64,000 nt of DNA from the NCBI RefSeq assembly GCF_009811755.1, contig NZ_BLIV01000005.1:124001-188000 (forward strand). The letters are read 5' to 3'. Both the position numbers and the translations under genes were made by a program. Below the pieces are notes generated by a model, which was not told the DNA's origin, did not search any database, and was given only the letters and a program-made list of their open reading frames with translations. Shown piece by piece: positions 1-64,000 of this stretch (within the stretch, counting starts at the first letter, position 1; the number at the start of each line of letters is the position of its first letter). Source of the DNA: Roseobacter cerasinus (lineage in GTDB: Bacteria > Pseudomonadota > Alphaproteobacteria > Rhodobacterales > Rhodobacteraceae).

Positions 1-276
1 GACCAGGTCCTTGGCTTCTTTCAGGCCCAGACCGGTGATGCCGCGCACTTCCTTGATCACGTTGATCTTGGAGGCGCCTGCGTTTTTCAGGACAACGTCG
101 AATTCCGACTTTTCTTCCTCGGCTGCGCCACCGGCGTCAGCAGGGCCCGCCATCATCACTGCGCCGCCAGCGGCGGGCTCGATGCCGTACTCGTCCTTGA
201 GGATGGTTTTCAGTTCTTGTGCTTCAAGCAGGGTCAGACCAACGATCTCTTCTGCCAGTTTCTTCAGATCAGCCAT
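1..276 (-). CDS. rplL: 50S ribosomal protein L7/L12 (3' part outside window)
   Basis: Stalk protein of the large ribosomal subunit; dimers recruit translation GTPases such as EF-Tu, which is encoded nearby. The visible 92 residues start [20 protein letters not shown] (N-terminal dimerisation/L10-binding helix hairpin), followed by an Ala/Gly-rich hinge at about residues 36-52 and the start of the globular C-terminal domain ([10 protein letters not shown], then [11 protein letters not shown]). The window edge cuts the last quarter of the protein. It lies 71 bp downstream of rplJ on the same strand, the standard L10-L7/L12 transcription unit. Confidence 0.97.
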
Positions 277-347
277 GTTTAGCTCTTTCCGTTACGATAT
301 GTGTGTTCCAACGTCGCGTTTTGACCACGACGCCGATATGACGTTGC

Positions 348-863
348 TTATGCCGCCGCCTTGTCCTCGATGGTGGACAGGATGGAAGCGATATTGCTTG
401 CAGGTGCGCCAATGGCCCCGGCGATGTTCGAAGCAGGTGCGCCCAGCATGCCGGCGATCGTGGAGATAAGCTCCTCGCGCGACGGCATTTTGGACACGGC
501 TTCGACACCGGCGACGTCCAACGCGTTCTCACCCATGGCCCCGCCGAGGATGACAAATTTGTCATTGCCCTTGGCGTAGTCCTGAGCCACCTTGGCCGCA
601 GCCACGGGATCCTCAGAGAAGGTCAGAACGGTCATACCCGTGAGAAGGTCAGCAATGCTTGCGCATGGCTTGCCCTCAAGGGCGATCTTGGCGAGCCTGT
701 TCTTGGCAACACGCACAGACCCGCCCGCTTCGCGTGCTTTGGCGCGCAGGTCCTGCATTTCAGCAACTGTCAGACCGGCGTAGTGGCTGACCACGACGAC
801 GCCAGAGCTTTCAAAGATCTGGCCGAGTTCGTCGACCAGCTGTTCTTTTTGTGCTCTATCCAC
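348..863 (-). CDS. rplJ: 50S ribosomal protein L10
   Basis: L10 forms the base of the ribosomal stalk and binds L7/L12 dimers; in many bacteria the L10-L7/L12 complex represses its own mRNA leader. A GTG start at 863 is chosen because a GGAG ribosome-binding sequence lies just upstream and the protein then begins [14 protein letters not shown], matching the usual alphaproteobacterial L10 start; the frame stays open upstream to 920 but that stretch is unconserved in appearance. Length is 171 residues, normal for the family. The C-terminal helix carries the repeated motif [19 protein letters not shown]. Downstream partner is rplL. Confidence 0.96.
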
Positions 864-1093
864 AGTTTCACTCCAATTGTGGACGGGTTGCCCCGCCCGG
901 CTCAGTTTAAACCGGATCACTCCGGCAGTTTTGGTCCTCGAAACAACGGGCCAGAACCGCCAGAGGCTCTACGGTTGAGCATCTGGAGAGTAAGTCTGTT
1001 CCCATCTCAGGCAGGAATTACAGGATTGCTCCAACCCACCGTCTCGGACGAAAGCCAGCAGCACACGAATCGACGGGCACCACCGGCATTTAG
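864..1093 (-). other. probable rplJL mRNA leader (L10 leader region)
   Basis: About 230 bp without a convincing gene lies between a plausible promoter and the rplJ start. In many bacteria this position holds the structured leader bound by the L10-L7/L12 complex. Short conserved-looking stretches are present on the minus strand (for example around 1000-1050), but I could not fold it, so the leader assignment rests on position and family knowledge. Confidence 0.4.
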
Positions 1094-1122
1094 CGTGTAA
1101 GGGTAAGTCGCTTGTTGGACAA
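1094..1122 (-). promoter_or_regulatory. candidate sigma70 promoter for rplJL
   Basis: On the minus strand TTGTCC (1117-1122) and TACACG (1094-1099) are separated by exactly 17 bp, an acceptable -35/-10 pair. It would give a leader of about 220 nt for rplJ, and lies downstream of the GFA-like gene, so rplJL need not depend on read-through from rplKA. Confidence 0.35.
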
Positions 1123-1231
1123 GGGGTCTTGTGGGAGGTTCTTTGACGGCTGGCTACCGGACTTTGCGAGCCTTCGCAATTGATGAGTGAATGGCTGCTT
1201 CGGTGCATGGCCTTGGGATTTTCGAATGATT

Positions 1232-1672
1232 TCATTGGTCAGAATTGCTCAGAAGATGTTGTCCTGCTTCGGTCGAGGCCTGTAGGCCCTTTGCATGCTT
1301 CGGGAGCGCATCTTGTTGTTCGATCCATGGCAACCGTTCTGACCAGAAAATATGTGCAGTCGGCTGATACAAAGATGGGTCAATCAAAGTTGCAGCATAA
1401 AGGTGCGTTTCACCGGGAAAGACTTCTGTCTCGAAGGAGAGCGGTGAACCGCAGTCTTTGCAAAAACTCCGCTCCACGTTCGGCGATGAACGATAGGTTT
1501 TGCGAGGCCCTGACCAAACCACGTGCTCCCGCTCTACACCAAACCAACTGACGTAATCAGATGATGATGCTCTTCGACAGTCTTCACAATGACAAAGCGC
1601 CGCCCACAGAATTGGATCAGCCGCCGTCCAGGAGACCGAACCGCAAAAGCATTGTCCCGATAAACCGCTCAT
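1232..1672 (-). CDS. GFA family protein (glutathione-dependent formaldehyde-activating enzyme-like)
   Basis: Small zinc-binding protein of the GFA/CENP-V fold. Three cysteine motifs of the fold are visible: QCFCGSVSW near the N terminus, HCEDCRR, and CKDCGSP, which together can hold two zinc ions. The founding member was proposed to speed formation of S-hydroxymethylglutathione, but most family members have no proven reaction. The start at 1672 (MSGLSGQCFCG, 146 residues) fits the family; an in-frame ATG at 1693 is an alternative and the frame remains open to 1789. It separates rplA from rplJ, which normally adjoin, so it was probably inserted into the ribosomal block. Confidence 0.8.
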   Translation of the reverse strand: MSGLSGQCFCGSVSWTAADPILWAALCHCEDCRRASSSDYVSWFGVEREHVVWSGPRKTYRSSPNVERSFCKDCGSPLSFETEVFPGETHLYAATLIDPSLYQPTAHIFWSERLPWIEQQDALPKHAKGLQASTEAGQHLLSNSDQ

Positions 1673-1866
1673 GTTCTCGATCCCAGCGCTCATGAAATTT
1701 CTCAACTTCATTCCAGCATCTCTTTGTTCGCCGCATCCAACTTGCCAACACGCGACAGAAACCAGCGCTGACCCGACTCCATTTTCCAAGAACTACAGTC
1801 ATTCGTGTTTATTGCAGCATCGGTCAGTACGAGCTCAAAGCTACCTTCCACGATTACAGCCAGAAC

Positions 1867-1895
1867 AAAAAAGGCGTCCCAAAGGGACGCCTTTT
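1867..1895 (-). terminator. rho-independent terminator after rplKA
   Basis: Perfect stem AAGGCGTCCC / GGGACGCCTT with a three-base loop, flanked by A and T runs on both sides, so it can act in either direction. It lies 22 bp beyond the rplA stop codon and should end the secE-nusG-rplK-rplA transcript, isolating it from the GFA-like gene and rplJL. Confidence 0.85.
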
Positions 1896-1916
1896 TATCA
1901 GTCTTGGCACGTAAAG

Positions 1917-2615
1917 CTACTCGGTTACCGCGTTGTCCACCGAAACGGACACACCCGGTCCCATGGTCGAGCTCAGCGCGATTTTCTTCATGTAGGCGCC
2001 CTTGGCACCGGTTGGCTTGGCCTTGGCCACAGCGCCCACGAAAGCGCGGATGTTTTCGACCAGTTTGGCTTCGTCAAACGACAGTTTGCCGACACCTGCG
2101 TGCACAACACCGCCCTTTTCGGCCTTGAACTGCACTTCACCGCCCTTGGCGGCTTTCACGGCAGCTTCGACGTCCATGGTTACGGTGCCAACCTTGGGGT
2201 TCGGCATCAGGTTACGAGGACCCAGAACCTTACCCAGACGGCCCACGATGGGCATCATATCGGGTGTGGCGATGCAGCGATCAAACTCGATCTTGCCGCT
2301 TTGCACGGTTTCCATCAGGTCTTCGGCGCCGACGATATCCGCACCGGCCTTTTCGGCCTCTTCCGCCTTCGGACCACGGGCAAAGACAGCCACGCGGACA
2401 GTCTTGCCTGTGCCATTTGGCAGGCCCACCACACCGCGGACCATCTGGTCTGCGTGGCGCGGGTCAACGCCGAGGTTCAGCGCGATCTCAACGGTCTCGT
2501 CGAACTTGACGTTCGAGTTGCCTTTGATCAGAGCGACGGCCTCTTCAACGGTCACGTTCTCTTTGCCAGCGAAAGCCTCGCGCGCGGCGCGGGTACGTTT
2601 TCCAAGCTTTGCCAT
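1917..2615 (-). CDS. rplA: 50S ribosomal protein L1
   Basis: L1 binds 23S rRNA at the tRNA exit side and, in the classical system, also represses its own rplK-rplA mRNA. The 232 residues are full family length and start [15 protein letters not shown]. Recognisable L1 segments include [15 protein letters not shown] and the C-terminal GPGVSVSVD stretch. Only one base separates it from the end of rplK upstream, so the two are translated together; a strong terminator follows. Confidence 0.97.
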
Positions 2616-2616
2616 C

Positions 2617-3042
2617 TTACTTCACCTCGATGCCCATGGAGCGGGCGGAGCCCAGGATGATCTGCATCGCCGCTTCAATGGAATTGGCGTTCAGATCTTT
2701 CATCTTCGCTTCGGCGATCTCGCGCACCTGCTTGGAGGTCACGTGACCCACCACTTCGCGCGACGGTGTCTTGGCACCGGACTTCAGCTTGGCGGCCTTC
2801 TTCAGGTAGTAAGACGCAGGCGGCGTCTTGATGTCCATGGTGAAGGACTTGTCCTGATAATAGGTGATCACGGTGGGGCACGGTGCGCCCGGCTCCATAT
2901 CCGCTGTCTTGGCGTTGAACGCCTTGCAGAATTCCATGATGTTGATGCCGCGCTGACCGAGCGCCGGGCCCACGGGGGGGGACGGGTTCGCCTGCCCTGC
3001 CGGCACCTGCAGCTTCATGCTGCCAACGAGTTTCTTGGCCAT
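2617..3042 (-). CDS. rplK: 50S ribosomal protein L11
   Basis: L11 forms the GTPase-associated centre with 23S rRNA and is needed for the stringent response through RelA-type enzymes; an Rsh protein is encoded at 38136-40295. The 141-residue protein has the hallmark N-terminal segment [17 protein letters not shown] and the RNA-binding C-terminal domain with the family end [11 protein letters not shown]. An AAAGGAGAAG ribosome-binding sequence precedes the ATG. The 124-bp GC-rich gap to nusG could contain the L1-binding leader known from other bacteria. Confidence 0.97.
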
Positions 3043-3166
3043 TGGCCTTCTCCTTTTCCAACCCCTCGGCAGCGCGCTGCCTCAGGTTCCTCGACGGGAC
3101 ACCCGCCGTTGTTGTCGTGGTCCGGTACGGGTGCCGCGGCCCCCTCGCCTCCCACGCCTTGCGCAC

Positions 3167-3700
3167 TCAGGTCTGTTTGTTGACCTGGGTGAATTCCAGC
3201 TCGACCGGGGTTTCCCGACCGAAGATCGACACCGACACCTTCAGGCGCTGGTTCTCATCGTCGACCTCCTCAATCATACCGTCGAAGTCCTCGAACGGGC
3301 CGTCGGCAACCTTGACCTTCTCACCCACCTCAAAGTGGATCAGCGTGCGCGGGGCGTCCTCGCCCTCCTGAACCCGGTTCAGGATCGCGTTTACCTCAGC
3401 GTCGCGCATCGGCATCGGGCGCCCCTGGGGGCCCAGAAAGCCGGTTACACGATTTATCGAGTTGATCAGGTGATACCCCTGATCCGACATCTCCATATGC
3501 ACCAGCACATAGCCCGGCATGAAGCGGCGCTCCGTCGTGACCTTCTTGCCACGGCGCACTTCGATCACTTCCTCGGTCGGCACCAGCACCTCATCGATCT
3601 GCTCTTCGAGGCCCTGTTCCGTGACCGAGGTGCGGATCTGCTCTGCAATCTTCTTCTCGAAGTTCGACAGGACACTGACCGAATACCACCGCTTTGCCAT
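3167..3700 (-). CDS. nusG: transcription termination/antitermination protein NusG
   Basis: NusG binds RNA polymerase and links it to Rho or to the leading ribosome. Start at 3700 ([10 protein letters not shown], 177 residues) is the standard NusG N terminus; the reading frame continues upstream to 3754 but that part is not NusG-like. The N-terminal NGN domain (about 1-115, with the [11 protein letters not shown] segment) is followed by a KOW domain (about 122-177: [18 protein letters not shown]). It follows secE in the conserved order. Confidence 0.97.
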
Positions 3701-3907
3701 TTGATCCTTCGTTCCTGTCTTGGGCCGCGCACCCGAAGGCGCGCAAAATTTCACTGTATCTCAGGTGCTTGACCTGCCGACCTCAAACAAAAAATCGGCG
3801 CACAACTCGAATCGCCGTACGCCCCTGCTTCGGTCAGGTGTGCGGGATACTCCGCACGGGCCAATGTTTCAAGAGGTCGGGCAGGTTTTTTGCGGCTTGC
3901 CCGGGGC

Positions 3908-4105
3908 CTAGCCAAACATGCCAAGAACCGCTTGCAGGCCCCAGCGGATGATGATGTCGACCGTGGCAAAAAACACCGCTGTAAGCGCGGCCAGAATGAA
4001 CACCATGACGGTGGTCAGCATCACCTCACGGCGCGTCGGCCAGACAACCTTCGAGACCTCAGCACGGACCTGCTGGATAAACTGTAACGGGTTCGTGGTG
4101 GCCAT
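3908..4105 (-). CDS. secE: preprotein translocase subunit SecE
   Basis: Essential subunit clamping SecY in the inner-membrane protein-conducting channel. The 65-residue single-span form typical of alphaproteobacteria: an amphipathic N-terminal helix with the signature EVSKVVWPTRREV at about residues 16-28, then one membrane helix (VMVFILAALTAVFFATVDIII). The start at 4105 (MATTNPLQF) is preferred over the upstream in-frame ATG at 4120 because it gives the normal length. It sits between tRNA-Trp and nusG. Confidence 0.95.
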   Translation of the reverse strand: MATTNPLQFIQQVRAEVSKVVWPTRREVMLTTVMVFILAALTAVFFATVDIIIRWGLQAVLGMFG

Positions 4106-4198
4106 GGTCGAAGTTCCCAAACTTGCGGTGAGCGTGATGTAACGGGCAGGATGCCGGATTTCAAGGCCAATGGCGCCTGTGTGACCGTTCTGGAAGGC

Positions 4199-4274
4199 TG
4201 GCAGGGGCTGAGGGACTCGAACCCACGACCCTCGGTTTTGGAGACCGATGCTCTACCAACTGAGCTAAACCCCT
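4199..4274 (-). tRNA. tRNA-Trp (anticodon CCA)
   Basis: A complete cloverleaf reads on the minus strand: acceptor AGGGGTT paired with AGCCCCT, D arm GCTC/GAGC, anticodon arm TCGGT-CTCCAAA-ACCGA with anticodon CCA, and the T loop TTCGAGT. The discriminator G and CCA end are genomically encoded (4199-4202). One U-U mismatch is visible in the T stem. tRNA-Trp upstream of secE-nusG is the common arrangement. Confidence 0.97.
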
Positions 4275-4355
4275 ATGCCGGTGCTTGGCCTAGTCGGAAA
4301 CGCGCGCGGGTTCAAGAGGCAACGCACCGTGCTGCTGCGAAAAAGCCGGGACGCA

Positions 4356-5009
4356 TCAGCTGACGGCCTCAAGCGCGTCAATATCCGCACCAACAATCAG
4401 CGCTTCATGCGTCATGATCTTCTCGATGGGCCAGTCCCACCAGGCGACGGCCAACAAGCGCTCTATGATGTCAGGGGCAAAACGGCGGCGCAGCACGCGC
4501 CCTGGATTGCCCACCACAACGCTGTAGTCCGGGACCTCTCCCCCGACCACGGCCTCGGTGCCGATGATCACCCCATGTCCGATCCGGGCACCGGGAAGGA
4601 TGCGCGCGCCCGCTCCAATCCAGACATCATGGCCCACTATGGTATCGCGCCCGGGCGGCAGCGTGCTGGGATAGGCAAGAAAGCGGTCGGGGTCGTGAAT
4701 TGCGAAGGGAAAGGTCGAAAAGCCGCGCATATCGTGATTGGCGCTATGGGTGATGAAGCGAACGCCATGCGCAAACTGCCCGAACTTACCGATGATCAAG
4801 CGGTCGGATGAGCTGGGGAACAGGTAGGGCGCCAGCCGACCCGCCCAGCCCGAGAGCTCGGTCGGCGGGTCGAAGTCGTTGGCGTAAGTGTAGTCACCCA
4901 CCTCGATGCGTGGGTGATCGATGACCGCTTTGAGGAACACATTATTGGGCAGCCTGGATCCGTCGGGAAGGGTCACGGGGTGCACCGTGTCGGGGGATGG
5001 GAATCGCAT
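4356..5009 (-). CDS. CatB-related O-acetyltransferase (xenobiotic acetyltransferase type)
   Basis: Left-handed parallel beta-helix (hexapeptide repeat) acyltransferase that would move an acetyl group from acetyl-CoA to a hydroxyl of an unknown acceptor. Visible features: hexapeptide-type repeats such as VGHDVWIGAGARILPGARI and GHGVIIGTEAVVGG, the family segment FGQFAHGVRF followed by HSANHD carrying the likely catalytic histidine, and the ending PDYSVVVGNPGRVLRRRF. The start at 5009 follows a GGAGAG ribosome-binding site and gives 217 residues, the family length. It stands alone, divergent from a small lipoprotein gene. Chloramphenicol acetylation cannot be claimed; most chromosomal CatB-like proteins have other substrates. 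Confidence 0.88.
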   Translation of the reverse strand: MRFPSPDTVHPVTLPDGSRLPNNVFLKAVIDHPRIEVGDYTYANDFDPPTELSGWAGRLAPYLFPSSSDRLIIGKFGQFAHGVRFITHSANHDMRGFSTFPFAIHDPDRFLAYPSTLPPGRDTIVGHDVWIGAGARILPGARIGHGVIIGTEAVVGGEVPDYSVVVGNPGRVLRRRFAPDIIERLLAVAWWDWPIEKIMTHEALIVGADIDALEAVS

Positions 5010-5099
5010 CACGTCTCTCCGGATAAGGGGGGCTCGTGGCCGTTTTATCTGGTCTGCTGCGGAAGAAAATCGCGAAATGCGCAAGAAAATCGACCCTAT

Positions 5100-5113
5100 G
5101 TGAACCTGTTCAC
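5100..5113. promoter_or_regulatory. perfect inverted repeat GTGAAC-CT-GTTCAC, candidate operator
   Basis: A 14-bp perfect palindrome (two 6-bp arms, 2-bp centre) lies 90 bp upstream of the acetyltransferase start and 128 bp upstream of the small lipoprotein start, in the divergent intergenic space. Size and symmetry fit a dimeric regulator site; no regulator is assigned. Confidence 0.4.
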
Positions 5114-5200
5114 TGAACCGGCGGCAATAATGGGCCAAAAGGGGGTCAAGCAGCGTGTTGAGTGATCGTGTTACGAGTAGCTGCCCATATTTTAAGACCA

Positions 5201-5229
5201 GCCGGACTCATTACCGGCACCTTTTTTTT
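5201..5229 (+). terminator. short stem plus T-run just upstream of a small lipoprotein gene
   Basis: GCCGG (5201-5205) pairs with CCGGC (5214-5218) and is followed after three bases by eight T residues (5222-5229). It looks like a weak intrinsic terminator on the plus strand, yet no plus-strand gene precedes it. It ends at the ribosome-binding site AGGACG of the next gene, so it may end a small RNA or act as an attenuator. Confidence 0.45.
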
Positions 5230-5241
5230 AGGACGAAATCC

Positions 5242-5391
5242 ATGCATATGAAATTCATCTCCTTTGTCGCTGGCGCTGCCATCATTCTTGCAGGATGCGC
5301 AGGACAGGCCAACTATCCACTGTCCGGAGTGGCCGCGAGCACAGAGGATGGCGTTCACTTTATGAGTGCGCCGGACGTCGCCCGGTATTGA
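5242..5391 (+). CDS. small lipoprotein, 49 residues, function unknown
   Basis: Begins MHMKFISFVAGAAIILAGCAG: a short signal sequence ending in a lipobox (I-L-A-G-C), so the mature chain would be lipid-anchored and only about 30 residues long. The ATG at 5242 (second in-frame ATG at 5248) is preceded by AGGACG at suitable spacing; the longer open frame back to 5155 has no such signal. The mature part is polar and ends SAPDVARY. It is followed by a good terminator, which supports a real single-gene unit. It has an entericidin-like size but I cannot assign it to that family. Confidence 0.65.
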   Translation: MHMKFISFVAGAAIILAGCAGQANYPLSGVAASTEDGVHFMSAPDVARY

Positions 5392-5462
5392 GCTAGCGGG
5401 TGTCCGATGTGGACATCATCGGGCCCTGGTGTTGTGTCTGACCTCGGAGGCGCAGCACAACA

Positions 5463-5495
5463 AGAGGGCCACCCGTCTGCGGTGGCTCTCTTTTT
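5463..5495 (+). terminator. rho-independent terminator of the small lipoprotein gene
   Basis: AGAGGGCCACC pairs with GGTGGCTCTCT (one G-T wobble) around a 7-base loop and runs into a T-rich tail. It lies about 70 bp after the small lipoprotein stop codon. Confidence 0.8.
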
Positions 5496-5537
5496 GTTTT
5501 GGGGGTGTGCAGCGGTTGCATCCTCATGGAACGCGAG

Positions 5538-5566
5538 AAAGGCCGCAGTGTTTGTCTGCGGCCTTT
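5538..5566 (-). terminator. terminator-like hairpin downstream of tuf
   Basis: AAAGGCCGCAG and CTGCGGCCTTT form a perfect 11-bp stem with a 7-base loop, about 100 bp past the tuf stop codon. The T-rich side is present in both directions, so it may also back up the lipoprotein terminator on the plus strand. Confidence 0.65.
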
Positions 5567-5666
5567 CTTTGAACTCAGGCGGAGTGCAACGCGCCCGAGG
5601 CTCTCGGCGATCTTGCAGATCGCCTGCCGCCCGACGGTTCGCCCCGCTCACGCAGGGCAAACCTGG

Positions 5667-6842
<1,176 letters not shown>

Positions 6843-6904
6843 GGTAAGAGGCGCCCTTTTGTTTGCAGGGGGTCAGTCTCGACCCGTTCTTCACATGGCG
6901 CGCG

Positions 6905-6933
6905 ATGTATTGCGAAGCTGAGGGAAAATCAAG
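6905..6933 (-). promoter_or_regulatory. candidate promoter of tuf
   Basis: On the minus strand CTTGAT (6928-6933) and ATACAT (6905-6910) are 17 bp apart, close to the alphaproteobacterial CTTGAC-N17 pattern. Transcription would start about 55 bp before the tuf ATG at 6842. Confidence 0.4.
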
Positions 6934-6950
6934 CACAACCGCAAGCGGCG

Positions 6951-7565
6951 CTAGCCTGCCTCGGCCACAGCGCTTTCTTCAACCCCTTGCTCGTCGGCCG
7001 GGGGCTGCACAGCCACAGCCGTGTCGTCCACAAACCAGCCTTCTTTGGCATTTTGCTTCACAAGATAATCTTCGATCGCCTGTGCCGCATTGCGCGACAG
7101 GTTCATGAGCTGCGTCTCGGCAGATTGGCTCCAGCCCGTGCCGACAATGCTTGCGCCATCCAACTGTTCCAGCACGGTCAGCTGCACCGGCTCTTCATTG
7201 AGCTTTGCGCCGCGTGCGTCATCCCAGACGGTCAAGCGGATGATCATGGCAGATTTGGGCGCAGCCACCACCGGCACGCCACGCTTGGCCAGCACATAGC
7301 CCTCGATGCTGACCCCGAAATGATAGTCATTTGGGCCTTCATAGCGATCAAACCGCTCTGCGATCGCGGATTTCAGCGCCTCGGTCAGTTGCTCTTTGGG
7401 AACTTCGCGGCTCACCGTAGCGGTTGTTTGCACCTTGGGCGCAACCACCACGTTGTGGCCGAGACTGAAGTCACCCAGCGGCACCATCGGCGCATCGAGA
7501 TCCCGCGCACCCGTGCACGCCGCAAGCGACAGACCCGCCAAAAGGAGAAAAACCCGCCTGATCAT
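6951..7565 (-). CDS. uncharacterised lipoprotein (DUF6778-like)
   Basis: Start at 7565 gives MIRRVFLLLAGLSLAACTG, a typical lipoprotein signal with lipobox L-A-A-C at residues 14-17; the longer frame to 7595 is not needed. The mature protein (about 185 residues) has alternating strands and helices (VPKEQLTEALKSAIAERF, then YHFGVSIEGYVLAKRG), resembling the Rhodobacteraceae family I remember as DUF6778, but no enzyme motif is present. It ends in an acidic, disordered-looking tail. It is divergent from the P450 gene at 7671. Confidence 0.75.
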   Translation of the reverse strand: MIRRVFLLLAGLSLAACTGARDLDAPMVPLGDFSLGHNVVVAPKVQTTATVSREVPKEQLTEALKSAIAERFDRYEGPNDYHFGVSIEGYVLAKRGVPVVAAPKSAMIIRLTVWDDARGAKLNEEPVQLTVLEQLDGASIVGTGWSQSAETQLMNLSRNAAQAIEDYLVKQNAKEGWFVDDTAVAVQPPADEQGVEESAVAEAG

Positions 7566-7670
7566 ACTGCACCCCGTTGGTGTTTTTGTTGACATATGCC
7601 TAGCTCAAGCGTGCCACGCGTGCAATCCGCAGGCGCCCGGGTCGTTGGACGACCAGTGCTCCAGCGCTAC

Positions 7671-9056
7671 ATGAAGGTCATGGCAAAGCGCGAGATTGCA
7701 CAGCCCGACGAAGCCCCTTTGCCCGTCCGCGCGCGCCTGGCACGGGAGCAGATGGGCATTCTGCGCAGTTTCAACGCGATGCAGGATAACATCCTCAGCA
7801 TCATCCCCGAGATTGCGACACAAAAGCCGGTTGTCTCGGGCCGCACGGCCCGGCGCTGGCATATGGTGATGCATCCGCCCTCCATACGGCGGATCCTGCT
7901 TGATCGCGTGGAGGATTATCCGAAATCCGTGGTCACCAAAAACCTGCTGCAACCGGCTGTGGGCGACTCGCTTTTCATTGCAGAGGGCGCACATTGGCGC
8001 TGGCAACGGCGTCTGACGGCACCGGCCTTCTCACACCGCAACGTGCGCAACCTGGGCCCCATCATGACCAGCGCTGCCGAACGCAGTGCCGCGCGGATTG
8101 CCGGTGCCGGACGGCGAGCAGTGAACCTGCTGGATGAGATGATCGCCGCGACATTTGACGTCATTGCCGATGTCACCTTCAGCGATGACGGCAGCTTTGA
8201 CCGTGCAGACATTCACCGCGCCATCGAGGACTATGTGGCGGAGGCTGGGCGGGTCTCACTGCTGGATGTACTCGGCGCGCCTGACTGGGTGCCCCGCCCC
8301 GCTCGGCTGTGGTCGGCACAATCCATGGCCGAGATGCGGCGGAGCGCGGACGCGGCCATCACTGCGCGGGCCGCGCGCGGCCCCGGTCTGGTACCGGACC
8401 TGCTGGATCTTCTGCTGGCTGGCGAAGACCCGACGACCAAGCGCCGCCTGACCACGGGTGAGTTGCGCGACAACCTGCTGACCTTTATTGTTGCGGGGCA
8501 CGAAACCACGGCGCTTTCCCTCGCATGGTCTTTCTATCTGTGTGCCTTCGATCAAGGGGTTCAGGAACGCGCTCGCGCCGAAGCGCAAGCCGTTCTCCAG
8601 GGCCGCGCCGCGACGGGTGAGGACGTGGACCAGCTGCCTTTCATCCGCCAGATCATCGACGAAGCGTGGCGGCTCTATCCTCCCGCTGGTGTGGTGTCGC
8701 GGACCGCACAAAAGGCAGACATTCTGCATGACGCGGAGATCCAGCCCGGTGACACGGTGATGATTCCCATCTACGCTCTGGGGCGGCACGCGCTGCTCTG
8801 GGAGAACCCTGACCGTTTTAAACCTGAGCGGTTTGCGGACCGCAGGGCCATCGACCGTTATGCCTATCTACCGTTTGGCGATGGCCCCCGCATCTGCATC
8901 GGCGCCTCTTTTGCCTTGCAGGAGGCAGTCATCATCCTCGCCACCCTGCTGTCGCGGTTCCGGTTCACGCCCGTCCCCGGACGAGACCCGAAACCTGTGA
9001 TGATCCTCACCCTCCGTCCCGAAGGTGGCGTGTGGCTGATCGCCGAGCCCGTCTAG
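7671..9056 (+). CDS. cytochrome P450
   Basis: Heme-thiolate monooxygenase, cytosolic form without a membrane anchor. With the start at 7671 (461 residues) the landmarks are: I-helix AGHETT at about 275-280, the K-helix ExxR as EAWR at about 331-334, and the heme loop FGDGPRICIG at about 402-411 with the axial cysteine at 409. The N terminus is uncertain: ATGs at 7671, 7680 and 7596 are in frame and none has a strong ribosome-binding site. The acid-alcohol pair (E-T) in the I helix is intact, so an oxygen-activating enzyme is expected. No ferredoxin or reductase gene is adjacent; the substrate is unknown. Confidence 0.93.
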   Translation: MKVMAKREIAQPDEAPLPVRARLAREQMGILRSFNAMQDNILSIIPEIATQKPVVSGRTARRWHMVMHPPSIRRILLDRVEDYPKSVVTKNLLQPAVGDSLFIAEGAHWRWQRRLTAPAFSHRNVRNLGPIMTSAAERSAARIAGAGRRAVNLLDEMIAATFDVIADVTFSDDGSFDRADIHRAIEDYVAEAGRVSLLDVLGAPDWVPRPARLWSAQSMAEMRRSADAAITARAARGPGLVPDLLDLLLAGEDPTTKRRLTTGELRDNLLTFIVAGHETTALSLAWSFYLCAFDQGVQERARAEAQAVLQGRAATGEDVDQLPFIRQIIDEAWRLYPPAGVVSRTAQKADILHDAEIQPGDTVMIPIYALGRHALLWENPDRFKPERFADRRAIDRYAYLPFGDGPRICIGASFALQEAVIILATLLSRFRFTPVPGRDPKPVMILTLRPEGGVWLIAEPV

Positions 9057-9099
9057 CGCCATACCTAGAAGATCTGTCCAAATCGGTGAGGCCAGGCCG

Positions 9100-9169
9100 C
9101 CCGGCGGGAACCGCCGGGCCTGCGCCCGATGCCGGGGCGGGTGCATGCACCCGCCCCGGCATCGGGCGC
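9100..9169. repeat. paired hairpin element with a 48-bp perfect palindrome
   Basis: Two inverted repeats lie in tandem between the convergent P450 and parC genes: CCCGGCGG-GAA-CCGCCGGG (9100-9118) and a perfect 48-bp palindrome at 9122-9169 centred on GTGCATGCAC. No T-run follows, so it is not a classical terminator, though it may block transcription from both sides. The first hairpin recurs almost identically at 35451-35469. Confidence 0.9.
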
Positions 9170-9261
9170 TTCCCTCGTGGCCAGCCTTGGCCCTGCCAAA
9201 ACTGGCGCTGCACAGTTCGACCGAACCGCAATTTGGAAAGTGCCGGTATCGCCGACAGGAT

Positions 9262-11562
9262 CTAGGTGAACTTATTGTTGCGCGGGAAACCACGCGGGGC
9301 CATGCGGCCCGCGCTGGCGCGCTTGCCGGTCCATTCGCTCAGTTCCGTTTCGGTACGCGTGCGTCCGGCCGGGTCAAGCCAACTCAAACCCTCTGCCCGC
9401 GTGAACGTGGCGGCATCGGACATTCCGCCGTCCTTATAGCGCTGCAACCGGACGCCCTTGCCGCGCCCCATTTCCGGCAGCTCGTCAAGGCCGAACACCA
9501 ACACTTTGCGGTTCTCGCCAACAACGGCCACGCTGTCACCGGTCACCGGCTTGCAGACCAAAGCTCGGGTCTCGCCCCGCACGTTCAGCACCTGCTTGCC
9601 ACTGCGCGTCTGCGCCACGACCTCCTCCTCGGGCACAATGAACCCGTCTCCAGCATCCGACGCCACAAGCAGTTTGCGTCCCGCCTGATGTCTGAGGATC
9701 GTCACAATCTCCGCTTCATTTGGCAAATCTACCATGAGACGCAATGGCTCACCCATGCCGCGCCCACCCGGCAGGTTGGACGCTGACACCGTGTAAAACC
9801 GGCCATTCGTGCCAAAAACCAACAAACGGTCCGTGGTCTCTGCGTGGAAGATAAATCGCGGCCCATCGCCGTCCTTGAACTTCAACTCGCGCGCGAGGTC
9901 GATATGCCCGGTCATTGCCCGCACCCAGCCCATCTGCGAGCACACCACTGTAATCGGCTCTCGGTCGATCATCGCCTCGATGGGCACCTCTTCGACCTCA
10001 GCCGCCTCCTCGATCAGCGTGCGTCGCGCACCGCCGTCGTAGTCCTTGCCGAACTGCTTGCGGGTCTCGCGCAACTGCTGGGTAATCGTCTCCCACTGCA
10101 GGCTCGGATTTTCGAGCAAATCCTCCAGATGCGCGCGCTCTTCCATCAGCTCGGACTGTTCGCGCAGCAGCTCCATCTCCTCAAGCCGCCGCAATGATCG
10201 CAGGCGCATGTTCAGGATCGCTTCGGCCTGAACCTCGCTCAACTCCCCCTCGCCTGGCAGCGGCGAGACATAGTCCGCCTCATCCGTCGCCCGTAGGTGG
10301 CTTTTGCCCCAATCCTCCCGCATCAGCGCTGCCTTGGGGTCGTCATCATAGCGGATGATGTCAATCACGCGGTCCAGGTTCAGGAAGGCAATGATGAAGC
10401 CTTCCAGCACCTCCAGCCGATGGTCGATCTTCTCCAACCGGTGCTGCGAGCGGCGCAGCAACACCTCCTGCCGGTGGTCCAGAAAGGCGCGCAAAACCTC
10501 CTTCATCGAACAGACCTTGGGTGTCACCCCATCGATCAACACATTCATGTTGAGCGAAAACCGCACCTCCAGATCCGAGTTGCGAAAGAGCATGCCCATT
10601 AGAACATCCGCATCCACCGAGCGCGCGCGCGGCTCGATGATCATCCGAACGTCTTCGGCGGATTCGTCACGCACATCCGCCAGGATCGGGATCTTCTTGG
10701 TCTGGATCAGTTCCGCGATCTTCTCGATCAGCTTGGACTTCTGCACCTGATAGGGAATTTCTGTCACGACGATCTGCCACTGACCGCGGCCCAGATCCTC
10801 CACCTCCCATTTGCAGCGCAGCCGGAACGACCCGCGCCCTGTGCGGTAGGCCTTGGCGATATTCTCAGCCGGTTCCACCAGCACACCGCCTGTGGGGAAA
10901 TCCGGACCAGGCACGTATTTCAACAGCGTGTCATCCCGCGCATCCGGTGTCTTAATCAGGTGAATGCAGGCCTCACAGAGCTCAGCGATGTTATGCGGCG
11001 GAATATTCGTCGCCATCCCCACAGCGATCCCGCTGGAGCCATTGGCCAGAAGGTTCGGGAACTGCGCAGGCAGCACCACCGGCTCGGTCAGCGTGCCGTC
11101 GTAGTTCTCGCGGAAATCAACGGCGTTTTCGTTGAGACCCTCCAGCAGCGCCTCGGCCACCGCCGTCATCCGCGCCTCGGTATAGCGGCTGGCCGCGGGG
11201 TTATCGCCGTCGATGTTGCCGAAATTGCCCTGCCCGTCCACCAGCGGATAGCGCACGTTGAAATCCTGCGCGAGCCGCGCCATGGCGTCATAGATCGCGG
11301 CATCCCCATGCGGGTGATAATTGCCCATCACATCGCCGGAAATCTTGGCGGACTTCCTGTATCCACCACTCGAACTCAACCGCAACTCACGCATCGCATA
11401 GAGGATGCGCCGGTGCACCGGCTTCAGCCCGTCGCGCGCATCCGGCAGCGCGCGGTGCATGATGGTGCTGAGCGCATAGGTCAGATAGCGCTCTCCCAGC
11501 GCCCGGCGCAGCGGTTCAGACAGATCGGATGATGTGTCGGGAATGTCGAGATCATCGGCCAT
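9262..11562 (-). CDS. parC: DNA topoisomerase IV subunit A
   Basis: Breakage-reunion subunit that decatenates daughter chromosomes together with ParE (not in this window). The start at 11562 (MADDLDIPDTSSDLSE, 766 residues) is chosen because the extra upstream frame to 11694 is not ParC-like. The catalytic tyrosine is in SRYTEARM at about residue 127 (with the preceding arginine), and the quinolone-resistance region segment HPHGDAAIYDA is intact. The C-terminal portion carries beta-pinwheel-type blades, shorter than in GyrA, which together with MADDLDIPD argues for ParC rather than GyrA. Confidence 0.93.
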   Translation of the reverse strand: MADDLDIPDTSSDLSEPLRRALGERYLTYALSTIMHRALPDARDGLKPVHRRILYAMRELRLSSSGGYRKSAKISGDVMGNYHPHGDAAIYDAMARLAQDFNVRYPLVDGQGNFGNIDGDNPAASRYTEARMTAVAEALLEGLNENAVDFRENYDGTLTEPVVLPAQFPNLLANGSSGIAVGMATNIPPHNIAELCEACIHLIKTPDARDDTLLKYVPGPDFPTGGVLVEPAENIAKAYRTGRGSFRLRCKWEVEDLGRGQWQIVVTEIPYQVQKSKLIEKIAELIQTKKIPILADVRDESAEDVRMIIEPRARSVDADVLMGMLFRNSDLEVRFSLNMNVLIDGVTPKVCSMKEVLRAFLDHRQEVLLRRSQHRLEKIDHRLEVLEGFIIAFLNLDRVIDIIRYDDDPKAALMREDWGKSHLRATDEADYVSPLPGEGELSEVQAEAILNMRLRSLRRLEEMELLREQSELMEERAHLEDLLENPSLQWETITQQLRETRKQFGKDYDGGARRTLIEEAAEVEEVPIEAMIDREPITVVCSQMGWVRAMTGHIDLARELKFKDGDGPRFIFHAETTDRLLVFGTNGRFYTVSASNLPGGRGMGEPLRLMVDLPNEAEIVTILRHQAGRKLLVASDAGDGFIVPEEEVVAQTRSGKQVLNVRGETRALVCKPVTGDSVAVVGENRKVLVFGLDELPEMGRGKGVRLQRYKDGGMSDAATFTRAEGLSWLDPAGRTRTETELSEWTGKRASAGRMAPRGFPRNNKFT

Positions 11563-11764
11563 TGCGGTTGTGTAGCCTCCGGCGTGCGGTCGAACAAGCG
11601 CGATATCGCTCCAACCCTGCCTCTGGCGCGTGTCGCAGACGCAACACTGCGCGGCTGACATCGCGCGCCGCGATTTCCCCCTCCCGGAAACCAATTTCGA
11701 TTGTTAGGGACCCGAACGGCTGGGAACTGTGTTAGTGTTGTAACAGAGTGGCGAGGGTATCATT

Positions 11765-12379
11765 ATGAAGCGATTCATTCTTTTGAGTTTTGTATTTCTT
11801 GGACTGGGCTTCTACGAGTTGAGCGGCGGAGCGGAGTTTGACCCCGTCGCAGCGCGTGAGGCGGCCATCCTCGCCCGTTCTGACGCCCCACAAACACCAG
11901 GCCCGTCCGTCAAGGGTTCTGCGGCAGCCGTGCAGCTGACCGAGGCGGATTTGGACAACCAGGTCACGCGCGTGTCTTTGAACCTCGTCTCCTTCGGCGA
12001 CGCAGCAGCGCCGCAAGCTGGGGTGCAACGGCAGACCAGCGAACCTGCAATCGCCGAACCAGAGAGCAGCCAGGTGACACCGGTCACCTTTTCGACCGGG
12101 GATGAAACCCCTGCTGTTCTGCCAAGCCTGATTTTCCCGGGTTCTACGTCGCGCGCCTCTTCTGATGCGGTCACATTAGAACAAAACCTGCGGTTTATCT
12201 CGGGCGACCGGGTCAACATGCGCGGAGGGCCAGGCACAGGGTTCGACGTGGTGACGCAATTGGTTCGCGGCACGCAGGTTGAAGTGCTGCAGGATAACGG
12301 CACTGGCTGGGTCAGGCTGCGCCCTGCCGATGGCGGCCCCGAAGGCTGGATCGCAGATTTTCTGCTGAGCGGCGGCTGA
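11765..12379 (+). CDS. SH3-domain envelope protein
   Basis: A 204-residue protein: an N-terminal hydrophobic signal/anchor (about 2-20), a low-complexity polar linker rich in Ala, Pro, Ser and Thr, then a bacterial SH3 domain at about 142-201 (DRVNMRGGPGTGF... GTQVEVL... GWVRLR... EGWIADFLL). Such domains often bind peptidoglycan or modulate envelope enzymes. It is divergent from parC and probably monocistronic; no catalytic domain is attached. Confidence 0.85.
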   Translation: MKRFILLSFVFLGLGFYELSGGAEFDPVAAREAAILARSDAPQTPGPSVKGSAAAVQLTEADLDNQVTRVSLNLVSFGDAAAPQAGVQRQTSEPAIAEPESSQVTPVTFSTGDETPAVLPSLIFPGSTSRASSDAVTLEQNLRFISGDRVNMRGGPGTGFDVVTQLVRGTQVEVLQDNGTGWVRLRPADGGPEGWIADFLLSGG

Positions 12380-12436
12380 GCTTGCACCTGATGTGCTGAC
12401 TTGCCATGTCTTGGGGCAAGCCAGTCGGAGCATCCC

Positions 12437-13267
12437 ATGCGCAAAAACTCCATCCTCATCACCGGGTGCTCCTCCGGCATCGGATATTGCGCGGCCATAG
12501 GCATGCGCGCCCGCGGCTGGCGGGTATTTGCCGCCTGCCGCAAAGCTGAAGACTGCGAACGGCTAAAAGCCGAAGGCTTCGAAAGCCCGCTGCTCGACTA
12601 CGCTGACCAGTCGACCATCGACGCTGCTCTCTCAGAGGTACTTGCCGCAACCGGAGGAACGCTGGATGCGGTGTTCAACAACGGAGCGCACGGGATACCC
12701 GGCGCTGTCGAAGACCTGCCCACGGACGCGCTGCGCAGCATATTCGAAGCCAATTTCTTTGGCTGGCACCACCTGACCCGCGCTGTGATCCCGGTGATGC
12801 GTGCGCAGGGGCATGGCCGGATTGTGCAATGCTCCTCCGTGCTTGGGTTCATCACCTTGCCCTGGCGTGGCGCCTACAACGCCACCAAATACGCGCTGGA
12901 AGGGCTGACGGACACACTGCGGATCGAGATGCGCGACACGCCCGTGCGCGTGATCCTCATCGAACCCGGCCCCGTCACATCCAAGATCCGCCAGAACGCC
13001 GTGCCGCATTTTGAGAAATGGGTGGACTGGCGCAATTCACCCCGGCGCGCGCAGTACGAGCAAACCTTGAACCCCCGGCTCTACGCCGAGACCGGCCGGG
13101 ACCCCTTCGAGTTGCCCGCGACGGCCGTGCTGGAAAAGTTGATACACGCCTGCGAATCCCCCCGACCGCAGCCGCGCTACTATGTCACCACGCCAACCTT
13201 CATCATGGGAGCCCTGCGGCGGCTTCTGCCAACCCGGGCGCTGGATTGGATCCTTTCCAAAAGCTGA
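12437..13267 (+). CDS. SDR family NAD(P)-dependent oxidoreductase
   Basis: Classical short-chain dehydrogenase, 276 residues from the ATG at 12437, which has CGGAG upstream. Cofactor motif TGCSSGIG at residues 9-16, the structural NNGAHG, the catalytic serine in QCSSVLG and the YNATK (YxxxK) pair are all present. The sequence MRDTPVRVILIEPGPVTS is typical of the subgroup acting on lipid or steroid-like alcohols, but the substrate is not determinable. It precedes the twin-TM protein and cobalamin adenosyltransferase. Confidence 0.9.
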   Translation: MRKNSILITGCSSGIGYCAAIGMRARGWRVFAACRKAEDCERLKAEGFESPLLDYADQSTIDAALSEVLAATGGTLDAVFNNGAHGIPGAVEDLPTDALRSIFEANFFGWHHLTRAVIPVMRAQGHGRIVQCSSVLGFITLPWRGAYNATKYALEGLTDTLRIEMRDTPVRVILIEPGPVTSKIRQNAVPHFEKWVDWRNSPRRAQYEQTLNPRLYAETGRDPFELPATAVLEKLIHACESPRPQPRYYVTTPTFIMGALRRLLPTRALDWILSKS

Positions 13268-13276
13268 TGTGTCCGT

Positions 13277-13295
13277 AAAAAGCGGTTCGCTTTTT
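13277..13295 (+). terminator. small A/T-flanked hairpin after the SDR gene
   Basis: AAAAAGCG / CGCTTTTT around a 3-base loop, 9 bp beyond the SDR stop codon. It has terminator character on the plus strand, but the stem is weak outside its GC core, so partial read-through into the next gene is likely. Confidence 0.5.
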
Positions 13296-13342
13296 GCGCG
13301 AGGCCGCCTACATGTGCCGCTGACAAACAAAAGGAACAGATC

Positions 13343-13546
13343 GTGGGTGACGCCTTATTCGTTTTGATCATTCTTGCCTGCGTGGCCGTTGTTGTCGTGC
13401 TCATGCTCGGCCTGGGCGGTTTCGCTGGTGGAGGAGCCTTTAACAAGAAGAACTCCAACAAGCTGATGCGCTACCGGATCGGGGCCCAGTTCGTCGCCGT
13501 GATTCTCATCGTCATCTACGTCGCCTTGCGCCAGAACGGAGGCTAA
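13343..13546 (+). CDS. twin transmembrane helix small protein (HIG1-like)
   Basis: 67 residues with two membrane helices (about 4-31 and 48-63) joined by a basic loop (FNKKNSNKLMRYRIGAQF). The loop with its MRYRIGAQ segment resembles the HIG1 domain, which in mitochondria helps respiratory supercomplexes; in alphaproteobacteria the role is unproven. The start is GTG at 13343 with AAGGAA upstream. It ends 4 bp before the cobalamin adenosyltransferase start, so the two are co-transcribed. Confidence 0.85.
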   Translation: MGDALFVLIILACVAVVVVLMLGLGGFAGGGAFNKKNSNKLMRYRIGAQFVAVILIVIYVALRQNGG

Positions 13547-13550
13547 GCCC

Positions 13551-14123
13551 ATGGTCGTGCTAAACAAGATCTACACCAAAACCGGCGATGCGGGTGAAAC
13601 CGCTCTGGGGAACGGGGCCCGTGTCGCCAAACATGCGCTGCGGGTCACGGCTTATGGCACATCGGATGAGCTGAACTCCTTCGTCGGCGTCGCCCGGCTG
13701 GAGGCCGCCGGTGCGGTGGATGAGGCGCTCAGCCGCATCCAGAACGATCTCTTTGACCTGGGCGCAGACATGTGCCGCCCCGACATGGAGCAGGACGCCG
13801 AGGCCGAATACCCGCCGCTGCGCATGATTGACGCGCAGGTGACCCGGCTTGAAAGCGAGATTGACGTGATGAATGCGGAACTTGACCCACTGCGCAGTTT
13901 TATCCTGCCGGGTGGATCGGCACTGGCCGCACATCTGCACGTCTGCCGGACGGTATCGCGCCGGGCCGAGCGGCTCTGTGTGGAGCTGGCCACGATGGAG
14001 GCGATCAACTCGTCAGCGGTGAAATACCTCAACCGCCTGAGTGATTGGTTCTTCGTCGCCGCGCGCATGGCCAACAACGGCGGCAAAGACGACGTCTTGT
14101 GGGTTCCGGGCGCGAACCGCTGA
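13551..14123 (+). CDS. PduO-type cob(I)alamin adenosyltransferase
   Basis: Transfers the adenosyl group of ATP to cob(I)alamin, making adenosylcobalamin for B12-dependent mutases such as those of the ethylmalonyl-CoA pathway. The N-terminal ATP-binding motif reads LNKIYTKTGDAGETALGNG, and the later signature SRRAERLCVELA plus LNRLSDWFFVAARMAN match the family. Full length at 190 residues. The last codons (GANR-stop) lie inside the first copy of the 80-bp tandem array, so the array begins in the coding region. It is followed after the array by an unknown gene and by etfBA. Confidence 0.92.
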   Translation: MVVLNKIYTKTGDAGETALGNGARVAKHALRVTAYGTSDELNSFVGVARLEAAGAVDEALSRIQNDLFDLGADMCRPDMEQDAEAEYPPLRMIDAQVTRLESEIDVMNAELDPLRSFILPGGSALAAHLHVCRTVSRRAERLCVELATMEAINSSAVKYLNRLSDWFFVAARMANNGGKDDVLWVPGANR

Positions 14124-14510
14124 AAGCGGCGGCACGTCCAGTGGACGTGGCGGCGGCCGGAAGGGCGGAGCCCCGGCCCGATAGGGCGGGCGCGAACCGC
14201 TGAAAGCGGCGGCACGTCCAGTGGACGTGGCGGCGGCCGGAAGGGCGGAGCCCCGGCCCGATAGGGCGGGCGCGAACCGCTGAAAGCGGCGGCACATCCA
14301 GTGGACGTGGCGGCGGCCGGAAGGGCGGAGCCCCGGCCCGATAGGGCGGGCGCGAACCGCTGAAAGCGGCGGCACATCCAGTGGACGTGGCGGCGGCCGG
14401 AAGGGCGGAGCCCCGGCCCGCCAGGGCGGGCGCGAACCGCTGAAAGCGGCGGCACATCCAGTGGACGTGGCGGCGGCCGGAAGGGCGGAGCCCCGGCCCG
14501 CCAGGGCGGG
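14111..14510. repeat. tandem array, 80-bp unit x 5
   Basis: Five head-to-tail copies start at 14111, 14191, 14271, 14351 and 14431. Each unit begins CGCGAACCGCTGA and contains CCGCT-gaa-AGCGG, CACGTCC-agt-GGACGTG, and a GCCGG...CCCGGC pair. Differences are few: copies 1-2 read CACGTCC and copies 3-5 CACATCC; the spacer before GGGCGGG is GATA in copies 1-3 and GCCA in copies 4-5. 80 is not a multiple of three, so the 200-287-codon open frames on the minus strand here are artefacts of the repeat. Confidence 0.97.
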
Positions 14511-14649
14511 TGCAAACAGCCGGAGGAAGCATTGCCACCTGACGACAGGTCTGCCGTAGATTGGATGCGCGGGCCTTAGCTGCCGCTCGCCATAGCGCGT
14601 CATTCGCGGTACTGTTGGACGGAGTCGCGTGCATTGGGAGGCTACAAAC

Positions 14650-15072
14650 ATGATCGCTAAACCATCAATGGAAGACATCAAGTACAAAGAGCGCTTCGAA
14701 GCTGGTCAGGTAGGACCTTCCGAATTTCGCCATCGTGACCACTTGAGGCTGGTCTACGTCTATCTTTGCGAAAACAGTGTCGAGACAGCAAACGATCAGA
14801 TGCGACGTTCCATCACGAAATTCCTGAAAAACAACGATGTTCCGGCATCAAAGTATCATGAAACCTTGACCCTCTCTTGGACGCAGGCCGTCAAGCACTT
14901 TATGGTTCAGGCGGGTGCGCCAGCATCATTTGATGAGTTCATCGCTTTTGACGCACGGCTGCTCGATACTAATATCATGCTCACCCACTATGACCCCGAC
15001 ACTCTCTTTTCTGATCGGGCGCGTTCCGAATTCATTCCACCAGACGTGGAGCCAGTTCCACAGTATACTTGA
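14650..15072 (+). CDS. conserved protein of unknown function, 140 residues
   Basis: The start at 14650 has GGGAGG eight bases upstream; a GTG at 14629 is in frame but lacks this signal. Recognisable features are FRHRDHLRLVYVYLCE and KYHETLTLSWTQAV, a His-rich pattern I have seen in widespread short hypothetical proteins but cannot connect to a known reaction. Predicted all-helical and soluble. It follows the 80-bp array. The codon usage looks less GC-biased than its neighbours, possibly a recent arrival. Confidence 0.7.
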   Translation: MIAKPSMEDIKYKERFEAGQVGPSEFRHRDHLRLVYVYLCENSVETANDQMRRSITKFLKNNDVPASKYHETLTLSWTQAVKHFMVQAGAPASFDEFIAFDARLLDTNIMLTHYDPDTLFSDRARSEFIPPDVEPVPQYT

Positions 15073-15393
15073 GCGGCTCTAGCTTGGTCGGCTTGATCTG
15101 TGCGCCCGACCCTCTTGGCGCGCGCACCCGCTCTCCTGCAGATCAAGACAAGGCTGTGGCGGCAGAACCCGAATGCCCCGTGCCATCTGAGTCCAGCGTA
15201 ACACCTCCTTGCGCCACGAACCCTATCGGAAATTTTTGCTCTGATTGGTGAAAATCGCCCAAAACGCGGCGTTCCCGGGCTCAGGCGTGACGATTTTACA
15301 CTGTTTCATGCGTGCCAGCTTGGGTAAACCACCGGTCAGAGAACGAAAGGCTCAACGGGAGTGTGAGTCGCTTATCCAAGGAGAGAGACGCCA
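15073..15393. other. 321-bp spacer upstream of etfB
   Basis: No gene is supported. An imperfect stem-loop can form between CTTGATCTG (15092-15100) and CAGATCAAG (15139-15147), possibly the end of the preceding transcript. The part from about 15235 is AT-richer than the surroundings and should hold the etfBA promoter; I could not pick a convincing -35/-10 pair. Confidence 0.5.
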
Positions 15394-16152
15394 ATGAAGG
15401 TTCTGGTACCTGTCAAACGCGTGATCGACTACAACGTGAAGGTGCGCGTGAAAGCGGACGGATCGGGGGTTGATCTCGCCAACGTGAAAATGTCGATGAA
15501 CCCGTTTGACGAGATTTCCGTCGAACAGGCCATCCGGCTGAAAGAAGCGGGCCAGGCGGACGAGGTCGTCGTCGTCTCCATTGGCGTCAAGCAAAGCCAG
15601 GAAACGCTGCGCACGGCGCTGGCCATGGGCGCAGACCGTGCCATTCTGGTGGTCGCGGCTGACGACGTGCATCAGGACATCGAGCCGCTGGCCGTCGCCA
15701 AGATCCTCAAAGCCATTGTGGATGAAGAGCAGCCGGGCCTCGTGCTCTGCGGCAAGCAGGCCATCGACAACGACATGAACGCCACCGGCCAGATGCTGTC
15801 GGCGCTGATGGGCTGGAGCCAGGCGACCTTCGCCTCCGAAGTGGCCATTGAGGGTGATCACGCCGTGGTCAGCCGCGAAGTGGATGGCGGGATGCAGACC
15901 ATCAAGGTCACAATGCCTACCGTCATCACCGTGGATTTGCGTCTGAACGAGCCGCGCTATGCCTCGCTGCCCAACATCATGAAAGCCAAGAAAAAGCCGC
16001 TGGATGAAAAAACAGCCGCAGACTACGGCGTTGATGTGAGCCCACGCCTGGAAATCGTGAACACAGTCGAGCCTGCGGCGCGCGCAGCAGGCATCAAGGT
16101 CGGCTCGGTTGACGAGCTGGTGTCGAAACTCAAAGAAGCGGGGGCTGTGTAA
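15394..16152 (+). CDS. etfB: electron transfer flavoprotein subunit beta
   Basis: Small subunit of the ETF heterodimer, which takes electrons from acyl-CoA dehydrogenases and passes them to ETF-ubiquinone oxidoreductase. The 252-residue chain starts [19 protein letters not shown], and contains [20 protein letters not shown] (AMP-binding region) and the C-terminal [16 protein letters not shown] strong AAGGAGAGAGA ribosome-binding region precedes the ATG. The stop codon shares its last base with the etfA start, so the subunits are translationally coupled. A client dehydrogenase is encoded at 28985-30673. Confidence 0.97.
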
Positions 16153-17078
16153 TGGCTGTTCTACTCCTTGCAGAAGTAACCGATGGCGAACTGGCGATGG
16201 ACGCAACATCGAAGGCTGTGACCGCCGCCAAGATGCTGGGTGACGTAACCGTTCTTGCCGCAGGCGGGTCGGCCGCCGCAGCTGGCGAAGCGGCCGCCAA
16301 GATCGACGGTGTGAGCAAAGTGCTGGTTGCCGAAGATGCGACGCTGGGCCACCGCCTTGCGGAATCCACAGCGGCGCTGATCGTGTCCTTGTCGGGTGAC
16401 TACGAGCACATCGTGGCCCCTGCGACCACAGACGCCAAGAACGTGATGCCGCGTGTTGCCGCATTGCTCGACGTGATGGTGATCTCAGACGCCTCCGGCG
16501 TGGTCGATGGCAACACGTTTGAGCGTCCGATCTACGCGGGCAACGCGGTGCAGACCGTGAAATCCGGCGATGCCAAGAAGGTTGTGACTTTCCGGACGTC
16601 GACCTTTGACGCCGCTGGCGAAGGCGGGGCGGCACCGGTCGAGACCATCTCGGCCGCAGACAACCCGGGCCTGAGCGAATGGGTCGAGGACAAAGTGGCC
16701 GCAAGCGACCGTCCGGAACTGACATCCGCTGGCGTCGTTGTCTCCGGTGGGCGCGGCGTTGGCTCCGAAGACGATTTTGCGCTGATCGAGAAACTGGCTG
16801 ACAAGCTGGGCGCTGCCGTAGGCGCGTCGCGGGCGGCAGTCGACTCGGGCTATGCGCCAAATGACTGGCAGGTGGGTCAAACCGGCAAGGTTGTGGCGCC
16901 CGAGCTTTATGTCGCTGTGGGCATTTCCGGTGCGATCCAGCACCTGGCTGGCATGAAAGACAGCAAGGTGATCGTCGCGATCAACAAAGACGAAGAGGCA
17001 CCGATCTTCCAGGTGGCGGACTACGGACTGGTGGCGGACCTGTTCACCGCCGTTCCGGAGTTGATCGAAAAGATCTGA
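16152..17078 (+). CDS. etfA: electron transfer flavoprotein subunit alpha
   Basis: Large, FAD-binding subunit of ETF. 308 residues: N-terminal alpha/beta domain, then the FAD-binding C-terminal domain with [11 protein letters not shown] (about 195-205), the [20 protein letters not shown] segment, and the terminal [17 protein letters not shown]. It overlaps etfB by one base (TAATG) and is followed by an intrinsic terminator, so etfBA form a closed operon. Confidence 0.97.
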
Positions 17079-17097
17079 TCCAGACTTACGAGTTCAG

Positions 17098-17130
17098 GGG
17101 GCTGCGCCGGTCTGCGGTGCGGCCCCTTTT
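17098..17130 (+). terminator. rho-independent terminator of etfBA
   Basis: GGGGCTGCGCC pairs with GGTGCGGCCCC (two wobble positions) and is followed by TTTT. It lies 20 bp after the etfA stop codon and abuts the end of the converging gene. Confidence 0.8.
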
Positions 17131-17967
17131 CTATACGAGGTCCTGCAAGACCTGACCCAGCGTATGCGCCAGTTCGCCGTGCGCCCGTGGCCCCATCATC
17201 TCTGCGGCGGCAGGCGCCTCCATCTGACTGAAGACCATCCCTTCGGTGGCTGCATCCGCAGATTCCGGTGTTGCGACAACCTCGACATAGGCTGCTGCAT
17301 CCTGCTTCAATGCCTCAAGCAATTCCCGCGTGACAAACAGCGGCGATGCGGCATTGACAGGATCAAGACTTGCGGTGCCATTCGACATGGGCGCATGATC
17401 GGCAAACCAGACCAGCACAACTTTCCCGGTGACCTGCCTGAGCAGCAGCTTCATTCGGGCCAGCCAGGCGGTCTGAAGCTCCTTGCGCACAGCCAGGAAC
17501 CGATCCGCCGAGACATTGTACAGACGGCCGAGCATGTGCTTGTTGAAATGAAACTCGGCGAAATCCACCTCAGGGTAGATTGATGCCAGCAGCGCCGACG
17601 CCCTTACAAAGCGGTCGTTCCGCCGCGGATGCACCGTGTAAAAGCGGTTCGACAGGTTTTGTGTCCCGATGATCTGCATCACCGTCACCTCTGCGCCGCA
17701 ACACGCCGCCGTCAGGAAACTGTCGTTCAGAAGGACATCGACACCTGCATTGGCAATGCCGAAGTTGATACAATTGACGCCAAGCCCGCTTTCCACCAAC
17801 GCGGGAAACGGGGCCTTTATGAATTTGCCGTATGTCGCAGTGCCACCCAGAAAGGCCACATATGGCGCATCCAACCGCCGCTCCGGCCCGCGAAACAACA
17901 GTTTTGAGCCGTCATACCGGCACGGCATATAATCGAGAGCCCCCGCTCCCAGAACATCATAGGTCAT
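17131..17967 (-). CDS. DUF6473-like protein
   Basis: 278 residues from the ATG at 17967, which has an AGGTGGG ribosome-binding site; an in-frame ATG at 17988 is less likely. The N terminus (GAGALDYMPCRYDGSKLLFRGP, read as two adjoining parts) and the segment VAFLGGTATYGKF match the Rhodobacteraceae family I know as DUF6473. The GGTATYG and NFGIANAG stretches resemble the nucleotide or SGNH-type loops of hydrolases, suggesting an esterase-like fold, but a Ser-Asp-His triad is not clearly visible. It converges with etfA and lies next to hbd. Confidence 0.7.
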   Translation of the reverse strand: MTYDVLGAGALDYMPCRYDGSKLLFRGPERRLDAPYVAFLGGTATYGKFIKAPFPALVESGLGVNCINFGIANAGVDVLLNDSFLTAACCGAEVTVMQIIGTQNLSNRFYTVHPRRNDRFVRASALLASIYPEVDFAEFHFNKHMLGRLYNVSADRFLAVRKELQTAWLARMKLLLRQVTGKVVLVWFADHAPMSNGTASLDPVNAASPLFVTRELLEALKQDAAAYVEVVATPESADAATEGMVFSQMEAPAAAEMMGPRAHGELAHTLGQVLQDLV

Positions 17968-18121
17968 GAACCCACCTTTTTTTCTCACCCGCAGCCAAAT
18001 TGCACGCCGGATGCTTAGAATGTCTTAATGGGTCATTTTGTATCGAGTTTTAGACAACCTGCAGCCTTGCAGCCGAACTGCCGCGCACCCTAAGGTGCCT
18101 CAAATCGAAAAGGGTTGGCGG

Positions 18122-18997
18122 ATGGACATCAAGACAATCGGAATTGTGGGCGCAGGACAGATGGGCAATGGCATTGCGCATGTGATGTCTCTGGCGGGAT
18201 ATGACGTCCTGCTCAACGATGTCAGCGACGACGCCTTGGCGGCCGCCATGGATCTGATGTCGAAGAACATGGCCCGGCAGGTCAGTCGCGGCAAGATCAC
18301 CGAGGATGACAAGGCGGGGGCCCTGTCGCGCATCACCACCACCCAGACCCTGACGGAGTTGGGCCAGTCGGATCTGGTCATCGAAGCCGCGACCGAACGC
18401 GAAGCCGTGAAACAGGCCATTTTTGAAGATCTGGTTCCGCATCTTCAGGCCCATACGATCCTGACCTCCAACACCTCTTCGATTTCCATCACCCGATTGG
18501 CCAGCCGCACGGACAGGCCCGAGAAGTTCATGGGCTTTCATTTCATGAACCCGGTTCCGGTGATGCAGTTGGTCGAGTTGATCCGCGGCATCGCCACGGA
18601 TGAGCCGACCTATAACGCCTGCAAGAGCGTGGTGGACAAGCTGGGCAAGACGGCCGCCTCCGCCGAGGACTTTCCCGCTTTCATTGTGAATCGCATCCTG
18701 ATGCCCATGATCAATGAAGCGGTCTATACGCTCTATGAAGGTGTCGGCAGCGTTCAATCCATCGACAGTTCCATGAAACTCGGCGCAAACCATCCAATGG
18801 GCCCGCTAGAGCTGGCCGACTTTATCGGGCTCGACACCTGTCTTGCGATCATGAACGTTCTGCATGACGGGCTTGCCGATACCAAGTACCGCCCCTGCCC
18901 GTTGCTGACGAAATATGTGGAAGCCGGTTGGCTTGGCCGCAAGACCCAGCGCGGGTTCTATGACTATCGCGGTGAGGCTCCGGTGCCGACACGCTAG
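18122..18997 (+). CDS. hbd: 3-hydroxyacyl/3-hydroxybutyryl-CoA dehydrogenase
   Basis: NAD-dependent oxidation of 3-hydroxyacyl-CoA in beta-oxidation or butanoate metabolism. Start at 18122 (MDIKTIGIVGAGQMG, 291 residues). The Rossmann motif GAGQMGNGIAHV is at about 9-20, the catalytic-loop motif HFMNPVPVMQLVE follows near 140, and NHPMGPLELADFIGLD is in the C-terminal dimer domain. Length and motifs fit the short-chain single-function enzyme rather than the fused FadB. Adjacent ETF genes fit a shared fatty-acid/acetyl-CoA role. Confidence 0.95.
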   Translation: MDIKTIGIVGAGQMGNGIAHVMSLAGYDVLLNDVSDDALAAAMDLMSKNMARQVSRGKITEDDKAGALSRITTTQTLTELGQSDLVIEAATEREAVKQAIFEDLVPHLQAHTILTSNTSSISITRLASRTDRPEKFMGFHFMNPVPVMQLVELIRGIATDEPTYNACKSVVDKLGKTAASAEDFPAFIVNRILMPMINEAVYTLYEGVGSVQSIDSSMKLGANHPMGPLELADFIGLDTCLAIMNVLHDGLADTKYRPCPLLTKYVEAGWLGRKTQRGFYDYRGEAPVPTR

Positions 18998-19022
18998 CCA
19001 AGCTCTCCGTGGCAGGGGACAA

Positions 19023-19077
19023 AGCGCCCTTCCCCCCGTCGAAGGGGGGCGGGCGCTGCTCGGCTTGTCAGCCGAGC
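19023..19077. repeat. paired hairpin element
   Basis: Two consecutive inverted repeats between the convergent hbd and acyltransferase genes: AGCGCCC-TT-CCCCCC ... GGGGGG-C-GGGCGCT (19023-19057), then GCTCGGCT-TGTC-AGCCGAGC (19058-19077). The first is closely related to 35471-35506. Confidence 0.85.
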
Positions 19078-19116
19078 GCCCTGGTTGCCACTGGTCGGGT
19101 CAAGATTCTGCGCAGC

Positions 19117-19998
19117 TCAGTCTTTCAAAGACAGCGTATGATCCCTGAGCCAGGCCATGAACCCACGTGGGTCATCGTCCCACTTGCGCAGATCATCCTG
19201 CGCCAGCGGGTGGCCCACAATCGGAGATTGCGACTTGTTCAAAGAGTGCACAATTTCATGTAGCAAGAGCCCCTGCCGCAGGATCGGGGAGAGTTTGTTG
19301 GCGATCTGATAGGCGCGCGAATTCTGGCCCGGAAATTTGATCGGAATAACCGTCGCGCCAGACCGACGAATGAGCTTGGCTGTGAACACGTTCCACTCCC
19401 CCTCGATGGCTGGGCCGAAGAAGGTTTCAGAGGCGGCAACCCCGCCCGACGGGAAAAGCGCCACAACCCCGCCGTCCTTAAGGTGCTGCATGGCCTTGGC
19501 GCGCATCTCCACGCCTTTGCGCTGCGCCTGAGGGTCGTGGGGGAACGGCACCGGGATCATGTAGGACCCTGCCACTTCGTCGATCACCGTCAGCAGGGAC
19601 CGCGTGAGAATGCGGTAGTCCGGTCGCACGCGTCCAATCAGGTCGGCGAAGATCATCCCGTCCACCATCCCATGCGGATGGTTTGAGACCACGATGACAG
19701 GGCCTGTTTTCGGGATGCGCGCCAGCTGGTGTTCGGGTGTGAGAAGGTCGATCCCCATCACATCCAAAGCGGCCCGCCAGAAGGCCTGGCCCTGAGGAGC
19801 GCCGCGCTGCTCGAACTTGCGGACGAGCCGCAAGACCGTGAGCTTGCCGGTCAGCGCTTCGATGATCCGGATCGCGGTGGACTTCCACGGATCCTCAAAG
19901 GTTGAGGCATAAGAGAGGCTGCTGCGGTCATATTTGGTAAAATTGACCGGCTCCGCGATGCCCGTGGGCACGTCAATGTCTTGCGAACTTTCTACCAA
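19117..19998 (-). CDS. lysophospholipid acyltransferase (PlsC) family protein
   Basis: 293 residues. The acyltransferase catalytic histidine lies in SNHPHGMVDGM (about residue 106), a variant of the H-x4-D box seen in this subgroup (comparable to NHPFGGLDG proteins), followed by the acceptor/glycine motif FPSGGVA. A membrane-associated enzyme acylating a glycerophospholipid or ornithine-lipid precursor is expected. The N terminus (about 60 residues before the domain) is polar and lacks a clear membrane span. No ornithine-lipid partner gene is adjacent, so the acceptor is undecided. Confidence 0.85.
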   Translation of the reverse strand: MVESSQDIDVPTGIAEPVNFTKYDRSSLSYASTFEDPWKSTAIRIIEALTGKLTVLRLVRKFEQRGAPQGQAFWRAALDVMGIDLLTPEHQLARIPKTGPVIVVSNHPHGMVDGMIFADLIGRVRPDYRILTRSLLTVIDEVAGSYMIPVPFPHDPQAQRKGVEMRAKAMQHLKDGGVVALFPSGGVAASETFFGPAIEGEWNVFTAKLIRRSGATVIPIKFPGQNSRAYQIANKLSPILRQGLLLHEIVHSLNKSQSPIVGHPLAQDDLRKWDDDPRGFMAWLRDHTLSLKD

Positions 19999-20041
19999 GA
20001 CCTGTTATCCCGTCCTACGGCTCTGTGACCGCTTCGTTTCG

Positions 20042-20311
20042 CTACTGGCCTTCGCCGAATTTGTTTGCCACAAGAGCTTTCAACGCGTCAGCAAGCGCTT
20101 CAGCATCGGGCCCAGAGGTCCGAATGTCAATAAAGCTTCCTTTGGACGCTGCCAACATCAATAGTCCCATGATGCTGTCACCGGAGGCAGTTTGCCCGTC
20201 CTTGAGCACCTCAGCCCTGGCATCAAACCCCTCAACCACCTCGACGAGTTTGGCAGAGGCGCGGGCGTGCAGCCCCTTTTCATTTACGATTTCAAGCGTA
20301 CATTCTGTCAT
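20042..20311 (-). CDS. ptsH: HPr phosphocarrier protein
   Basis: 89 residues. Histidine 15 sits in the GLHARASAKL motif (EI phosphorylation site) and serine 46 in GDSIMGL (the HprK target site). In alphaproteobacteria this HPr works in a regulatory PTS without sugar permeases, with EIIA and HprK encoded just upstream. The gene's ATG overlaps the EIIA stop codon by 4 bp. It is the last gene of the minus-strand chvI-chvG-hprK-rapZ-EIIA-HPr unit. Confidence 0.96.
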   Translation of the reverse strand: MTECTLEIVNEKGLHARASAKLVEVVEGFDARAEVLKDGQTASGDSIMGLLMLAASKGSFIDIRTSGPDAEALADALKALVANKFGEGQ

Positions 20312-20721
20312 GTGTCGGCTCGGTTGCTCTGCTCTGGGCTGACATTCTGGCTGTCGATGTACTTTTTTCCGGCCTCAAGCGCCAGCCTGACAGCATCGGG
20401 CACCGGCTTCTGACGGCTTTTTGCCAATTTGATCAGCATCGGAAGATTGGCGCCGTACAGGATGCGGCGATTGCCCGGGCGGCACGCCAGAAGGCTGAGG
20501 TTGGAGGGCGAGCCGCCGTAGAGATCCGTCACAACCACGACCCCGCCGCCGGTGTCCACCTCATCCGCCGCTTGGCAGATCTCGCGCTCTTTCGCCGCAC
20601 GGTCGTGCACCGCCTCGATCGCTATGGCTCTAATGCCCGGCTGCGCCCCGACCACATGTTCGACGGCGGCCAGATACTCCCTGGCCAACCCGCCATGTGC
20701 CACAATCACAATACCAATCAC
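20308..20721 (-). CDS. PTS EIIA component, mannose-family fold
   Basis: Phosphoacceptor subunit of the regulatory phosphotransferase chain. The GTG start at 20721 has GGAG upstream and overlaps the rapZ stop by 4 bp; the protein is then 137 residues beginning MIGIVIVAHGG, with the phosphorylation histidine at residue 9, exactly as in ManX-type IIA domains. The DLYGGSPSN motif follows near residue 66. No EIIB/EIIC genes are nearby, as in other Rhodobacteraceae, so the role is regulatory. Confidence 0.93.
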   Translation of the reverse strand: MIGIVIVAHGGLAREYLAAVEHVVGAQPGIRAIAIEAVHDRAAKEREICQAADEVDTGGGVVVVTDLYGGSPSNLSLLACRPGNRRILYGANLPMLIKLAKSRQKPVPDAVRLALEAGKKYIDSQNVSPEQSNRADT

Positions 20722-21614
20722 CGGGCTCCAGCCTCTTCCCTTTTGCGCAGGTCCAATTCGCGGTGCCTTATTGACACCTGCCAGCCTTGCTCCGCAAGGC
20801 GCAAAGCTTGCCGTTCGGCCATCACAACAGAGCGATGTTGACCGCCCGTACACCCAAAGGCGATTGACAGATAAGACTTTCCCTCATTGCGATAGGCCGG
20901 CAGCAGCAATTGGCACAAATCGCCGACCTTTTCCTCGAAAGGCGCAAAGCTGGGATCCTGCATCACATGGTCCGCAACAACCGCATCTGTCCCGTTCAGA
21001 TGACGCAGGTCCGGCACCCAATAGGGGTTGGTCAGAAAGCGACAGTCGAGCACCATATCGACGCTGCGCGGCAACCCCCTTTTGTAGGAAAAAGACTGCA
21101 CAGACACGGCCAGTTTGTGCTGGCCGCCCGGCGCAAACCAATGCTCCACCTCGGCGCGCAACTGGTGCACGTTCAGATCGCTGGTGTCGATCAGCACATC
21201 GGCCCGCGCGCGCAGCGGCGCCAGCATCTCCAGCTCCCGGATGATGCCTTCAGAAGGTCGGTCATCCGGTGCCAGAGGATGCCTGCGCCGGGTCTCGGAA
21301 AAGCGACGCAGCAGAACATCGGTGCTGCAATCGAGATAGAGAAGCTCCGGTGCAAGCCCGGCCACCCCGGTCAGCCGCCCCAGGCTATCGATGATGATGT
21401 TGGTTGAGAAATCGCGATTGCGCGGGTCGATCCCCAAGGCGAGGTCCCGGTTTATGCCAGCCTCATCCAGCACAGCCGGCAGCAACCGCAACGGCAGGTT
21501 ATCGACGACCTCAAACCCCGCATCCTCCAGCACATTCAGCGCGCTGGAGCGCCCGGCGCCCGACGGCCCGGTGACAAAGACGATCCTGCGCGCGGTCGGG
21601 TCCGAGGTGGTCAT
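20718..21614 (-). CDS. rapZ: RNase adapter protein RapZ
   Basis: P-loop protein that in enterobacteria senses glucosamine-6-phosphate and presents the GlmZ RNA to RNase E; in alphaproteobacteria the target is unknown. 298 residues with the Walker A-like GPSGAGRSSA near residue 16 (arginine in place of the usual lysine, as seen in relatives), YLDCSTDVLLRRFSETRRRHPL, and the C-terminal segment with FGCTGGQHRSV. Start and stop overlap the neighbouring genes by 4 bp each, showing tight translational coupling in the PTS operon. Confidence 0.95.
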   Translation of the reverse strand: MTTSDPTARRIVFVTGPSGAGRSSALNVLEDAGFEVVDNLPLRLLPAVLDEAGINRDLALGIDPRNRDFSTNIIIDSLGRLTGVAGLAPELLYLDCSTDVLLRRFSETRRRHPLAPDDRPSEGIIRELEMLAPLRARADVLIDTSDLNVHQLRAEVEHWFAPGGQHKLAVSVQSFSYKRGLPRSVDMVLDCRFLTNPYWVPDLRHLNGTDAVVADHVMQDPSFAPFEEKVGDLCQLLLPAYRNEGKSYLSIAFGCTGGQHRSVVMAERQALRLAEQGWQVSIRHRELDLRKREEAGAR

Positions 21615-22057
21615 GACGGCTCTCTTCTACCTGTCTTGAGATATTGCAAAACGGCGGCGGGAAAAGCGGGGCTGTCCACTTTGTGAAGACAGGGGATGCC
21701 AATCCCGGCGATGACACGGGTTTGCAACTCAGGGAGGCGGCGCGTCTCCGTATGGTCCATGTCGATCACCGCGTACACACGCGCTGTTTTGATCGGGGTG
21801 GCCTCCAGCAAACCCACCCCCCGCGCCTCAATCAGCCCCGAGATCGCTGGCGGAGCGCTGACCCAAAGCGTCTCCTGTCGTCGATCGATCTGCGTTTGAT
21901 CGTCCGAAACCAGCGCGGCGCCCAGAGCCATCATTTGCAAGGCCAGGGTGGATTTCCCCTGGCCTGACGCGCCAACGATCAGTGCCGCACGCTCACCCAC
22001 AGCAACGCAGGATGCGTGCAAGATCATCTGATCGACATGCTGATGATCCTCTTGCAC
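21611..22057 (-). CDS. hprK: HPr kinase/phosphorylase, short alphaproteobacterial form
   Basis: Bifunctional enzyme acting on Ser46 of HPr. Only the C-terminal catalytic domain is present (148 residues), as is normal in alphaproteobacteria. The P-loop GASGQGKS is near residue 31, followed by the VSDDQT acidic motif. The start GTG at 22057 is selected because GGAGGG lies 5 bases upstream; an internal ATG at 22027 is possible. It sits 19 bp downstream of chvG and overlaps rapZ by 4 bp. Confidence 0.9.
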   Translation of the reverse strand: MQEDHQHVDQMILHASCVAVGERAALIVGASGQGKSTLALQMMALGAALVSDDQTQIDRRQETLWVSAPPAISGLIEARGVGLLEATPIKTARVYAVIDMDHTETRRLPELQTRVIAGIGIPCLHKVDSPAFPAAVLQYLKTGRREPS

Positions 22058-22076
22058 GACGGCCCTCCACAGCGCG

Positions 22077-23798
22077 TTAGATCGGCAACCCCACAACAAA
22101 CCGGGCGCCGAGCGGGTCCGATGTGATATCCAATTCGGTCGGTCGGATGTTCTCCGCCCAGATCACCCCCCCATGCGCTTCCACGATTTGCTTCGAAATC
22201 GCAAGGCCAAGACCGGAATTGTTCCCAAAGTGTTCGTCCGGGCGCTGCGAGTAGAACCGCCTGAATATTTTCGCAAGCGCTTCGTCGGGGATGCCCGGGC
22301 CGGTGTCTTCGACCACAATCAAGACGCGGTTCTCCTTGGTCCGGGCCCAGACCCGGATCGCATCGCCCTCCTCGCAAAAGGACATCGCGTTTGTGATCAG
22401 ATTGACAAAAACCTGCGCCAGACGTGCTTCAAGCCCATGCACCGTAATCGGCGGCTCCGGCAGATCGGTTACAAAGTCGACACCTTTGGCCTCGGCCTCC
22501 TCCCCGAAGTATTGGCTCAGATTGGTCAAGGTCGAGAGCACGTCAAAGGGCTCTTCCTCTTCCTTGACGAGTTCGCTGTCGAGCCGGGACGCGTTCGAGA
22601 TGTCGCTGACCAGCCGGTCCATGCGGCGGACATCATGGTCGATGACGTCCAGCAGCTTCTGCCGTTGATCCTCGCGCTCGACGCGGCGCAGCGTGCCCAC
22701 GGCAGAGCGCAGAGACGCCAGAGGGTTCTTGATTTCATGCGCCACATCCGCGGCAAACTGCTCGTTTCCGTCAATGCGATTGTAGAGCGCCGAGATCATG
22801 CCGCGCAACGCCCCGCTTAGGCGGCCAATTTCATCTGGGCGTGTGGTCAGATCCGGGATGCGGATGCGGCCGGGGTTCATTTTACGAGCGTTCCTGTCGC
22901 GCCCCAGTTCCGCTGCGGCAGAAAGCTCCGCCAGCGGATTTGCGATCGTCGACGCCAGCACAAGGCTGAGGCCGATGGAGACAAGCATTGCAACGACGAA
23001 CATCTGTAGTACGCGCTCGTGCCCGATGCGCACAAGATGGTCGATTTCACCCGCTGCGGTGGCAACGGCGACGACACCGACCGCCGCATCGCCGTGCACA
23101 ACCGGTGTGATCACAGCCAGCAGCTTGCCCCCAACCACGTCGAATTCATTCCGGATCTGTGTTCCATCTGTCATCACGCCGCTGATCATCGGCATGAGTT
23201 TCTCACGCAGGGGTGTTGGGTCCGGTGTTTCGGGCCCGAGGAAAATGCGCGACAGCTTTGACCAGAGCCAATTCAGCCCATCAGTCAGATAGGTTTTCCC
23301 ATTGATCCCGACGGTTGACGGGCTCGTCTGCAGCGCGCCTTCGACATTCGCCACCAACCGCTCGCGGCGGTCATAGACAAAAACCTCGACCCCGTTGCGC
23401 AAATCCAGATCTTCAAGCGTCGCCTGCAGATCAATCCCGCCGCCCCGCGCAAGCGTCACGGGCACGCCGGATGGCAACCTGGCCTCGATGACATCGGCAA
23501 TCAGCTCAGCCTCGGACAGCAGCGAGGCAGCCCGCTGCAACGCGAGGCTGTCGCGGGAGGAATTCAGGTTCAGGATGCCCGTGACCAGCAAGCAGAGCGC
23601 GACGAGGTTGAAGGTAATGATCTTCCGGGTGAGGGGCGACGCCCGAAGCGACATTACCCCACGCCACGCGCGGGGCCTGGATGCGCCATCTGCACGACCA
23701 CCGTCCAACGTCGGCCAGCCGTCGGCTGCGCTGCTCTCACCCTCTCGGACCGGCGGCGGCACCATATCTCGGACAAAGGTCCTATCGGCTGAGGCCAT
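22077..23798 (-). CDS. chvG: ChvG-type sensor histidine kinase
   Basis: Inner-membrane sensor of the ChvG-ChvI (BvrS-BvrR, ExoS-ChvI) system, which in relatives responds to acid/host or cell-envelope cues. 573 residues: N-terminal cytoplasmic tail, TM1 at about 58-78, a long periplasmic domain, TM2 at about 264-284, HAMP, the DHp box FAADVAHEIKNPLASLRSAVG (read as two adjoining parts; phospho-histidine at about 354), and the ATPase domain with NLITNAMSF, DTGPGIP and GLGLAISKQI. It starts 9 bp after chvI. The N-terminal 48 residues are variable; an internal start near the second Met cannot be ruled out. Confidence 0.94.
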   Translation of the reverse strand: MASADRTFVRDMVPPPVREGESSAADGWPTLDGGRADGASRPRAWRGVMSLRASPLTRKIITFNLVALCLLVTGILNLNSSRDSLALQRAASLLSEAELIADVIEARLPSGVPVTLARGGGIDLQATLEDLDLRNGVEVFVYDRRERLVANVEGALQTSPSTVGINGKTYLTDGLNWLWSKLSRIFLGPETPDPTPLREKLMPMISGVMTDGTQIRNEFDVVGGKLLAVITPVVHGDAAVGVVAVATAAGEIDHLVRIGHERVLQMFVVAMLVSIGLSLVLASTIANPLAELSAAAELGRDRNARKMNPGRIRIPDLTTRPDEIGRLSGALRGMISALYNRIDGNEQFAADVAHEIKNPLASLRSAVGTLRRVEREDQRQKLLDVIDHDVRRMDRLVSDISNASRLDSELVKEEEEPFDVLSTLTNLSQYFGEEAEAKGVDFVTDLPEPPITVHGLEARLAQVFVNLITNAMSFCEEGDAIRVWARTKENRVLIVVEDTGPGIPDEALAKIFRRFYSQRPDEHFGNNSGLGLAISKQIVEAHGGVIWAENIRPTELDITSDPLGARFVVGLPI

Positions 23799-23807
23799 CT
23801 CCGGGCA

Positions 23808-24509
23808 CTATTCCTCGTTATACCGGTAGCCAATCCCATAAAGGGTCTCGATAGCCGAGAAGTCTTCGTCAGCGGTTCGCATCTTCTTGCGCAGCCGCTT
23901 GATGTGGCTGTCGATGGTCCGGTCATCAACATAGACCTGATCATCATAGGCGACATCCATCAGCTGATCGCGGGATTTGACGAAACCGGGGCGCTGTGCC
24001 AGCGCTTGTAGCAACAAGAACTCCGTCACCGTCAGCGACACGTCCTTGCCTTTCCACGACACGGCGTGGCGCAGGGGATCCATGCGCAGATCGCCACGCT
24101 CCATCACCTTGGCCTCTTCACTATCACCCATGGCATCACCTGCCACTGCATCCTGCCTGCGCAACAAGGCCCGGATGCGTTCCACGAGAAGGCGTTGGGA
24201 GAAGGGCTTCTTCACATAGTCATCCGCGCCCATCCGCAAGCCCAAAACCTCATCGATCTCATCATCCTTTGAGGTCAGAAAGATCACGGGCATCGCAGTT
24301 TTCTGGCGCAGACGCTGCAGCAGATCCATGCCATCCATCCGCGGCATCTTGATATCCAGCACCGCCATATCGGGCAGCCTTTTGTTGAACGCATCCATTG
24401 CCGCCTGCCCGTCATTGTATGTCTCAACCTCGAACCCCTCGGCCTCCAGCGTCATGGACACCGAGGTCAGGATATTTCTATCGTCGTCAACCAGCGCGAT
24501 CTTCGACAT
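23808..24509 (-). CDS. chvI: ChvI-type response regulator
   Basis: OmpR/PhoB-family DNA-binding regulator, 233 residues. Receiver domain with the acidic DDD pocket at about 8-10, phospho-aspartate 52 in [11 protein letters not shown], then a winged-helix domain ending [13 protein letters not shown] and GIGYRYNEE. In related bacteria the phosphorylated regulator activates pckA, which is divergently encoded here; that link is inferred, not shown. The downstream genes form the chvG/PTS cluster. Confidence 0.96.
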
Positions 24510-24843
24510 AGTTTATCTCCATATACCGCCCACCCTTTCGAAGGTTCGGGTGGTTTACCGTTCCCGGTCTGTCCAAAAACACATACGCAAGCGAATCAGC
24601 GCACAATACGGGATTCATTCGGACAGAATTTGATTACGAATGACTGAATTTGCGCATAGTGTTGCCAAAGTTCAGCCATCATTGATGCGGATTCGCTGCG
24701 GAAACTGAGACGTTTTTTATGCGGCTCCGACAAACTGCGGAATGGTGGCGCTAACTCTAGATCCGCGCCTGTTCAACAACAAAAACCTCATGTTAAGAGG
24801 CACCAGCGCAGGTGTAGGTGGCGCAAATACAGGAGTACGATGG
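24510..24843. promoter_or_regulatory. divergent regulatory region between chvI and pckA
   Basis: 334 bp without a gene on its own, AT-richer in the middle (about 24600-24720). An inverted repeat TCATTCG (24615-24621) / CGAATGA (24637-24643) is present; spacing of 15 bp is unusual for a standard operator. A run of in-frame sense codons upstream of pckA (24742-24843) makes no known PckA extension. Expected to hold the pckA and chvI promoters. Confidence 0.5.
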
Positions 24844-26442
24844 ATGACACATGGACGGGTAAACCCGGACTTCACACTCGAAGATCAAGGGATCAAGGGC
24901 GTGGGCGCCGTCTATTACAACCTGATCGAACCTGACCTGATTGAACACGCGCTGAGCCGCGGCGAGGGCCGCCTTGGCAAAGGCGGTGCCTTTCTGGTGA
25001 CCACCGGAAAGTTCACCGGACGCTCGCCAAAGGATAAACATGTCGTCAAAACCGACAGCGTCGCAGGCACGATCTGGTGGGACAACAACGCCGCCATGTC
25101 GCCCGAAGGCTTCGACGCGCTGCATGCCGATATGCTCACGCACATGGAGGGGCGCGACTATTTCGTGCAGGATCTGACCGGTGGTTCGGACCCGAAACAT
25201 GCCATCAACGTGCGCATGGTCACGGAGCTGGCCTGGCATGGTCTCTTTATCCGCCACATGCTGCGCCGCCCCGACCGCGAGGATCTGGATGATTTCATCG
25301 CCGATTTCACTGTGATCAACTGCCCCAGTTTTCAGGCCGATCCGGCCAAGCACAACTGCCGCTCCGAGACCGTGATTGCGATGAACTTCGACAAGAAGCT
25401 CATCCTGATCGGCGGCACGGAATACGCGGGCGAAAACAAGAAGTCCGTCTTTACCCTGCTCAACTACTTGCTGCCAGAAAAAGGCGTGATGCCGATGCAC
25501 TGCTCGGCCAATCACGCAACCGGCAACCCCGTCGACACCGCGGTGTTCTTTGGCCTGTCGGGCACCGGCAAGACGACACTCTCCGCTGATCCGGCCCGCA
25601 CGCTGATCGGCGATGATGAGCATGGCTGGTCCGACACCGGCACCTTTAATTTCGAAGGCGGCTGCTATGCGAAGACCATCAGCCTCAGCCCCGATGCTGA
25701 GCCGGAGATCTATGCCACGACCGAGAAATTCGGCACCGTCATCGAGAACATGATCTATGACGAAGAAACGCGCGAGCTGGACTTTGAGGACGACAGCCTG
25801 ACCGCGAACATGCGCTGCGCCTACCCGCTGCACTATATCTCCAATGCCTCCGCAGCAGCACGGGGCGGGCATCCCAAGAACATCATCATGCTGACCTGTG
25901 ATGCCTTTGGTGTACTGCCCCCGATCTCGCGGCTGACGCCGGCGCAGGCGATGTATCATTTCCTTTCGGGCTTCACCTCCAAGGTGGCGGGCACCGAGCG
26001 CGGTGTGACCGAGCCGGAACCCACCTTCTCCACCTGCTTTGGTGCGCCCTTCATGCCCCGTCGCCCTGAGGTTTACGGCAATCTTCTGCGCGAAAAGATC
26101 GCGACACATGGTGCGACCTGCTGGCTGGTGAACACAGGCTGGACAGGCGGGGCCCACGGCACTGGATCACGCATGCCGATCAAGGCGACACGCGGGCTGC
26201 TGACGGCGGCGCTCGATGGCTCGCTGGCCGACGCCACCTTCCGCAAGGACCCGAACTTCGGCTTTGACGTGCCGGTGGATGTGAAAGGCGTGCCGACCAT
26301 CCTGCTGGATCCACGGCGCACCTGGGACGATGCGGAGGCCTACGACCGTCAAGCCGCCAAACTGGTCAAGATGTTCTCGGACAATTTCGAGCAGTATCTG
26401 CCCTTCATCGACGAAGATGTGAAAGCTGCGGCGATCAGTTAG
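24844..26442 (+). CDS. pckA: phosphoenolpyruvate carboxykinase (ATP)
   Basis: Gluconeogenic enzyme turning oxaloacetate + ATP into PEP + CO2, needed when growing on organic acids or acetate. The start at 24844 ([16 protein letters not shown], 532 residues) has GGAG eight bases upstream and is the family start. The kinase-type P-loop [11 protein letters not shown] is at about 237-247, with the substrate-binding GRSPKDKH and CYAKTISLS segments and a C-terminal [10 protein letters not shown]. It is divergent from chvI, matching the conserved gene arrangement in the group. Confidence 0.97.
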
Positions 26443-26466
26443 TCGCCGCCAGCCTGCGCAAAGGGA

Positions 26467-27198
26467 TCAGGCCGCTTTCTTCTGTGGCTCTGGCACGTCG
26501 ACCACGTCGATAATCGGCATCTCCAGCAGGTACCGCGTATCTTCGTTGCTCAGGTAGCTCAGGAAGCCCTCCAGCGGCCTGTCAGAGCCCTTACGATACC
26601 ACCGCAGCGCGCCGGGTTCGTTGTGCATGTAGCCCATCCGCTCGGCAAACCCTTTGAAGGCCACCGTGCGCGCCATGAAGCCGAAGATGGTATCCGGGTT
26701 CCACCGGCACATCGCCTCGTGGATGCCGTAGCGCGCCAGAACAGTCGACAGCCCAGTGCCGCGGTAGGGCCCGGTGTCTCCCATCCAGACCTCGCCATGA
26801 TAGACCACCTGCCCGGTGATGCGGTTGGCACCAGGGCTGGCGCGAAAGCGGGAGCGGCGCAGATCGAGATCGGGGATCGCGGGGGGGAAATCCCGGAACC
26901 GTTTGAGCATGTAGCCGCCCAAGGTCTTGCCCTGAAGATCGATCAGACGCGACGCCTGAGTATGCATCAACTGGCCATCCGAATCGCGCGCGATCAGCCA
27001 GAACGCGGTCTTGTCATTCAGATCATGCACATCCGGATCGAACGGAGCGCCCAGCACCTGCTGTGGACGCTCTTCTTTGAGCATGGCACGGTATTTGAAG
27101 AAATTTGACCCAATTGTGACCGAAATGCGGTTTTGATGCAGAATATTACGGCTCGACGCGACGAATTGTGTCCCCGCGTTCAAACTTTGAAAAGACAT
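26467..27198 (-). CDS. GNAT-like protein of unknown substrate, 243 residues
   Basis: The start at 27198 has an AAAGGAG ribosome-binding site. The central stretch GPYRGTGLSTVL (about 143-154) resembles the acyl-CoA pyrophosphate-binding R-x-x-G-x loop of GNAT enzymes, and MARTVAFKGFAERMGYMH resembles the C-terminal helix-strand of that fold. The N-terminal part (FFKYRAMLKEERP) resembles the start of the GNAT-related LuxI autoinducer synthases in spacing, but LuxI hallmark residues are not evident. It is 54 bp downstream of the LysR-like gene in the same direction, suggesting co-expression. Function unknown. Confidence 0.6.
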   Translation of the reverse strand: MSFQSLNAGTQFVASSRNILHQNRISVTIGSNFFKYRAMLKEERPQQVLGAPFDPDVHDLNDKTAFWLIARDSDGQLMHTQASRLIDLQGKTLGGYMLKRFRDFPPAIPDLDLRRSRFRASPGANRITGQVVYHGEVWMGDTGPYRGTGLSTVLARYGIHEAMCRWNPDTIFGFMARTVAFKGFAERMGYMHNEPGALRWYRKGSDRPLEGFLSYLSNEDTRYLLEMPIIDVVDVPEPQKKAA

Positions 27199-27252
27199 GC
27201 CAAAACTCCTTTGCACGAGTATCCCCATGCAAAGGTTAACCTATTTACGGAC

Positions 27253-28185
27253 TTAACGCTCGAACTTTGCGTCCGACGGATCAAAATTTACCATAATGTC
27301 GGCAGAAGGTTGCACAATCTTGCCATGATCGAGCCCAAATATCTCGATATCCGATGAAGGCTCGACAAGGGAATAAAGTGCAAGGCTGCCGTCAGGGAAT
27401 CGCCCTCCTAACATCAAACGTTGATAATTGACGGGTTTCAGGGTGCCATCCGCCTCAGAGGGCACCAGGGTGAACACATGGTCGAGACGCACGCTTTGCG
27501 TCGTCTGGACCTCGTGAAAGGGTTCATCGAGCATGCGGGCAAAGTCGTCACCGCCCGGCATCCGCCCCAGCGAGCGGCCCACGCTGCTGCGCGCCTTGGC
27601 CCAGCCGAACCACTTCACGAAAAACGATTCTTCGCCGAACTCGACGCAGATCCATCCGGCGACCGTATGACGGTAAACGATCAGATAGGGGCGCACGTGC
27701 TCCATATGCGGGGACTCGATGTCTCCCCCCGCCATGGCCCAGCTGCGCAGGGTTTCCCGCTGGATGCAGGAGGGCGAGTCCCACACTTTCCCCAGCGAAT
27801 GCTGCTGCTGCCAGAAACACCAGCCATCCGGCAGGACAGAGCTGAAAAGCTGCAGCCCGTGCACGTGGCTGACATTGCTGTTCAGCCAGGCGTTGCCGCG
27901 CGCCAGAATGCCAAGTGCCTCGGGCAGCGCCCGCTCCCCTGCGTCGGTCAGACGATACTGCCGCTCCTCCACAGCAAAGAGCGCGTCACCCTTGGCCTCT
28001 TCCAACTGTGCAATATGGCGGCGCACGGTCTGACGCGTGCTGCCCAGCTCTTTGACCGCGTGGCTGAGGTTCAGGGTCCGGGCAAGCGTCGTGAACGACC
28101 GGATCATCTCATGCAAGAGGCCATGAGAGTCAGCGGATTTCTTTACCGCTTCTTTCGTCTCTGACGGGTCCACGATCCGGTTCAT
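27253..28185 (-). CDS. LysR-like HTH protein with an unusual C-terminal domain, 310 residues
   Basis: Residues about 25-95 look like a LysR-type winged helix (LARTLNLSHAVKELGSTRQ, VRRHIAQLEEAKGDALF). After this the chain does not resemble the usual LysR effector domain (a type 2 periplasmic-binding-protein fold); instead it has many aromatic residues (GWCFWQQQHSLGKVW, FVKWFGWAKARS), possibly a ligand-sensing domain of PAS or similar fold. No convincing ribosome-binding site precedes the ATG at 28185. It is divergent from the XRE gene and upstream of the GNAT-like protein. Confidence 0.65.
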   Translation of the reverse strand: MNRIVDPSETKEAVKKSADSHGLLHEMIRSFTTLARTLNLSHAVKELGSTRQTVRRHIAQLEEAKGDALFAVEERQYRLTDAGERALPEALGILARGNAWLNSNVSHVHGLQLFSSVLPDGWCFWQQQHSLGKVWDSPSCIQRETLRSWAMAGGDIESPHMEHVRPYLIVYRHTVAGWICVEFGEESFFVKWFGWAKARSSVGRSLGRMPGGDDFARMLDEPFHEVQTTQSVRLDHVFTLVPSEADGTLKPVNYQRLMLGGRFPDGSLALYSLVEPSSDIEIFGLDHGKIVQPSADIMVNFDPSDAKFER

Positions 28186-28305
28186 GCATCAGATGGTAAA
28201 TTAATCATCCAGTAATGCAACATCTATCACCCATCACCAGAACATTTTTAGTCAAAAAAATGAAAAAGGTACTCAATTGAACGGTTGGGTGATTCCCGGA
28301 AAGAG

Positions 28306-28319
28306 TGTGAACAGTCACA
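28306..28319. promoter_or_regulatory. inverted repeat TGTGA-N4-TCACA, candidate operator
   Basis: 5-bp arms separated by 4 bp, 20 bp before the XRE start codon. A position overlapping a promoter and ribosome-binding region fits autorepression. It is not a CRP-type site (that would need N6). ATCACCC (within 28226-28240) and GGGTGAT (28287-28293) form a second, distant inverted pair across the divergent space. Confidence 0.4.
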
Positions 28320-28339
28320 ACCAGAGGTGTTAAATAGTT

Positions 28340-28699
28340 ATGTCCCATCCAGTTGATGTTCACGTTGGCCGCAAGTTGAAGCAGATTCGCACGATGCGGC
28401 GCCTGTCCCAGACGGACGTTGCCCGTGAGTTGGAACTGTCGTTCCAGCAAATCCAGAAATACGAAATCGGATCGAACCGCATTGCTGCCAGCCGGCTGTA
28501 CGAGTTGTCTCGCATTCTTGATGTTCCAACGTCGTATTTCTTTGAAGGCCTTGATACGACAGCAGAAGTCTCTGATCGCCGTGATCCGGGTCTTGAAATC
28601 GTCACGGCGCTGGCTGCGATCCGTGACGATACGATCAAGACACGCATCGTGACATTCATTGAGGATGTTTCGGGCGTGACAGTCGCGCGTCAGGGCTGA
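28340..28699 (+). CDS. XRE-family HTH regulator
   Basis: 119 residues with a canonical helix-turn-helix of the Cro/C1 type at about 10-65 (GRKLKQIRTMRRLSQTDVAR, LELSFQQIQKYEIGSNRI, SRLYELSRILDVPTSYFF). The C-terminal tail is short and mostly helical with no ligand-binding domain. It resembles PraR/SinR-like regulators of biofilm and quorum-sensing genes in rhizobia. The gene has a terminator close downstream (28715-28760) and is divergent from the LysR-like gene with 154 bp between them, enough for shared control. Confidence 0.85.
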   Translation: MSHPVDVHVGRKLKQIRTMRRLSQTDVARELELSFQQIQKYEIGSNRIAASRLYELSRILDVPTSYFFEGLDTTAEVSDRRDPGLEIVTALAAIRDDTIKTRIVTFIEDVSGVTVARQG

Positions 28700-28714
28700 G
28701 GCGCCCCGGGGTCG

Positions 28715-28760
28715 GGCGCATCGGCAGGCAAGACCACCTGTCTTCCGATGCGCCAGTTTT
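28715..28760 (+). terminator. rho-independent terminator of the XRE gene
   Basis: Arms GGCGCATCGG (28715-28724) and CCGATGCGCC (28745-28754) with an inner CAGG/CCTG pair, then TTTT at 28757-28760. It lies 16 bp after the XRE stop codon. Confidence 0.75.
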
Positions 28761-28984
28761 CAAACGAGAATCGGTAACCAGTGTGACTGAGAAGCGTCGC
28801 GACAGCGGCGCTTTTTCACGTCTGAGCGCCAGATAACGGCGATCAACAGAGTGTTTCCGCCTGGGATACAGAGTAACGCCCGCGACGTCGCGAAACTTTA
28901 GTGCAAATTGACGCATTCAGAGGTATTTATATTGCGCTGCACCTGCGAAAGACTTACATCGTCTCTCAACCGATGAAGGATGTT

Positions 28985-30673
28985 ATGATGCCCCATGATG
29001 GACAAACACCGCCAACGCAGACCGCTGTGATCCTGGACGATCTCCTTGGCCTGACGGCCGCAACACTACCGCCTCTCACCGCGTTACTTGAGACAGCGAC
29101 CGCGCGGGTGAAGGCTTTGGTCACCGAAGGCGACCGCGTGTCCGGCGCATTGGTAGAGCAACATCAAACAGCCGCCCATGGGTTGGCTTGGGTCGCGACC
29201 TACGTGCAGTCGCTGCGCCAGATGCAGGCCTGGGCGGAGGGCCTTCGAGACAAAGGCACCTTTGGCGAGACCGAGCAGCTGATCCTGCAGATCGCATTTG
29301 GCGAATACCTTTGGCAGCTTTATGGCGGCATCCAGATGAACCAAGGGGAGATGCTACGACTACAGGACCTTGGCCTTGATCAGTCCGACATGCGGGCGAT
29401 GATGGAACCTGCCGTCGTGACGTTGACCCAACAGGGCAACACCCAAGCCGCGCGCACGCGGCTGGTCGAACTGATGCAGGAGCATTCGGCCAATATCATC
29501 ACCGGGGCTTCGGGTCTTGATGACGAGTTGGAGATGATCCGCGAACAATTCCGCCGCTATGCGGTGGAGAAAGTCGAACCCTTCGCGCATGACTGGCACT
29601 TGAACGACGAGTTGATCCCGCTTGAGGTGATCGACGAACTGGCCGAGATGGGTGTCTTCGGCCTGACCATTCCCGAGGAATACGGCGGCTTTGGCCTGTC
29701 AAAAGCCTCCATGTGCGTGGTCTCGGAAGAGCTGTCGCGCGGCTATATCGGTGTGGGCTCACTGGGCACCCGCTCGGAGATCGCAGCGGAGCTGATCCTT
29801 GCGGGCGGGACCGAGGCGCAGAAAGAGAAGTGGTTGCCGCAACTGGCCAGTGCCGAGACGCTGCCCACAGCCGTCTTCACCGAGCCGAACACCGGCTCAG
29901 ACCTTGGCTCGCTGCGCACGCGGGCCGTGAAAGACGGCGATGACTACAAGATCACCGGCAACAAGACCTGGATCACCCACGCCGCGCGCACCCATGTCAT
30001 GACCTTGCTGGCGCGGACAGATCCGGAGACGACCGACTACAAAGGCCTGTCGATGTTCCTGGCCGAGAAGACGCCCGGCACCGACGAGGCGCCCTTCCCC
30101 ACCGAGGGCATGACCGGCGGCGAGATCGACGTGCTGGGCTATCGCGGGATGAAGGAATACGAGCTGGCCTTTGACAACTTCCATGTGAAGGGTGAGAACC
30201 TGCTGGGCGGTGAGGAAGGCAAGGGCTTCAAGCAGCTGATGGAGACCTTCGAAAGCGCCCGCATTCAGACCGCAGCGCGGGCTGTGGGCGTTGGGCAATC
30301 CGCTCTCGATATCTCCATGCAATACGCGCAGGACCGCAAGCAGTTCGGCAAGCCACTGATCGCCTTCCCGCGCGTCTCGGGCAAGCTGGCCATGATGGCG
30401 GTTGAGCTGACCATCGCGCGCCAGCTCACCTATTTCTCGGCGTTCGAGAAAGATGAGGGACGCCGATGCGACGTGGAGGCTGGTATGGCCAAGCTGCTCG
30501 GCGCCCGCGTGGCCTGGGCAGCCGCCGACAACGGGCTGCAAATCCACGGCGGCAACGGGTTTGCGCTGGAATACAAGATCAGCCGCGTGCTTTGCGATGC
30601 CCGCATCCTCAACATCTTCGAGGGCGCGGCCGAGATCCAGGCCCAGGTGATCGCGCGACGCCTACTGAACTGA
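28985..30673 (+). CDS. mcd: (2S)-methylsuccinyl-CoA dehydrogenase (ethylmalonyl-CoA pathway)
   Basis: FAD enzyme oxidising methylsuccinyl-CoA to mesaconyl-CoA, passing electrons to ETF (etfBA at 15394). It is longer than other acyl-CoA dehydrogenases (562 residues from 28985): an N-terminal extension of about 150 residues (with LVEQHQTAAHGLAWVATY) precedes the standard core, as in the Rhodobacter Mcd. Core landmarks: VFGLTIPEEYGGFGLSK, FTEPNTGSDLGSLRT, KTWITHAART, and the C-terminal FEGAAEIQAQVIARRLL, with the acidic catalytic region. The start ATG at 28985 or 28988 follows AAGGA; both are acceptable. Mcd is a marker of acetyl-CoA assimilation by the ethylmalonyl-CoA route. Confidence 0.9.
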   Translation: MMPHDGQTPPTQTAVILDDLLGLTAATLPPLTALLETATARVKALVTEGDRVSGALVEQHQTAAHGLAWVATYVQSLRQMQAWAEGLRDKGTFGETEQLILQIAFGEYLWQLYGGIQMNQGEMLRLQDLGLDQSDMRAMMEPAVVTLTQQGNTQAARTRLVELMQEHSANIITGASGLDDELEMIREQFRRYAVEKVEPFAHDWHLNDELIPLEVIDELAEMGVFGLTIPEEYGGFGLSKASMCVVSEELSRGYIGVGSLGTRSEIAAELILAGGTEAQKEKWLPQLASAETLPTAVFTEPNTGSDLGSLRTRAVKDGDDYKITGNKTWITHAARTHVMTLLARTDPETTDYKGLSMFLAEKTPGTDEAPFPTEGMTGGEIDVLGYRGMKEYELAFDNFHVKGENLLGGEEGKGFKQLMETFESARIQTAARAVGVGQSALDISMQYAQDRKQFGKPLIAFPRVSGKLAMMAVELTIARQLTYFSAFEKDEGRRCDVEAGMAKLLGARVAWAAADNGLQIHGGNGFALEYKISRVLCDARILNIFEGAAEIQAQVIARRLLN

Positions 30674-30810
30674 TAGATTCACTTGCGCAGACGGGGAACC
30701 GGCGGGCATCCGCGCGCGCCGGTGCACCCTTGGCAGGCACCTGCGGCTGTTCGCCGCCGCCCGGCACCTTCGCACTTGCAGCATGACAACCACCTGCGTA
30801 TGGCTGAGCC

Positions 30811-31332
30811 ATGGCGACACAGCGACTCACCCGACAGTCCTGGATCGACGCGGGGCTTGATGCCTTGGTCCAGAACGGCCCCCCTGCCCTGGCAGCCGAA
30901 CCGTTGGCCCGAGGCCTTGGCGCGACCAAAGGATCGTTTTACTGGCACTTCAAGGATGTTCCCGCTCTGCACGATGCTGTGGTGCGCGACTGGCAGTCGC
31001 GGGCGCTGACCCAGATCGCCTCGGCGCTGGCGGAAAGCGGCAATGCCGAGAAGCGGCTGCGCGCCTTTGGCAAATATATCCTGACGGACAAGCAAGACCC
31101 GGCCTTCCGGGCCTGGGCCCAGACGGATCAGTTTGTTGCGAAGGCCGTGGCGGATGTGGACGCCGAACGCCTGACCTATCTGGTCAACCTTTTGGCACAT
31201 CTCGGAGTGCGCAACCCGACCTTTGCACAAAGCTGTCTGGGTGTATTGACCGGCCTGCCCATGCTTCAGAGCAAAACCAAACCGGTGCAGGCCTTTGACA
31301 CCATGATTGACCTCGTTCTTGCGCTGAAATGA
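30811..31332 (+). CDS. TetR-family transcriptional regulator
   Basis: 173 residues. N-terminal HTH: SWIDAGLDALVQNGPPAL, then ARGLGATKGSFYWHFKD with the classic S-F-Y-x-H-F motif. The C-terminal ligand domain is variable and its inducer is unknown. It lies 137 bp after mcd on the same strand and overlaps the next gene by 4 bp. A link to mcd regulation is possible but unproven. Confidence 0.9.
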   Translation: MATQRLTRQSWIDAGLDALVQNGPPALAAEPLARGLGATKGSFYWHFKDVPALHDAVVRDWQSRALTQIASALAESGNAEKRLRAFGKYILTDKQDPAFRAWAQTDQFVAKAVADVDAERLTYLVNLLAHLGVRNPTFAQSCLGVLTGLPMLQSKTKPVQAFDTMIDLVLALK

Positions 31333-31733
31333 ACCGGTGGCATCTGGCCCTACTTGCGGCCCTCTGCGCAGTCAGCCTTGCAGCCTGTCGGGGGGACGAG
31401 ACTGTCTCTGCCTATGGCGGCGCGGGCAAGGTCTGGAAGCTGGTAGAACTCGATGGCATCGCCGTCTCCTACCGCGCAACGCTGAGTTTCCCGGAGCCTG
31501 GCCAACTCGCGGGTGAGGCCCCCTGCAACAGCTTTCGCGGCGCGATGACCGTCCCGTATCCCTGGTTCGAGGCTACGGACATTGTGAGCACGCGCATAGC
31601 CTGCACGGAGCTCAACGCCGAAACCACCTATTTCTCGGCGCTCACCACCATGACCCTGTCAGAGGTTCTGGGCGAGACGATGATCCTGTCGACACCCGAG
31701 GGGCGCAGCATGGTGTTCACAGCCTCCGAGTGA
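31329..31733 (+). CDS. META-domain lipoprotein (HslJ-like)
   Basis: 134 residues with signal [15 protein letters not shown] (lipobox L-A-A-C at about residues 17-20), then a META-type domain: [24 protein letters not shown] and [16 protein letters not shown], matching the CN-x-F...T.MAC-type pattern of the family linked to novobiocin or heat-shock phenotypes. It overlaps the TetR gene by 4 bp at its start and the end of convergent recO by 17 bp at its stop. Confidence 0.8.
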
Positions 31734-32445
31734 ACGCCTCGACAAAACGCGCCCGCGCTTCGGGCAGCGGCTTGTTCCCCAGATCTGCTGCCAGATGTGC
31801 TGTCAGGAAATGCCCCGTCGTACGGTAGCCTTCGGCCACCTCCGCGTCACTACCCGAACCAACACCGCGCAGCACATCCGGCAGCGGCAAAAGCCGCGTG
31901 GCCCACTCCCCCGCTGCGGCGCGCGACACCGCACGGCCGGACTTTGGCGATACAAAGGCCAGATCCCCGCGCTGCCCGGTCACGGCGCAGGCGTCCAGAT
32001 CCAGCGCATAGCCCATCTCTTCCAGCAGACAGAGCTCCCATTTCAGATAGGCCAAAGGCCATACCTCGGGCTGATCCAGAAGGTCGAGCAGTTGCTCGCT
32101 GCGGCGATAGAGCCGTGCGTGCGGCTCCCGCTCGGGCAAAGAAAAGCTCAGGAGCGCCGTGACCGCATTGAGCCCTGCCAAAGCCAGACGGTCCCCCAGC
32201 GCAGCCGCCGCCCGGCTGCGCACCGGTTCGACCTGAAAACTGCCAATATGATCCTCCAGCCGCGCGCGCCAGGTCACATCCAGCTGCGCACCCGGCTGCA
32301 GGATGGGCGCAATCTTGCGGCTGGTGCCGCCACGCACCACGCCGGAATGACGCCCGTGCTCTGGCGTAAAAACATCAATGATTGCAGAGGTTTCACCATG
32401 GCGCCGGGTGCTGAGCAAAATCCCCTCGTCGCGCCAGTCCATCAC
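31717..32445 (-). CDS. recO: DNA repair protein RecO
   Basis: Loads RecA onto SSB-coated DNA with RecR in the RecFOR route. 242 residues with the OB-fold N terminus ([27 protein letters not shown] in pieces), the central helical domain, and a conserved CAVTG...-like segment, lacking the four-cysteine zinc finger of some relatives. The start overlaps DUF1491 by 4 bp. It is the last gene of the minus-strand lepB-rnc-era-DUF1491-recO cluster, a typical alphaproteobacterial order. Confidence 0.93.
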
Positions 32446-32771
32446 TCCAGACCCGGCTGATCCAGCATATGGCGGCCCTGTCGGTCTTCCACTTCGATCA
32501 CCCAGATGTCCGGATCATAGTTGCGCTGCCGGGTGATGCTCTCGTCCACATCAGCCTCGCTGCCCTGCTCCAGAATGGCCCAGTTGCGGCGGTCTTCCAT
32601 CAGGTTGTAGCTGCGTTGAAACACGGTCGCCTGCCCGTCGAGACGGTTCAGTTTCACCAGAACGCTGCCCGCATCATCATCCCCATGCGCCACGATGAAC
32701 GCCGGAATATTCTGGCCCTGCAGGCGCGCCAGATAGGCGTCGATCCAGAACCGCGCCGTCAGCCGTGACAT
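32442..32771 (-). CDS. DUF1491 family protein
   Basis: 109 residues from the ATG at 32771 ([17 protein letters not shown]); an in-frame start at 32804 lacks conservation. The segment [13 protein letters not shown] and the later [21 protein letters not shown] match the small family found between era and recO in this group. No catalytic motif. It likely depends on era/recO transcription. Confidence 0.85.
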
Positions 32772-32810
32772 TGCGCCACTCGTCTTATGCTCACATGCGG
32801 ACACATCGGA

Positions 32811-33719
32811 TCAGCTGTTTCCATCTCCAAAGTCCAGCCCCATCTCGGTGTAGCGCTCCGCCTCGTCCAGCCAGTTCGGGCGCACTTTGACCTGCAGGAA
32901 GAGATGCACCTTGCGGCCCAGAAACTCTTCCAGCTCTTCGCGCGACGCCTTCGACACCGCCTTGATCGTCTCGCCCTTGTGGCCCAGCACAATCCCCTTG
33001 TGCCCGTCGCGCACCACATAAATCAGCTGATCGATCCTGGCGGAGCCGTCCTTGCGCTCCTCCCAACTCTCAGTCTCGACGGTCAACTGGTAGGGCAATT
33101 CCTGATGCAGACGCAGGGTCAGCTTCTCGCGCGTCATCTCGGCAGCAATCATGCGCATGGGCAGATCCGCAATCTGATCCTCGGGGTAAAGCCAGGGCCC
33201 CTCAGGCAATTCCTCTGCCAGCCAGCCGCGCAGGGCGTCCACGCCATGCCCTTTCTCGGCAGAGATCATGAAAGTCTGCGCAAAAGGGTAGCGGTCGTTC
33301 AAATCCTTGCTTAGCCCCAGGAGAACCTCAGACTGCACCCGGTCGATCTTGTTAATGGCCAGGGCAACCTTGCGCCCCTCGCCGATATCCACAAGGCCGT
33401 CCAGAATACGCTCCACCCCTTCGGTCACGCCGCGCTGCGCTTCGATCAAAAGCACGATGACGTCCGCATCCGCCGCCCCACCCCAAGCCGCCGCGACCAT
33501 GGCGCGGTCGAGCCGCCGGCGCGGTTGAAAGAGGCCCGGCGTGTCCACAAAGACGATCTGCGCGTCGCCTTCCAAGGCCACGCCCCGGATGCGCGCTCGC
33601 GTGGTTTGAACTTTGTGCGTGACGATGGAGACTTTCGCGCCGACCATGCGGTTCAGCAAGGTGGACTTGCCCGCATTGGGCTCTCCAATCAGGGCCACAA
33701 ACCCCGCGCGCGTGCTCAT
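32811..33719 (-). CDS. era: GTPase Era
   Basis: Ras-like GTPase that binds 16S rRNA and helps 30S maturation. 302 residues: G1 GEPNAGKST (about 12-20), G3 DTPG (about 59-62), G4 NKID (about 122), then a C-terminal KH domain with the motif [20 protein letters not shown] (GxxGxxIK type). The start overlaps the rnc stop by 4 bp, so Era and RNase III are made together, as is common. Confidence 0.96.
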
Positions 33720-34402
33720 GCCGATTGCTCCAGCGCGGAGAGCAGATTACCTGCGGCCGCCTGTTCCGCCTGCCGCTTGGACCCTGCGGTCGCCTCGCGA
33801 CGCTCACCTGTTTCAAGCTCGGCGGCGATGGTGAATACGGGCGCATGGTCTGGCCCGGCCCGCGACACTTCGACATAGGAGGGCGGCTGCAACCCGCGGG
33901 CCTGGGCCCATTCCTGCAGCGCGGTCTTTGCGTCCCGCGCATCCTCATCGACGTTTTTCACGCGGTCGCCCCACAACCGCAGGATCAGCGTTTTGGCTGT
34001 CTCAAACCCGGCATCAAGGTACACTGCGGCCAGCACCGCCTCAATGCTGTCCCCCAGAAGCGCTTGCTTGCGGCGCCCGCCCGACAGCATCTCGGAGCGC
34101 CCCAGCCGCAGAACCGCACCCAGATCGATCTGGCGCGCGACATCGGCACAGGTTTCCTTGCGGACCAGCGCATTGAACCGCGGCGCCAGCTGTCCTTCCG
34201 TCGCGCCTGTGTCGAGCTTCAGCAAGGCTTCGGCCATCACCAGCCCCAGAACGCGGTCGCCCAGGAACTCCAGCCGTTGGTTGTCGTCCCGGTTGGCCGA
34301 GGACATCGAGGCATGCGTGACCGCCTGCGCAAGCAGTTCGGGGCGCTTGAACGTATGCCCGAGGCGGTCCTGAAAGGACTTGAGTTCGGCAGAGAGCTTC
34401 AC
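33716..34402 (-). CDS. rnc: ribonuclease III
   Basis: Double-strand-specific endonuclease that processes rRNA precursors. 228 residues: catalytic motif [18 protein letters not shown] near 40 (acidic Mg-binding residues), [16 protein letters not shown] near 115, and a C-terminal dsRNA-binding domain from about 155 ([16 protein letters not shown], then [13 protein letters not shown]). It overlaps lepB at its start by 4 bp and era at its stop by 4 bp. Confidence 0.97.
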
Positions 34403-35238
34403 TCGACCGCCTTGAAGAAACGGTCACCCCGCCACGTCCAGAAAAACAGCATTGACCGCCCGGCGGATGAGAACATGATCCGATCCGCGCGCCCGATGAG
34501 GTTTTCGTAAGGCACAAAACCCACGCCCTGGACCTGCTGGGCCAACCGGCTGTCAGCAGAGTTGTCGCGGTTGTCGCCCATAAAGAAATAGTGGCCTTCC
34601 GGCACCCTGTAGACGCCGGTCCGGTCAGAAGCCTGAGGGGCAATATCAAGCACGATGTGTTCGGTCCCGCCGGGCAAGGTCTCGATGAAGCGGGTTTTCT
34701 GGCAGACACCACCGTCCCCAACGGGGCCATTGGCGCAGCGGGGCCTGCGGCCTTCGGGGCCCTGCGGCTCCATGATCTCTTCAAACACGCCTGCGGGTTC
34801 CTGCGGGGCTGCGGCGCCATTGATAAAGACCACACCGTCCCGCATCTGGATGCTGTCGCCCGGCAGACCGATCAGCCGCTTGATATAGTCGCGGCCCGAC
34901 ACTGGGTGTCGAAAGACAACCACATCGCCGCGCTCCGGTTCGCCGCCCAGCAGACGGGTGTTGTCGCCGTCAAACATGCCGCAGATATCCTTGGCATCCA
35001 CATTGATGCCAAAGCGCGGCATGATCAGGCTGGGGCAGGAGGCGTAGGAATAGCCGTAAGCCATCTTGTTCACAAAGAGGAAATCGCCAACCAGCAGCGT
35101 CTCTTTCATCGAGCCCGAAGGAATCCAGAACGGCTGAAAAAAGAGGGTGCGGAAGACACCGGCAATCAGCAACGCATAGACGATGGTCTTGATCGTCTCC
35201 ACAATGGCGTTCTGCTTTTTCTCTTCTTTGGCGGCCAT
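34399..35238 (-). CDS. lepB: signal peptidase I
   Basis: Membrane endopeptidase that removes Sec signal peptides. 279 residues: one N-terminal span ([16 protein letters not shown], about 17-32), the catalytic serine in [13 protein letters not shown] (about 38-50), the lysine in [10 protein letters not shown]...[12 protein letters not shown] and the conserved box [12 protein letters not shown]. Gene order lepB-rnc-era is classical. It heads the co-directional cluster; the gap upstream to 35576 holds an unusual hairpin pair. Confidence 0.96.
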
Positions 35239-35450
35239 CGGGCGCTCCCACTGATTGATCTGCGCCTAAATGCGGGTGGGAGAGAGGCGAGTCAAGGCAG
35301 CCCCGTGCACCCCGCATCTCCCCTACCGCTGGGTTCCATACAAATGTCCGTGTGAGCTGCCGGTTTCAGGCAAACTAGCGTGGATCAAAGCAGAATGAGA
35401 CGCACCCTCCCCTCAGGCTGCAAATCAAACGCCGGTCGTGCCGCCTGCCC

Positions 35451-35506
35451 CCCGGCGGGCACCGCCGGGCAGCGCCTGCTCCCCCCTCGATGGGGGGACG
35501 GGCGCT
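35451..35506. repeat. paired hairpin element
   Basis: Two consecutive inverted repeats in the 337-bp space between lepB and acpS: CCCGGCGG-GCA-CCGCCGGG (35451-35469) and a C-run/G-run stem (35471-35506, CCCCCC...GGGGGG with AGCGCC/GGGCGCT outer arms). The first matches 9100-9118, the second matches 19023-19057. Nothing else is recognised in 35239-35575; acpS and the cluster start behind it may rely on promoters there that I could not define. Confidence 0.85.
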
Positions 35507-35575
35507 TCCTGCCCGCGCTGGCACCCGCAAACGACCCTTCAGATCAGAGATAAACCAAAGACTTGGCCCGGTGCG

Positions 35576-35980
35576 CTAAGGCGCAACAATCCGCGCTTCG
35601 ATCACCACAAAGGCCTGCGCCCAGGGGTGATCGTCTGTGAGGGTCACGTGGATGATAGCTTCATGACCGGCCGGTGTCATCCGGTCCAGTCGCTCTTTCG
35701 CCCAGCCGGTCACATGCATCACCGGCTGGCCGGTCGAGAGGTTGCTGACGGCCATGTCCTTCCAGGCGATGCCCATGCGCAGTCCTGTGCCAAGCGCCTT
35801 CGAGCACGCCTCCTTGGCCGCCCAACGTTTGGCATAGGTGCCCGCCACATCGCGGCGCCGCTCTGACTTGCGTTGCTCGACCTCGGTGAAGACGCGATTG
35901 CGGAACCGGTCGCCAAAGCGATCCAGCGTACCCTGAATGCGCTCGATATTCGCGAGGTCTGTGCCGATGCCGAGGATCAT
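35576..35980 (-). CDS. acpS: holo-[acyl-carrier-protein] synthase
   Basis: Transfers phosphopantetheine from CoA to ACP. 134 residues starting [15 protein letters not shown] with the Mg-binding aspartate in GTD, and the C-terminal helix motif [18 protein letters not shown]. Start overlaps the LysE-like gene by 4 bp. The pdxJ-LysE-acpS-lepB order is the usual neighbourhood of acpS in this group. Confidence 0.96.
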
Positions 35981-36594
35981 CGCGTCAACGCGGACCTCAG
36001 CATGCCCAGACCGGCCAGGGCAAAGAGCCCGGCGACCACGCCCTCCAGCCAGCGCCGCAAACGCTGATAGATCCGCAGCGCGGGACCTGCGGAAAAGAGC
36101 ACGGCCCAGACGAGGTAGTTGGCCAGGCCGATCAGCGCGCAGACAAAGGTGGCGATCCCGACCGCGCCCACCCCCGCATCAGCATCGAGCCCCATGGCAA
36201 GTGCTGCCATCCAAGCAAAAACGGCCTTTGGATTTGAGAGGTTCAGCAGCACCCCCTGGCGAAGCCAGCGGGCGCTTGTGGCCGCCGGTTTGACATCCGC
36301 CATCCGGCGCGCGGCAGATCGCCCGGACTGCCAGGCCAGCCAGAAGAGGTAGCCAGCACCGATGAGCTTGAGCGCAATCAACGCCTTTTCCGATGTCTGC
36401 AGAACGGCGCCCAGACCAGCTGCTGCAAGCACGCCCCAGACGGCGAGGCCAACCGACAGACCCACCCCAAACTGAAGCCCTGCCCGGCGCCCATGCCGCA
36501 TCGACACCAGCGCGCAACCCAGATTTGCAGGCCCGGGTGAGGCGGCGACGATGAAGAAGGCTCCGGCGACGGTGAGAAGCGTGCCGATATCCAT
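35977..36594 (-). CDS. LysE-family amino-acid exporter
   Basis: 205 residues, about six membrane helices, with the family pattern near the N terminus [18 protein letters not shown] (AxPGP...R.G). The family exports basic or other amino acids; substrate unknown. It sits between pdxJ (1-base overlap) and acpS (4-base overlap), so it is in the same transcript. Confidence 0.88.
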
Positions 36595-37343
36595 CAGGCC
36601 CGCGCCTCATCCATCAGGCGGCGCATTTCCTTGATCGCGGGGTCCAGCCCGAGAAATATGCTTTCGCCGATCAGGAAGTGGCCAATGTTCAATTCCCGCA
36701 CTTCGGGGAAGGCAGCAATAGGCATCACCGTGTCATAGGTCAGCCCGTGGCCCGCATGCACCTCCAGCCCCAGTGAATGAGCGAAAGTCGCCATCTCACC
36801 CAGCGCCCTGAGCTCATCGTGATGGGTGTCAAGCTCGCCGTCCGCATAGGCATCGCAATACGCGCCTGTATGCAGCTCGATCACTTCGGCGCCGATGCGG
36901 TGCGCGGCTTCGATCTGGCGCTGGTCTGCCGCAATGAAGATCGACACACGGCACCCGGCGCCCCGCAACGGTGCAATGAAATGCGCCAGGCGGTTTTCGT
37001 CACGCGCCACATCCAGCCCGCCTTCGGTGGTCCGCTCCGCGCGCTTTTCAGGCACGATGCAAACCGCGTGCGGTTTGTGGCGCAGCGCGATCTGCTGCAT
37101 CTCGTCGGTCGCGGCCATCTCGAAGTTGAGCGGCACGGTCAGCACCTCCATCAGCCCGTCGATGTCCGCGTCCGAGATATGACGCCGGTCTTCGCGCAGA
37201 TGGGCTGTGATGCCGTCAGCGCCGGCCTGTTCTGCCAGTCGCGCGGCCCGCAGCGGGTCGGGATAAGCGCCACCGCGTGCATTGCGCACAGTGGCCACGT
37301 GATCGATGTTGACGCCGAGGCGCAGTTTTTCCTGATTGGCCAT
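36594..37343 (-). CDS. pdxJ: pyridoxine 5'-phosphate synthase
   Basis: Condenses 1-deoxyxylulose-5-phosphate and 3-amino-2-oxopropyl phosphate to vitamin B6. 249 residues: [16 protein letters not shown] at the N terminus with the phosphate-binding His/Arg, [19 protein letters not shown]-type motif ([12 protein letters not shown] here), and GHGLTYD. Full family length. It is upstream of acpS in the typical order. Confidence 0.97.
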
Positions 37344-37382
37344 GACTGACCCCCCATTTGGGCGTGGATTTCAACCCACGCG

Positions 37383-38075
37383 TTAGTCCCCGGCTGGATG
37401 TTCCGCTTTGCGCTTTGCGTCTGCCTTTGCAGCAGCCTTGGCCTTGATGGCGTCCAATTTTGCCTTGATCATACCTTTACGGCGCGTCTGGTAAACCCGG
37501 ATCACAGGCACCGAGAGATAATAGCACAAGCTCGCAAAGAAAATCCCCGGCAGGATGCCTCCCACAAGGTAGGGAAAGAAGATCTCATCATAGAAAATGC
37601 TCAACCGCGTCCAATCGGCCCGGGCGTCGGTAAACATCGCGATGAAGTTGTCTTTCAGATCCGCAGCGGCGTCGGCAAACTTGCCCACAAACGAGCGGTG
37701 CATGCGCTCATCCACGTGATCTCCCAGCAGCCAGTGCCCGGTCGAGAGCGCCGCGACCCCAATCGGCACATAGGTGAGCGGGTTGCCAAAAAAGGTGCCC
37801 ATCAGGGCGGCAATCACATTGCCGCGCAGAACGAAGGCCAGCCCGGCCGCGATAAAGAAGTGAAACCCGTAAAACGGCGTGAAGGCGGCGAAGACGCCCG
37901 CCCAGATGCCACGGGCGATGCGCTCGGGACTATCGGGCAAACGCCGCATGCGGTGTTTGACATAGTGGAAGGCGCGCGCCCATCCCCCGCGCGGCCAGAG
38001 AAACTCCGCCACTGCACGAGGCCAGCTTTTGGGATCGCGGCGTTTGAAAACCACCGGGCGAAGTTCCTCTTTCAC
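37383..38075 (-). CDS. DUF2062 domain membrane protein
   Basis: 230 residues; a polar N-terminal part (PRAVAEFLWPRGGWARAF) then DUF2062 with membrane helices (AGVFAAFTPFYGFHFFIAAG, read as a run; GNVIAALMGTFFGNPLTYV). The signature FxGNP-type turn is visible (FFGNPLT). A Lys/Ala-rich tail ends the protein. DUF2062 proteins are unassigned and usually sit near pdxJ-rsh as here. Located between pdxJ and rsh. Confidence 0.85.
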   Translation of the reverse strand: MKEELRPVVFKRRDPKSWPRAVAEFLWPRGGWARAFHYVKHRMRRLPDSPERIARGIWAGVFAAFTPFYGFHFFIAAGLAFVLRGNVIAALMGTFFGNPLTYVPIGVAALSTGHWLLGDHVDERMHRSFVGKFADAAADLKDNFIAMFTDARADWTRLSIFYDEIFFPYLVGGILPGIFFASLCYYLSVPVIRVYQTRRKGMIKAKLDAIKAKAAAKADAKRKAEHPAGD

Positions 38076-38135
38076 TATCCTGCGGGGGCGCCCGCCCCCG
38101 CAGACAGCCCCGAAATCACCACCATCGCAACCGCA

Positions 38136-40295
38136 TCAGACAGGCGTCTCGACGGCCCCCTGCGCGAGATTGCGCGCGCGGGAAATGGCGGCCACGTCGC
38201 TTTCGGCTTCCACGGTCAGCATCAGCGAATGCAAATGTGCCACATCCCTCAGTTCGACATAAATCAGAAGACGGTAAAAGTCAGGTTTCCTATCGATAAA
38301 TTGCAAATCTGCAATATTCGCACGAGTTTCACCGATCAAGGTGCAAATACGCCCCAGGGTGCCTGCATCATTATTAAGCGTTACGTCCAATGTGGTGCCG
38401 TAAACCGTGGAATGCGGGCCCTCGTGCCAGCGCAGGTCGAGCCAGCGGTCAGGCTGGTCCTCATAGGCGCTCATCCGGTCGCAGTCGATGGCGTGCACCA
38501 CCACGCCGCGCCCCTTGAAGGTGATCCCCACAATCCGCTCGCCAGGCAGCGGCTGGCAGCAAAACGCGCGTTCGAACGACTGCCCCGGTGTCAGGCCGAT
38601 CACCGCGCGTTGCGCATCCACACGCTCTCCCGATTTGGGTGTGAGGTCCGGGTAGACCGCCTGCACAACCTCGCGGCCCGTGATCTCGGCACTGCCCAGA
38701 CGGGCCAGCAGATCCGCGCGGTTCTTGAACCGCATATGCCGTGCAGCCGTGCTGAGCGCCTTGTCCGTCGCCTTGCGCCCCACATGCTCAAAAGCCGAGC
38801 GTGCAAGCTCGCGCCCCAGCTTGACAAAGCGGGCGCGGTCCTCGTCGCGCAGCGCACGGCGAATGGCCGACCGGGCCTTGCCGGTGGTGGCAATGTCGAG
38901 CCAGGTGGCCTGCGGGCTTTGCCCTTCGGCCGTGATAATCTCGACGCTCTGCCCGTTCTTCAGACGCGTCCAGAGCGGCACGCGCATATGGTCCACCTTG
39001 GCGCCGACGCAGGCCGTGCCAATGCGTGTGTGGATCGCAAAGGCGAAATCTATTGGCGTGGCGCCGCGCGGCAGCTTCACGACCTCGCCTTTCGGTGTGA
39101 AACAGAAGACCTGATCCGAGTACATCTCCAGCTTGACCGCTTCGAGAAAGTCCTGATGGTCTTCTTCGGCGTCAAACTGTTCGGTCAGTTGGGTGATCCA
39201 CTTGGCGGGATCAACCGCAAAGGGGTTCTGGCTGCGCACCCCGTCGCGGTAGGACCAATGCGCCGCCACGCCCGTCTCCGCCACATCATGCATCTGCGAG
39301 GTGCGGATCTGCACCTCGACCCGTTTGCCGTCCCGGCCCGAGACGGTGGTATGAATCGAGCGATACCCGTTCGATTTCGGCTGGCTGATGTAATCCTTGA
39401 AGCGCCCTGGCACCGCGCGCCAGCGCTGGTGAATCGCCCCAAGCGCACGGTAGCAATCCTCTTCCGTGTCGGTGATCACGCGGAAACCGTAGATGTCCGA
39501 GAGCCGCGAGAAGGTCTGCTCCTTCTCCTGCATCTTGCGCCATATGGAATAGGGCTTCTTGGCGCGGCCAAAGACTTCGGCCTCGACCCCGGCCTTGTCG
39601 AACTCCAACCGCATGTCGCCGGTGATCCGCTGGATCACATCGCCGGTTTCGCGCTGCAGGTTGATGAACCGGCGAATGATGCTCGCGCGACCCTCGGGGT
39701 TCAGCACACGAAAAGCCAGATCTTCCAGCTCCTCGCGCATCCACTGCATGCCCATCCGGCCCGCAAGCGGCGCAAAGATCTCCATGGTCTCGCGGGCCTT
39801 CTGCGCCTGCTTGTCAGGACGCATCGCCTTGATCGTGCGCATGTTGTGCAGCCGGTCTGAGAGCTTGACCAGGATCACCCGCAGATCCTTGGACATCGCC
39901 ATGAACAGCTTGCGAAAGTTCTCGGCCTGTTTGGTCTCGGTCGAATTGAGCTGCAGGTTGGTCAGCTTGGTGACCCCATCGACCAGCTCGGCCACTTCCT
40001 TGCCAAAAAGCTCCGCCACCTCAGCGTAGGAGGCTTTGGTGTCTTCGATGGTGTCATGCAGCAGCGCGGTGATGATCGTGGCGTCATCAAGTTGCTGTTC
40101 AGTCAGGATCGCCGCAACCGCAACCGGGTGGGTGAAATAAAGCTCACCGGAATGGCGAAACTGCCCGTCGTGCATCGCGCGGCCATAGTCATATGCCGCA
40201 CGGATCAGCGCTTCGTTCGTCTTTGGGTTATATTTGCTAACGAGGCTGACCAGATCATCCGCAGTGATTTCGATCTGGTCCAGCGTCGTTGTCAT
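38136..40295 (-). CDS. rsh: bifunctional (p)ppGpp synthetase/hydrolase (Rsh)
   Basis: Stringent-response enzyme of the RelA/SpoT long form, 719 residues. N-terminal HD-type hydrolase domain (THPVAVAAIL and LLHDTIEDT, about 46-80), synthetase domain with RAKKPYSIWRKM (about 240-250) and YGFRVI, a TGS domain with the PRGATPIDFAFAIHT motif, and a C-terminal ACT-type regulatory region from about 640. Alphaproteobacteria have this single Rsh. It follows rpoZ, whose stop is 33 bp upstream of the rsh start; the omega subunit mediates the effect of ppGpp on RNA polymerase. Confidence 0.96.
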   Translation of the reverse strand: MTTTLDQIEITADDLVSLVSKYNPKTNEALIRAAYDYGRAMHDGQFRHSGELYFTHPVAVAAILTEQQLDDATIITALLHDTIEDTKASYAEVAELFGKEVAELVDGVTKLTNLQLNSTETKQAENFRKLFMAMSKDLRVILVKLSDRLHNMRTIKAMRPDKQAQKARETMEIFAPLAGRMGMQWMREELEDLAFRVLNPEGRASIIRRFINLQRETGDVIQRITGDMRLEFDKAGVEAEVFGRAKKPYSIWRKMQEKEQTFSRLSDIYGFRVITDTEEDCYRALGAIHQRWRAVPGRFKDYISQPKSNGYRSIHTTVSGRDGKRVEVQIRTSQMHDVAETGVAAHWSYRDGVRSQNPFAVDPAKWITQLTEQFDAEEDHQDFLEAVKLEMYSDQVFCFTPKGEVVKLPRGATPIDFAFAIHTRIGTACVGAKVDHMRVPLWTRLKNGQSVEIITAEGQSPQATWLDIATTGKARSAIRRALRDEDRARFVKLGRELARSAFEHVGRKATDKALSTAARHMRFKNRADLLARLGSAEITGREVVQAVYPDLTPKSGERVDAQRAVIGLTPGQSFERAFCCQPLPGERIVGITFKGRGVVVHAIDCDRMSAYEDQPDRWLDLRWHEGPHSTVYGTTLDVTLNNDAGTLGRICTLIGETRANIADLQFIDRKPDFYRLLIYVELRDVAHLHSLMLTVEAESDVAAISRARNLAQGAVETPV

Positions 40296-40328
40296 CCATC
40301 AGCCTTTTGGATCGGGACCAGGCTGCCT

Positions 40329-40682
40329 TCAGCCTTGACCCTGTGCTGCCATCAGCTGCCGCAGCAGCGCCTCTTCGGACATGCTGTCCTCTTCGGGCTT
40401 GTCCTGCTCGGCTCCCATCAGAAGCGCCATTGCGTCTTCTTCCGGCTCGTCCACTTCGATCTGGTTCTGGTTGCTCTCGATCAGGCGCTCGCGCAGCTCA
40501 TCGGTGCTTTGCGTCTCATCGGCAATCTCGCGCAGCGAGACGACCGGATTCTTGTCGTTGTCCCGGTTCACGGTGATTGCAGCGCCCGAAGAGATTTCGC
40601 GCGCACGATGCGCGGCCAACATCACCAGTTCGAACCGGTTAGGAACTTTATCGACGCAATCTTCAACGGTGACGCGGGCCAT
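40329..40682 (-). CDS. rpoZ: RNA polymerase subunit omega
   Basis: Assembles and stabilises core polymerase and carries the ppGpp site. 117 residues from the ATG at 40682 ([23 protein letters not shown]); the longer frame to 40928 is not RpoZ-like. The conserved core [17 protein letters not shown] is followed by [14 protein letters not shown], with an acidic C-terminal tail. Leads the rpoZ-rsh pair, a common coupling. Confidence 0.96.
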
Positions 40683-40761
40683 GGAACACTCCATTGATCG
40701 GGGGTGGGTCAGAAGGTGCCTATTTAGGCGGCTTTCCCCTGATATACAAGCGCCTAATGTG

Positions 40762-40805
40762 CCGTCCCGCCTGACCGCCGGGCGACGCTTCAGGCGCAAG
40801 GACGG
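40762..40805. repeat. nested inverted repeat between rpoZ and the degenerate SDR
   Basis: CCGTCC (40762-40767) pairs with GGACGG (40800-40805), enclosing GCCTGA/TCAGGC arms around a GC-rich loop that contains CCGCCGGGC, also present in the other hairpin elements. Lies in the divergent intergenic region 40683-40933. Confidence 0.6.
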
Positions 40806-40933
40806 GCCGCAAACCGCGATCCGGCCAACCCGACACCCAAAAGCACACATTGACGCCACCGGTGATTGCACCAAAGACTTGGCCGCGACAGCGCTTAAGC
40901 GCCGCCTTCCCCCAACGCGCGGAGACAAGTTTC

Positions 40934-41599
40934 ATGAAGAAGAGTTTTCTGATTGTCGGCGGCACGGCTGGCCTGGGGCTTCATCTGGCCACACAGTACA
41001 AGGCCGATGGGCACACTGTTGCCATCGCCGGGCCTGACGACCCAGCCGTATCGGGCATCGCGTTTCATAAGCTGTTCGTGGCAGCGGACACAAGGCAAGT
41101 CGCAAAGGATGTCGATCGTCTGCTGGCCGGGACGGAGATGATACATACGCTCATCTTTATTGCCGATCACCGCGCGTGCGGTTCCATCGACGACCTGAAC
41201 GACGAGGATCTTTACCGGACTGTGACCTATGGGCTGCTGATGCCGATGATGCTGGTTCAGCGGCTGAAAAAGCGATCAGACTGGCCGCTCAAAGTCATGC
41301 TGGTCACCTCCGATGCTCAACACATTCCTTTTGCCGATGCGCCAGCGGACTGCGCCGCTCAGGCCGGTCTCGGAATGCTGGGGGCAGCTCTGGTCCGGGA
41401 TCTGGCTCTCGGCAAGGTGCTTGTCGCCTCTCACTCCGGGGACAGAACCGGTATGAGCACGGCTGACGCAGCCTGGACCGCCCGGGAGATTGTCGCGGTG
41501 TCGGGCGGGGCGTTCAAATGCAAGACTGCAAAGCTGGACCCGGGTTTGCGCAGGGTCGAGGTCACCGCCTGTCTGAACGCGCAAATGGCCGCGATCTAG
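40934..41599 (+). CDS. short-chain dehydrogenase-like protein lacking catalytic Tyr-Lys
   Basis: 221 residues starting MKKSFLIVGGTAGLG: the cofactor loop GGTAGLG at about 9-15 and an NAD(P)-type fold are present, and a serine (VTSDA) sits where the SDR catalytic serine is expected. The YxxxK pair expected about 12-13 residues later is replaced (the corresponding stretch reads DCAAQAGLG), so the usual catalysis is unlikely. It might be a structural or NAD-sensing protein. Divergent from rpoZ, convergent with folK. Confidence 0.75.
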   Translation: MKKSFLIVGGTAGLGLHLATQYKADGHTVAIAGPDDPAVSGIAFHKLFVAADTRQVAKDVDRLLAGTEMIHTLIFIADHRACGSIDDLNDEDLYRTVTYGLLMPMMLVQRLKKRSDWPLKVMLVTSDAQHIPFADAPADCAAQAGLGMLGAALVRDLALGKVLVASHSGDRTGMSTADAAWTAREIVAVSGGAFKCKTAKLDPGLRRVEVTACLNAQMAAI

Positions 41600-41612
41600 G
41601 CGGGCGCTGCTC

Positions 41613-42230
41613 TCAGCCTTGGGGAAGTGGCTGCACCTGGGCAATGTCTTCGGTCGGCAGCGCCGCAACCATCTGGCGCACGGTCAGGCCCAAAGCAGGA
41701 TGCACCCAGTCAGGCGCCACATCAGCCAGCGGGACCAGCACAAACGCCCGCTCCTGCACCCGAGGATGCGGCAGGATCAGCTCTTCCGGAGCCGCATCCA
41801 CCTGCTTCTCCAGCGACAAACCCCGCCATTTTTCATGGGTTTCCGCGTCAGGCAGCAGCAATTCGCCCATGCCGATCAGGTCCAGATCGAGGGTGCGGGC
41901 CTCCCACCTCTTGACACGGGTCCTGCCATGCAGCGCCTCGATGTCATGCAGCCCTTTGATCAACTGCTGTGGAGGCAGGTCCGTCTCGACGCCAAGTGCC
42001 GCATTTACATAGTCTGCTCCGTTGCCTGGGGGAAAGGCCGGCGTCTGATAAAGACGGCTTTGACCGCGAATCACTCCCAGCTTCTTTGCAACCGCAGCAA
42101 TACCCGATTTTACGGCCTGCGCGGGGGTGCCCTCCCGCGATGCGCGATTTGACCCTAGGGCAATCAGCGCAATTGTCAGGGTTGGCGGCAGTTTTTCGCT
42201 CGATTTAGAGCGGAGTGTATCTTGCGGCAA
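41613..42230 (-). CDS. folK: 2-amino-4-hydroxy-6-hydroxymethyldihydropteridine pyrophosphokinase
   Basis: Pyrophosphorylates the pterin in folate synthesis. 205 residues; motifs ALIALGSNRASREG near 20, LYQTPAFPP, TRVKRWEARTLDLDLIG (the R-x-x-D-L-D-L signature) and ILPHPRVQERAFVLVPLADVAP. The start as annotated is TTG at 42230 with no clear ribosome-binding site; a start a few codons later is possible. Divergent from the NYN gene at 42328. Confidence 0.95.
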   Translation of the reverse strand: MPQDTLRSKSSEKLPPTLTIALIALGSNRASREGTPAQAVKSGIAAVAKKLGVIRGQSRLYQTPAFPPGNGADYVNAALGVETDLPPQQLIKGLHDIEALHGRTRVKRWEARTLDLDLIGMGELLLPDAETHEKWRGLSLEKQVDAAPEELILPHPRVQERAFVLVPLADVAPDWVHPALGLTVRQMVAALPTEDIAQVQPLPQG

Positions 42231-42327
42231 GATTAAAAACCCCTATTTTTGAACTGATCGGTTCGCCTAATAGATAATGAAACTGTTTCGTGAGCACCAG
42301 CGACCGGCCCCATCGGAAGGACCAAAA

Positions 42328-42882
42328 ATGTTTTACAAGGACGAACGGCTTGCGCTGTTCATCGACGGCTCGAATCTCTACGCCGCGGCGAAGTCACTGG
42401 GCTTTGACATCGACTACAAACTGCTGCGTCAGGAATTCATGCGTCGGGGCAAGCTGCTGCGCGCGTTCTACTACACGGCTCTTCTGGAGAATGATGAGTA
42501 TTCGCCCATTCGCCCTCTGGTTGATTGGCTGAACTACAACGGCTTCACAATGGTGACCAAGCCCGCGAAGGAATACACCGACAGCATGGGGCGTCGGAAG
42601 GTCAAGGGAAACATGGACATCGAGCTTGCCGTCGATGCGATGGAGCTTGCACCACGGATTGATCATATTGTGCTGTTCTCCGGTGACGGGGACTTCCGCC
42701 CGCTGGTTGAGAGCCTGCAGAGGCAAGGCGTTCGCGTATCAGTTGTATCAACAATTCGCAGTCAGCCGCCGATGATCTCTGACGATCTGCGCCGCCAAGC
42801 GGACAACTTCATTGAGCTGGACGAGCTCAAGGAAGTGATTGGCCGTCCGCCCCGCGATATGCCGGATGCGGCCAACGGCTGA
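42328..42882 (+). CDS. LabA-like NYN-domain protein
   Basis: 184 residues from the ATG at 42328, which has GGAAGGA upstream; an in-frame ATG at 42277 lacks it. PIN/NYN-type nuclease fold: LALFIDGSNLY (about 7-17), KVKGNMDIELAVDAM and LFSGDGDFRPLVESL carry the conserved acidic residues that bind metal in RNases. A role in RNA decay or processing is likely. Divergent from folK, followed by ispH after 130 bp. Confidence 0.9.
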   Translation: MFYKDERLALFIDGSNLYAAAKSLGFDIDYKLLRQEFMRRGKLLRAFYYTALLENDEYSPIRPLVDWLNYNGFTMVTKPAKEYTDSMGRRKVKGNMDIELAVDAMELAPRIDHIVLFSGDGDFRPLVESLQRQGVRVSVVSTIRSQPPMISDDLRRQADNFIELDELKEVIGRPPRDMPDAANG

Positions 42883-43012
42883 GTCCGACCCGGCATCCGC
42901 GTCGGTCTGATCTGCATATTTATTGAACAATGAAGAAGCGACCCGGCAGGGCGCTCTGGACGGCTGCGGTGCGAGACGGTAGCTAGGTCTTGAGCTGACG
43001 GGAGGGCCACCG

Positions 43013-43963
43013 ATGACCAAGCCGCCATTGACCTTGTATCTGGCCGCACCTCGCGGGTTTTGCGCGGGCGTCGACCGGGCGATCAAGATCGTTGAGATGG
43101 CCTTGGAGAAATGGGGCGCGCCCGTCTACGTGCGCCACGAGATTGTACACAACAAGTTCGTGGTGGATGGGCTGCGCAACAAAGGCGCCGTTTTTGTCGA
43201 AGAGTTGGAGGAGTGCCCCGACGACCGACCCGTCATCTTCTCTGCCCACGGGGTACCCAAGGCGGTGCCCGCTGCCGCCGCCGCGCGCGAGATGATCTAT
43301 GTCGACGCGACCTGCCCTCTGGTCAGCAAGGTGCATATCGAAGCCCAGCGACATTCCGACAACGGTTTGCAGATGATCATGATCGGTCACGCAGGCCATC
43401 CTGAGACCGTGGGCACCATGGGGCAATTGCCCGAAGGCGAGGTCCTGCTGGTCGAAACCGTCGAGGATGTGGCGGACATCAAGGTGCGCGACCCGGGCCA
43501 GTTGGCCTATGTGACGCAGACCACGCTGAGTGTGGATGACACGGCGGATATCGTCGCCGCGCTGCAGGCGCGCTTTCCGGCCATCGTTGGCCCGCACAAA
43601 GAAGACATCTGTTACGCCACCACCAACCGGCAGGAGGCCGTGAAGGCCATGGCGCCGAAATGCGACGCGATGCTGGTGGTCGGCGCGCCCAATTCGTCGA
43701 ACTCCAAACGCCTTGTCGAGGTCGGCGCGCGCGCGGGCTGCCAATATGCGCAGTTGGTGCAGCGTGCGACGGACATCGATTGGCGCGCCCTTGAGGGCAT
43801 CCGCAGCATTGGGATCACAGCAGGGGCCTCCGCGCCCGAAGTCCTGATCAACGAGGTGATGGACGCCTTCTCCGACCACTATGACGTCACGCGCGAGCTG
43901 GTTGAGACCGCCGTTGAAAACGTCGAGTTCAAGGTGCCGCGCGTGTTGAGGGTGCCCGCATGA
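43013..43963 (+). CDS. ispH: 4-hydroxy-3-methylbut-2-enyl diphosphate reductase
   Basis: Last step of the non-mevalonate isoprenoid pathway, a [4Fe-4S] enzyme. 316 residues; the three cluster cysteines are in [10 protein letters not shown] (about residue 17), DATCPLVSK (about 99) and ICYATTNRQ (about 199). TTNRQEAV and [14 protein letters not shown] complete the pattern. A GGGAGGG ribosome-binding region precedes the ATG. It heads an operon of seven tightly overlapping genes to 47084. Confidence 0.97.
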
Positions 43964-44574
43964 TTTCGCTGCAGTTTCTTCTGACCGCGATTGTCGTCGT
44001 GCTGGCGCCGGGCACCGGGGTCATCTATACGCTGGCCCTTGGGCTTGGTCAGGGGCGAATCGCCGCGTTTTGGGCCGCCTTGGGCTGCACCTTCGGGATT
44101 GTGCCTCACCTTGCTGCGGCAGCGCTGGGGCTGGCAGCGGTGCTTCACACCTCGGCCGTGCTGTTTGCCATCGTTAAATTCGCAGGTGTCGCTTATCTGC
44201 TCTACCTCGCCTGGCAATCGCTGCGCTCGGGTGGTGCACTGGCGATCTCGGCAAACCGCAAGGTGGAAAACGGCTGGCGCATCGCGCGGCGGGGCGGGTT
44301 GATCAACATTCTGAACCCCAAACTCTCGATCTTTTTCCTGGCGCTGCTGCCACCGTTTCTCTCTGGCAACGCGGCCACTGCGACGCTGGAGATGAGCCTG
44401 CTCGGTGGCATCTTCATGGCGCTGACCTTCGCCGTGTTTGTGCTTTATGGCCTGTTTGCTGCGCAGGCGCGCAGCTGGCTGCTGGGCTCGGAGGTGGTGA
44501 TGCGCTGGCTCAACCGCTCCTTCGCAGCCATTTTTGCGGCCCTCGCAGGCCGTCTGGCGCTGGAACGGGCATGA
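43960..44574 (+). CDS. LysE-family exporter, second copy
   Basis: 204 residues, six hydrophobic segments; N terminus [18 protein letters not shown] matches the family proline-glycine motif. Distinct from the 35977 protein. Substrate unknown. Overlaps ispH by 4 bp and the DUF3429 gene by 4 bp. Confidence 0.87.
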
Positions 44575-45020
44575 CCCGCATTCCGATGGCACCGCTGGTC
44601 CTCGGGTTGGCAGGGCTCATCCCCTTCGTCTGGGGCGCGGCCACCTACATCAACGCGCCGCTCGCCAACTGGGGCGCTGGCGCGCTGGGGTCACGATTTG
44701 TCGGGCCATATGTCCAGCTGTTCTACGGCTCGGTCATCCTGTCGTTCATGTCGGGCGTGCTCTGGGGCTTTGCGACCAGAGCCAGCGGCTCGCAGGCGGC
44801 GACCGGCTATGCGCTTTCAGTCATCCCGGCACTCTGGGCCTTTTTCATGACGGGCGGTGGGCCAACCACGGCGGCAATGAACCTGATCTTCGGGTTTCTC
44901 GGTCTGCTGGTGCTGGACTTCGCCTTCTCCCAATGGGGGCTGACACCGCGCTGGTGGATGTCATTGCGGATGCTTTTAACGACCGTCGTGGTGGCATGCC
45001 TCGCAGTGACGGTGATCTGA
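44571..45020 (+). CDS. DUF3429 family membrane protein
   Basis: 149 residues with about five membrane helices (PLVLGLAGLIPFVWGAATY, FYGSVILSFMSGVLWGFA and three more). Family DUF3429 has no known reaction; the size and segment pattern fit well. The stop codon shares a base with the next start (TGATG). Confidence 0.85.
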   Translation: MTRIPMAPLVLGLAGLIPFVWGAATYINAPLANWGAGALGSRFVGPYVQLFYGSVILSFMSGVLWGFATRASGSQAATGYALSVIPALWAFFMTGGGPTTAAMNLIFGFLGLLVLDFAFSQWGLTPRWWMSLRMLLTTVVVACLAVTVI

Positions 45021-45613
45021 TGAGCGACGCGGAAACCCTGAAGGTTTACGCCGCAAAGGCCCAGGACTATGCGAGCATGGTCACAGATAAGGCCGCGAAA
45101 AACCCGCAGCTGGCCGCTTTCATCGCGGCCTTGCCGGAGGGCGGTCATGTACTGGATCTGGGCTGCGGGCCTGGGAACTCTGCCGCCGAGATGGCGAGAG
45201 CTGGCCTGCAGGTCACGGCCTTTGACCCGGTACCGGAGATGGTGGCGCTGGCTGGTCAATATCCCGGCGTGCGCGCGCGTCTTGCCGGGTTTGATGATGT
45301 CACCGGTCACGATCTCTATGACGGGATCTGGGCGAATTTCTCACTGCTGCACGCCCCGCGCGCCGATATGCCCCGGCATCTGGACGCGATTGCGGCAGCG
45401 CTGAAGCCCGGCGGGCGATTTCATATTGGGATGAAGACCGGCAGGGGCGCGCAGCGTGACCCGATCGGGCGGCTCTACACCTATTATACCGATGCGGAGC
45501 TGACGGGGCTGCTGGAGGACGTGGGGCTGACGGTCACGGAGCGCACAACGGGCCGCGAAAAGGGCCTTGACGGTGTTGAAGCCGACTGGATATGCCTCGC
45601 CGCTCATGGCTGA
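45020..45613 (+). CDS. class I SAM-dependent methyltransferase
   Basis: 197 residues; SAM-binding motif [17 protein letters not shown] at about 42-58, motif with [10 protein letters not shown] and [11 protein letters not shown] (the post-motif beta-strand). The substrate is unknown. Starts at the last base of the DUF3429 stop codon and its end overlaps rnhA by 8 bp. Confidence 0.9.
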
Positions 45614-46070
45614 GCTTTTTGCATACACCGATGGTGCCTGTTCCGGCAACCCCGGCCCCGGCGGCTGGGGCGTGCTGCTGCGCGCGATGGACGGTGAGAC
45701 CATCGTGAAGGAACGCGAGTTGAAAGGCGGCGAGCCTGAGACCACGAACAATCGCATGGAGCTGCTGGCCGCGATCCATGCGCTGGAGAGCCTGAGCCGC
45801 CGCAGCACCATCACCATTGTGACCGACAGCAACTATGTCAAAAACGGGATCACCGGGTGGATCTTCGGCTGGAAGAAGAACGGCTGGAAGAACGCGGCGA
45901 AAAAGCCGGTCGCCAACGCCGAGCTGTGGCAGCGGCTGGATGCGGCGAATGCGGCCCATGATGTGACCTGGACCTGGGTGAAGGGGCACGCAGGCCACCC
46001 CGAGAACGAGCGTGCGGATGAGTTGGCGCGCGCAGGCATGGCGCCCTTCAAGACATCGACCCGTGCGTGA
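45606..46070 (+). CDS. rnhA: ribonuclease HI
   Basis: Degrades RNA in RNA:DNA hybrids. 154 residues, all catalytic residues are visible: Asp in [12 protein letters not shown] (about 8-12), Glu in [10 protein letters not shown] (about 45-48), Asp in VTDSNYV (about 68-70), and the His/Asp region [16 protein letters not shown]. The start at 45606 gives [10 protein letters not shown]; the upstream in-frame part of the longer frame belongs to the methyltransferase reading. Overlaps the NUDIX gene by 8 bp. Confidence 0.97.
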
Positions 46071-46464
46071 GGTCGCCTGCCCGGTCGCGCTGCATCTCGA
46101 CGGGGTGCCGCGACGGATCGCAGCGTTTGAACATCCTCAGGCCGGTCTGCAACTGGTGAAAGGCGGGATCAGGTCAGGCGAACGGCCCGAGCATGCTGCC
46201 GCACGTGAGCTCTTTGAGGAAAGCGGGTTGGAGACGCGGGCGGCCATCTCTCTTGGCGAAAGCACGAAGATTGACGCGGGCGCGCGCTGGCACGTCAGCC
46301 TCTGCCGTTTGGCCGGGCCTCTGCGCGACAATTGGCAACACCATTGCGCCGATGACGGCGGGCATCTCTTTCGGTTTTTCTGGCTGGAACTGGACGCAGC
46401 CCTGCCCGAGGGATTTGCACCGCCCTATCGGCGGGCAGTGGACTGGATCAGAGGCCAGCTATGA
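46063..46464 (+). CDS. NUDIX hydrolase
   Basis: 133 residues if a GTG at 46063 is used; upstream ATG 46012 is in frame but lies inside rnhA. The Nudix box is [20 protein letters not shown] with SGLETRA after it (G-x5-E-x5-[UA]-x-R-E-x2-E-E-x-G-U pattern). Substrate not assignable; a nucleoside diphosphate derivative is expected. Overlaps rnhA by 8 bp and the next gene by 4 bp. Confidence 0.85.
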
Positions 46465-47084
46465 CCCTGATCGCCCTGCTGGACTATGCCTCGGTTTTCA
46501 TCTTTGCGCTCACCGGCGCGCTGGTCGCCTCGCGGCAACAGCTTGATCTGGTGGGCTTTGCCTTTGTGGCCTGCCTCACGGCGGTGGGCGGTGGCACGGT
46601 GCGTGATGTGCTACTCGACCGCAACCCGGTCTTCTGGATCGCACAGCCAAGCTATATCGGCGTGGCCTGCGCGGCGGCCCTGCTTGTGTTCCTGACCGCC
46701 CACCTGTTTGAAAGCCGCCTGAAAACACTGATCTGGCTCGACAGCTTTGCGCTGGCCGTGGCGGTCCCGGCGGGCACGGGCGTCGCGCTGTCGCTGGGGC
46801 AGCCGGTTCTTGTGGTGGTGCTGATGGGCACGATCACCGGCTGCATGGGCGGCCTGTTGCGCGACGTGGTGCTCGACGATGTGCCTTTGGTGCTGAAACA
46901 GGGCGAGCTCTACGTGACCGCCGCCTTCGCAGGTGCCCTAACGGCAGCCTTGGCGAGACCTCACTTTCCCGATGCGCTGGTGCCCCTGATGGTCTGCGCG
47001 GGCGTGACCTGGGCACTGCGTGCGGGCTCCTTGGCCTTGGGCTGGCGCCTGCCCGTTTACAAGAGCCGTCCGCCACGCGGGTAG
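46461..47084 (+). CDS. trimeric intracellular cation (TRIC) channel family protein
   Basis: 207 residues, seven membrane helices in two repeats; motifs ALTGALVASRQQLDLVGF, TAVGGGTVRDVLLDRNPVFW and the repeat GTITGCMGGLLRDVVLDDVPLVL. The GGGxxRD motifs are the ion-path/lipid-binding glycine arginines of the family (also called UPF0126/YadS). Exact ion unknown. Last gene of the ispH operon. Confidence 0.9.
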   Translation: MTLIALLDYASVFIFALTGALVASRQQLDLVGFAFVACLTAVGGGTVRDVLLDRNPVFWIAQPSYIGVACAAALLVFLTAHLFESRLKTLIWLDSFALAVAVPAGTGVALSLGQPVLVVVLMGTITGCMGGLLRDVVLDDVPLVLKQGELYVTAAFAGALTAALARPHFPDALVPLMVCAGVTWALRAGSLALGWRLPVYKSRPPRG

Positions 47085-47271
47085 ATGTCACGGGGAGCGA
47101 TCCGCCCCACTGACGCATCTTTGATCTGCATCGGAGCTTTGTTGCCGATCCGCCTGATCCTTGCCACGTTGTGAGTGTACAATCGCTGCGTTTGCGACAA
47201 TCCTATGCAACTATATGGCGAATAATAGTCAAGCTGAACGATGCCATACCAACACAAAACGGGAGAATAAG

Positions 47272-48897
47272 ATGACCAAATTTCGAATTTTGGCGACCAC
47301 AGCGCTGTTGACACAAACGGCTTTCGCACCGGCCTGGGCCGCAGAGACACATCCGGTGACAGGAGAACCGCTGGCCGCCGATCAGACCTTCGAATATCGG
47401 CTTTTGGATCAGTTTCCATCGATCGACCCGCAGCTGATCGAGGAAACCGTCGGTGGCCACCTGGCCCGGCAGCTGTTCGAGGGGCTGCTAACCCAAAACG
47501 CAGACGGCACCCTGCGTCCCGGCGTGGCGGAGGAGTGGTCCTCCGAGGACAACCAGACCTGGACCTTCAAGTTGCGCGAAGACGCGCGCTGGTCCAACGG
47601 AGACCCGGTCACTGCACAAGACTTCGTCTTTGCCTGGCAGCGCGCGGCTGACCCCGCCACGGCGTCCGAATACGCGTGGTATGTGGAACTGAGCCAAATC
47701 ACCAACGCCTCTGCTGTGACCTCCGGCGAGGCCGACCCCTCAGAGCTTGGCGTGCGTGCCATCGATGACCGCACGCTGGAGGTCTCGCTCGCGCGGCCCC
47801 TGCCCTATTTCCCGCAGATGACCGTGCATTACACCTTCATGCCGACGCATCCGCCCACAGTCGAGGCGCATGGAGCAGCTTGGACAAACCCGGCAAACAT
47901 CGTCTCCAACGGCGCTTATGTGCTGGAGGATATGGCCGTGAACGAGTTCGTGCGCCTTGTCCAGAACCCGGAGTACTGGGGCGCCGAAGATGTGATCATC
48001 ACCGAGATCACCGGCTATGTGATCAACGACGCCAATCAGGCGCTCAACCGGTTTCAGGCAGGCGAGTTCGACATGATGGATGACCTGCCCGCGGGCAGCT
48101 ATCCGCGGCTTGAGGAAGAGATGCCGGATGTGGCGCATTCGGTGCCCCGGCTCTGTTCCTACTATTACACGGTGAACCAGACCGAAACCGGCCATGAGGC
48201 GCTACAGGATCCGCGCGTGCGCACCGCGCTGAGCTACATGATCAACCGCGATGTGATCACCGATCAGGTGCTGAAAGCGGGTCAGGCGCCCGCCTATAGC
48301 TTTACCCACTGGGCCACCGCCGATTTTGAGCTGCCGGAAATCGACTACGCCCTCTGGAGCCAGGAAGAGCGGATGGAGAAGGCCAAGGCCTTGATGGAGG
48401 AGGCCGGCTACGGCCCCGACAACCCGATCGAGCTGGACTTGATCTACAACACCTCGGAAAACCACAAGCAGATCGCCACCGTGGTCAGTCAGATGTGGCG
48501 ACCTTTGGGCGTGACCACCAAGCTGAGCAACTATGAATGGCAGTCCTATCTGGAGATCCGGGGCAACCAGAACTTCGATATTGCCCGCTCCGCCTGGTGT
48601 GGGGACTACAACGAGGCCTCCACCTTCCTCGACCTGCTCACCACGCGGAACGCCAACAACGATGGCAAGTATTCCAACGAGAAGGTTGACCAGCTGATGT
48701 TGGACAGCGTGACCATGTCGGACCCACAGCCGACCTATGCCGAGGTCGAGAAGATCCTCGCCGAGGACATGGCCGTTTTGCCGATCTACCACTACACGCA
48801 GAACTTCGTGCTGGACCCGACCATTCGGAACTGGCCGACTGAGAACGTGGAAAACAATTGGTACGTGCGCGACATCTACCGCGTCGCCACAGACTAA
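47272..48897 (+). CDS. oppA: oligopeptide ABC transporter, periplasmic binding protein
   Basis: 541 residues with a 23-residue Sec signal (MTKFRILATTALLTQTAFAP..AWA). Solute-binding family 5: LLDQFPSIDPQLIEETVGG, FVFAWQRAADPATASEYAWY (the OppA segment) and LIYNTSENHKQIATVVSQMW. Captures peptides and delivers them to OppBC. The start at 47272 has GGGAGA upstream. The 187 bp before it hold the probable operon promoter (AT-rich near 47195-47230) but I could not define it. Followed by a strong mRNA hairpin then oppB. Confidence 0.93.
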   Translation: MTKFRILATTALLTQTAFAPAWAAETHPVTGEPLAADQTFEYRLLDQFPSIDPQLIEETVGGHLARQLFEGLLTQNADGTLRPGVAEEWSSEDNQTWTFKLREDARWSNGDPVTAQDFVFAWQRAADPATASEYAWYVELSQITNASAVTSGEADPSELGVRAIDDRTLEVSLARPLPYFPQMTVHYTFMPTHPPTVEAHGAAWTNPANIVSNGAYVLEDMAVNEFVRLVQNPEYWGAEDVIITEITGYVINDANQALNRFQAGEFDMMDDLPAGSYPRLEEEMPDVAHSVPRLCSYYYTVNQTETGHEALQDPRVRTALSYMINRDVITDQVLKAGQAPAYSFTHWATADFELPEIDYALWSQEERMEKAKALMEEAGYGPDNPIELDLIYNTSENHKQIATVVSQMWRPLGVTTKLSNYEWQSYLEIRGNQNFDIARSAWCGDYNEASTFLDLLTTRNANNDGKYSNEKVDQLMLDSVTMSDPQPTYAEVEKILAEDMAVLPIYHYTQNFVLDPTIRNWPTENVENNWYVRDIYRVATD

Positions 48898-48903
48898 GAC
48901 GCA

Positions 48904-48931
48904 GCGGAGCGGGTGACAGCGCCCGCTCCGC
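48904..48931 (+). other. intercistronic hairpin after oppA
   Basis: GCGGAGCGGG / CCCGCTCCGC form a perfect 10-bp GC-rich stem 6 bp beyond the oppA stop. No T-run follows. Such stems typically stabilise the highly made binding-protein part of ABC operons and lower permease expression. Confidence 0.65.
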
Positions 48932-48946
48932 CGTTAGACTGACCTC

Positions 48947-49870
48947 ATGTCTTTTTATATTCTCAAGCGCCTGTTGGTCGCGATCCCGGTTCTGCTGTTC
49001 CTAATCGTGTTCACCTTCGTGCTGATGTATGCCGCGCCCGGAAGCCCCTTCGCCAGCGAACGGGGCATCCCGCCCGCCGTGCTTGCCAACCTTCAGGCGC
49101 AATACGGGCTGGATCAGCCCTTTCACATCCAGATCTGGCGCTATCTGGTGGCGCTGGTCACCGAGTTCGATTTTGGCCCCTCCTTCATCTACCGCGATCA
49201 GGATGTGAACAGCCTGATCGCCCAGGGCTTTCCGGTCACGCTGACCTATGGGTTCTGGAGCTTTGTCGTCGCCGTCTTGGTTGGCGGCGCGCTTGGCATT
49301 CTGGCCGCCGTGCGGCACAACACCTGGCTCGACTATCTCGCCGTGGGCGTTTCCATCGGCGCGCAGGTTCTGCCGAATTTCGTGCTGGCCCCGATCCTAG
49401 TGCTGACCTTCACGCTCTGGCTCGGCTGGTTGCCGGGCGGCGGTTGGCAAGGCGGGCAATGGCAATTTGTGGTGCTGCCGGTGATTGCGCTCTCCACCAG
49501 CTATATGGCGTCGATTGCGCGCATCGCCCGAGCCTCGATGCTGGAGGTGCTGACCTCGAACTACATCCGCACCGCCCGCGCCAAGGGGCTGCCTGCGCGG
49601 CGTGTCATCCTGCGCCATGCCCTGAAACCGGCGCTATTGCCGGTGATCTCCTACCTTGGCCCAGCCTTCGTGGGCATGATCACCGGCTCGGTGGTGATCG
49701 ACATCTATTTCTCCACCGGGGGCATCGGACAGTTCTTCGTCGCCTCCGCGCTCAACCGCGACTACGGCGTGATGATGGGCATCACCATCCTGCTGGGGGC
49801 GCTGACGATTCTCTTCAACCTGCTGGTCGATGTGCTCTACGCCTGGATCGACCCCAAGATCAGGTACTAG
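48947..49870 (+). CDS. oppB: oligopeptide ABC transporter permease OppB
   Basis: 307 residues, six membrane helices starting SFYILKRLLVAIPVLLFLI; the EAA coupling loop is the NYIRTARAKGLPARRVILRH segment, which docks the ATPase. LYVAR-type C-terminal pattern ends with NLLVDVLYAWIDPKIRY, as in the OppB/DppB family. Pairs with OppC; only 3 bp separate the two. Confidence 0.95.
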   Translation: MSFYILKRLLVAIPVLLFLIVFTFVLMYAAPGSPFASERGIPPAVLANLQAQYGLDQPFHIQIWRYLVALVTEFDFGPSFIYRDQDVNSLIAQGFPVTLTYGFWSFVVAVLVGGALGILAAVRHNTWLDYLAVGVSIGAQVLPNFVLAPILVLTFTLWLGWLPGGGWQGGQWQFVVLPVIALSTSYMASIARIARASMLEVLTSNYIRTARAKGLPARRVILRHALKPALLPVISYLGPAFVGMITGSVVIDIYFSTGGIGQFFVASALNRDYGVMMGITILLGALTILFNLLVDVLYAWIDPKIRY

Positions 49871-49873
49871 GCC

Positions 49874-50788
49874 ATGTTCGCAACCAAATCCGTGGCGGAC
49901 GATCTGGCAACCGCACCGCTCAAGGGCCGCTCGCTCTGGGCGGATGCGCGCGCACGGTTCTTTCATAACCGGGCGGCGGTGACGGGCCTGATCGTGCTGA
50001 TCGCCGTCGCATGTTTCGCCATCATGGGGCCGTTCATCGCCCCCTGGAACAACGAAGACATCGACTGGAACGTCCTTGGCAATGTGCAAACGGGCGGACG
50101 CCCCTCGCTGGAGACGGGGCATTGGTTCGGCACCGACGCGCTAGGGCGCGATCTCTTTGCGCGCACGGTGCAGGGCACGCAGATCTCGCTGCTGGTGGGC
50201 ATCGTCGGCGCGCTGATCTCGGTCATCGTCGGCACGCTTTACGGGGCAGTTGCGGGCTATTTCGGCGGGCGCATCGACAATGTGATGATGCGCGTCGTCG
50301 ATGTGTTGATGTCGATCCCCTATATGTTCGTGCTGATCCTGCTGCTGGTGGTCTTTGGCCGCTCGCTTTTCATGCTCTTTGTAGGCATCGGGCTGGTCAG
50401 CTGGCTCGATATGGCGCGGATCGCGCGGGGCCAGACCCTGACGTTGAAGGGCAAGGCCTATATCGAGGCGGCCCGCGCCACCGGCGTCCGCCCCTTCACG
50501 ATCATCCTGCGCCATATCATCCCGAACCTGCTGGGCGTCGTGATCGTCTATGCCACACTGCTGGTCCCCTCGATGATCATCTACGAGAGCTTCATCAGTT
50601 TCCTGGGCCTCGGCGTGCAGGAGCCTCTGACCAGCTGGGGCGCGCTGATCAATGATGGCGCGGCGGAGATGACGAATGGCACGCTGTGGATGCTCACTTG
50701 GCCGCTGCTTTTCTTTGTGATCACGCTGTTTGGTTTCTTCTTTGTGGGCGACGGGCTGCGTGACGCACTGGACCCGAAGGATCGCTGA
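49874..50788 (+). CDS. oppC: oligopeptide ABC transporter permease OppC
   Basis: 304 residues with six membrane helices after a cytoplasmic N terminus (about 1-35). The EAA loop is YIEAARATGVRPFTIILRHI, with G-x9-LP-type spacing. IDWNVLGNVQTGG... and HWFGTDALGRDLFARTVQG are OppC hallmarks (FGTDxxGRDxFxRxxxG). Starts 3 bp after oppB, ends 3 bp before oppD. Confidence 0.95.
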   Translation: MFATKSVADDLATAPLKGRSLWADARARFFHNRAAVTGLIVLIAVACFAIMGPFIAPWNNEDIDWNVLGNVQTGGRPSLETGHWFGTDALGRDLFARTVQGTQISLLVGIVGALISVIVGTLYGAVAGYFGGRIDNVMMRVVDVLMSIPYMFVLILLLVVFGRSLFMLFVGIGLVSWLDMARIARGQTLTLKGKAYIEAARATGVRPFTIILRHIIPNLLGVVIVYATLLVPSMIIYESFISFLGLGVQEPLTSWGALINDGAAEMTNGTLWMLTWPLLFFVITLFGFFFVGDGLRDALDPKDR

Positions 50789-50791
50789 GAT

Positions 50792-51760
50792 ATGAGCCTT
50801 TTGGAAATCACAGACCTGACGGTCAGCTTCGACACCCCGGACGGCACGGTGAAAGCCGTGAACGGCATGACCCTGTCGCTGGAGGCCGGAGAGAGCCTTG
50901 CCATCGTGGGCGAGAGCGGCTCGGGAAAGACGCAGCTGGCCTTTGCCACGCTGGGGCTTCTGGCCAAGAACGGGCGCGCGGCGGGGTCGATCCGCTTTGA
51001 CGGGCAGGAGATCCTGAACCTGCCCGAAGCACAGTTGAACGCCATTCGCGCCGATCAGATCGCAATGATCTTTCAGGACCCGATGACCTCGCTCAACCCC
51101 TACCTGCGCGTGGGCGAGCAGATGGCCGAGGTGCTGATGCTGCACAAAGGAGCGTCGCGTCGCGATGCGATGACAGAGAGTGCCCAGATGCTCGACGCCG
51201 TGCGCATCCCCGATGCCCGTGCGCGGCTGCGCATGTACCCGCATGAGTTCTCAGGCGGCATGCGGCAGCGGATCATGATCGCCATGGCGCTGCTCTGCCG
51301 GCCCAGGCTGTTGATCGCCGATGAACCCACAACAGCGCTGGATGTGACCGTACAGAACCAGATCATGGACCTGATGGGCGATATCCAGCGCGACTTCGGC
51401 ACCGCACTCATTCTGATCACGCATGATCTGGCGATTGTCGCAGGGTCCTGCCAGCGGACGTTGGTGATGTACGGCGGACGGGTGATGGAGATGGGGGCCA
51501 CCGATGACCTCTTTGAGGCACCCTCCCACCCCTACACGCGGGGCTTGCTGAACGCGGTGCCACGGCTCGATGTGCCGCAGGAGATGCTGCAGACCATCCC
51601 CGGCGACCCGCCGGACCTGACCGCCCTGCCCGCAGGCTGCCCGTTCAGCCCACGCTGCCCGATCCGCCATGGTCCTTGCGCGGATATCATGCCCTCACTG
51701 GACGGGTTTGCCGCCAGGCGCCTGCGCGCCTGCCACGCAGACCGGGAGGCGGTGACGTGA
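50792..51760 (+). CDS. oppD: oligopeptide ABC transporter ATPase OppD
   Basis: 322 residues; Walker A GESGSGKT, Q-loop FQDPMTSLNPY, signature FSGGMRQR, Walker B LLIADEPTTALD, H-loop ITHD. The C-terminal OppD/F domain contains the cysteine-rich CPFSPRCPIRHGPC stretch, which binds an iron-sulfur cluster in related subunits. Stop overlaps oppF by 4 bp. Confidence 0.95.
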   Translation: MSLLEITDLTVSFDTPDGTVKAVNGMTLSLEAGESLAIVGESGSGKTQLAFATLGLLAKNGRAAGSIRFDGQEILNLPEAQLNAIRADQIAMIFQDPMTSLNPYLRVGEQMAEVLMLHKGASRRDAMTESAQMLDAVRIPDARARLRMYPHEFSGGMRQRIMIAMALLCRPRLLIADEPTTALDVTVQNQIMDLMGDIQRDFGTALILITHDLAIVAGSCQRTLVMYGGRVMEMGATDDLFEAPSHPYTRGLLNAVPRLDVPQEMLQTIPGDPPDLTALPAGCPFSPRCPIRHGPCADIMPSLDGFAARRLRACHADREAVT

Positions 51761-52764
51761 GCGCGCCACTGCTCGACATCCGCGACCTGAGCGTCACCTT
51801 CTCCATCACACGGCAGGGCGGCTGGCCCTGGAGCGCACCGCACCGCCTGCAAGCGGTGAGAGGCGCGTCGCTGACGCTGGCACCGGGGCAAACGCTGGGG
51901 CTCGTGGGGGAAAGCGGATCGGGCAAATCCACACTGGCGCGTGCGATTGTCGGCACGGTTCCCGCCAGCGAAGGGCAGGTTTTGTGGCGTGGGAAAGACA
52001 TCGTCAGCATGACCGCCGAGCAGCACCGCAACCACGGGCGCCATGTGCAGATGGTGTTTCAGGATCCGCTGGATGCGCTCAACCCCCGCATGACCGTGGG
52101 GCAGATCGTCGCTGAACCGCTGCGCACCCATTTCCCCAACCTCTCCAAGGCCGAGATCCACCGCAAGGTCGGCGCGATGATGGAACGCGTCGGCCTGCTG
52201 CCTGCGCTGATCAACCGCTACCCGCATGAGTTTTCGGGTGGGCAGTGCCAGCGCATCGGCATCGCCCGCGCCCTGATCACCGACCCCGAGTTGGTGGTCT
52301 GTGATGAACCTGTCAGCGCGCTGGATGTCTCCGTGCAGGCGCAGGTGGTGAACCTGCTGCAGGAGTTGCAGCGCGAGATGGGGCTGGCGCTGCTCTTCAT
52401 CGCCCATGATCTGAGCGTGGTGCGGCATATCTCGCACCGGATCGCGGTGATGTATCTGGGCCGGATCGTCGAGGTTGCCGAGGCAGAGGAGCTCATCGAA
52501 AACCCGCGTCACCCCTATACGAAAGCTCTCATCGCCTCCGTTCCGATCCCCGCCCCCAAAGCGGAACGCGCGCGCCATCGACCGGTGCTGCAGGGCGAGC
52601 TGCCCTCGCCCATGTCGCCGCCCTCAGGCTGCGTGTTTCGTACGCGCTGTCCAATTGCGCAGCCCAATTGCGCCGATGCCCCGCCAGCGGTGCAAAAGCT
52701 CGACGACACCCATTGGGTCGCCTGCCCTTACCACGCAAATACGGACAAGCCGGTGCAAATCTGA
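51757..52764 (+). CDS. oppF: oligopeptide ABC transporter ATPase OppF
   Basis: 335 residues from the GTG at 51757; Walker A GESGSGKS, signature FSGGQCQR, Walker B LVVCDEPVSALD, H-loop AHDLSVV. Cys-rich C-terminal domain CVFRTRCPIAQPNC. The start overlaps oppD by 4 bp; a much earlier in-frame ATG at 51676 lies inside oppD and is rejected. End of the opp operon. Confidence 0.95.
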   Translation: MSAPLLDIRDLSVTFSITRQGGWPWSAPHRLQAVRGASLTLAPGQTLGLVGESGSGKSTLARAIVGTVPASEGQVLWRGKDIVSMTAEQHRNHGRHVQMVFQDPLDALNPRMTVGQIVAEPLRTHFPNLSKAEIHRKVGAMMERVGLLPALINRYPHEFSGGQCQRIGIARALITDPELVVCDEPVSALDVSVQAQVVNLLQELQREMGLALLFIAHDLSVVRHISHRIAVMYLGRIVEVAEAEELIENPRHPYTKALIASVPIPAPKAERARHRPVLQGELPSPMSPPSGCVFRTRCPIAQPNCADAPPAVQKLDDTHWVACPYHANTDKPVQI

Positions 52765-52822
52765 CCAAGGCTGCACCCGGGCCGCCGCGGCACAGCGCAA
52801 GGATCCGGAGGAGCCAGATCGG

Positions 52823-53845
52823 TTAGTCCTGCTCGATGGAGCTGGCCCAACTGCGCAGAAAAGTGTCGCGGCGCAACCGGTCGAGGAACACCAGCAAGCC
52901 GGGGCCAAGCCGGATCGGGCGGATCACCCGTTCATCTGCGGCAGAAGCGCTCACCACCGGCGGCAAGCCTGTTGCGGCAACAAGATCGGGCCGCAGTCGC
53001 AGCCCCGCGAGGAAATCGATCATCAGCCCCGCGGCCTGCGGCGCCTGCGCAGTCTGCGGGATAAGAGCGGTGCGCAGCATGACCGAAACAAAATCATCCA
53101 TCTCCACGATGCGCACCTCTGGCGTATCCGTCAGGCGCGCGCGTGCATAAGACCCCAGCACGTTATAGGCCAGCGCCAGTTCGCCCCGCGCCACCGCGTC
53201 GATCATCTCGCTAGAGCAACAATAAAGCTGCGTGTTGAGCCGCCCCATGATCTCCGTCAGTCGCCAGAAACTCTCTGTGTTGCGCGAATCCTGCGTGGCA
53301 AAGAGGTAGCCCGCGCCCGACACCCGAATGTCATAAGTCCCGATCCGGCCATCAAACACCTCCGGGTGGGCGCGCAGCAGGGTGATCAGCCCTTCGCGGT
53401 TCTTGGGCGCGGCCAGCGTCTCGAAGACCTGCGCGTTCAGCACCAGAACCGCAGGCTCCTGCGTGAAGGCAAAGACCTGATCCCCCCATTTGGCCCAGGG
53501 CGGCAAGGCGGCGGTCGCATCCGAGGCATAGCGCTGCGCCAGACCGTCATTGGCCAGCTTGGTCTGCAGATCCATCGCCGAAGAAATCGCCAGATCATAC
53601 GCCGCCCCTTCCTCATAGAGCCCCGCCATCACCTGCGCCGAACTGGCCACATCATAGGTGATCGCAATGGGGTAAATGGCCTGAAACGCGGTAATGATCG
53701 GCTCGAACACATCTGCGTCCGCCGTGGACAGAATCCGCAATTCGGACCCACCGGGCACGGGATAGCTGCGGCTTTCCTCGATCTCGAAGGCGCAAGCCAG
53801 CACGGCCCAGAGGCTCAGGAGCAGGGCAAGACAAGTGTGACGCAT
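52823..53845 (-). CDS. periplasmic substrate-binding protein (ABC/iron-type), likely linked to TctDE
   Basis: 340 residues: signal peptide MRHTCLALLLSLWAVLACA, then a two-domain binding-protein fold (SELRILSTADADVFEPIITAFQ, VASSAQVMAGLYEEGA, DLAISSAMDLQTKL), related to the AfuA/Fe(III)-binding class of solute receptors. Start ATG at 53845 lies 31 bases inside the downstream end of the sensor kinase gene, so it is translationally coupled to it. The frame is open farther upstream but that sequence is the kinase. A dedicated ABC permease is absent, so it may feed a sensor instead. Confidence 0.75.
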   Translation of the reverse strand: MRHTCLALLLSLWAVLACAFEIEESRSYPVPGGSELRILSTADADVFEPIITAFQAIYPIAITYDVASSAQVMAGLYEEGAAYDLAISSAMDLQTKLANDGLAQRYASDATAALPPWAKWGDQVFAFTQEPAVLVLNAQVFETLAAPKNREGLITLLRAHPEVFDGRIGTYDIRVSGAGYLFATQDSRNTESFWRLTEIMGRLNTQLYCCSSEMIDAVARGELALAYNVLGSYARARLTDTPEVRIVEMDDFVSVMLRTALIPQTAQAPQAAGLMIDFLAGLRLRPDLVAATGLPPVVSASAADERVIRPIRLGPGLLVFLDRLRRDTFLRSWASSIEQD

Positions 53846-55194
53846 GCGCCGGGTCCTTCCATATTCGGCGTGATTTCGAGCGATCCACCATGAGCTTCGG
53901 CCACGTCGCGCACGATGGTGAGACCAAGACCGGACCCCACCACATCCTCCACATTGGAGCCCCGCGAGAAGCGTTCGGGCATGCGGGCGACGTCTTCGGC
54001 CAGGAACCCGCGGCCCTGGTCGCTGACCTCCAGGCGGCAAAGGACGCCGGGGACAAGCCGCACGGTGATTTCCGTGTCGGCCGGCGAGTATTTGATCGCA
54101 TTGTCGAGCATATTGCGTACCGCGTTCTGCAGCAGGATCGTATCGCCCTGCACCCGCAACTCGGTCGTGGACAGATCGAGCGTGATCACGATGTCCTTGA
54201 GGTCCGCCGTGGGCGAAAGCCGGTCCACCGCGTCGCGCAGCAGCTCAACCGGATCGATCTCTTCGGTTTCCAGTTGGTCCGAGCGCAGCGTGACCATCGC
54301 ATGATCGAGCAGTTGCCCAGCGGAGCGGGAACTTTCATCCACCGCCCGGATCATCTGGCGCAGGGCGGCGCGGTTTTCCGGCTTTTCCATCTGCAGATGC
54401 ACCATCTCGGCCTGCGTGCGCACGGTGGCCAGCGGTGTGCGCACCCGGTGTGCGGCCTCCACAATCAGGTCTTCGGACCGCGTGAGGGCCGACCGCAACC
54501 GTGCGATGAACCCGTTCAGCCCCCCCACAAGCGGGGTCAATTCGGTTGGCGTCTCGGCCGTCACGGGGCGCAAATCACGCGGGCCACGCCGACGCACCGC
54601 CTCTGTGAGGCGGCTCAGCGGCGCCAGCGCATTCTGCGCCGCAAAGGTGCTGAGCGCCGTGGCCGCAAGAAAGAACACCACGCCAATCGCCGTCGCCGTG
54701 GTGGTGATACGTGAAGAAATCGCAGCAAGCCCTCGCCGCGTCTGCGCCACAACAACGTCCACGCGGTGCGGGCGGTCAACATTCAACGCGCGCTGGACGA
54801 CGACAGCGCGCACCGTGTCGCCCCGATAGAGATAGGTGGCAAAGCGCGGATCGCGCCCTGCGCCGCGCGCCTCAGGCACCGGCAAGTCCTCATAGCCGGT
54901 CAGCGTCTCGCCATCGAGGATCACGTGGTAGAAGACCCGATCCTCACTGACCGTGCCCAGCATCGAGAGCGCGGAATAGGGAATTTCCACCCGCACAACG
55001 CCCGCATCCGTATAGACCGCATCGGCGATGGAGGTGGCAGACGCCGCGAGGATATTGTCCTGCGTGGCCTCGGTCGCCCGTTCCGCCACCACTCGCAGCG
55101 CAAGGAAAAAGACCACCGACAGCAACGCCGCCACCAGCGCCAGCTGCACCACCAGACGGCGGCGGATGGAACTTGGCGCGCGCGCAACGGTCAT
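53815..55194 (-). CDS. tctE: TctE-like sensor histidine kinase
   Basis: 459 residues: TM1 at about 14-36, a periplasmic domain of about 130 residues, TM2 at about 167-185, HAMP, DHp box with histidine 249 (HRVRTPL, a slight variant of HELRTPL), and the ATPase domain (NMLDNAIKYSP, SDQGRGF, GSGLGLTIVRDVAEAHGG). Resembles kinases that sense tricarboxylates. Overlaps the response regulator gene by 4 bp and the binding protein by 31 bp. Citrate/tricarboxylate sensing is inferred from the tct neighbours. Confidence 0.9.
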   Translation of the reverse strand: MTVARAPSSIRRRLVVQLALVAALLSVVFFLALRVVAERATEATQDNILAASATSIADAVYTDAGVVRVEIPYSALSMLGTVSEDRVFYHVILDGETLTGYEDLPVPEARGAGRDPRFATYLYRGDTVRAVVVQRALNVDRPHRVDVVVAQTRRGLAAISSRITTTATAIGVVFFLAATALSTFAAQNALAPLSRLTEAVRRRGPRDLRPVTAETPTELTPLVGGLNGFIARLRSALTRSEDLIVEAAHRVRTPLATVRTQAEMVHLQMEKPENRAALRQMIRAVDESSRSAGQLLDHAMVTLRSDQLETEEIDPVELLRDAVDRLSPTADLKDIVITLDLSTTELRVQGDTILLQNAVRNMLDNAIKYSPADTEITVRLVPGVLCRLEVSDQGRGFLAEDVARMPERFSRGSNVEDVVGSGLGLTIVRDVAEAHGGSLEITPNMEGPGACVTLVLPCS

Positions 55195-55859
55195 TCGCGG
55201 CGCACCATGCGGTAGCCTAAGCCGCGCACCGTCTCGATAGTGGCCTGCGTCTCGCTCAGCTTGCGGCGCAAGCGTCCCACATAGACCTCGATCGCATTCT
55301 CCGAGACGTCATCGGCAAAGGAAAACAGCCGGTCCATCAGGTGCGACTTGGAGAATATCTGACCAGGTGCCGCAAAGAACACCTCCAACAGACGCATCTC
55401 GCGATTGCGCAACTGTTCGGAACGCTGCCCTGTCGTAATTGTGCCCGCATTCGAATCGAATATGAGCCCTGCGAATTCCTTTTTGTTGTCTGCGGCGCCG
55501 CCCAGGCGCCGCATCACGGCGCGGGCGCGCGCCTCTAGCTCGGCAAAATCAAAAGGTTTCGTGATGTAATCATCGGCCCCGAGATCCAAAAGCCCCACCC
55601 GGTCCGATACCTCCGACCGGGCGGTCAGCACGATCACCGGTGTGGGGTTGTCCGCCCCCCGGTGACGACGCAAAAACTCCCGCCCATCCCCGTCAGGCAA
55701 CATAATATCCAGTAAAATCAGATCATAAGCCACCGTGCGTGTGGCCAGCTCCGCATCCGCCAGATTGCCGGCGTGATCGACCACATGACCATCGACCGCA
55801 AAGCGCCCCGCAAGCGCGCGGGCCAGATCGGCGTTGTCTTCGACCAGCAAAAATCTCAT
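55191..55859 (-). CDS. tctD: TctD-like response regulator
   Basis: 222 residues, OmpR/PhoB family: receiver with DLILLDIMLPDGDGRE (phospho-aspartate 51), winged helix ending VYVGRLRRKLSETQATIETVRGLGYRMVRRE (in parts). Divergent from tctC by 105 bp (55860-55964), an arrangement expected for a regulator of the transporter operon. Overlaps the kinase gene by 4 bp. Confidence 0.92.
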   Translation of the reverse strand: MRFLLVEDNADLARALAGRFAVDGHVVDHAGNLADAELATRTVAYDLILLDIMLPDGDGREFLRRHRGADNPTPVIVLTARSEVSDRVGLLDLGADDYITKPFDFAELEARARAVMRRLGGAADNKKEFAGLIFDSNAGTITTGQRSEQLRNREMRLLEVFFAAPGQIFSKSHLMDRLFSFADDVSENAIEVYVGRLRRKLSETQATIETVRGLGYRMVRRE

Positions 55860-55964
55860 TTCGGCGCACTCAATCTTCCGACGTGACAGGTTCGTGTCAG
55901 GTTCTTACAGTCATGTGACCACACGAAACGAGTGCAAACTCGTCAAGTCAAATGGGAGGAACCA

Positions 55965-56933
55965 ATGACAAAACGCTTTTTCAAGGCGCTCATGACGGGT
56001 GCCGTGTTGTCTGTTGGCGTGGCCGGTGGCGCCACGGCGGCGGAATGCATCGCACCCGCAAACCCCGGCGGCGGCTGGGATTTCACCTGCCGTCAGATCG
56101 GCAAGATCATGTATGACATCGGCGCGGTCGACAAACCCGTGCAGGTTACCAACATGCCGGGCGCAGGCGGCGGTCTGGCCTACAACCACGTGGTCTCTGA
56201 GCGTGCGGATGATGGCGATGTGATCATCGCGGCCTCCTCGGCCACAACCACGCGTCTGGCACAGAACGCCTATGCGGGCATGACAGCGGATCAGGTCCGC
56301 TTTGTGGGTGCCATCGGGGCCGACCCGGGCGTGATCGCCGTCGCAGCTGACAGCGACTATCAAACCCTTGGCGATCTGGTAGAGGCGATCAAAGCCGATC
56401 CGGGCTCGGTCGCCTTTGCAGGTGGCTCCGCCGTGGGTGGCTTTGACCACCTCAAGCCGCTGATGATCCTGAAAGAAGCGGGATTCACCGACATCACGAA
56501 GGTGAAATACATCGGCGTGGATGGTGGCGCGGATGCGATCACCCAGACTGTGGGTGGCTTCACCCAGGCCATGACGGGCGACATGTCCGAGATCGTCTCC
56601 TTCCTGAACAACGGTGACATCCGCGTGGTCGCGGTGCTGACCGAAGAGCGGGTGCCGGGCTTTGACGACATCCCCACCGCCAAGGAGCAGGGCTTTGACG
56701 TGGTCGCGGTGAACTGGCGTGGCCTCTACGTGCCCAAGGACATCTCGGACGAACAGTTCGACGCATGGGCCGGCAAGCTGCAGCAGGTCGCGGACAGCGA
56801 CGCCTGGGCACAGGCCATGGTCGACAATGGCCTGGCTCCCTTCACCAAAGTGGGCGGCGACTTTCAGGCTTATGTTGACGGCCTCGTGGCCGATATCAAC
56901 GCCATGTCCAAAGAGCTGGGAGTGCTTCAGTAA
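55965..56933 (+). CDS. tctC: tripartite tricarboxylate transporter, substrate-binding protein TctC
   Basis: 322 residues; signal about 1-25 (MTKRFFKALMTGAVLSVGVAGGA, in parts), then the Bug/TctC pattern: CIAPANPGGGWDFTCRQIGKIM, VTNMPGAGGGLAYNHV, FAGGSAVGGFDHLKPLMI. The family binds dicarboxylates/tricarboxylates or other acids. The start has GGGAGGAA upstream. First gene of tctCBA; it is divergent from tctD. Confidence 0.95.
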   Translation: MTKRFFKALMTGAVLSVGVAGGATAAECIAPANPGGGWDFTCRQIGKIMYDIGAVDKPVQVTNMPGAGGGLAYNHVVSERADDGDVIIAASSATTTRLAQNAYAGMTADQVRFVGAIGADPGVIAVAADSDYQTLGDLVEAIKADPGSVAFAGGSAVGGFDHLKPLMILKEAGFTDITKVKYIGVDGGADAITQTVGGFTQAMTGDMSEIVSFLNNGDIRVVAVLTEERVPGFDDIPTAKEQGFDVVAVNWRGLYVPKDISDEQFDAWAGKLQQVADSDAWAQAMVDNGLAPFTKVGGDFQAYVDGLVADINAMSKELGVLQ

Positions 56934-57424
56934 TGGCCTCGGACCGGATTTTTGGTCTGGTCTGTCTGATCACGGCGGTCGCGTATATCGCGGCTGCCAC
57001 CCAGATCCAGACGAACCTCTTCTCGGGTGAATTCCTGCCCAAGCTCTTCCCGCTGATGATCGGCGGCGTGGCGGCGCTTTGCTCGCTCACCATCATGTTC
57101 CGCCCCGACCCTGACCCGAACTGGCCGGTGGCGCGCACATGGGGTGCCATGGCCATCGCGGTGCTGGTGCTCTGTGTCTATGCAGTGATGATCACGCCGC
57201 TGGGCTTCATCCTGCCCACAGCGATTGCCGCAGGCATTCTGAGTTATCAGATTTCACCCAACGTGAAACCTGCCATCGCAGCGGGCGTGGGGCTGTCCCT
57301 GGGGCTGTTTGTTCTGTTCAAATTCGCGCTTGGGCTCGGCAATATCGTCGCCTACAAGGTGCCGACGGCGGCCAAGCTTTGGGATGCGTTCGCAATTCTT
57401 ATTCCATTTGTCGGGGGGCATTGA
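56933..57424 (+). CDS. tctB: tripartite tricarboxylate transporter, small permease TctB
   Basis: 163 residues, four membrane helices (FGLVCLITAVAYIAAAT, ...LPKLFPLMIGGVAALCSLTIM, AVLVLCVYAVMITPLGFIL, ...). Shares its first base with the tctC stop codon. The gap to tctA is 1 bp. Confidence 0.9.
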   Translation: MASDRIFGLVCLITAVAYIAAATQIQTNLFSGEFLPKLFPLMIGGVAALCSLTIMFRPDPDPNWPVARTWGAMAIAVLVLCVYAVMITPLGFILPTAIAAGILSYQISPNVKPAIAAGVGLSLGLFVLFKFALGLGNIVAYKVPTAAKLWDAFAILIPFVGGH

Positions 57425-57425
57425 G

Positions 57426-58931
57426 ATGGATATCCTTGCCAATCTCGCGCTCGGGTTTTCCGTGGCGCTCTCGCCCTTCACGCTGTTCCTCGCGGTCTGC
57501 GGCTGCTTTCTGGGCACCATCATCGGCGCGCTGCCCGGTCTGGGCCCATCGAACGGCGTGGCGATCCTGATCCCCATCACCTTTACACTCGGGCTCGATG
57601 CAACGTCCGCACTGGTACTGATGACCTCCGTCTACTACGGCGCGATGTACGGCGGGCGGATTTCTTCGATCCTGCTGAACATCCCGGGGGACGAGCCCGC
57701 GTTGATGACCACGCTGGACGGCTATCCGATGGCCAAGCAGGGCCGCGCAGGCGATGCGCTGGTGCTCTCCGGTGTCGCCTCCTTCGTCGGTGCCTTGCTG
57801 GCGACCGTGGGCCTGATGTTCCTCGCGCCGACGCTGGCACGGGTGGCCTTCTACTTCGGCCCGGCGGAGTACTTCGCTCTCTATCTCTTGGCCTTCTGCA
57901 CGCTCGGCGGCATGGCCTCGAACAATCAGGCCAAGGCGGCGCTGGCCGCCTGCATGGGGCTCGGTATCGCCATGATCGGGGTGGACAGCTCCTCCGGCCT
58001 GCCCCGCCTGACCGGTGGCAACCTGCACCTCTTCGACGGGATCGATTTCCTGGTGGCCATTGTGGGCCTCTTCGCCATCGCAGAAGTCTTCTTCTTCATT
58101 GAAAGCCATGGCAAGGGCTCCTCCATTGGCGTGAAACTCGACAAGGTGCGCATCCCCTGGAAGGACATCATGTCCACCAAATGGACGATGCTGCGCGCGT
58201 CTTTTGTGGGGTTCATCGCGGGCATCCTGCCGGGGGCAGGCGCCTCGCTGGGCTCCTTCCTGGCCTACATGTCGGAGAAATCCATCGCCGGTGAGAAGGG
58301 TGGCTTTGGCACAGGTGTGGCCAAGGGTGTGGCGGCCCCTGAGGCGGGGAACAACTCTGCCGCAGGCGGTGCTCTGGTCCCCATGCTGACGCTGGGCGTG
58401 CCGGGGTCCGGGACCACTGCGGTGCTACTGGCGCTTCTGATGACGCTGAACATCACGCCTGGCCCCACGCTCTTTACCGAGCGAGCGGATGTGGTCTGGG
58501 GTCTGATCGCCTCGCTGCTGATCGCCAATGTGGTGCTGCTTTTGATGAACGTGCCGATGGTGAAGATCTTCGTGAAAATCCTGTCGGTACCTGCCTGGGT
58601 GCTGCTGCCAGGGGTCACGATGATCTCCTTCGTTGGTATCTATTCGCTCTCGGGCAGCTATTTCGATCTGCTTCTGATGGTGGGCTTCGGAGTGCTGGGC
58701 TACATCCTGCGCAAGCTGGACGTGCCGACAGTGCCAGTGATCCTCGGTATCCTGCTGGGCGGGAACATGGAGGACGCACTGCGACGCGCCATGACCCTGT
58801 CAGACGGTGACCCCACCTATCTCTTCTCCAGCCCCATCGCCATCGGCCTCTGGGTGGCCGCCATCGCGGGGTTTGTCGCGCCAATGTTCCTGCGCAACAT
58901 CTTGAAGAAACCGCAAGCGGTGACCGACTGA
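57426..58931 (+). CDS. tctA: tripartite tricarboxylate transporter, large permease TctA
   Basis: 501 residues, 10-12 membrane helices; signature region GALPGLGPSNGVAILIPITF near 36-56 and YGAMYGGRISSILLNIPGD near 76, also GILPGAGASLGSFLAYMSEK later. Start at 57426 is 2 bases after the tctB stop (1 bp gap). Together with TctB and TctC it imports an organic acid; the specificity is not given by sequence. Ends just before three stacked hairpins. Confidence 0.95.
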   Translation: MDILANLALGFSVALSPFTLFLAVCGCFLGTIIGALPGLGPSNGVAILIPITFTLGLDATSALVLMTSVYYGAMYGGRISSILLNIPGDEPALMTTLDGYPMAKQGRAGDALVLSGVASFVGALLATVGLMFLAPTLARVAFYFGPAEYFALYLLAFCTLGGMASNNQAKAALAACMGLGIAMIGVDSSSGLPRLTGGNLHLFDGIDFLVAIVGLFAIAEVFFFIESHGKGSSIGVKLDKVRIPWKDIMSTKWTMLRASFVGFIAGILPGAGASLGSFLAYMSEKSIAGEKGGFGTGVAKGVAAPEAGNNSAAGGALVPMLTLGVPGSGTTAVLLALLMTLNITPGPTLFTERADVVWGLIASLLIANVVLLLMNVPMVKIFVKILSVPAWVLLPGVTMISFVGIYSLSGSYFDLLLMVGFGVLGYILRKLDVPTVPVILGILLGGNMEDALRRAMTLSDGDPTYLFSSPIAIGLWVAAIAGFVAPMFLRNILKKPQAVTD

Positions 58932-58932
58932 T

Positions 58933-59023
58933 GGACGGCGCAGCCGTCCTGCCCGGCTTTGCCGGGCATAGCCGGGGTGCAGGGGCGCGCGGGCCATGGC
59001 CCGCGCGCCCCTGCACCCCGGCT
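58933..59023. repeat. triple hairpin element with a 54-bp perfect palindrome
   Basis: Three stems in a row between tctA and the AtuA-like gene: GGACGGC-gca-GCCGTCC (58933-58949), GCCCGGC-ttt-GCCGGGC (58951-58967), and a perfect 54-bp palindrome (58970-59023) centred on GGGCCATGGCCC. All three genes around it point the same way, so it is inside or at the edge of an operon rather than a shared terminator. Confidence 0.93.
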
Positions 59024-59052
59024 CGCCGCACCCCGCAGATCGTCCGACCTCT

Positions 59053-60408
59053 ATGACCCGGGTGTTGATCCCCTCTGGTGCTCTTGGGCTGAACTACGAT
59101 CCTGAAGCACTTGCTCGCGGGGTTGCAGCAAGACCCGATATCATAGCCGTCGATGGCGGTTCGACCGACAGCGGGCCATCATATCTGGGCCGCGGCGTTT
59201 CAAAGTATGCGCGCGCCTCGACCAAACTTGAGTGGGCCGGGCTTATGAAGGCCCGAGCCATCGCAGGTGTGCCGTTGGTCATTGGCACTGCGGGCACCTG
59301 TGGCACCGATGCGGCAGTGGACTGGATGCTCGACATCACCCGCGAGATCGCCACAGAGCAAGGCACATCGCTGAAAGTGGCGGTGCTGCGGTCCTCGCAG
59401 GACATTGGCCGCGTCGCTGAATCTTTCGAGGCAGGCAATATCGCCCCGCTTCCCGGCGCCCCCGACGTGACCGCACAGGACATTCAAGCCTGCTCCAACA
59501 TCGTCGCTCTGGCCGGGGCAGAGCAAATCAGCGCAGCTTTGCAGACCGGTGCCGATATCGTCATCGCAGGGCGCACCACCGATACGGCCATCATTGCAGC
59601 CCTGCCGCTGATGCAGGGCTGTCACGGGGGCGGCGCTTGGCACGGTGCCAAGATCGGTGAGTGTGGCGCGCTTTGTGCCACCAACCCGCAGTCGGGCGTC
59701 ATCATGATCGACTTCGACGACGCAGGCTTCACGGTCACACCGATGGCGGACGGCGCACACGCGAGCCCGCATACCGTTTCGGCGCATATGCTCTATGAAA
59801 ACTCCGACCCGTTCATCCTGCATGAACCGGGGGGTCACCTGGACGTGACCGGCGCGCGCTACACCGCGCTTGATGAGACGTCGGTGCGGGTTGAAGGCTC
59901 AAAATGGGTGCCGTCCGACCGCTATACCGTCAAGCTCGAAGGTGCACGGCCTGCGGGCTGCCGCACGGTCTTGATGGCGCTTCTGCGCGACCCGCGTTAC
60001 GTGGCAAACGCCGCTCTATGGGCTGAGGACATCGTGACGAAATGCACCGCCAAGGTTCTCGATCGCATGGACATCACGGCGGAGGAGTTCACGCTGGAGA
60101 TCCGCCTCATGGGTCACTCCGCCAGCTTTGGAATGCTGGAAACGCGGCACGCCGACCCGGTGGAAATCGGGGTCATCGGGATCATCACTGCACCTACCGA
60201 AGACCAGGCAGCAGAGATAGGCAAGCTCCTGAACCCCTATCTGCTGCATCACCCCCTGACGCAGGAGGAAGAGCAGCCTACCTTCGCTTTCCTGTTCTCT
60301 CCGCCCGACATGCATCAGGGCACCGTCTATGAATTCGCGCTGCATCACGTGATGCATCTGACCGACCCTATGGACGCCTTCCGGCTGGAGGTGACCCACA
60401 TTGGCTGA
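59053..60408 (+). CDS. AtuA-like (DUF1446) large subunit
   Basis: 451 residues beginning MTRVLIPSGALGLNYDPEAL. The family (acyclic terpene utilisation AtuA, DUF1446) pattern is visible: PDIIAVDGGSTDSGPSYLG, GTAGTCGTDAAVDW, AGRTTDTAIIAALPL. In long-form AtuA proteins the C-terminal portion is one chain; here it is separate (next gene). No good ribosome-binding site; the ATG at 59053 is chosen by family alignment. Acid/terpenoid degradation is the family idea; substrate in this locus is unknown, presumably what Tct imports. Confidence 0.85.
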   Translation: MTRVLIPSGALGLNYDPEALARGVAARPDIIAVDGGSTDSGPSYLGRGVSKYARASTKLEWAGLMKARAIAGVPLVIGTAGTCGTDAAVDWMLDITREIATEQGTSLKVAVLRSSQDIGRVAESFEAGNIAPLPGAPDVTAQDIQACSNIVALAGAEQISAALQTGADIVIAGRTTDTAIIAALPLMQGCHGGGAWHGAKIGECGALCATNPQSGVIMIDFDDAGFTVTPMADGAHASPHTVSAHMLYENSDPFILHEPGGHLDVTGARYTALDETSVRVEGSKWVPSDRYTVKLEGARPAGCRTVLMALLRDPRYVANAALWAEDIVTKCTAKVLDRMDITAEEFTLEIRLMGHSASFGMLETRHADPVEIGVIGIITAPTEDQAAEIGKLLNPYLLHHPLTQEEEQPTFAFLFSPPDMHQGTVYEFALHHVMHLTDPMDAFRLEVTHIG

Positions 60409-60700
60409 GCTGCGCACCCTCGTCACCAAGGTCCGCAGCAAAAACGCGGGCCCTTTCTGGCTGACCATCGACATCTTCTGCGGCAGCCCGGAGGCCTACG
60501 CACAGGTAAGCCGCGATCTGAAAACGTCGCGTGTGGCCACTGCCTTCAATGCGGACAGTCAGACCGTCAAACGCTTCGATATGCCGGATCTGAACGTGGT
60601 GAAATTCTCCCTCCCCCGCCCGACGGTGCAGGGCGCTATTGCCGACCGCGACATGCATGGGGCGTCCTGGGCCGCGTTGGTCGGCGAACTGGAGATCTAG
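60401..60700 (+). CDS. AtuA-like small subunit (C-terminal domain)
   Basis: 99 residues with a TTG start at 60401, preceded by GGAGGTGA, and overlapping the stop of the previous gene by 8 bp. The sequence RTLVTKVRSKNAGPFWLTID and RVATAFNADSQTVKRFDMP corresponds to the C-terminal domain of long AtuA proteins. The two chains probably form one enzyme. Tight overlap signals fixed stoichiometry. Confidence 0.8.
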   Translation: MAELRTLVTKVRSKNAGPFWLTIDIFCGSPEAYAQVSRDLKTSRVATAFNADSQTVKRFDMPDLNVVKFSLPRPTVQGAIADRDMHGASWAALVGELEI

Positions 60701-60814
60701 GGCCGGCTCCCACAGTAGAGCGGGCGCGCACCCCAGTTTCGCTCCCAAATCGCCACATTCTCACCGCAAAGCACGGCTAATCTCGTACCGATGCGCAACA
60801 CTCGGGGCCGGAGC

Positions 60815-61768
60815 ATGTATCTTTCGATCGTCGTTCCCTGCAGGAACGAGCAGGATGCCATTCTGGCGCTGATTGACAGGCTGTCCGCTGCGCTGACGCC
60901 CTGGCGAGACCAATCGGAAATCATCCTCGTCGATGACGGCTCGACCGATGACACATGGGAGACGATCCAGGACGCGCGGCTGCTCTGCCCTTTTGTTGTC
61001 GGCATCCGGCTGTCCACCAACAGGGGGCATCAGATTGCGCTGACCGCCGGGCTGGAAGCGGCCCGGGGCGCGCGGATCATGATGCTCGACGCAGATCTGC
61101 AGGACCCGCCCGAACTCCTATCTGACATGATGCGGTTAATGGACCAGGGCTATGACGTGGTCTACGGGCGCCGGATCGAGCGGCGGGGTGACAGCCTGTT
61201 CAAACGCGCGACAGCCCATGTCTTCTATCGCGTGCTCAACGCCATGTCGGATGTGGCGATCCCTCAGGACACCGGCGATTTCCGCCTGGTCAACCGCAAG
61301 ACGCTGGATGCGGTCCTGGCCATGCCCGAGCGTGCGCGCTTCATCCGCGGAATGTTCGCCTGGGCCGGGTTTCGCCAGATCGGCATTGAATACAGCCGTG
61401 CGCCACGTCATTCGGGTGAAACGAAGTACCCGCTGCGCAGCATGATCCGCTTTGCCGCCGACGCCATGACATCTTTTTCTACCAAGCCGCTCCGGTTGGC
61501 GACCCGGCTTGCCTTTGCAACGCTCGGGGTCAGCGCCTTTATGGCCGTCTATGTGGCGTGGTCCCTGATTTTCCACCAGGCGGTGGCGGGGTGGGCGTCC
61601 GTTGTGCTGGCGATCAGCTTCTTCTCGGGCGTGCAATTGCTGACGCTGGGTATCATGGGTGAATACATCGGGCGCCTCTACATCGAAGCGAAGAACCGCC
61701 CGCTCTATTTTGTCAGTGAAGAGCTGCGCGACACTCCCGCTGCACGTCCGCTCAGAAAGTCGGCGTGA
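60815..61768 (+). CDS. GtrB-like glycosyltransferase family 2
   Basis: 317 residues from the ATG at 60815 (an ATG at 60791 is in frame); GT-A fold with VVPCRNEQD, DDGSTDDT (about 38-45), LDADLQDPPELL (DxD) and two C-terminal membrane helices (about 230-290). Polyprenyl-phosphate glucosyl/mannosyl transferase of the GtrB/DPM1 type, loading a lipid carrier. Pairs with GtrA immediately downstream (1-base overlap). Confidence 0.88.
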   Translation: MYLSIVVPCRNEQDAILALIDRLSAALTPWRDQSEIILVDDGSTDDTWETIQDARLLCPFVVGIRLSTNRGHQIALTAGLEAARGARIMMLDADLQDPPELLSDMMRLMDQGYDVVYGRRIERRGDSLFKRATAHVFYRVLNAMSDVAIPQDTGDFRLVNRKTLDAVLAMPERARFIRGMFAWAGFRQIGIEYSRAPRHSGETKYPLRSMIRFAADAMTSFSTKPLRLATRLAFATLGVSAFMAVYVAWSLIFHQAVAGWASVVLAISFFSGVQLLTLGIMGEYIGRLYIEAKNRPLYFVSEELRDTPAARPLRKSA

Positions 61769-62154
61769 TGCGAATGCAGCGCTTTGCGATTATCGGCGTG
61801 TTGGTGGCGCTGAGCTACCTGCTGCTCTATCTGGCTTTCCTCGCGTTGGATCTGCCTCGTGTGATAGCCAACGCCCTCGCATTCGGTCTCGCGATCTGTC
61901 TGCAATACGTAGGCCAGACCTGCTTCACCTTTGGTCGGCGCTTGCAGGATTTAGCACAGCTTATCCGGTTCGGCGTGATGGTGAGTTGCGGCTTTGTCAC
62001 CTCCGCCGGTGTGACGGGCTGGCTTGGCCCGCTTTTTGCGGTGCCCGACTGGGCCGTAGCCGCAGTGGTGACCGTGATCTTGCCCGTGCAGAACTATCTG
62101 CTCATGCGCCTTTGGGTTTACGCGCCGCCGCAGGGCCATGAGAGGCTGTCATGA
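61768..62154 (+). CDS. GtrA-family lipid-linked sugar flippase
   Basis: 128 residues, four membrane helices (QRFAIIGVLVALSYLLLYLA, NALAFGLAICLQYVGQTCFTF, LIRFGVMVSCGFVTSAGV, ...). GtrA is thought to flip undecaprenyl-phosphate-sugar. The ATG at 61768 overlaps the GtrB stop by one base; an alternative GTG is at 61765. Overlaps the methyltransferase by 4 bp. Confidence 0.88.
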   Translation: MRMQRFAIIGVLVALSYLLLYLAFLALDLPRVIANALAFGLAICLQYVGQTCFTFGRRLQDLAQLIRFGVMVSCGFVTSAGVTGWLGPLFAVPDWAVAAVVTVILPVQNYLLMRLWVYAPPQGHERLS

Positions 62155-62918
62155 GCCACATCTATGACGACCGCTTCTTTGACTATATCGACGCCAGCGC
62201 CCGCGCGTCGGCCCGGCGTTTCACCGCCTTGCTGTTTCCCCTTTTGCGCCCGGAGAGCGTGCTGGATCTGGGCTGTGGGCGCGGGGTCTGGCTGGACGAG
62301 TGGCGCCGCGCCGGGGCACGGGATATTCTTGGGGTCGACGGCGGCTATGTCGACCCGGACCTGTTGGAGATCCCGCGCGACTGCTTCCGGCCCGCTGACC
62401 TCACAACCCCGGTGCCGACGGACCGCCGTTTTGCGCTGGCGCAGAGCCTCGAAGTCGGAGAGCATCTTCCGCCCTCTGCGGCAGAGACGCTTGTGCACAG
62501 CCTGACCGCAGCGGCAGATCGTGTGCTGTTCTCGGCGGCGGTGGTGGGTCAGGGCGGCGAATGCCACATCAACGAACAACCACTGTCCTACTGGCAGGCG
62601 CTGTTCGCCGCGCGGGGGTATCGGGCCTATGACGCCATTCGCCCCGCCCTGCAGGCGGATCGGACCGTGGCACCGTGGTATCGCTACAACGCGACGCTCT
62701 ACGTGAATGACGCCGGGCACGCGGGGCTGCCAGACCAGATCCTGCGCCATGAAGTGCCCACAAACCGCACCCTCGCAAACGGTGGAGACGTGGCATGGCG
62801 GCTGCGCTGTGCAGTACTTGCGCCGCTGCCGGAGCCCTTGGTGACAGGGCTGGCGCAGCTGCATGCAACGCTGCGGAGCCGTCACATCCGCCTGAGCCCT
62901 CCGCGCATCCAAGGTTAG
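62151..62918 (+). CDS. SAM-dependent methyltransferase in gtr-type locus
   Basis: 255 residues; motif I VLDLGCGRGVWLDEW at about 37-51, then AQSLEVGEHLPPSAAE (a typical small-molecule methyltransferase stretch) and HINEQPLSYWQALFAARGYR. Could methylate the surface sugar or lipid made by its neighbours. Overlaps GtrA by 4 bp. Confidence 0.85.
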   Translation: MSHIYDDRFFDYIDASARASARRFTALLFPLLRPESVLDLGCGRGVWLDEWRRAGARDILGVDGGYVDPDLLEIPRDCFRPADLTTPVPTDRRFALAQSLEVGEHLPPSAAETLVHSLTAAADRVLFSAAVVGQGGECHINEQPLSYWQALFAARGYRAYDAIRPALQADRTVAPWYRYNATLYVNDAGHAGLPDQILRHEVPTNRTLANGGDVAWRLRCAVLAPLPEPLVTGLAQLHATLRSRHIRLSPPRIQG

Positions 62919-62922
62919 GGGC

Positions 62923-64000
62923 ATGGCTGTCACAGAGATCACGGGGCACATGCCGGTTGCGGCCCGGCGCATCCCGCCTGTGTTTTGGGTTGCTCTCGCC
63001 GTCGTCGGTTTGATTTCCTTGCCAAACCTGGCGGATCCGATGATCCGGCATGATGACTTCCCCGCCCTTTTCGGCGAGGGAGATCTGTTCTGGAGCAAAA
63101 CGCTGCATGAGGGGCGCTGGCTGAACTACATCTGGCATCTGCGCGGTCTGCAGACACCGGCCTGGCTGAACTTTGCAGCCTATCAGCTCTGCTGGGCGAC
63201 CCTTGCCACCGCGCTGGCGCTTTCTGCTACGCGCGACACCCCGAGCACCGTTTTCGCCTCAGTCCTGGCCGCGCTGATCCTCGTCGCACCGCCTGCAACG
63301 ATGATTTCTTCATGGTTCAACACGCTGCTGCCCGGGCTTGCGGTGGTCGCAGCCTATGGCCTGATCACCTGCCGGGCAGAGCAGCGGACCGCGCGGTGGC
63401 TGCTGCCGGTCTTCACGCTGCCCGCCCTGATGGCCTATACCACTTATCCGCTGCTCCTGCTCGCGCTCTGCCTGGCTGGAACGCGTCACCGGTCTGTTGC
63501 CGATCTCTGCGCGGTGCTGATCCTCTTCGCGGCCAGTTTCGCCGCTGCTGTCGCGGTCACCTATGCGCTGAACTGGCATGTCCATGGCGTCTTTGGCGTG
63601 CCGCTGGCACCATGGAGAGAGGCGCAGCCTGCGACGGGCCTGCCGGGGCTGTGGCAGAACCTGCACTGGATTGAGGCCACCTTTGCTACGTTCCTTGATC
63701 GGATGAGCCTCGGCTCGCCGCAGCTTTTGCTGGTACAGGCCATGGGGTTTGTGGCCGCATTGCTGCTGATGCTGCGGCGCGCACCGCTGGAGCTGGCCTA
63801 TCTTGGCGCAGGGTTGCTGACCGGCATCGGCCTGATCGCGCTGCAGGCTGCCAAACTGGGAATCGAGGTGCCGCCGCGCGCCTTGCTCTTTGTCTGGGTC
63901 TTCTGGGCGTTGATATGTCTGCGGGCCGCCCAGATCTTTGCAGCGCGCCCCGGTCCACTGGGCGCGCTTGGGCTGGTTTTGGCCAGCATGGTCGCGGTTG
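62923..64000 (+). CDS. polytopic membrane protein, GtrIV/glucosyltransferase-like (partial)
   Basis: Starts ATG at 62923, 4 bp after the methyltransferase stop, and runs open through the window end (at least 359 codons). Multiple membrane spans alternate with short loops; an early loop HDDFPALFGEGDLFWSK with the later HEGRWLNYIWHL resembles the periplasmic acidic loop of membrane glucosyltransferases (Glucos_trans_II type). With GtrA/GtrB upstream it would attach the sugar to a surface polymer. C terminus not visible. Confidence 0.6.
   Translation, partial: MAVTEITGHMPVAARRIPPVFWVALAVVGLISLPNLADPMIRHDDFPALFGEGDLFWSKTLHEGRWLNYIWHLRGLQTPAWLNFAAYQLCWATLATALALSATRDTPSTVFASVLAALILVAPPATMISSWFNTLLPGLAVVAAYGLITCRAEQRTARWLLPVFTLPALMAYTTYPLLLLALCLAGTRHRSVADLCAVLILFAASFAAAVAVTYALNWHVHGVFGVPLAPWREAQPATGLPGLWQNLHWIEATFATFLDRMSLGSPQLLLVQAMGFVAALLLMLRRAPLELAYLGAGLLTGIGLIALQAAKLGIEVPPRALLFVWVFWALICLRAAQIFAARPGPLGALGLVLASMVAV

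Follow-up and report, generated by a model that had tools for sequence, protein, structure and literature searches.

Converging genes and the hairpins between them

A cytochrome P450 gene and parC converge, within the window (the whole stretch of 64,000 nucleotides that was analysed, from the source genome, G000, a draft assembly of 24 contigs), on a gap of 205 bp that holds a short GC hairpin and, 2 bp further on, a perfect palindrome (Table 1). This arrangement had been described in the first-pass annotation and its features were confirmed. The palindrome is 48 bp long, its 24-bp arms (GCGCCCGATGCCGGGGCGGGTGCA and TGCACCCGCCCCGGCATCGGGCGC) are 100% complementary with a spacer of 0, and the short hairpin reads GCCCGGCGG-GAA-CCGCCGGGC. 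No T-run follows the palindrome, as had been stated, and a scan found no T-run intrinsic terminator at 9100-9200. Rfam had no family above the gathering cut-off in window positions 8900-9300. The RNA of the palindrome is predicted to form, from either strand, a 22-bp stem capped by a CAUG loop (-55.0 kcal/mol), and the short hairpin has a predicted folding energy of -19.4 kcal/mol.

The same annotation considered palindromes of 48 bp very rare in a cell, because they would usually be deleted or cleaved. Chance can be excluded as the origin of the 24-bp arms, since three first-order Markov sequences modelled on the window had arms of at most 9, 10 and 11 bp. The remark on deletion and cleavage was overstated, given that several such palindromes are found in G000 and its near relatives (see below). 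Moreover, 48 bp is less than the length at which palindromes become unstable in Escherichia coli.

Table 1. Coordinates of the genes, hairpins and palindromes discussed, as positions in the window.
Feature	Position	Strand	Remarks
Cytochrome P450 gene, PF00067	7656..9056	+	converges from the left; start is the gene caller's choice
Short hairpin (SH)	9099..9119	+	9-bp stem, GAA loop
Linker CT, 2 nt	9120..9121	+	usual copies: single A, able to pair within the long hairpin
Long hairpin (LH), perfect 48-bp palindrome	9122..9169	+	ends GCGCCCG...CGGGCGC family-like, interior not
Tail TTCCCTCG	9170..9177	+	where the family has TTC and a C-rich tail
parC, topoisomerase IV subunit A, PF00521	9262..11562	-	converges from the right; start is the gene caller's choice
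Ordinary two-hairpin copy (L209), 68.3 bits	19021..19078	-	convergent gap; C5:143021
Ordinary two-hairpin copy (L201), 76.2 bits	35449..35508	+	codirectional gap; C5:159449
Short hairpin TGCCCGGC-TTT-GCCGGGCA	58950..58968	+	adjoins the second palindrome
Second perfect palindrome, 54 bp, spacerless	58970..59023	+	between tctA and an atuA-like gene, codirectional

A dispersed two-hairpin element

The two hairpins had been noted correctly as sequence features, but that they form one unit, and that this unit belongs to a repeated family, had been missed. A search of G000 for the short hairpin with up to one mismatch gave 12 places, at 10 of which a longer hairpin adjoins it (by reading). We have built a covariance model (R1) of both hairpins from six ordinary copies and searched 19 genomes of the genus with it. 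At E<=0.01 the copies number 33 in G000, 34 in G012, 51 in G010 and 11 in G006, followed by 3 in G008, 2 in G015 and one each in G001, G002, G007, G009, G011, G013 and G014, with none in G003, G004, G005, G016, G017 and G018. At the level of the family, 14 of 61 genomes, with G000 among the 61, had a match, mostly weak. The element is shown by these searches to be a dispersed unit of about 60-95 nt, which consists of a short GC hairpin followed by a longer one with the conserved ends AGCGCCCG and CGGGCGCTT and has multiplied in a small number of genomes within one genus of the Roseobacter group.

A broad alphaproteobacterial spread was considered and rejected. The junction 15-mer GCCGGGCAGCGCCCG occurs in 42 of 385 genomes of the class, mostly in 1-3 copies, and its reversed control likewise gives single hits in such genomes; it clearly exceeds the control in just two genomes, G000 (11) and another member of the family, G329 (7). 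The pattern GCGCCCG-N30-40-CGGGCGC mostly occurred no more often than its reversed control, yet it yielded the G006 copy at C27:7669. One copy of the element had no match in the plasmid collection, and the 80 named parC loci gave a single match, at E 0.65. Rfam recognized no element in 20 element loci, where the sole hit above cut-off was an FMN riboswitch elsewhere in one locus (L203:2108-2266, minus strand), which lies near one copy.

The consensus of 102 copies, from the 100 loci used for the covariation alignment, reads on the short-to-long strand CGCCCGGC(GG)NNN(CC)GCCGGGC A GCGCCCG A NCCCC(C/T) UCGAU GGGGG N GA GGGCGCUUC, followed by a C-rich stretch. The loop letters U, C, G and A are kept in 100, 100, 96 and 100 of the 102 copies. 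In the internal loop G38 is found in 98 and A71 in 90 of them, while A39 (67) or C39 (29) stands opposite G70 (67) or A70 (34), an arrangement suggestive of stacked mismatches of the G-A type or similar. A weak box, C.GC.GG.C, lies at -9 to -1, upstream of the short hairpin. Since the unpaired letters and this box are strand-specific, the element is polar despite its symmetrical usual setting. Further upstream, A-rich pairs at -28/-27 and -16/-15 before the short hairpin, about 12 bp apart, were seen in many of 83 copies; in the larger copy set only the farther one (-28/-27) stands out.

The pairing of the two-hairpin element is strongly supported: 92.7% of 2206 cells are paired over the 102 copies, with two-sided changes at 19 of 22 pairs, figures to be read with an alignment that was fitted to the structure, which favours the pairing score. 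Two-sided change cells number 222 against 66.9 in shuffles, the related copies among them not being independent. Predicted folding is slightly stronger on the short-to-long strand (median -43.1 vs -41.4), which is the stronger one in 86 of 123 copies. G.U pairs number 24 against 30 C.A mismatches when the loop-closing pair is left out and 45 against 30 when it is counted (102 copies).

At parC the window copy matches R1 weakly (28.2 bits, E 0.19); its long palindrome misfits a model whose long hairpin is short. The parC copy of G012 scores 25.7 bits in that orientation. As in the family, the short hairpin stands directly before a long one with the ends (A)GCGCCCG/CGGGCGC, the linker being CT and not A. 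The UCGAU loop and the G-A/G-A internal loop of ordinary copies (class A) are absent, and the interior is a perfect palindrome. We have filed this copy in a palindromic subclass together with its orthologue at the G012 parC locus, where order and orientation are unchanged, and with the pair C1:462555 (G000) and C27:7669 (G006). The second palindrome of the window, at 58970-59023, has an anatomy like that of the family, but its membership is doubtful because its ends are unlike the family's and it is absent from the R1 hits; no orthologue of it was found among the element loci compared.

The genomic setting was determined with gene calls from a home-made codon-usage caller. In G000 we have considered 37 copies (30 R1 loci, the weaker hits L327-L331 and two window copies, including 58950-59023 though it is no R1 hit; the weak hits L332-L335 were left unscored), of which 30 are convergent and 7 codirectional. 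The 35 copies of G012 comprise 21 convergent, 11 codirectional and 3 inside a called gene, the 11 of G006 comprise 9, 1 and 1, and 40 of the 51 copies of G010 comprise 28, 11 and 1. Altogether, 88 of 123 copies are convergent, 30 codirectional, 5 inside genes and none divergent, with 118 of the 123 outside called genes; removing the second members of orthologous pairs leaves 73 of 103 convergent. The background of 208 gaps of at least 60 bp in 464 kb of G000 consists of 37 convergent (18%), 111 codirectional and 60 divergent gaps, against which the convergent excess has a p of 7.5e-39. It persists under a stricter null that admits only gaps with a gene 3' end and counts convergent ones double (88 of 118, p 2.6e-14). 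In convergent gaps a median of 42 nt separates the stop codon from the element. Codirectional copies occur in either direction (13 in the same and 17 in the opposite orientation), as expected of a two-way element. The preference is absent from the 24 best-scoring loci outside the genus (6 convergent, 15 codirectional, 2 inside genes and 1 at an edge), which match weakly and have a long hairpin of another build. In G010, near C6:162.5 kb, two copies (L372:1404-1460 and 1501-1559) lie about 40 bp apart in opposite orientation.

The first-pass annotation had suggested looking at the same locus in relatives, and G012 has there a 46-bp perfect palindrome with different arms. The 3' side of parC was readable in every genome of the genus but G001 (18 of 19), and the element is present in two of these 18, G000 and G012. 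The other 16 have no hairpin of at least 9 bp (one mismatch allowed) in the first 230 bases past parC and no R1 match in the parC 3' region. A convergent P450 gene is found in 14 of the 18, two of which carry the element; the P450-parC gap measures 3-114 bp in the 12 element-free ones, and in G006 the two gene ends abut. A GC-rich double hairpin of another kind, the type GGGGGAG-GCC...GGC-GGGGGCAGCGCCCCC, was seen by eye after parC in G010 and G018 (L030 and L032). At another site, L200, R1 finds the element in G000 only, among 19 loci. In the 15 of 18 relatives with a complete gap there (not G010, G002 and G003), inspection by eye shows a hairpin that is preceded by an A-run or followed by a T-run, and G000 has retained this U-tailed hairpin with the element added beside it. 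Copies are therefore gained at sites. Among G000, G012 and G006 there are 20 orthologous pairs, with orientation kept in 18 and flipped in 2; only 13 of the 37 G000 copies correspond to one of the 35 in G012.

Mirrored changes in the arms of long palindromes

A further suggestion of the annotation was to see whether the arms co-vary. They do: between G000 and G012 the parC palindromes have six differing pairs over 48 bp, five of them mirrored and the outermost one-sided; restricted to the 46 bp that are palindromic in G012, the count is five mirrored and none one-sided. The pair C1:462555 (G000) and C27:7669 (G006) differs in three mirrored pairs only. Taken by themselves, these intergenic sites would pass for compensatory evolution of an RNA. 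In total, four orthologous long palindromes differ in 11 mirrored and 2 one-sided changes, and two of the four lie in genes.

One of these is mutY (Pfam HhH-GPD and NUDIX_4), with a perfect spacerless palindrome of 38 bp in G000 (C2:213591, L054:13591-13628). G012 has a perfect 38-bp palindrome as well, one mirrored pair apart (1 mirrored, 0 one-sided), while the G006 version contains one mismatch and is three mirrored differences away from that of G000; between G006 and G012 the mirrored changes turn Arg and Arg into Gln and Leu (by eye). The other is an amidase gene (PF01510) with a perfect spacerless palindrome of 54 bp (G000, C1:250779, L049:779-832); of the 19 genomes, only G000 and G012 show a palindrome there. 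Its left arm is coding sequence common to the relatives and its right arm is an inverted copy of the left. G000 has an Asp-to-Gly change in the conserved arm with its mirror image in the other; between the two genomes there are two mirrored differences and a single one-sided one, which lies at the centre. Palindromes can also be inserted ready-made, as are the Rickettsia palindromic elements, but this origin is unsupported here, the amidase aligning with that of G006 without a change in length. A gene without Pfam match contains an orthologous 46-bp palindrome in G012 (L466:16793-16838) and G006 (L477:6129-6174); the 22-nt arms are identical and the 2-nt spacer is inverted (AA in one genome, TT in the other), although 184 of the gene's 1017 sites differ (18%). 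At parC no imperfect forerunner was found in the readable genomes of the genus; the mutY palindrome of G006, with its one mismatch, may be a candidate for such a form.

Template switching, or quasipalindrome correction, makes arms alike, as described in the cited part of one report (PMC7202029), and arm homogenization and spacer inversion are given as its products in that of another (PMC8604942). Since palindromes in coding sequence show the same mirrored changes, mirrored arms need no selected RNA structure and, as in-gene palindromes change likewise, the positive covariation at parC is no proof of function. The ordinary copies behave in another way. In the 12 of the 20 orthologous pairs that are within the alignment (class A) we have counted 29 one-sided, 10 mirrored Watson-Crick and 8 other two-sided changes, and the excess of one-sided over mirrored changes indicates that the short-term structural constraint is loose. 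Palindromic and ordinary copies thus evolve differently. The arms at parC are probably kept perfect, or nearly so, by template switching during replication, a mechanism to which the mirrored changes point.

We have also counted long palindromes (arms of at least 17, loop of at most 4) in stretches chosen without knowledge of palindromes, omitting the window, L051 (fetched for a known hit) and L068 (the G012 parC stretch). There are 2 in 380 kb of G000, 3 in 400 kb of G012 and 1 in 400 kb of G006 (6 in 1.18 Mb), and none in 374 kb of relatives' stretches plus 822 kb of named parC loci, about 1.18 Mb after the one G006 stretch (18.6 kb) in the set L069-L087 was moved to the clade side. This excess (6 against 0, p 0.016, or 0.033 when the coding palindrome of G012 and G006 is counted once) is suggestive only, the comparison sequence being mostly one genome region. 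It is a tentative idea, which we hold to be possible though rather on the improbable side, that the clade of G000, G012 and G006 is unusually prone to replication template switching, which would make and keep (near-)perfect palindromes of 38-54 bp. Switching would then rewrite protein genes such as mutY and the amidase gene and turn two-hairpin copies into perfect palindromes, and the proneness may be tied to the loss or change of a hairpin-processing nuclease. Another inverted repeat of G000 (C3, L058:2470-2539), with 30-bp arms (CCGTCATCCTCGGG...) and a 10-nt loop, may be one more dispersed repeat.

A putative two-way role at transcript ends

For the element itself, a putative role at the 3' ends of transcripts coming from both sides appears the most likely, judging from the setting, the stable hairpins predicted both ways and a scan for U-tailed hairpins. 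RNA from either gene would fold into very stable GC hairpins that would stop read-through and/or 3'-to-5' trimming, and the transcript ends would arise by intrinsic termination, Rho or trimming. In the parC copy the long hairpin would have become a spacerless perfect palindrome, in which quasipalindrome correction would write a change in one arm into the other. The two layers jointly, that is, a dispersed two-way 3'-end module and upkeep of the palindrome by template switching, we regard as about evenly balanced between right and wrong. A bidirectional block had been one of the functions suggested in the first-pass annotation, next to a putative cruciform protein site and a putative target for RNA processing; the convergent preference (88 of 123, none divergent) and the rarity of U-tracts agree with it, while the role itself stays putative. 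U-tracts (five or more T within the 8-nt window at the element end) occur in 7 of 83 copies in the forward and 2 of 83 in the reverse direction. The scan saw no U-tailed hairpin besides the element in 74 of the 88 convergent gaps; such hairpins are found in 14 of 88 convergent gaps with the element and in 9 of 31 without it, no clear difference.

The strongest competitor, somewhat unlikely in our estimate, is a selfish or neutral REP-like repeat that survives where it is least harmful, in convergent gaps, with no part in transcript ends. A copy number that ranges from 0 to 51 within one genus, the few shared copies (the 13 of 37 mentioned above) and the addition of the L200 copy beside an existing terminator all fit such a repeat, and gain beside a terminator and high turnover suit it too. 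The strand-specific parts (UCGAU loop, GA internal loop, C-rich tail and weak upstream box) could be recognition parts of a mobile element. It is countered by the preference for convergent over codirectional gaps, which exceeds the expectation for any 3' end (the stricter null above), and by the lack of a candidate enzyme of the RAYT kind. Spread driven by RAYT was rejected, since PF01797 was found in 4 of the 19 genomes, none of them the copy-rich G012, G010 or G006, with one 44-aa match in G000.

It is clearly less probable that the copies are ordinary bidirectional intrinsic terminators, with arms held perfect by selection that acts on both RNAs. The place between convergent genes and the G.U pairs, no commoner than C.A as expected if both strands must fold, would suit them, but U-tracts are rare and similar mirrored changes occur inside the mutY and amidase genes, where a terminator is implausible. 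More improbable still is a site acting as DNA, either a cruciform or a gyrase or nucleoid-protein site handling positive supercoils between converging genes. The convergent setting and the perfection of the palindrome as DNA might be taken to indicate it. However, cruciforms require negative supercoils and converging transcription makes the opposite, so that the sign of supercoiling is wrong for them here, and ordinary copies carry conserved mismatches and are not perfect palindromes. In favour of protein binding, REPs and BIMEs are described as binding sites for several proteins in the cited part of one report (PMC2817692). An assembly or sequencing artefact has a practically negligible chance: hairpins are hard for short reads and the G000 assembly is a draft, but G012 has its own perfect palindrome with different arms at the same place and the coding palindromes leave the reading frame open.

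Among the literature matches listed, we found no published description of the two-hairpin family, which combines features of known kinds. Like REPs and BIMEs, it consists of short dispersed palindromic units, mostly outside genes, in tens of copies and near gene 3' ends; unlike them, it is built of two unequal hairpins in a fixed order and strongly prefers convergent gaps. G004, as a separate observation, has 10 matches to PF01797 (Y1 transposase family) and yet no two-hairpin match at E<=0.01. Hairpin clusters without U-trails have been reported at operon ends in 13 genomes (PMC8355165, in the part cited), and in Zymomonas, an alphaproteobacterium, convergent gaps are given as 34% of intrinsic terminators against 15% of intergenic regions (PMC7566282, likewise in part), both of which would also agree with a bidirectional terminator. 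The element resembles these in its two adjacent GC hairpins, rare U-tracts, convergent gaps and median distance of 42 nt from stops, and differs in being a repeated family that is conserved in sequence, polar and gained in particular lineages. The parC palindrome and its kin share with quasipalindrome correction, as far as covered in the cited parts of the two reports (PMC7202029, PMC8604942), alike arms, mirrored multinucleotide changes, spacer inversion and nonsynonymous changes in genes. The arms here measure 19-27 bp, whereas the longest yeast arm among the rows listed there has 16 bp, and it may be that the long palindromes here are largely those of a single clade. Nematomorpha mitochondria, too, are described as having long perfect inverted repeats in protein genes (PMC6649704, in the part cited), although those reach 284 bp while the present ones are bacterial and of 38-54 bp.

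If the clade of G000, G012 and G006 is indeed prone to template switching, its genomes would be a natural record of the birth and upkeep of palindromes. If template switching is the right reading of the mirrored arms, mutation alone can produce arm covariation of the kind that commonly passes for proof of a selected RNA structure, and the in-gene palindromes of the same genomes provide the control for arm covariation that is usually missing. And if the two-way 3'-end role is right, a GC-rich bacterial group would be using a repeated, spreading, U-less module that separates converging genes, and its copies would offer a defined set of sites for tests of U-less and two-way termination.
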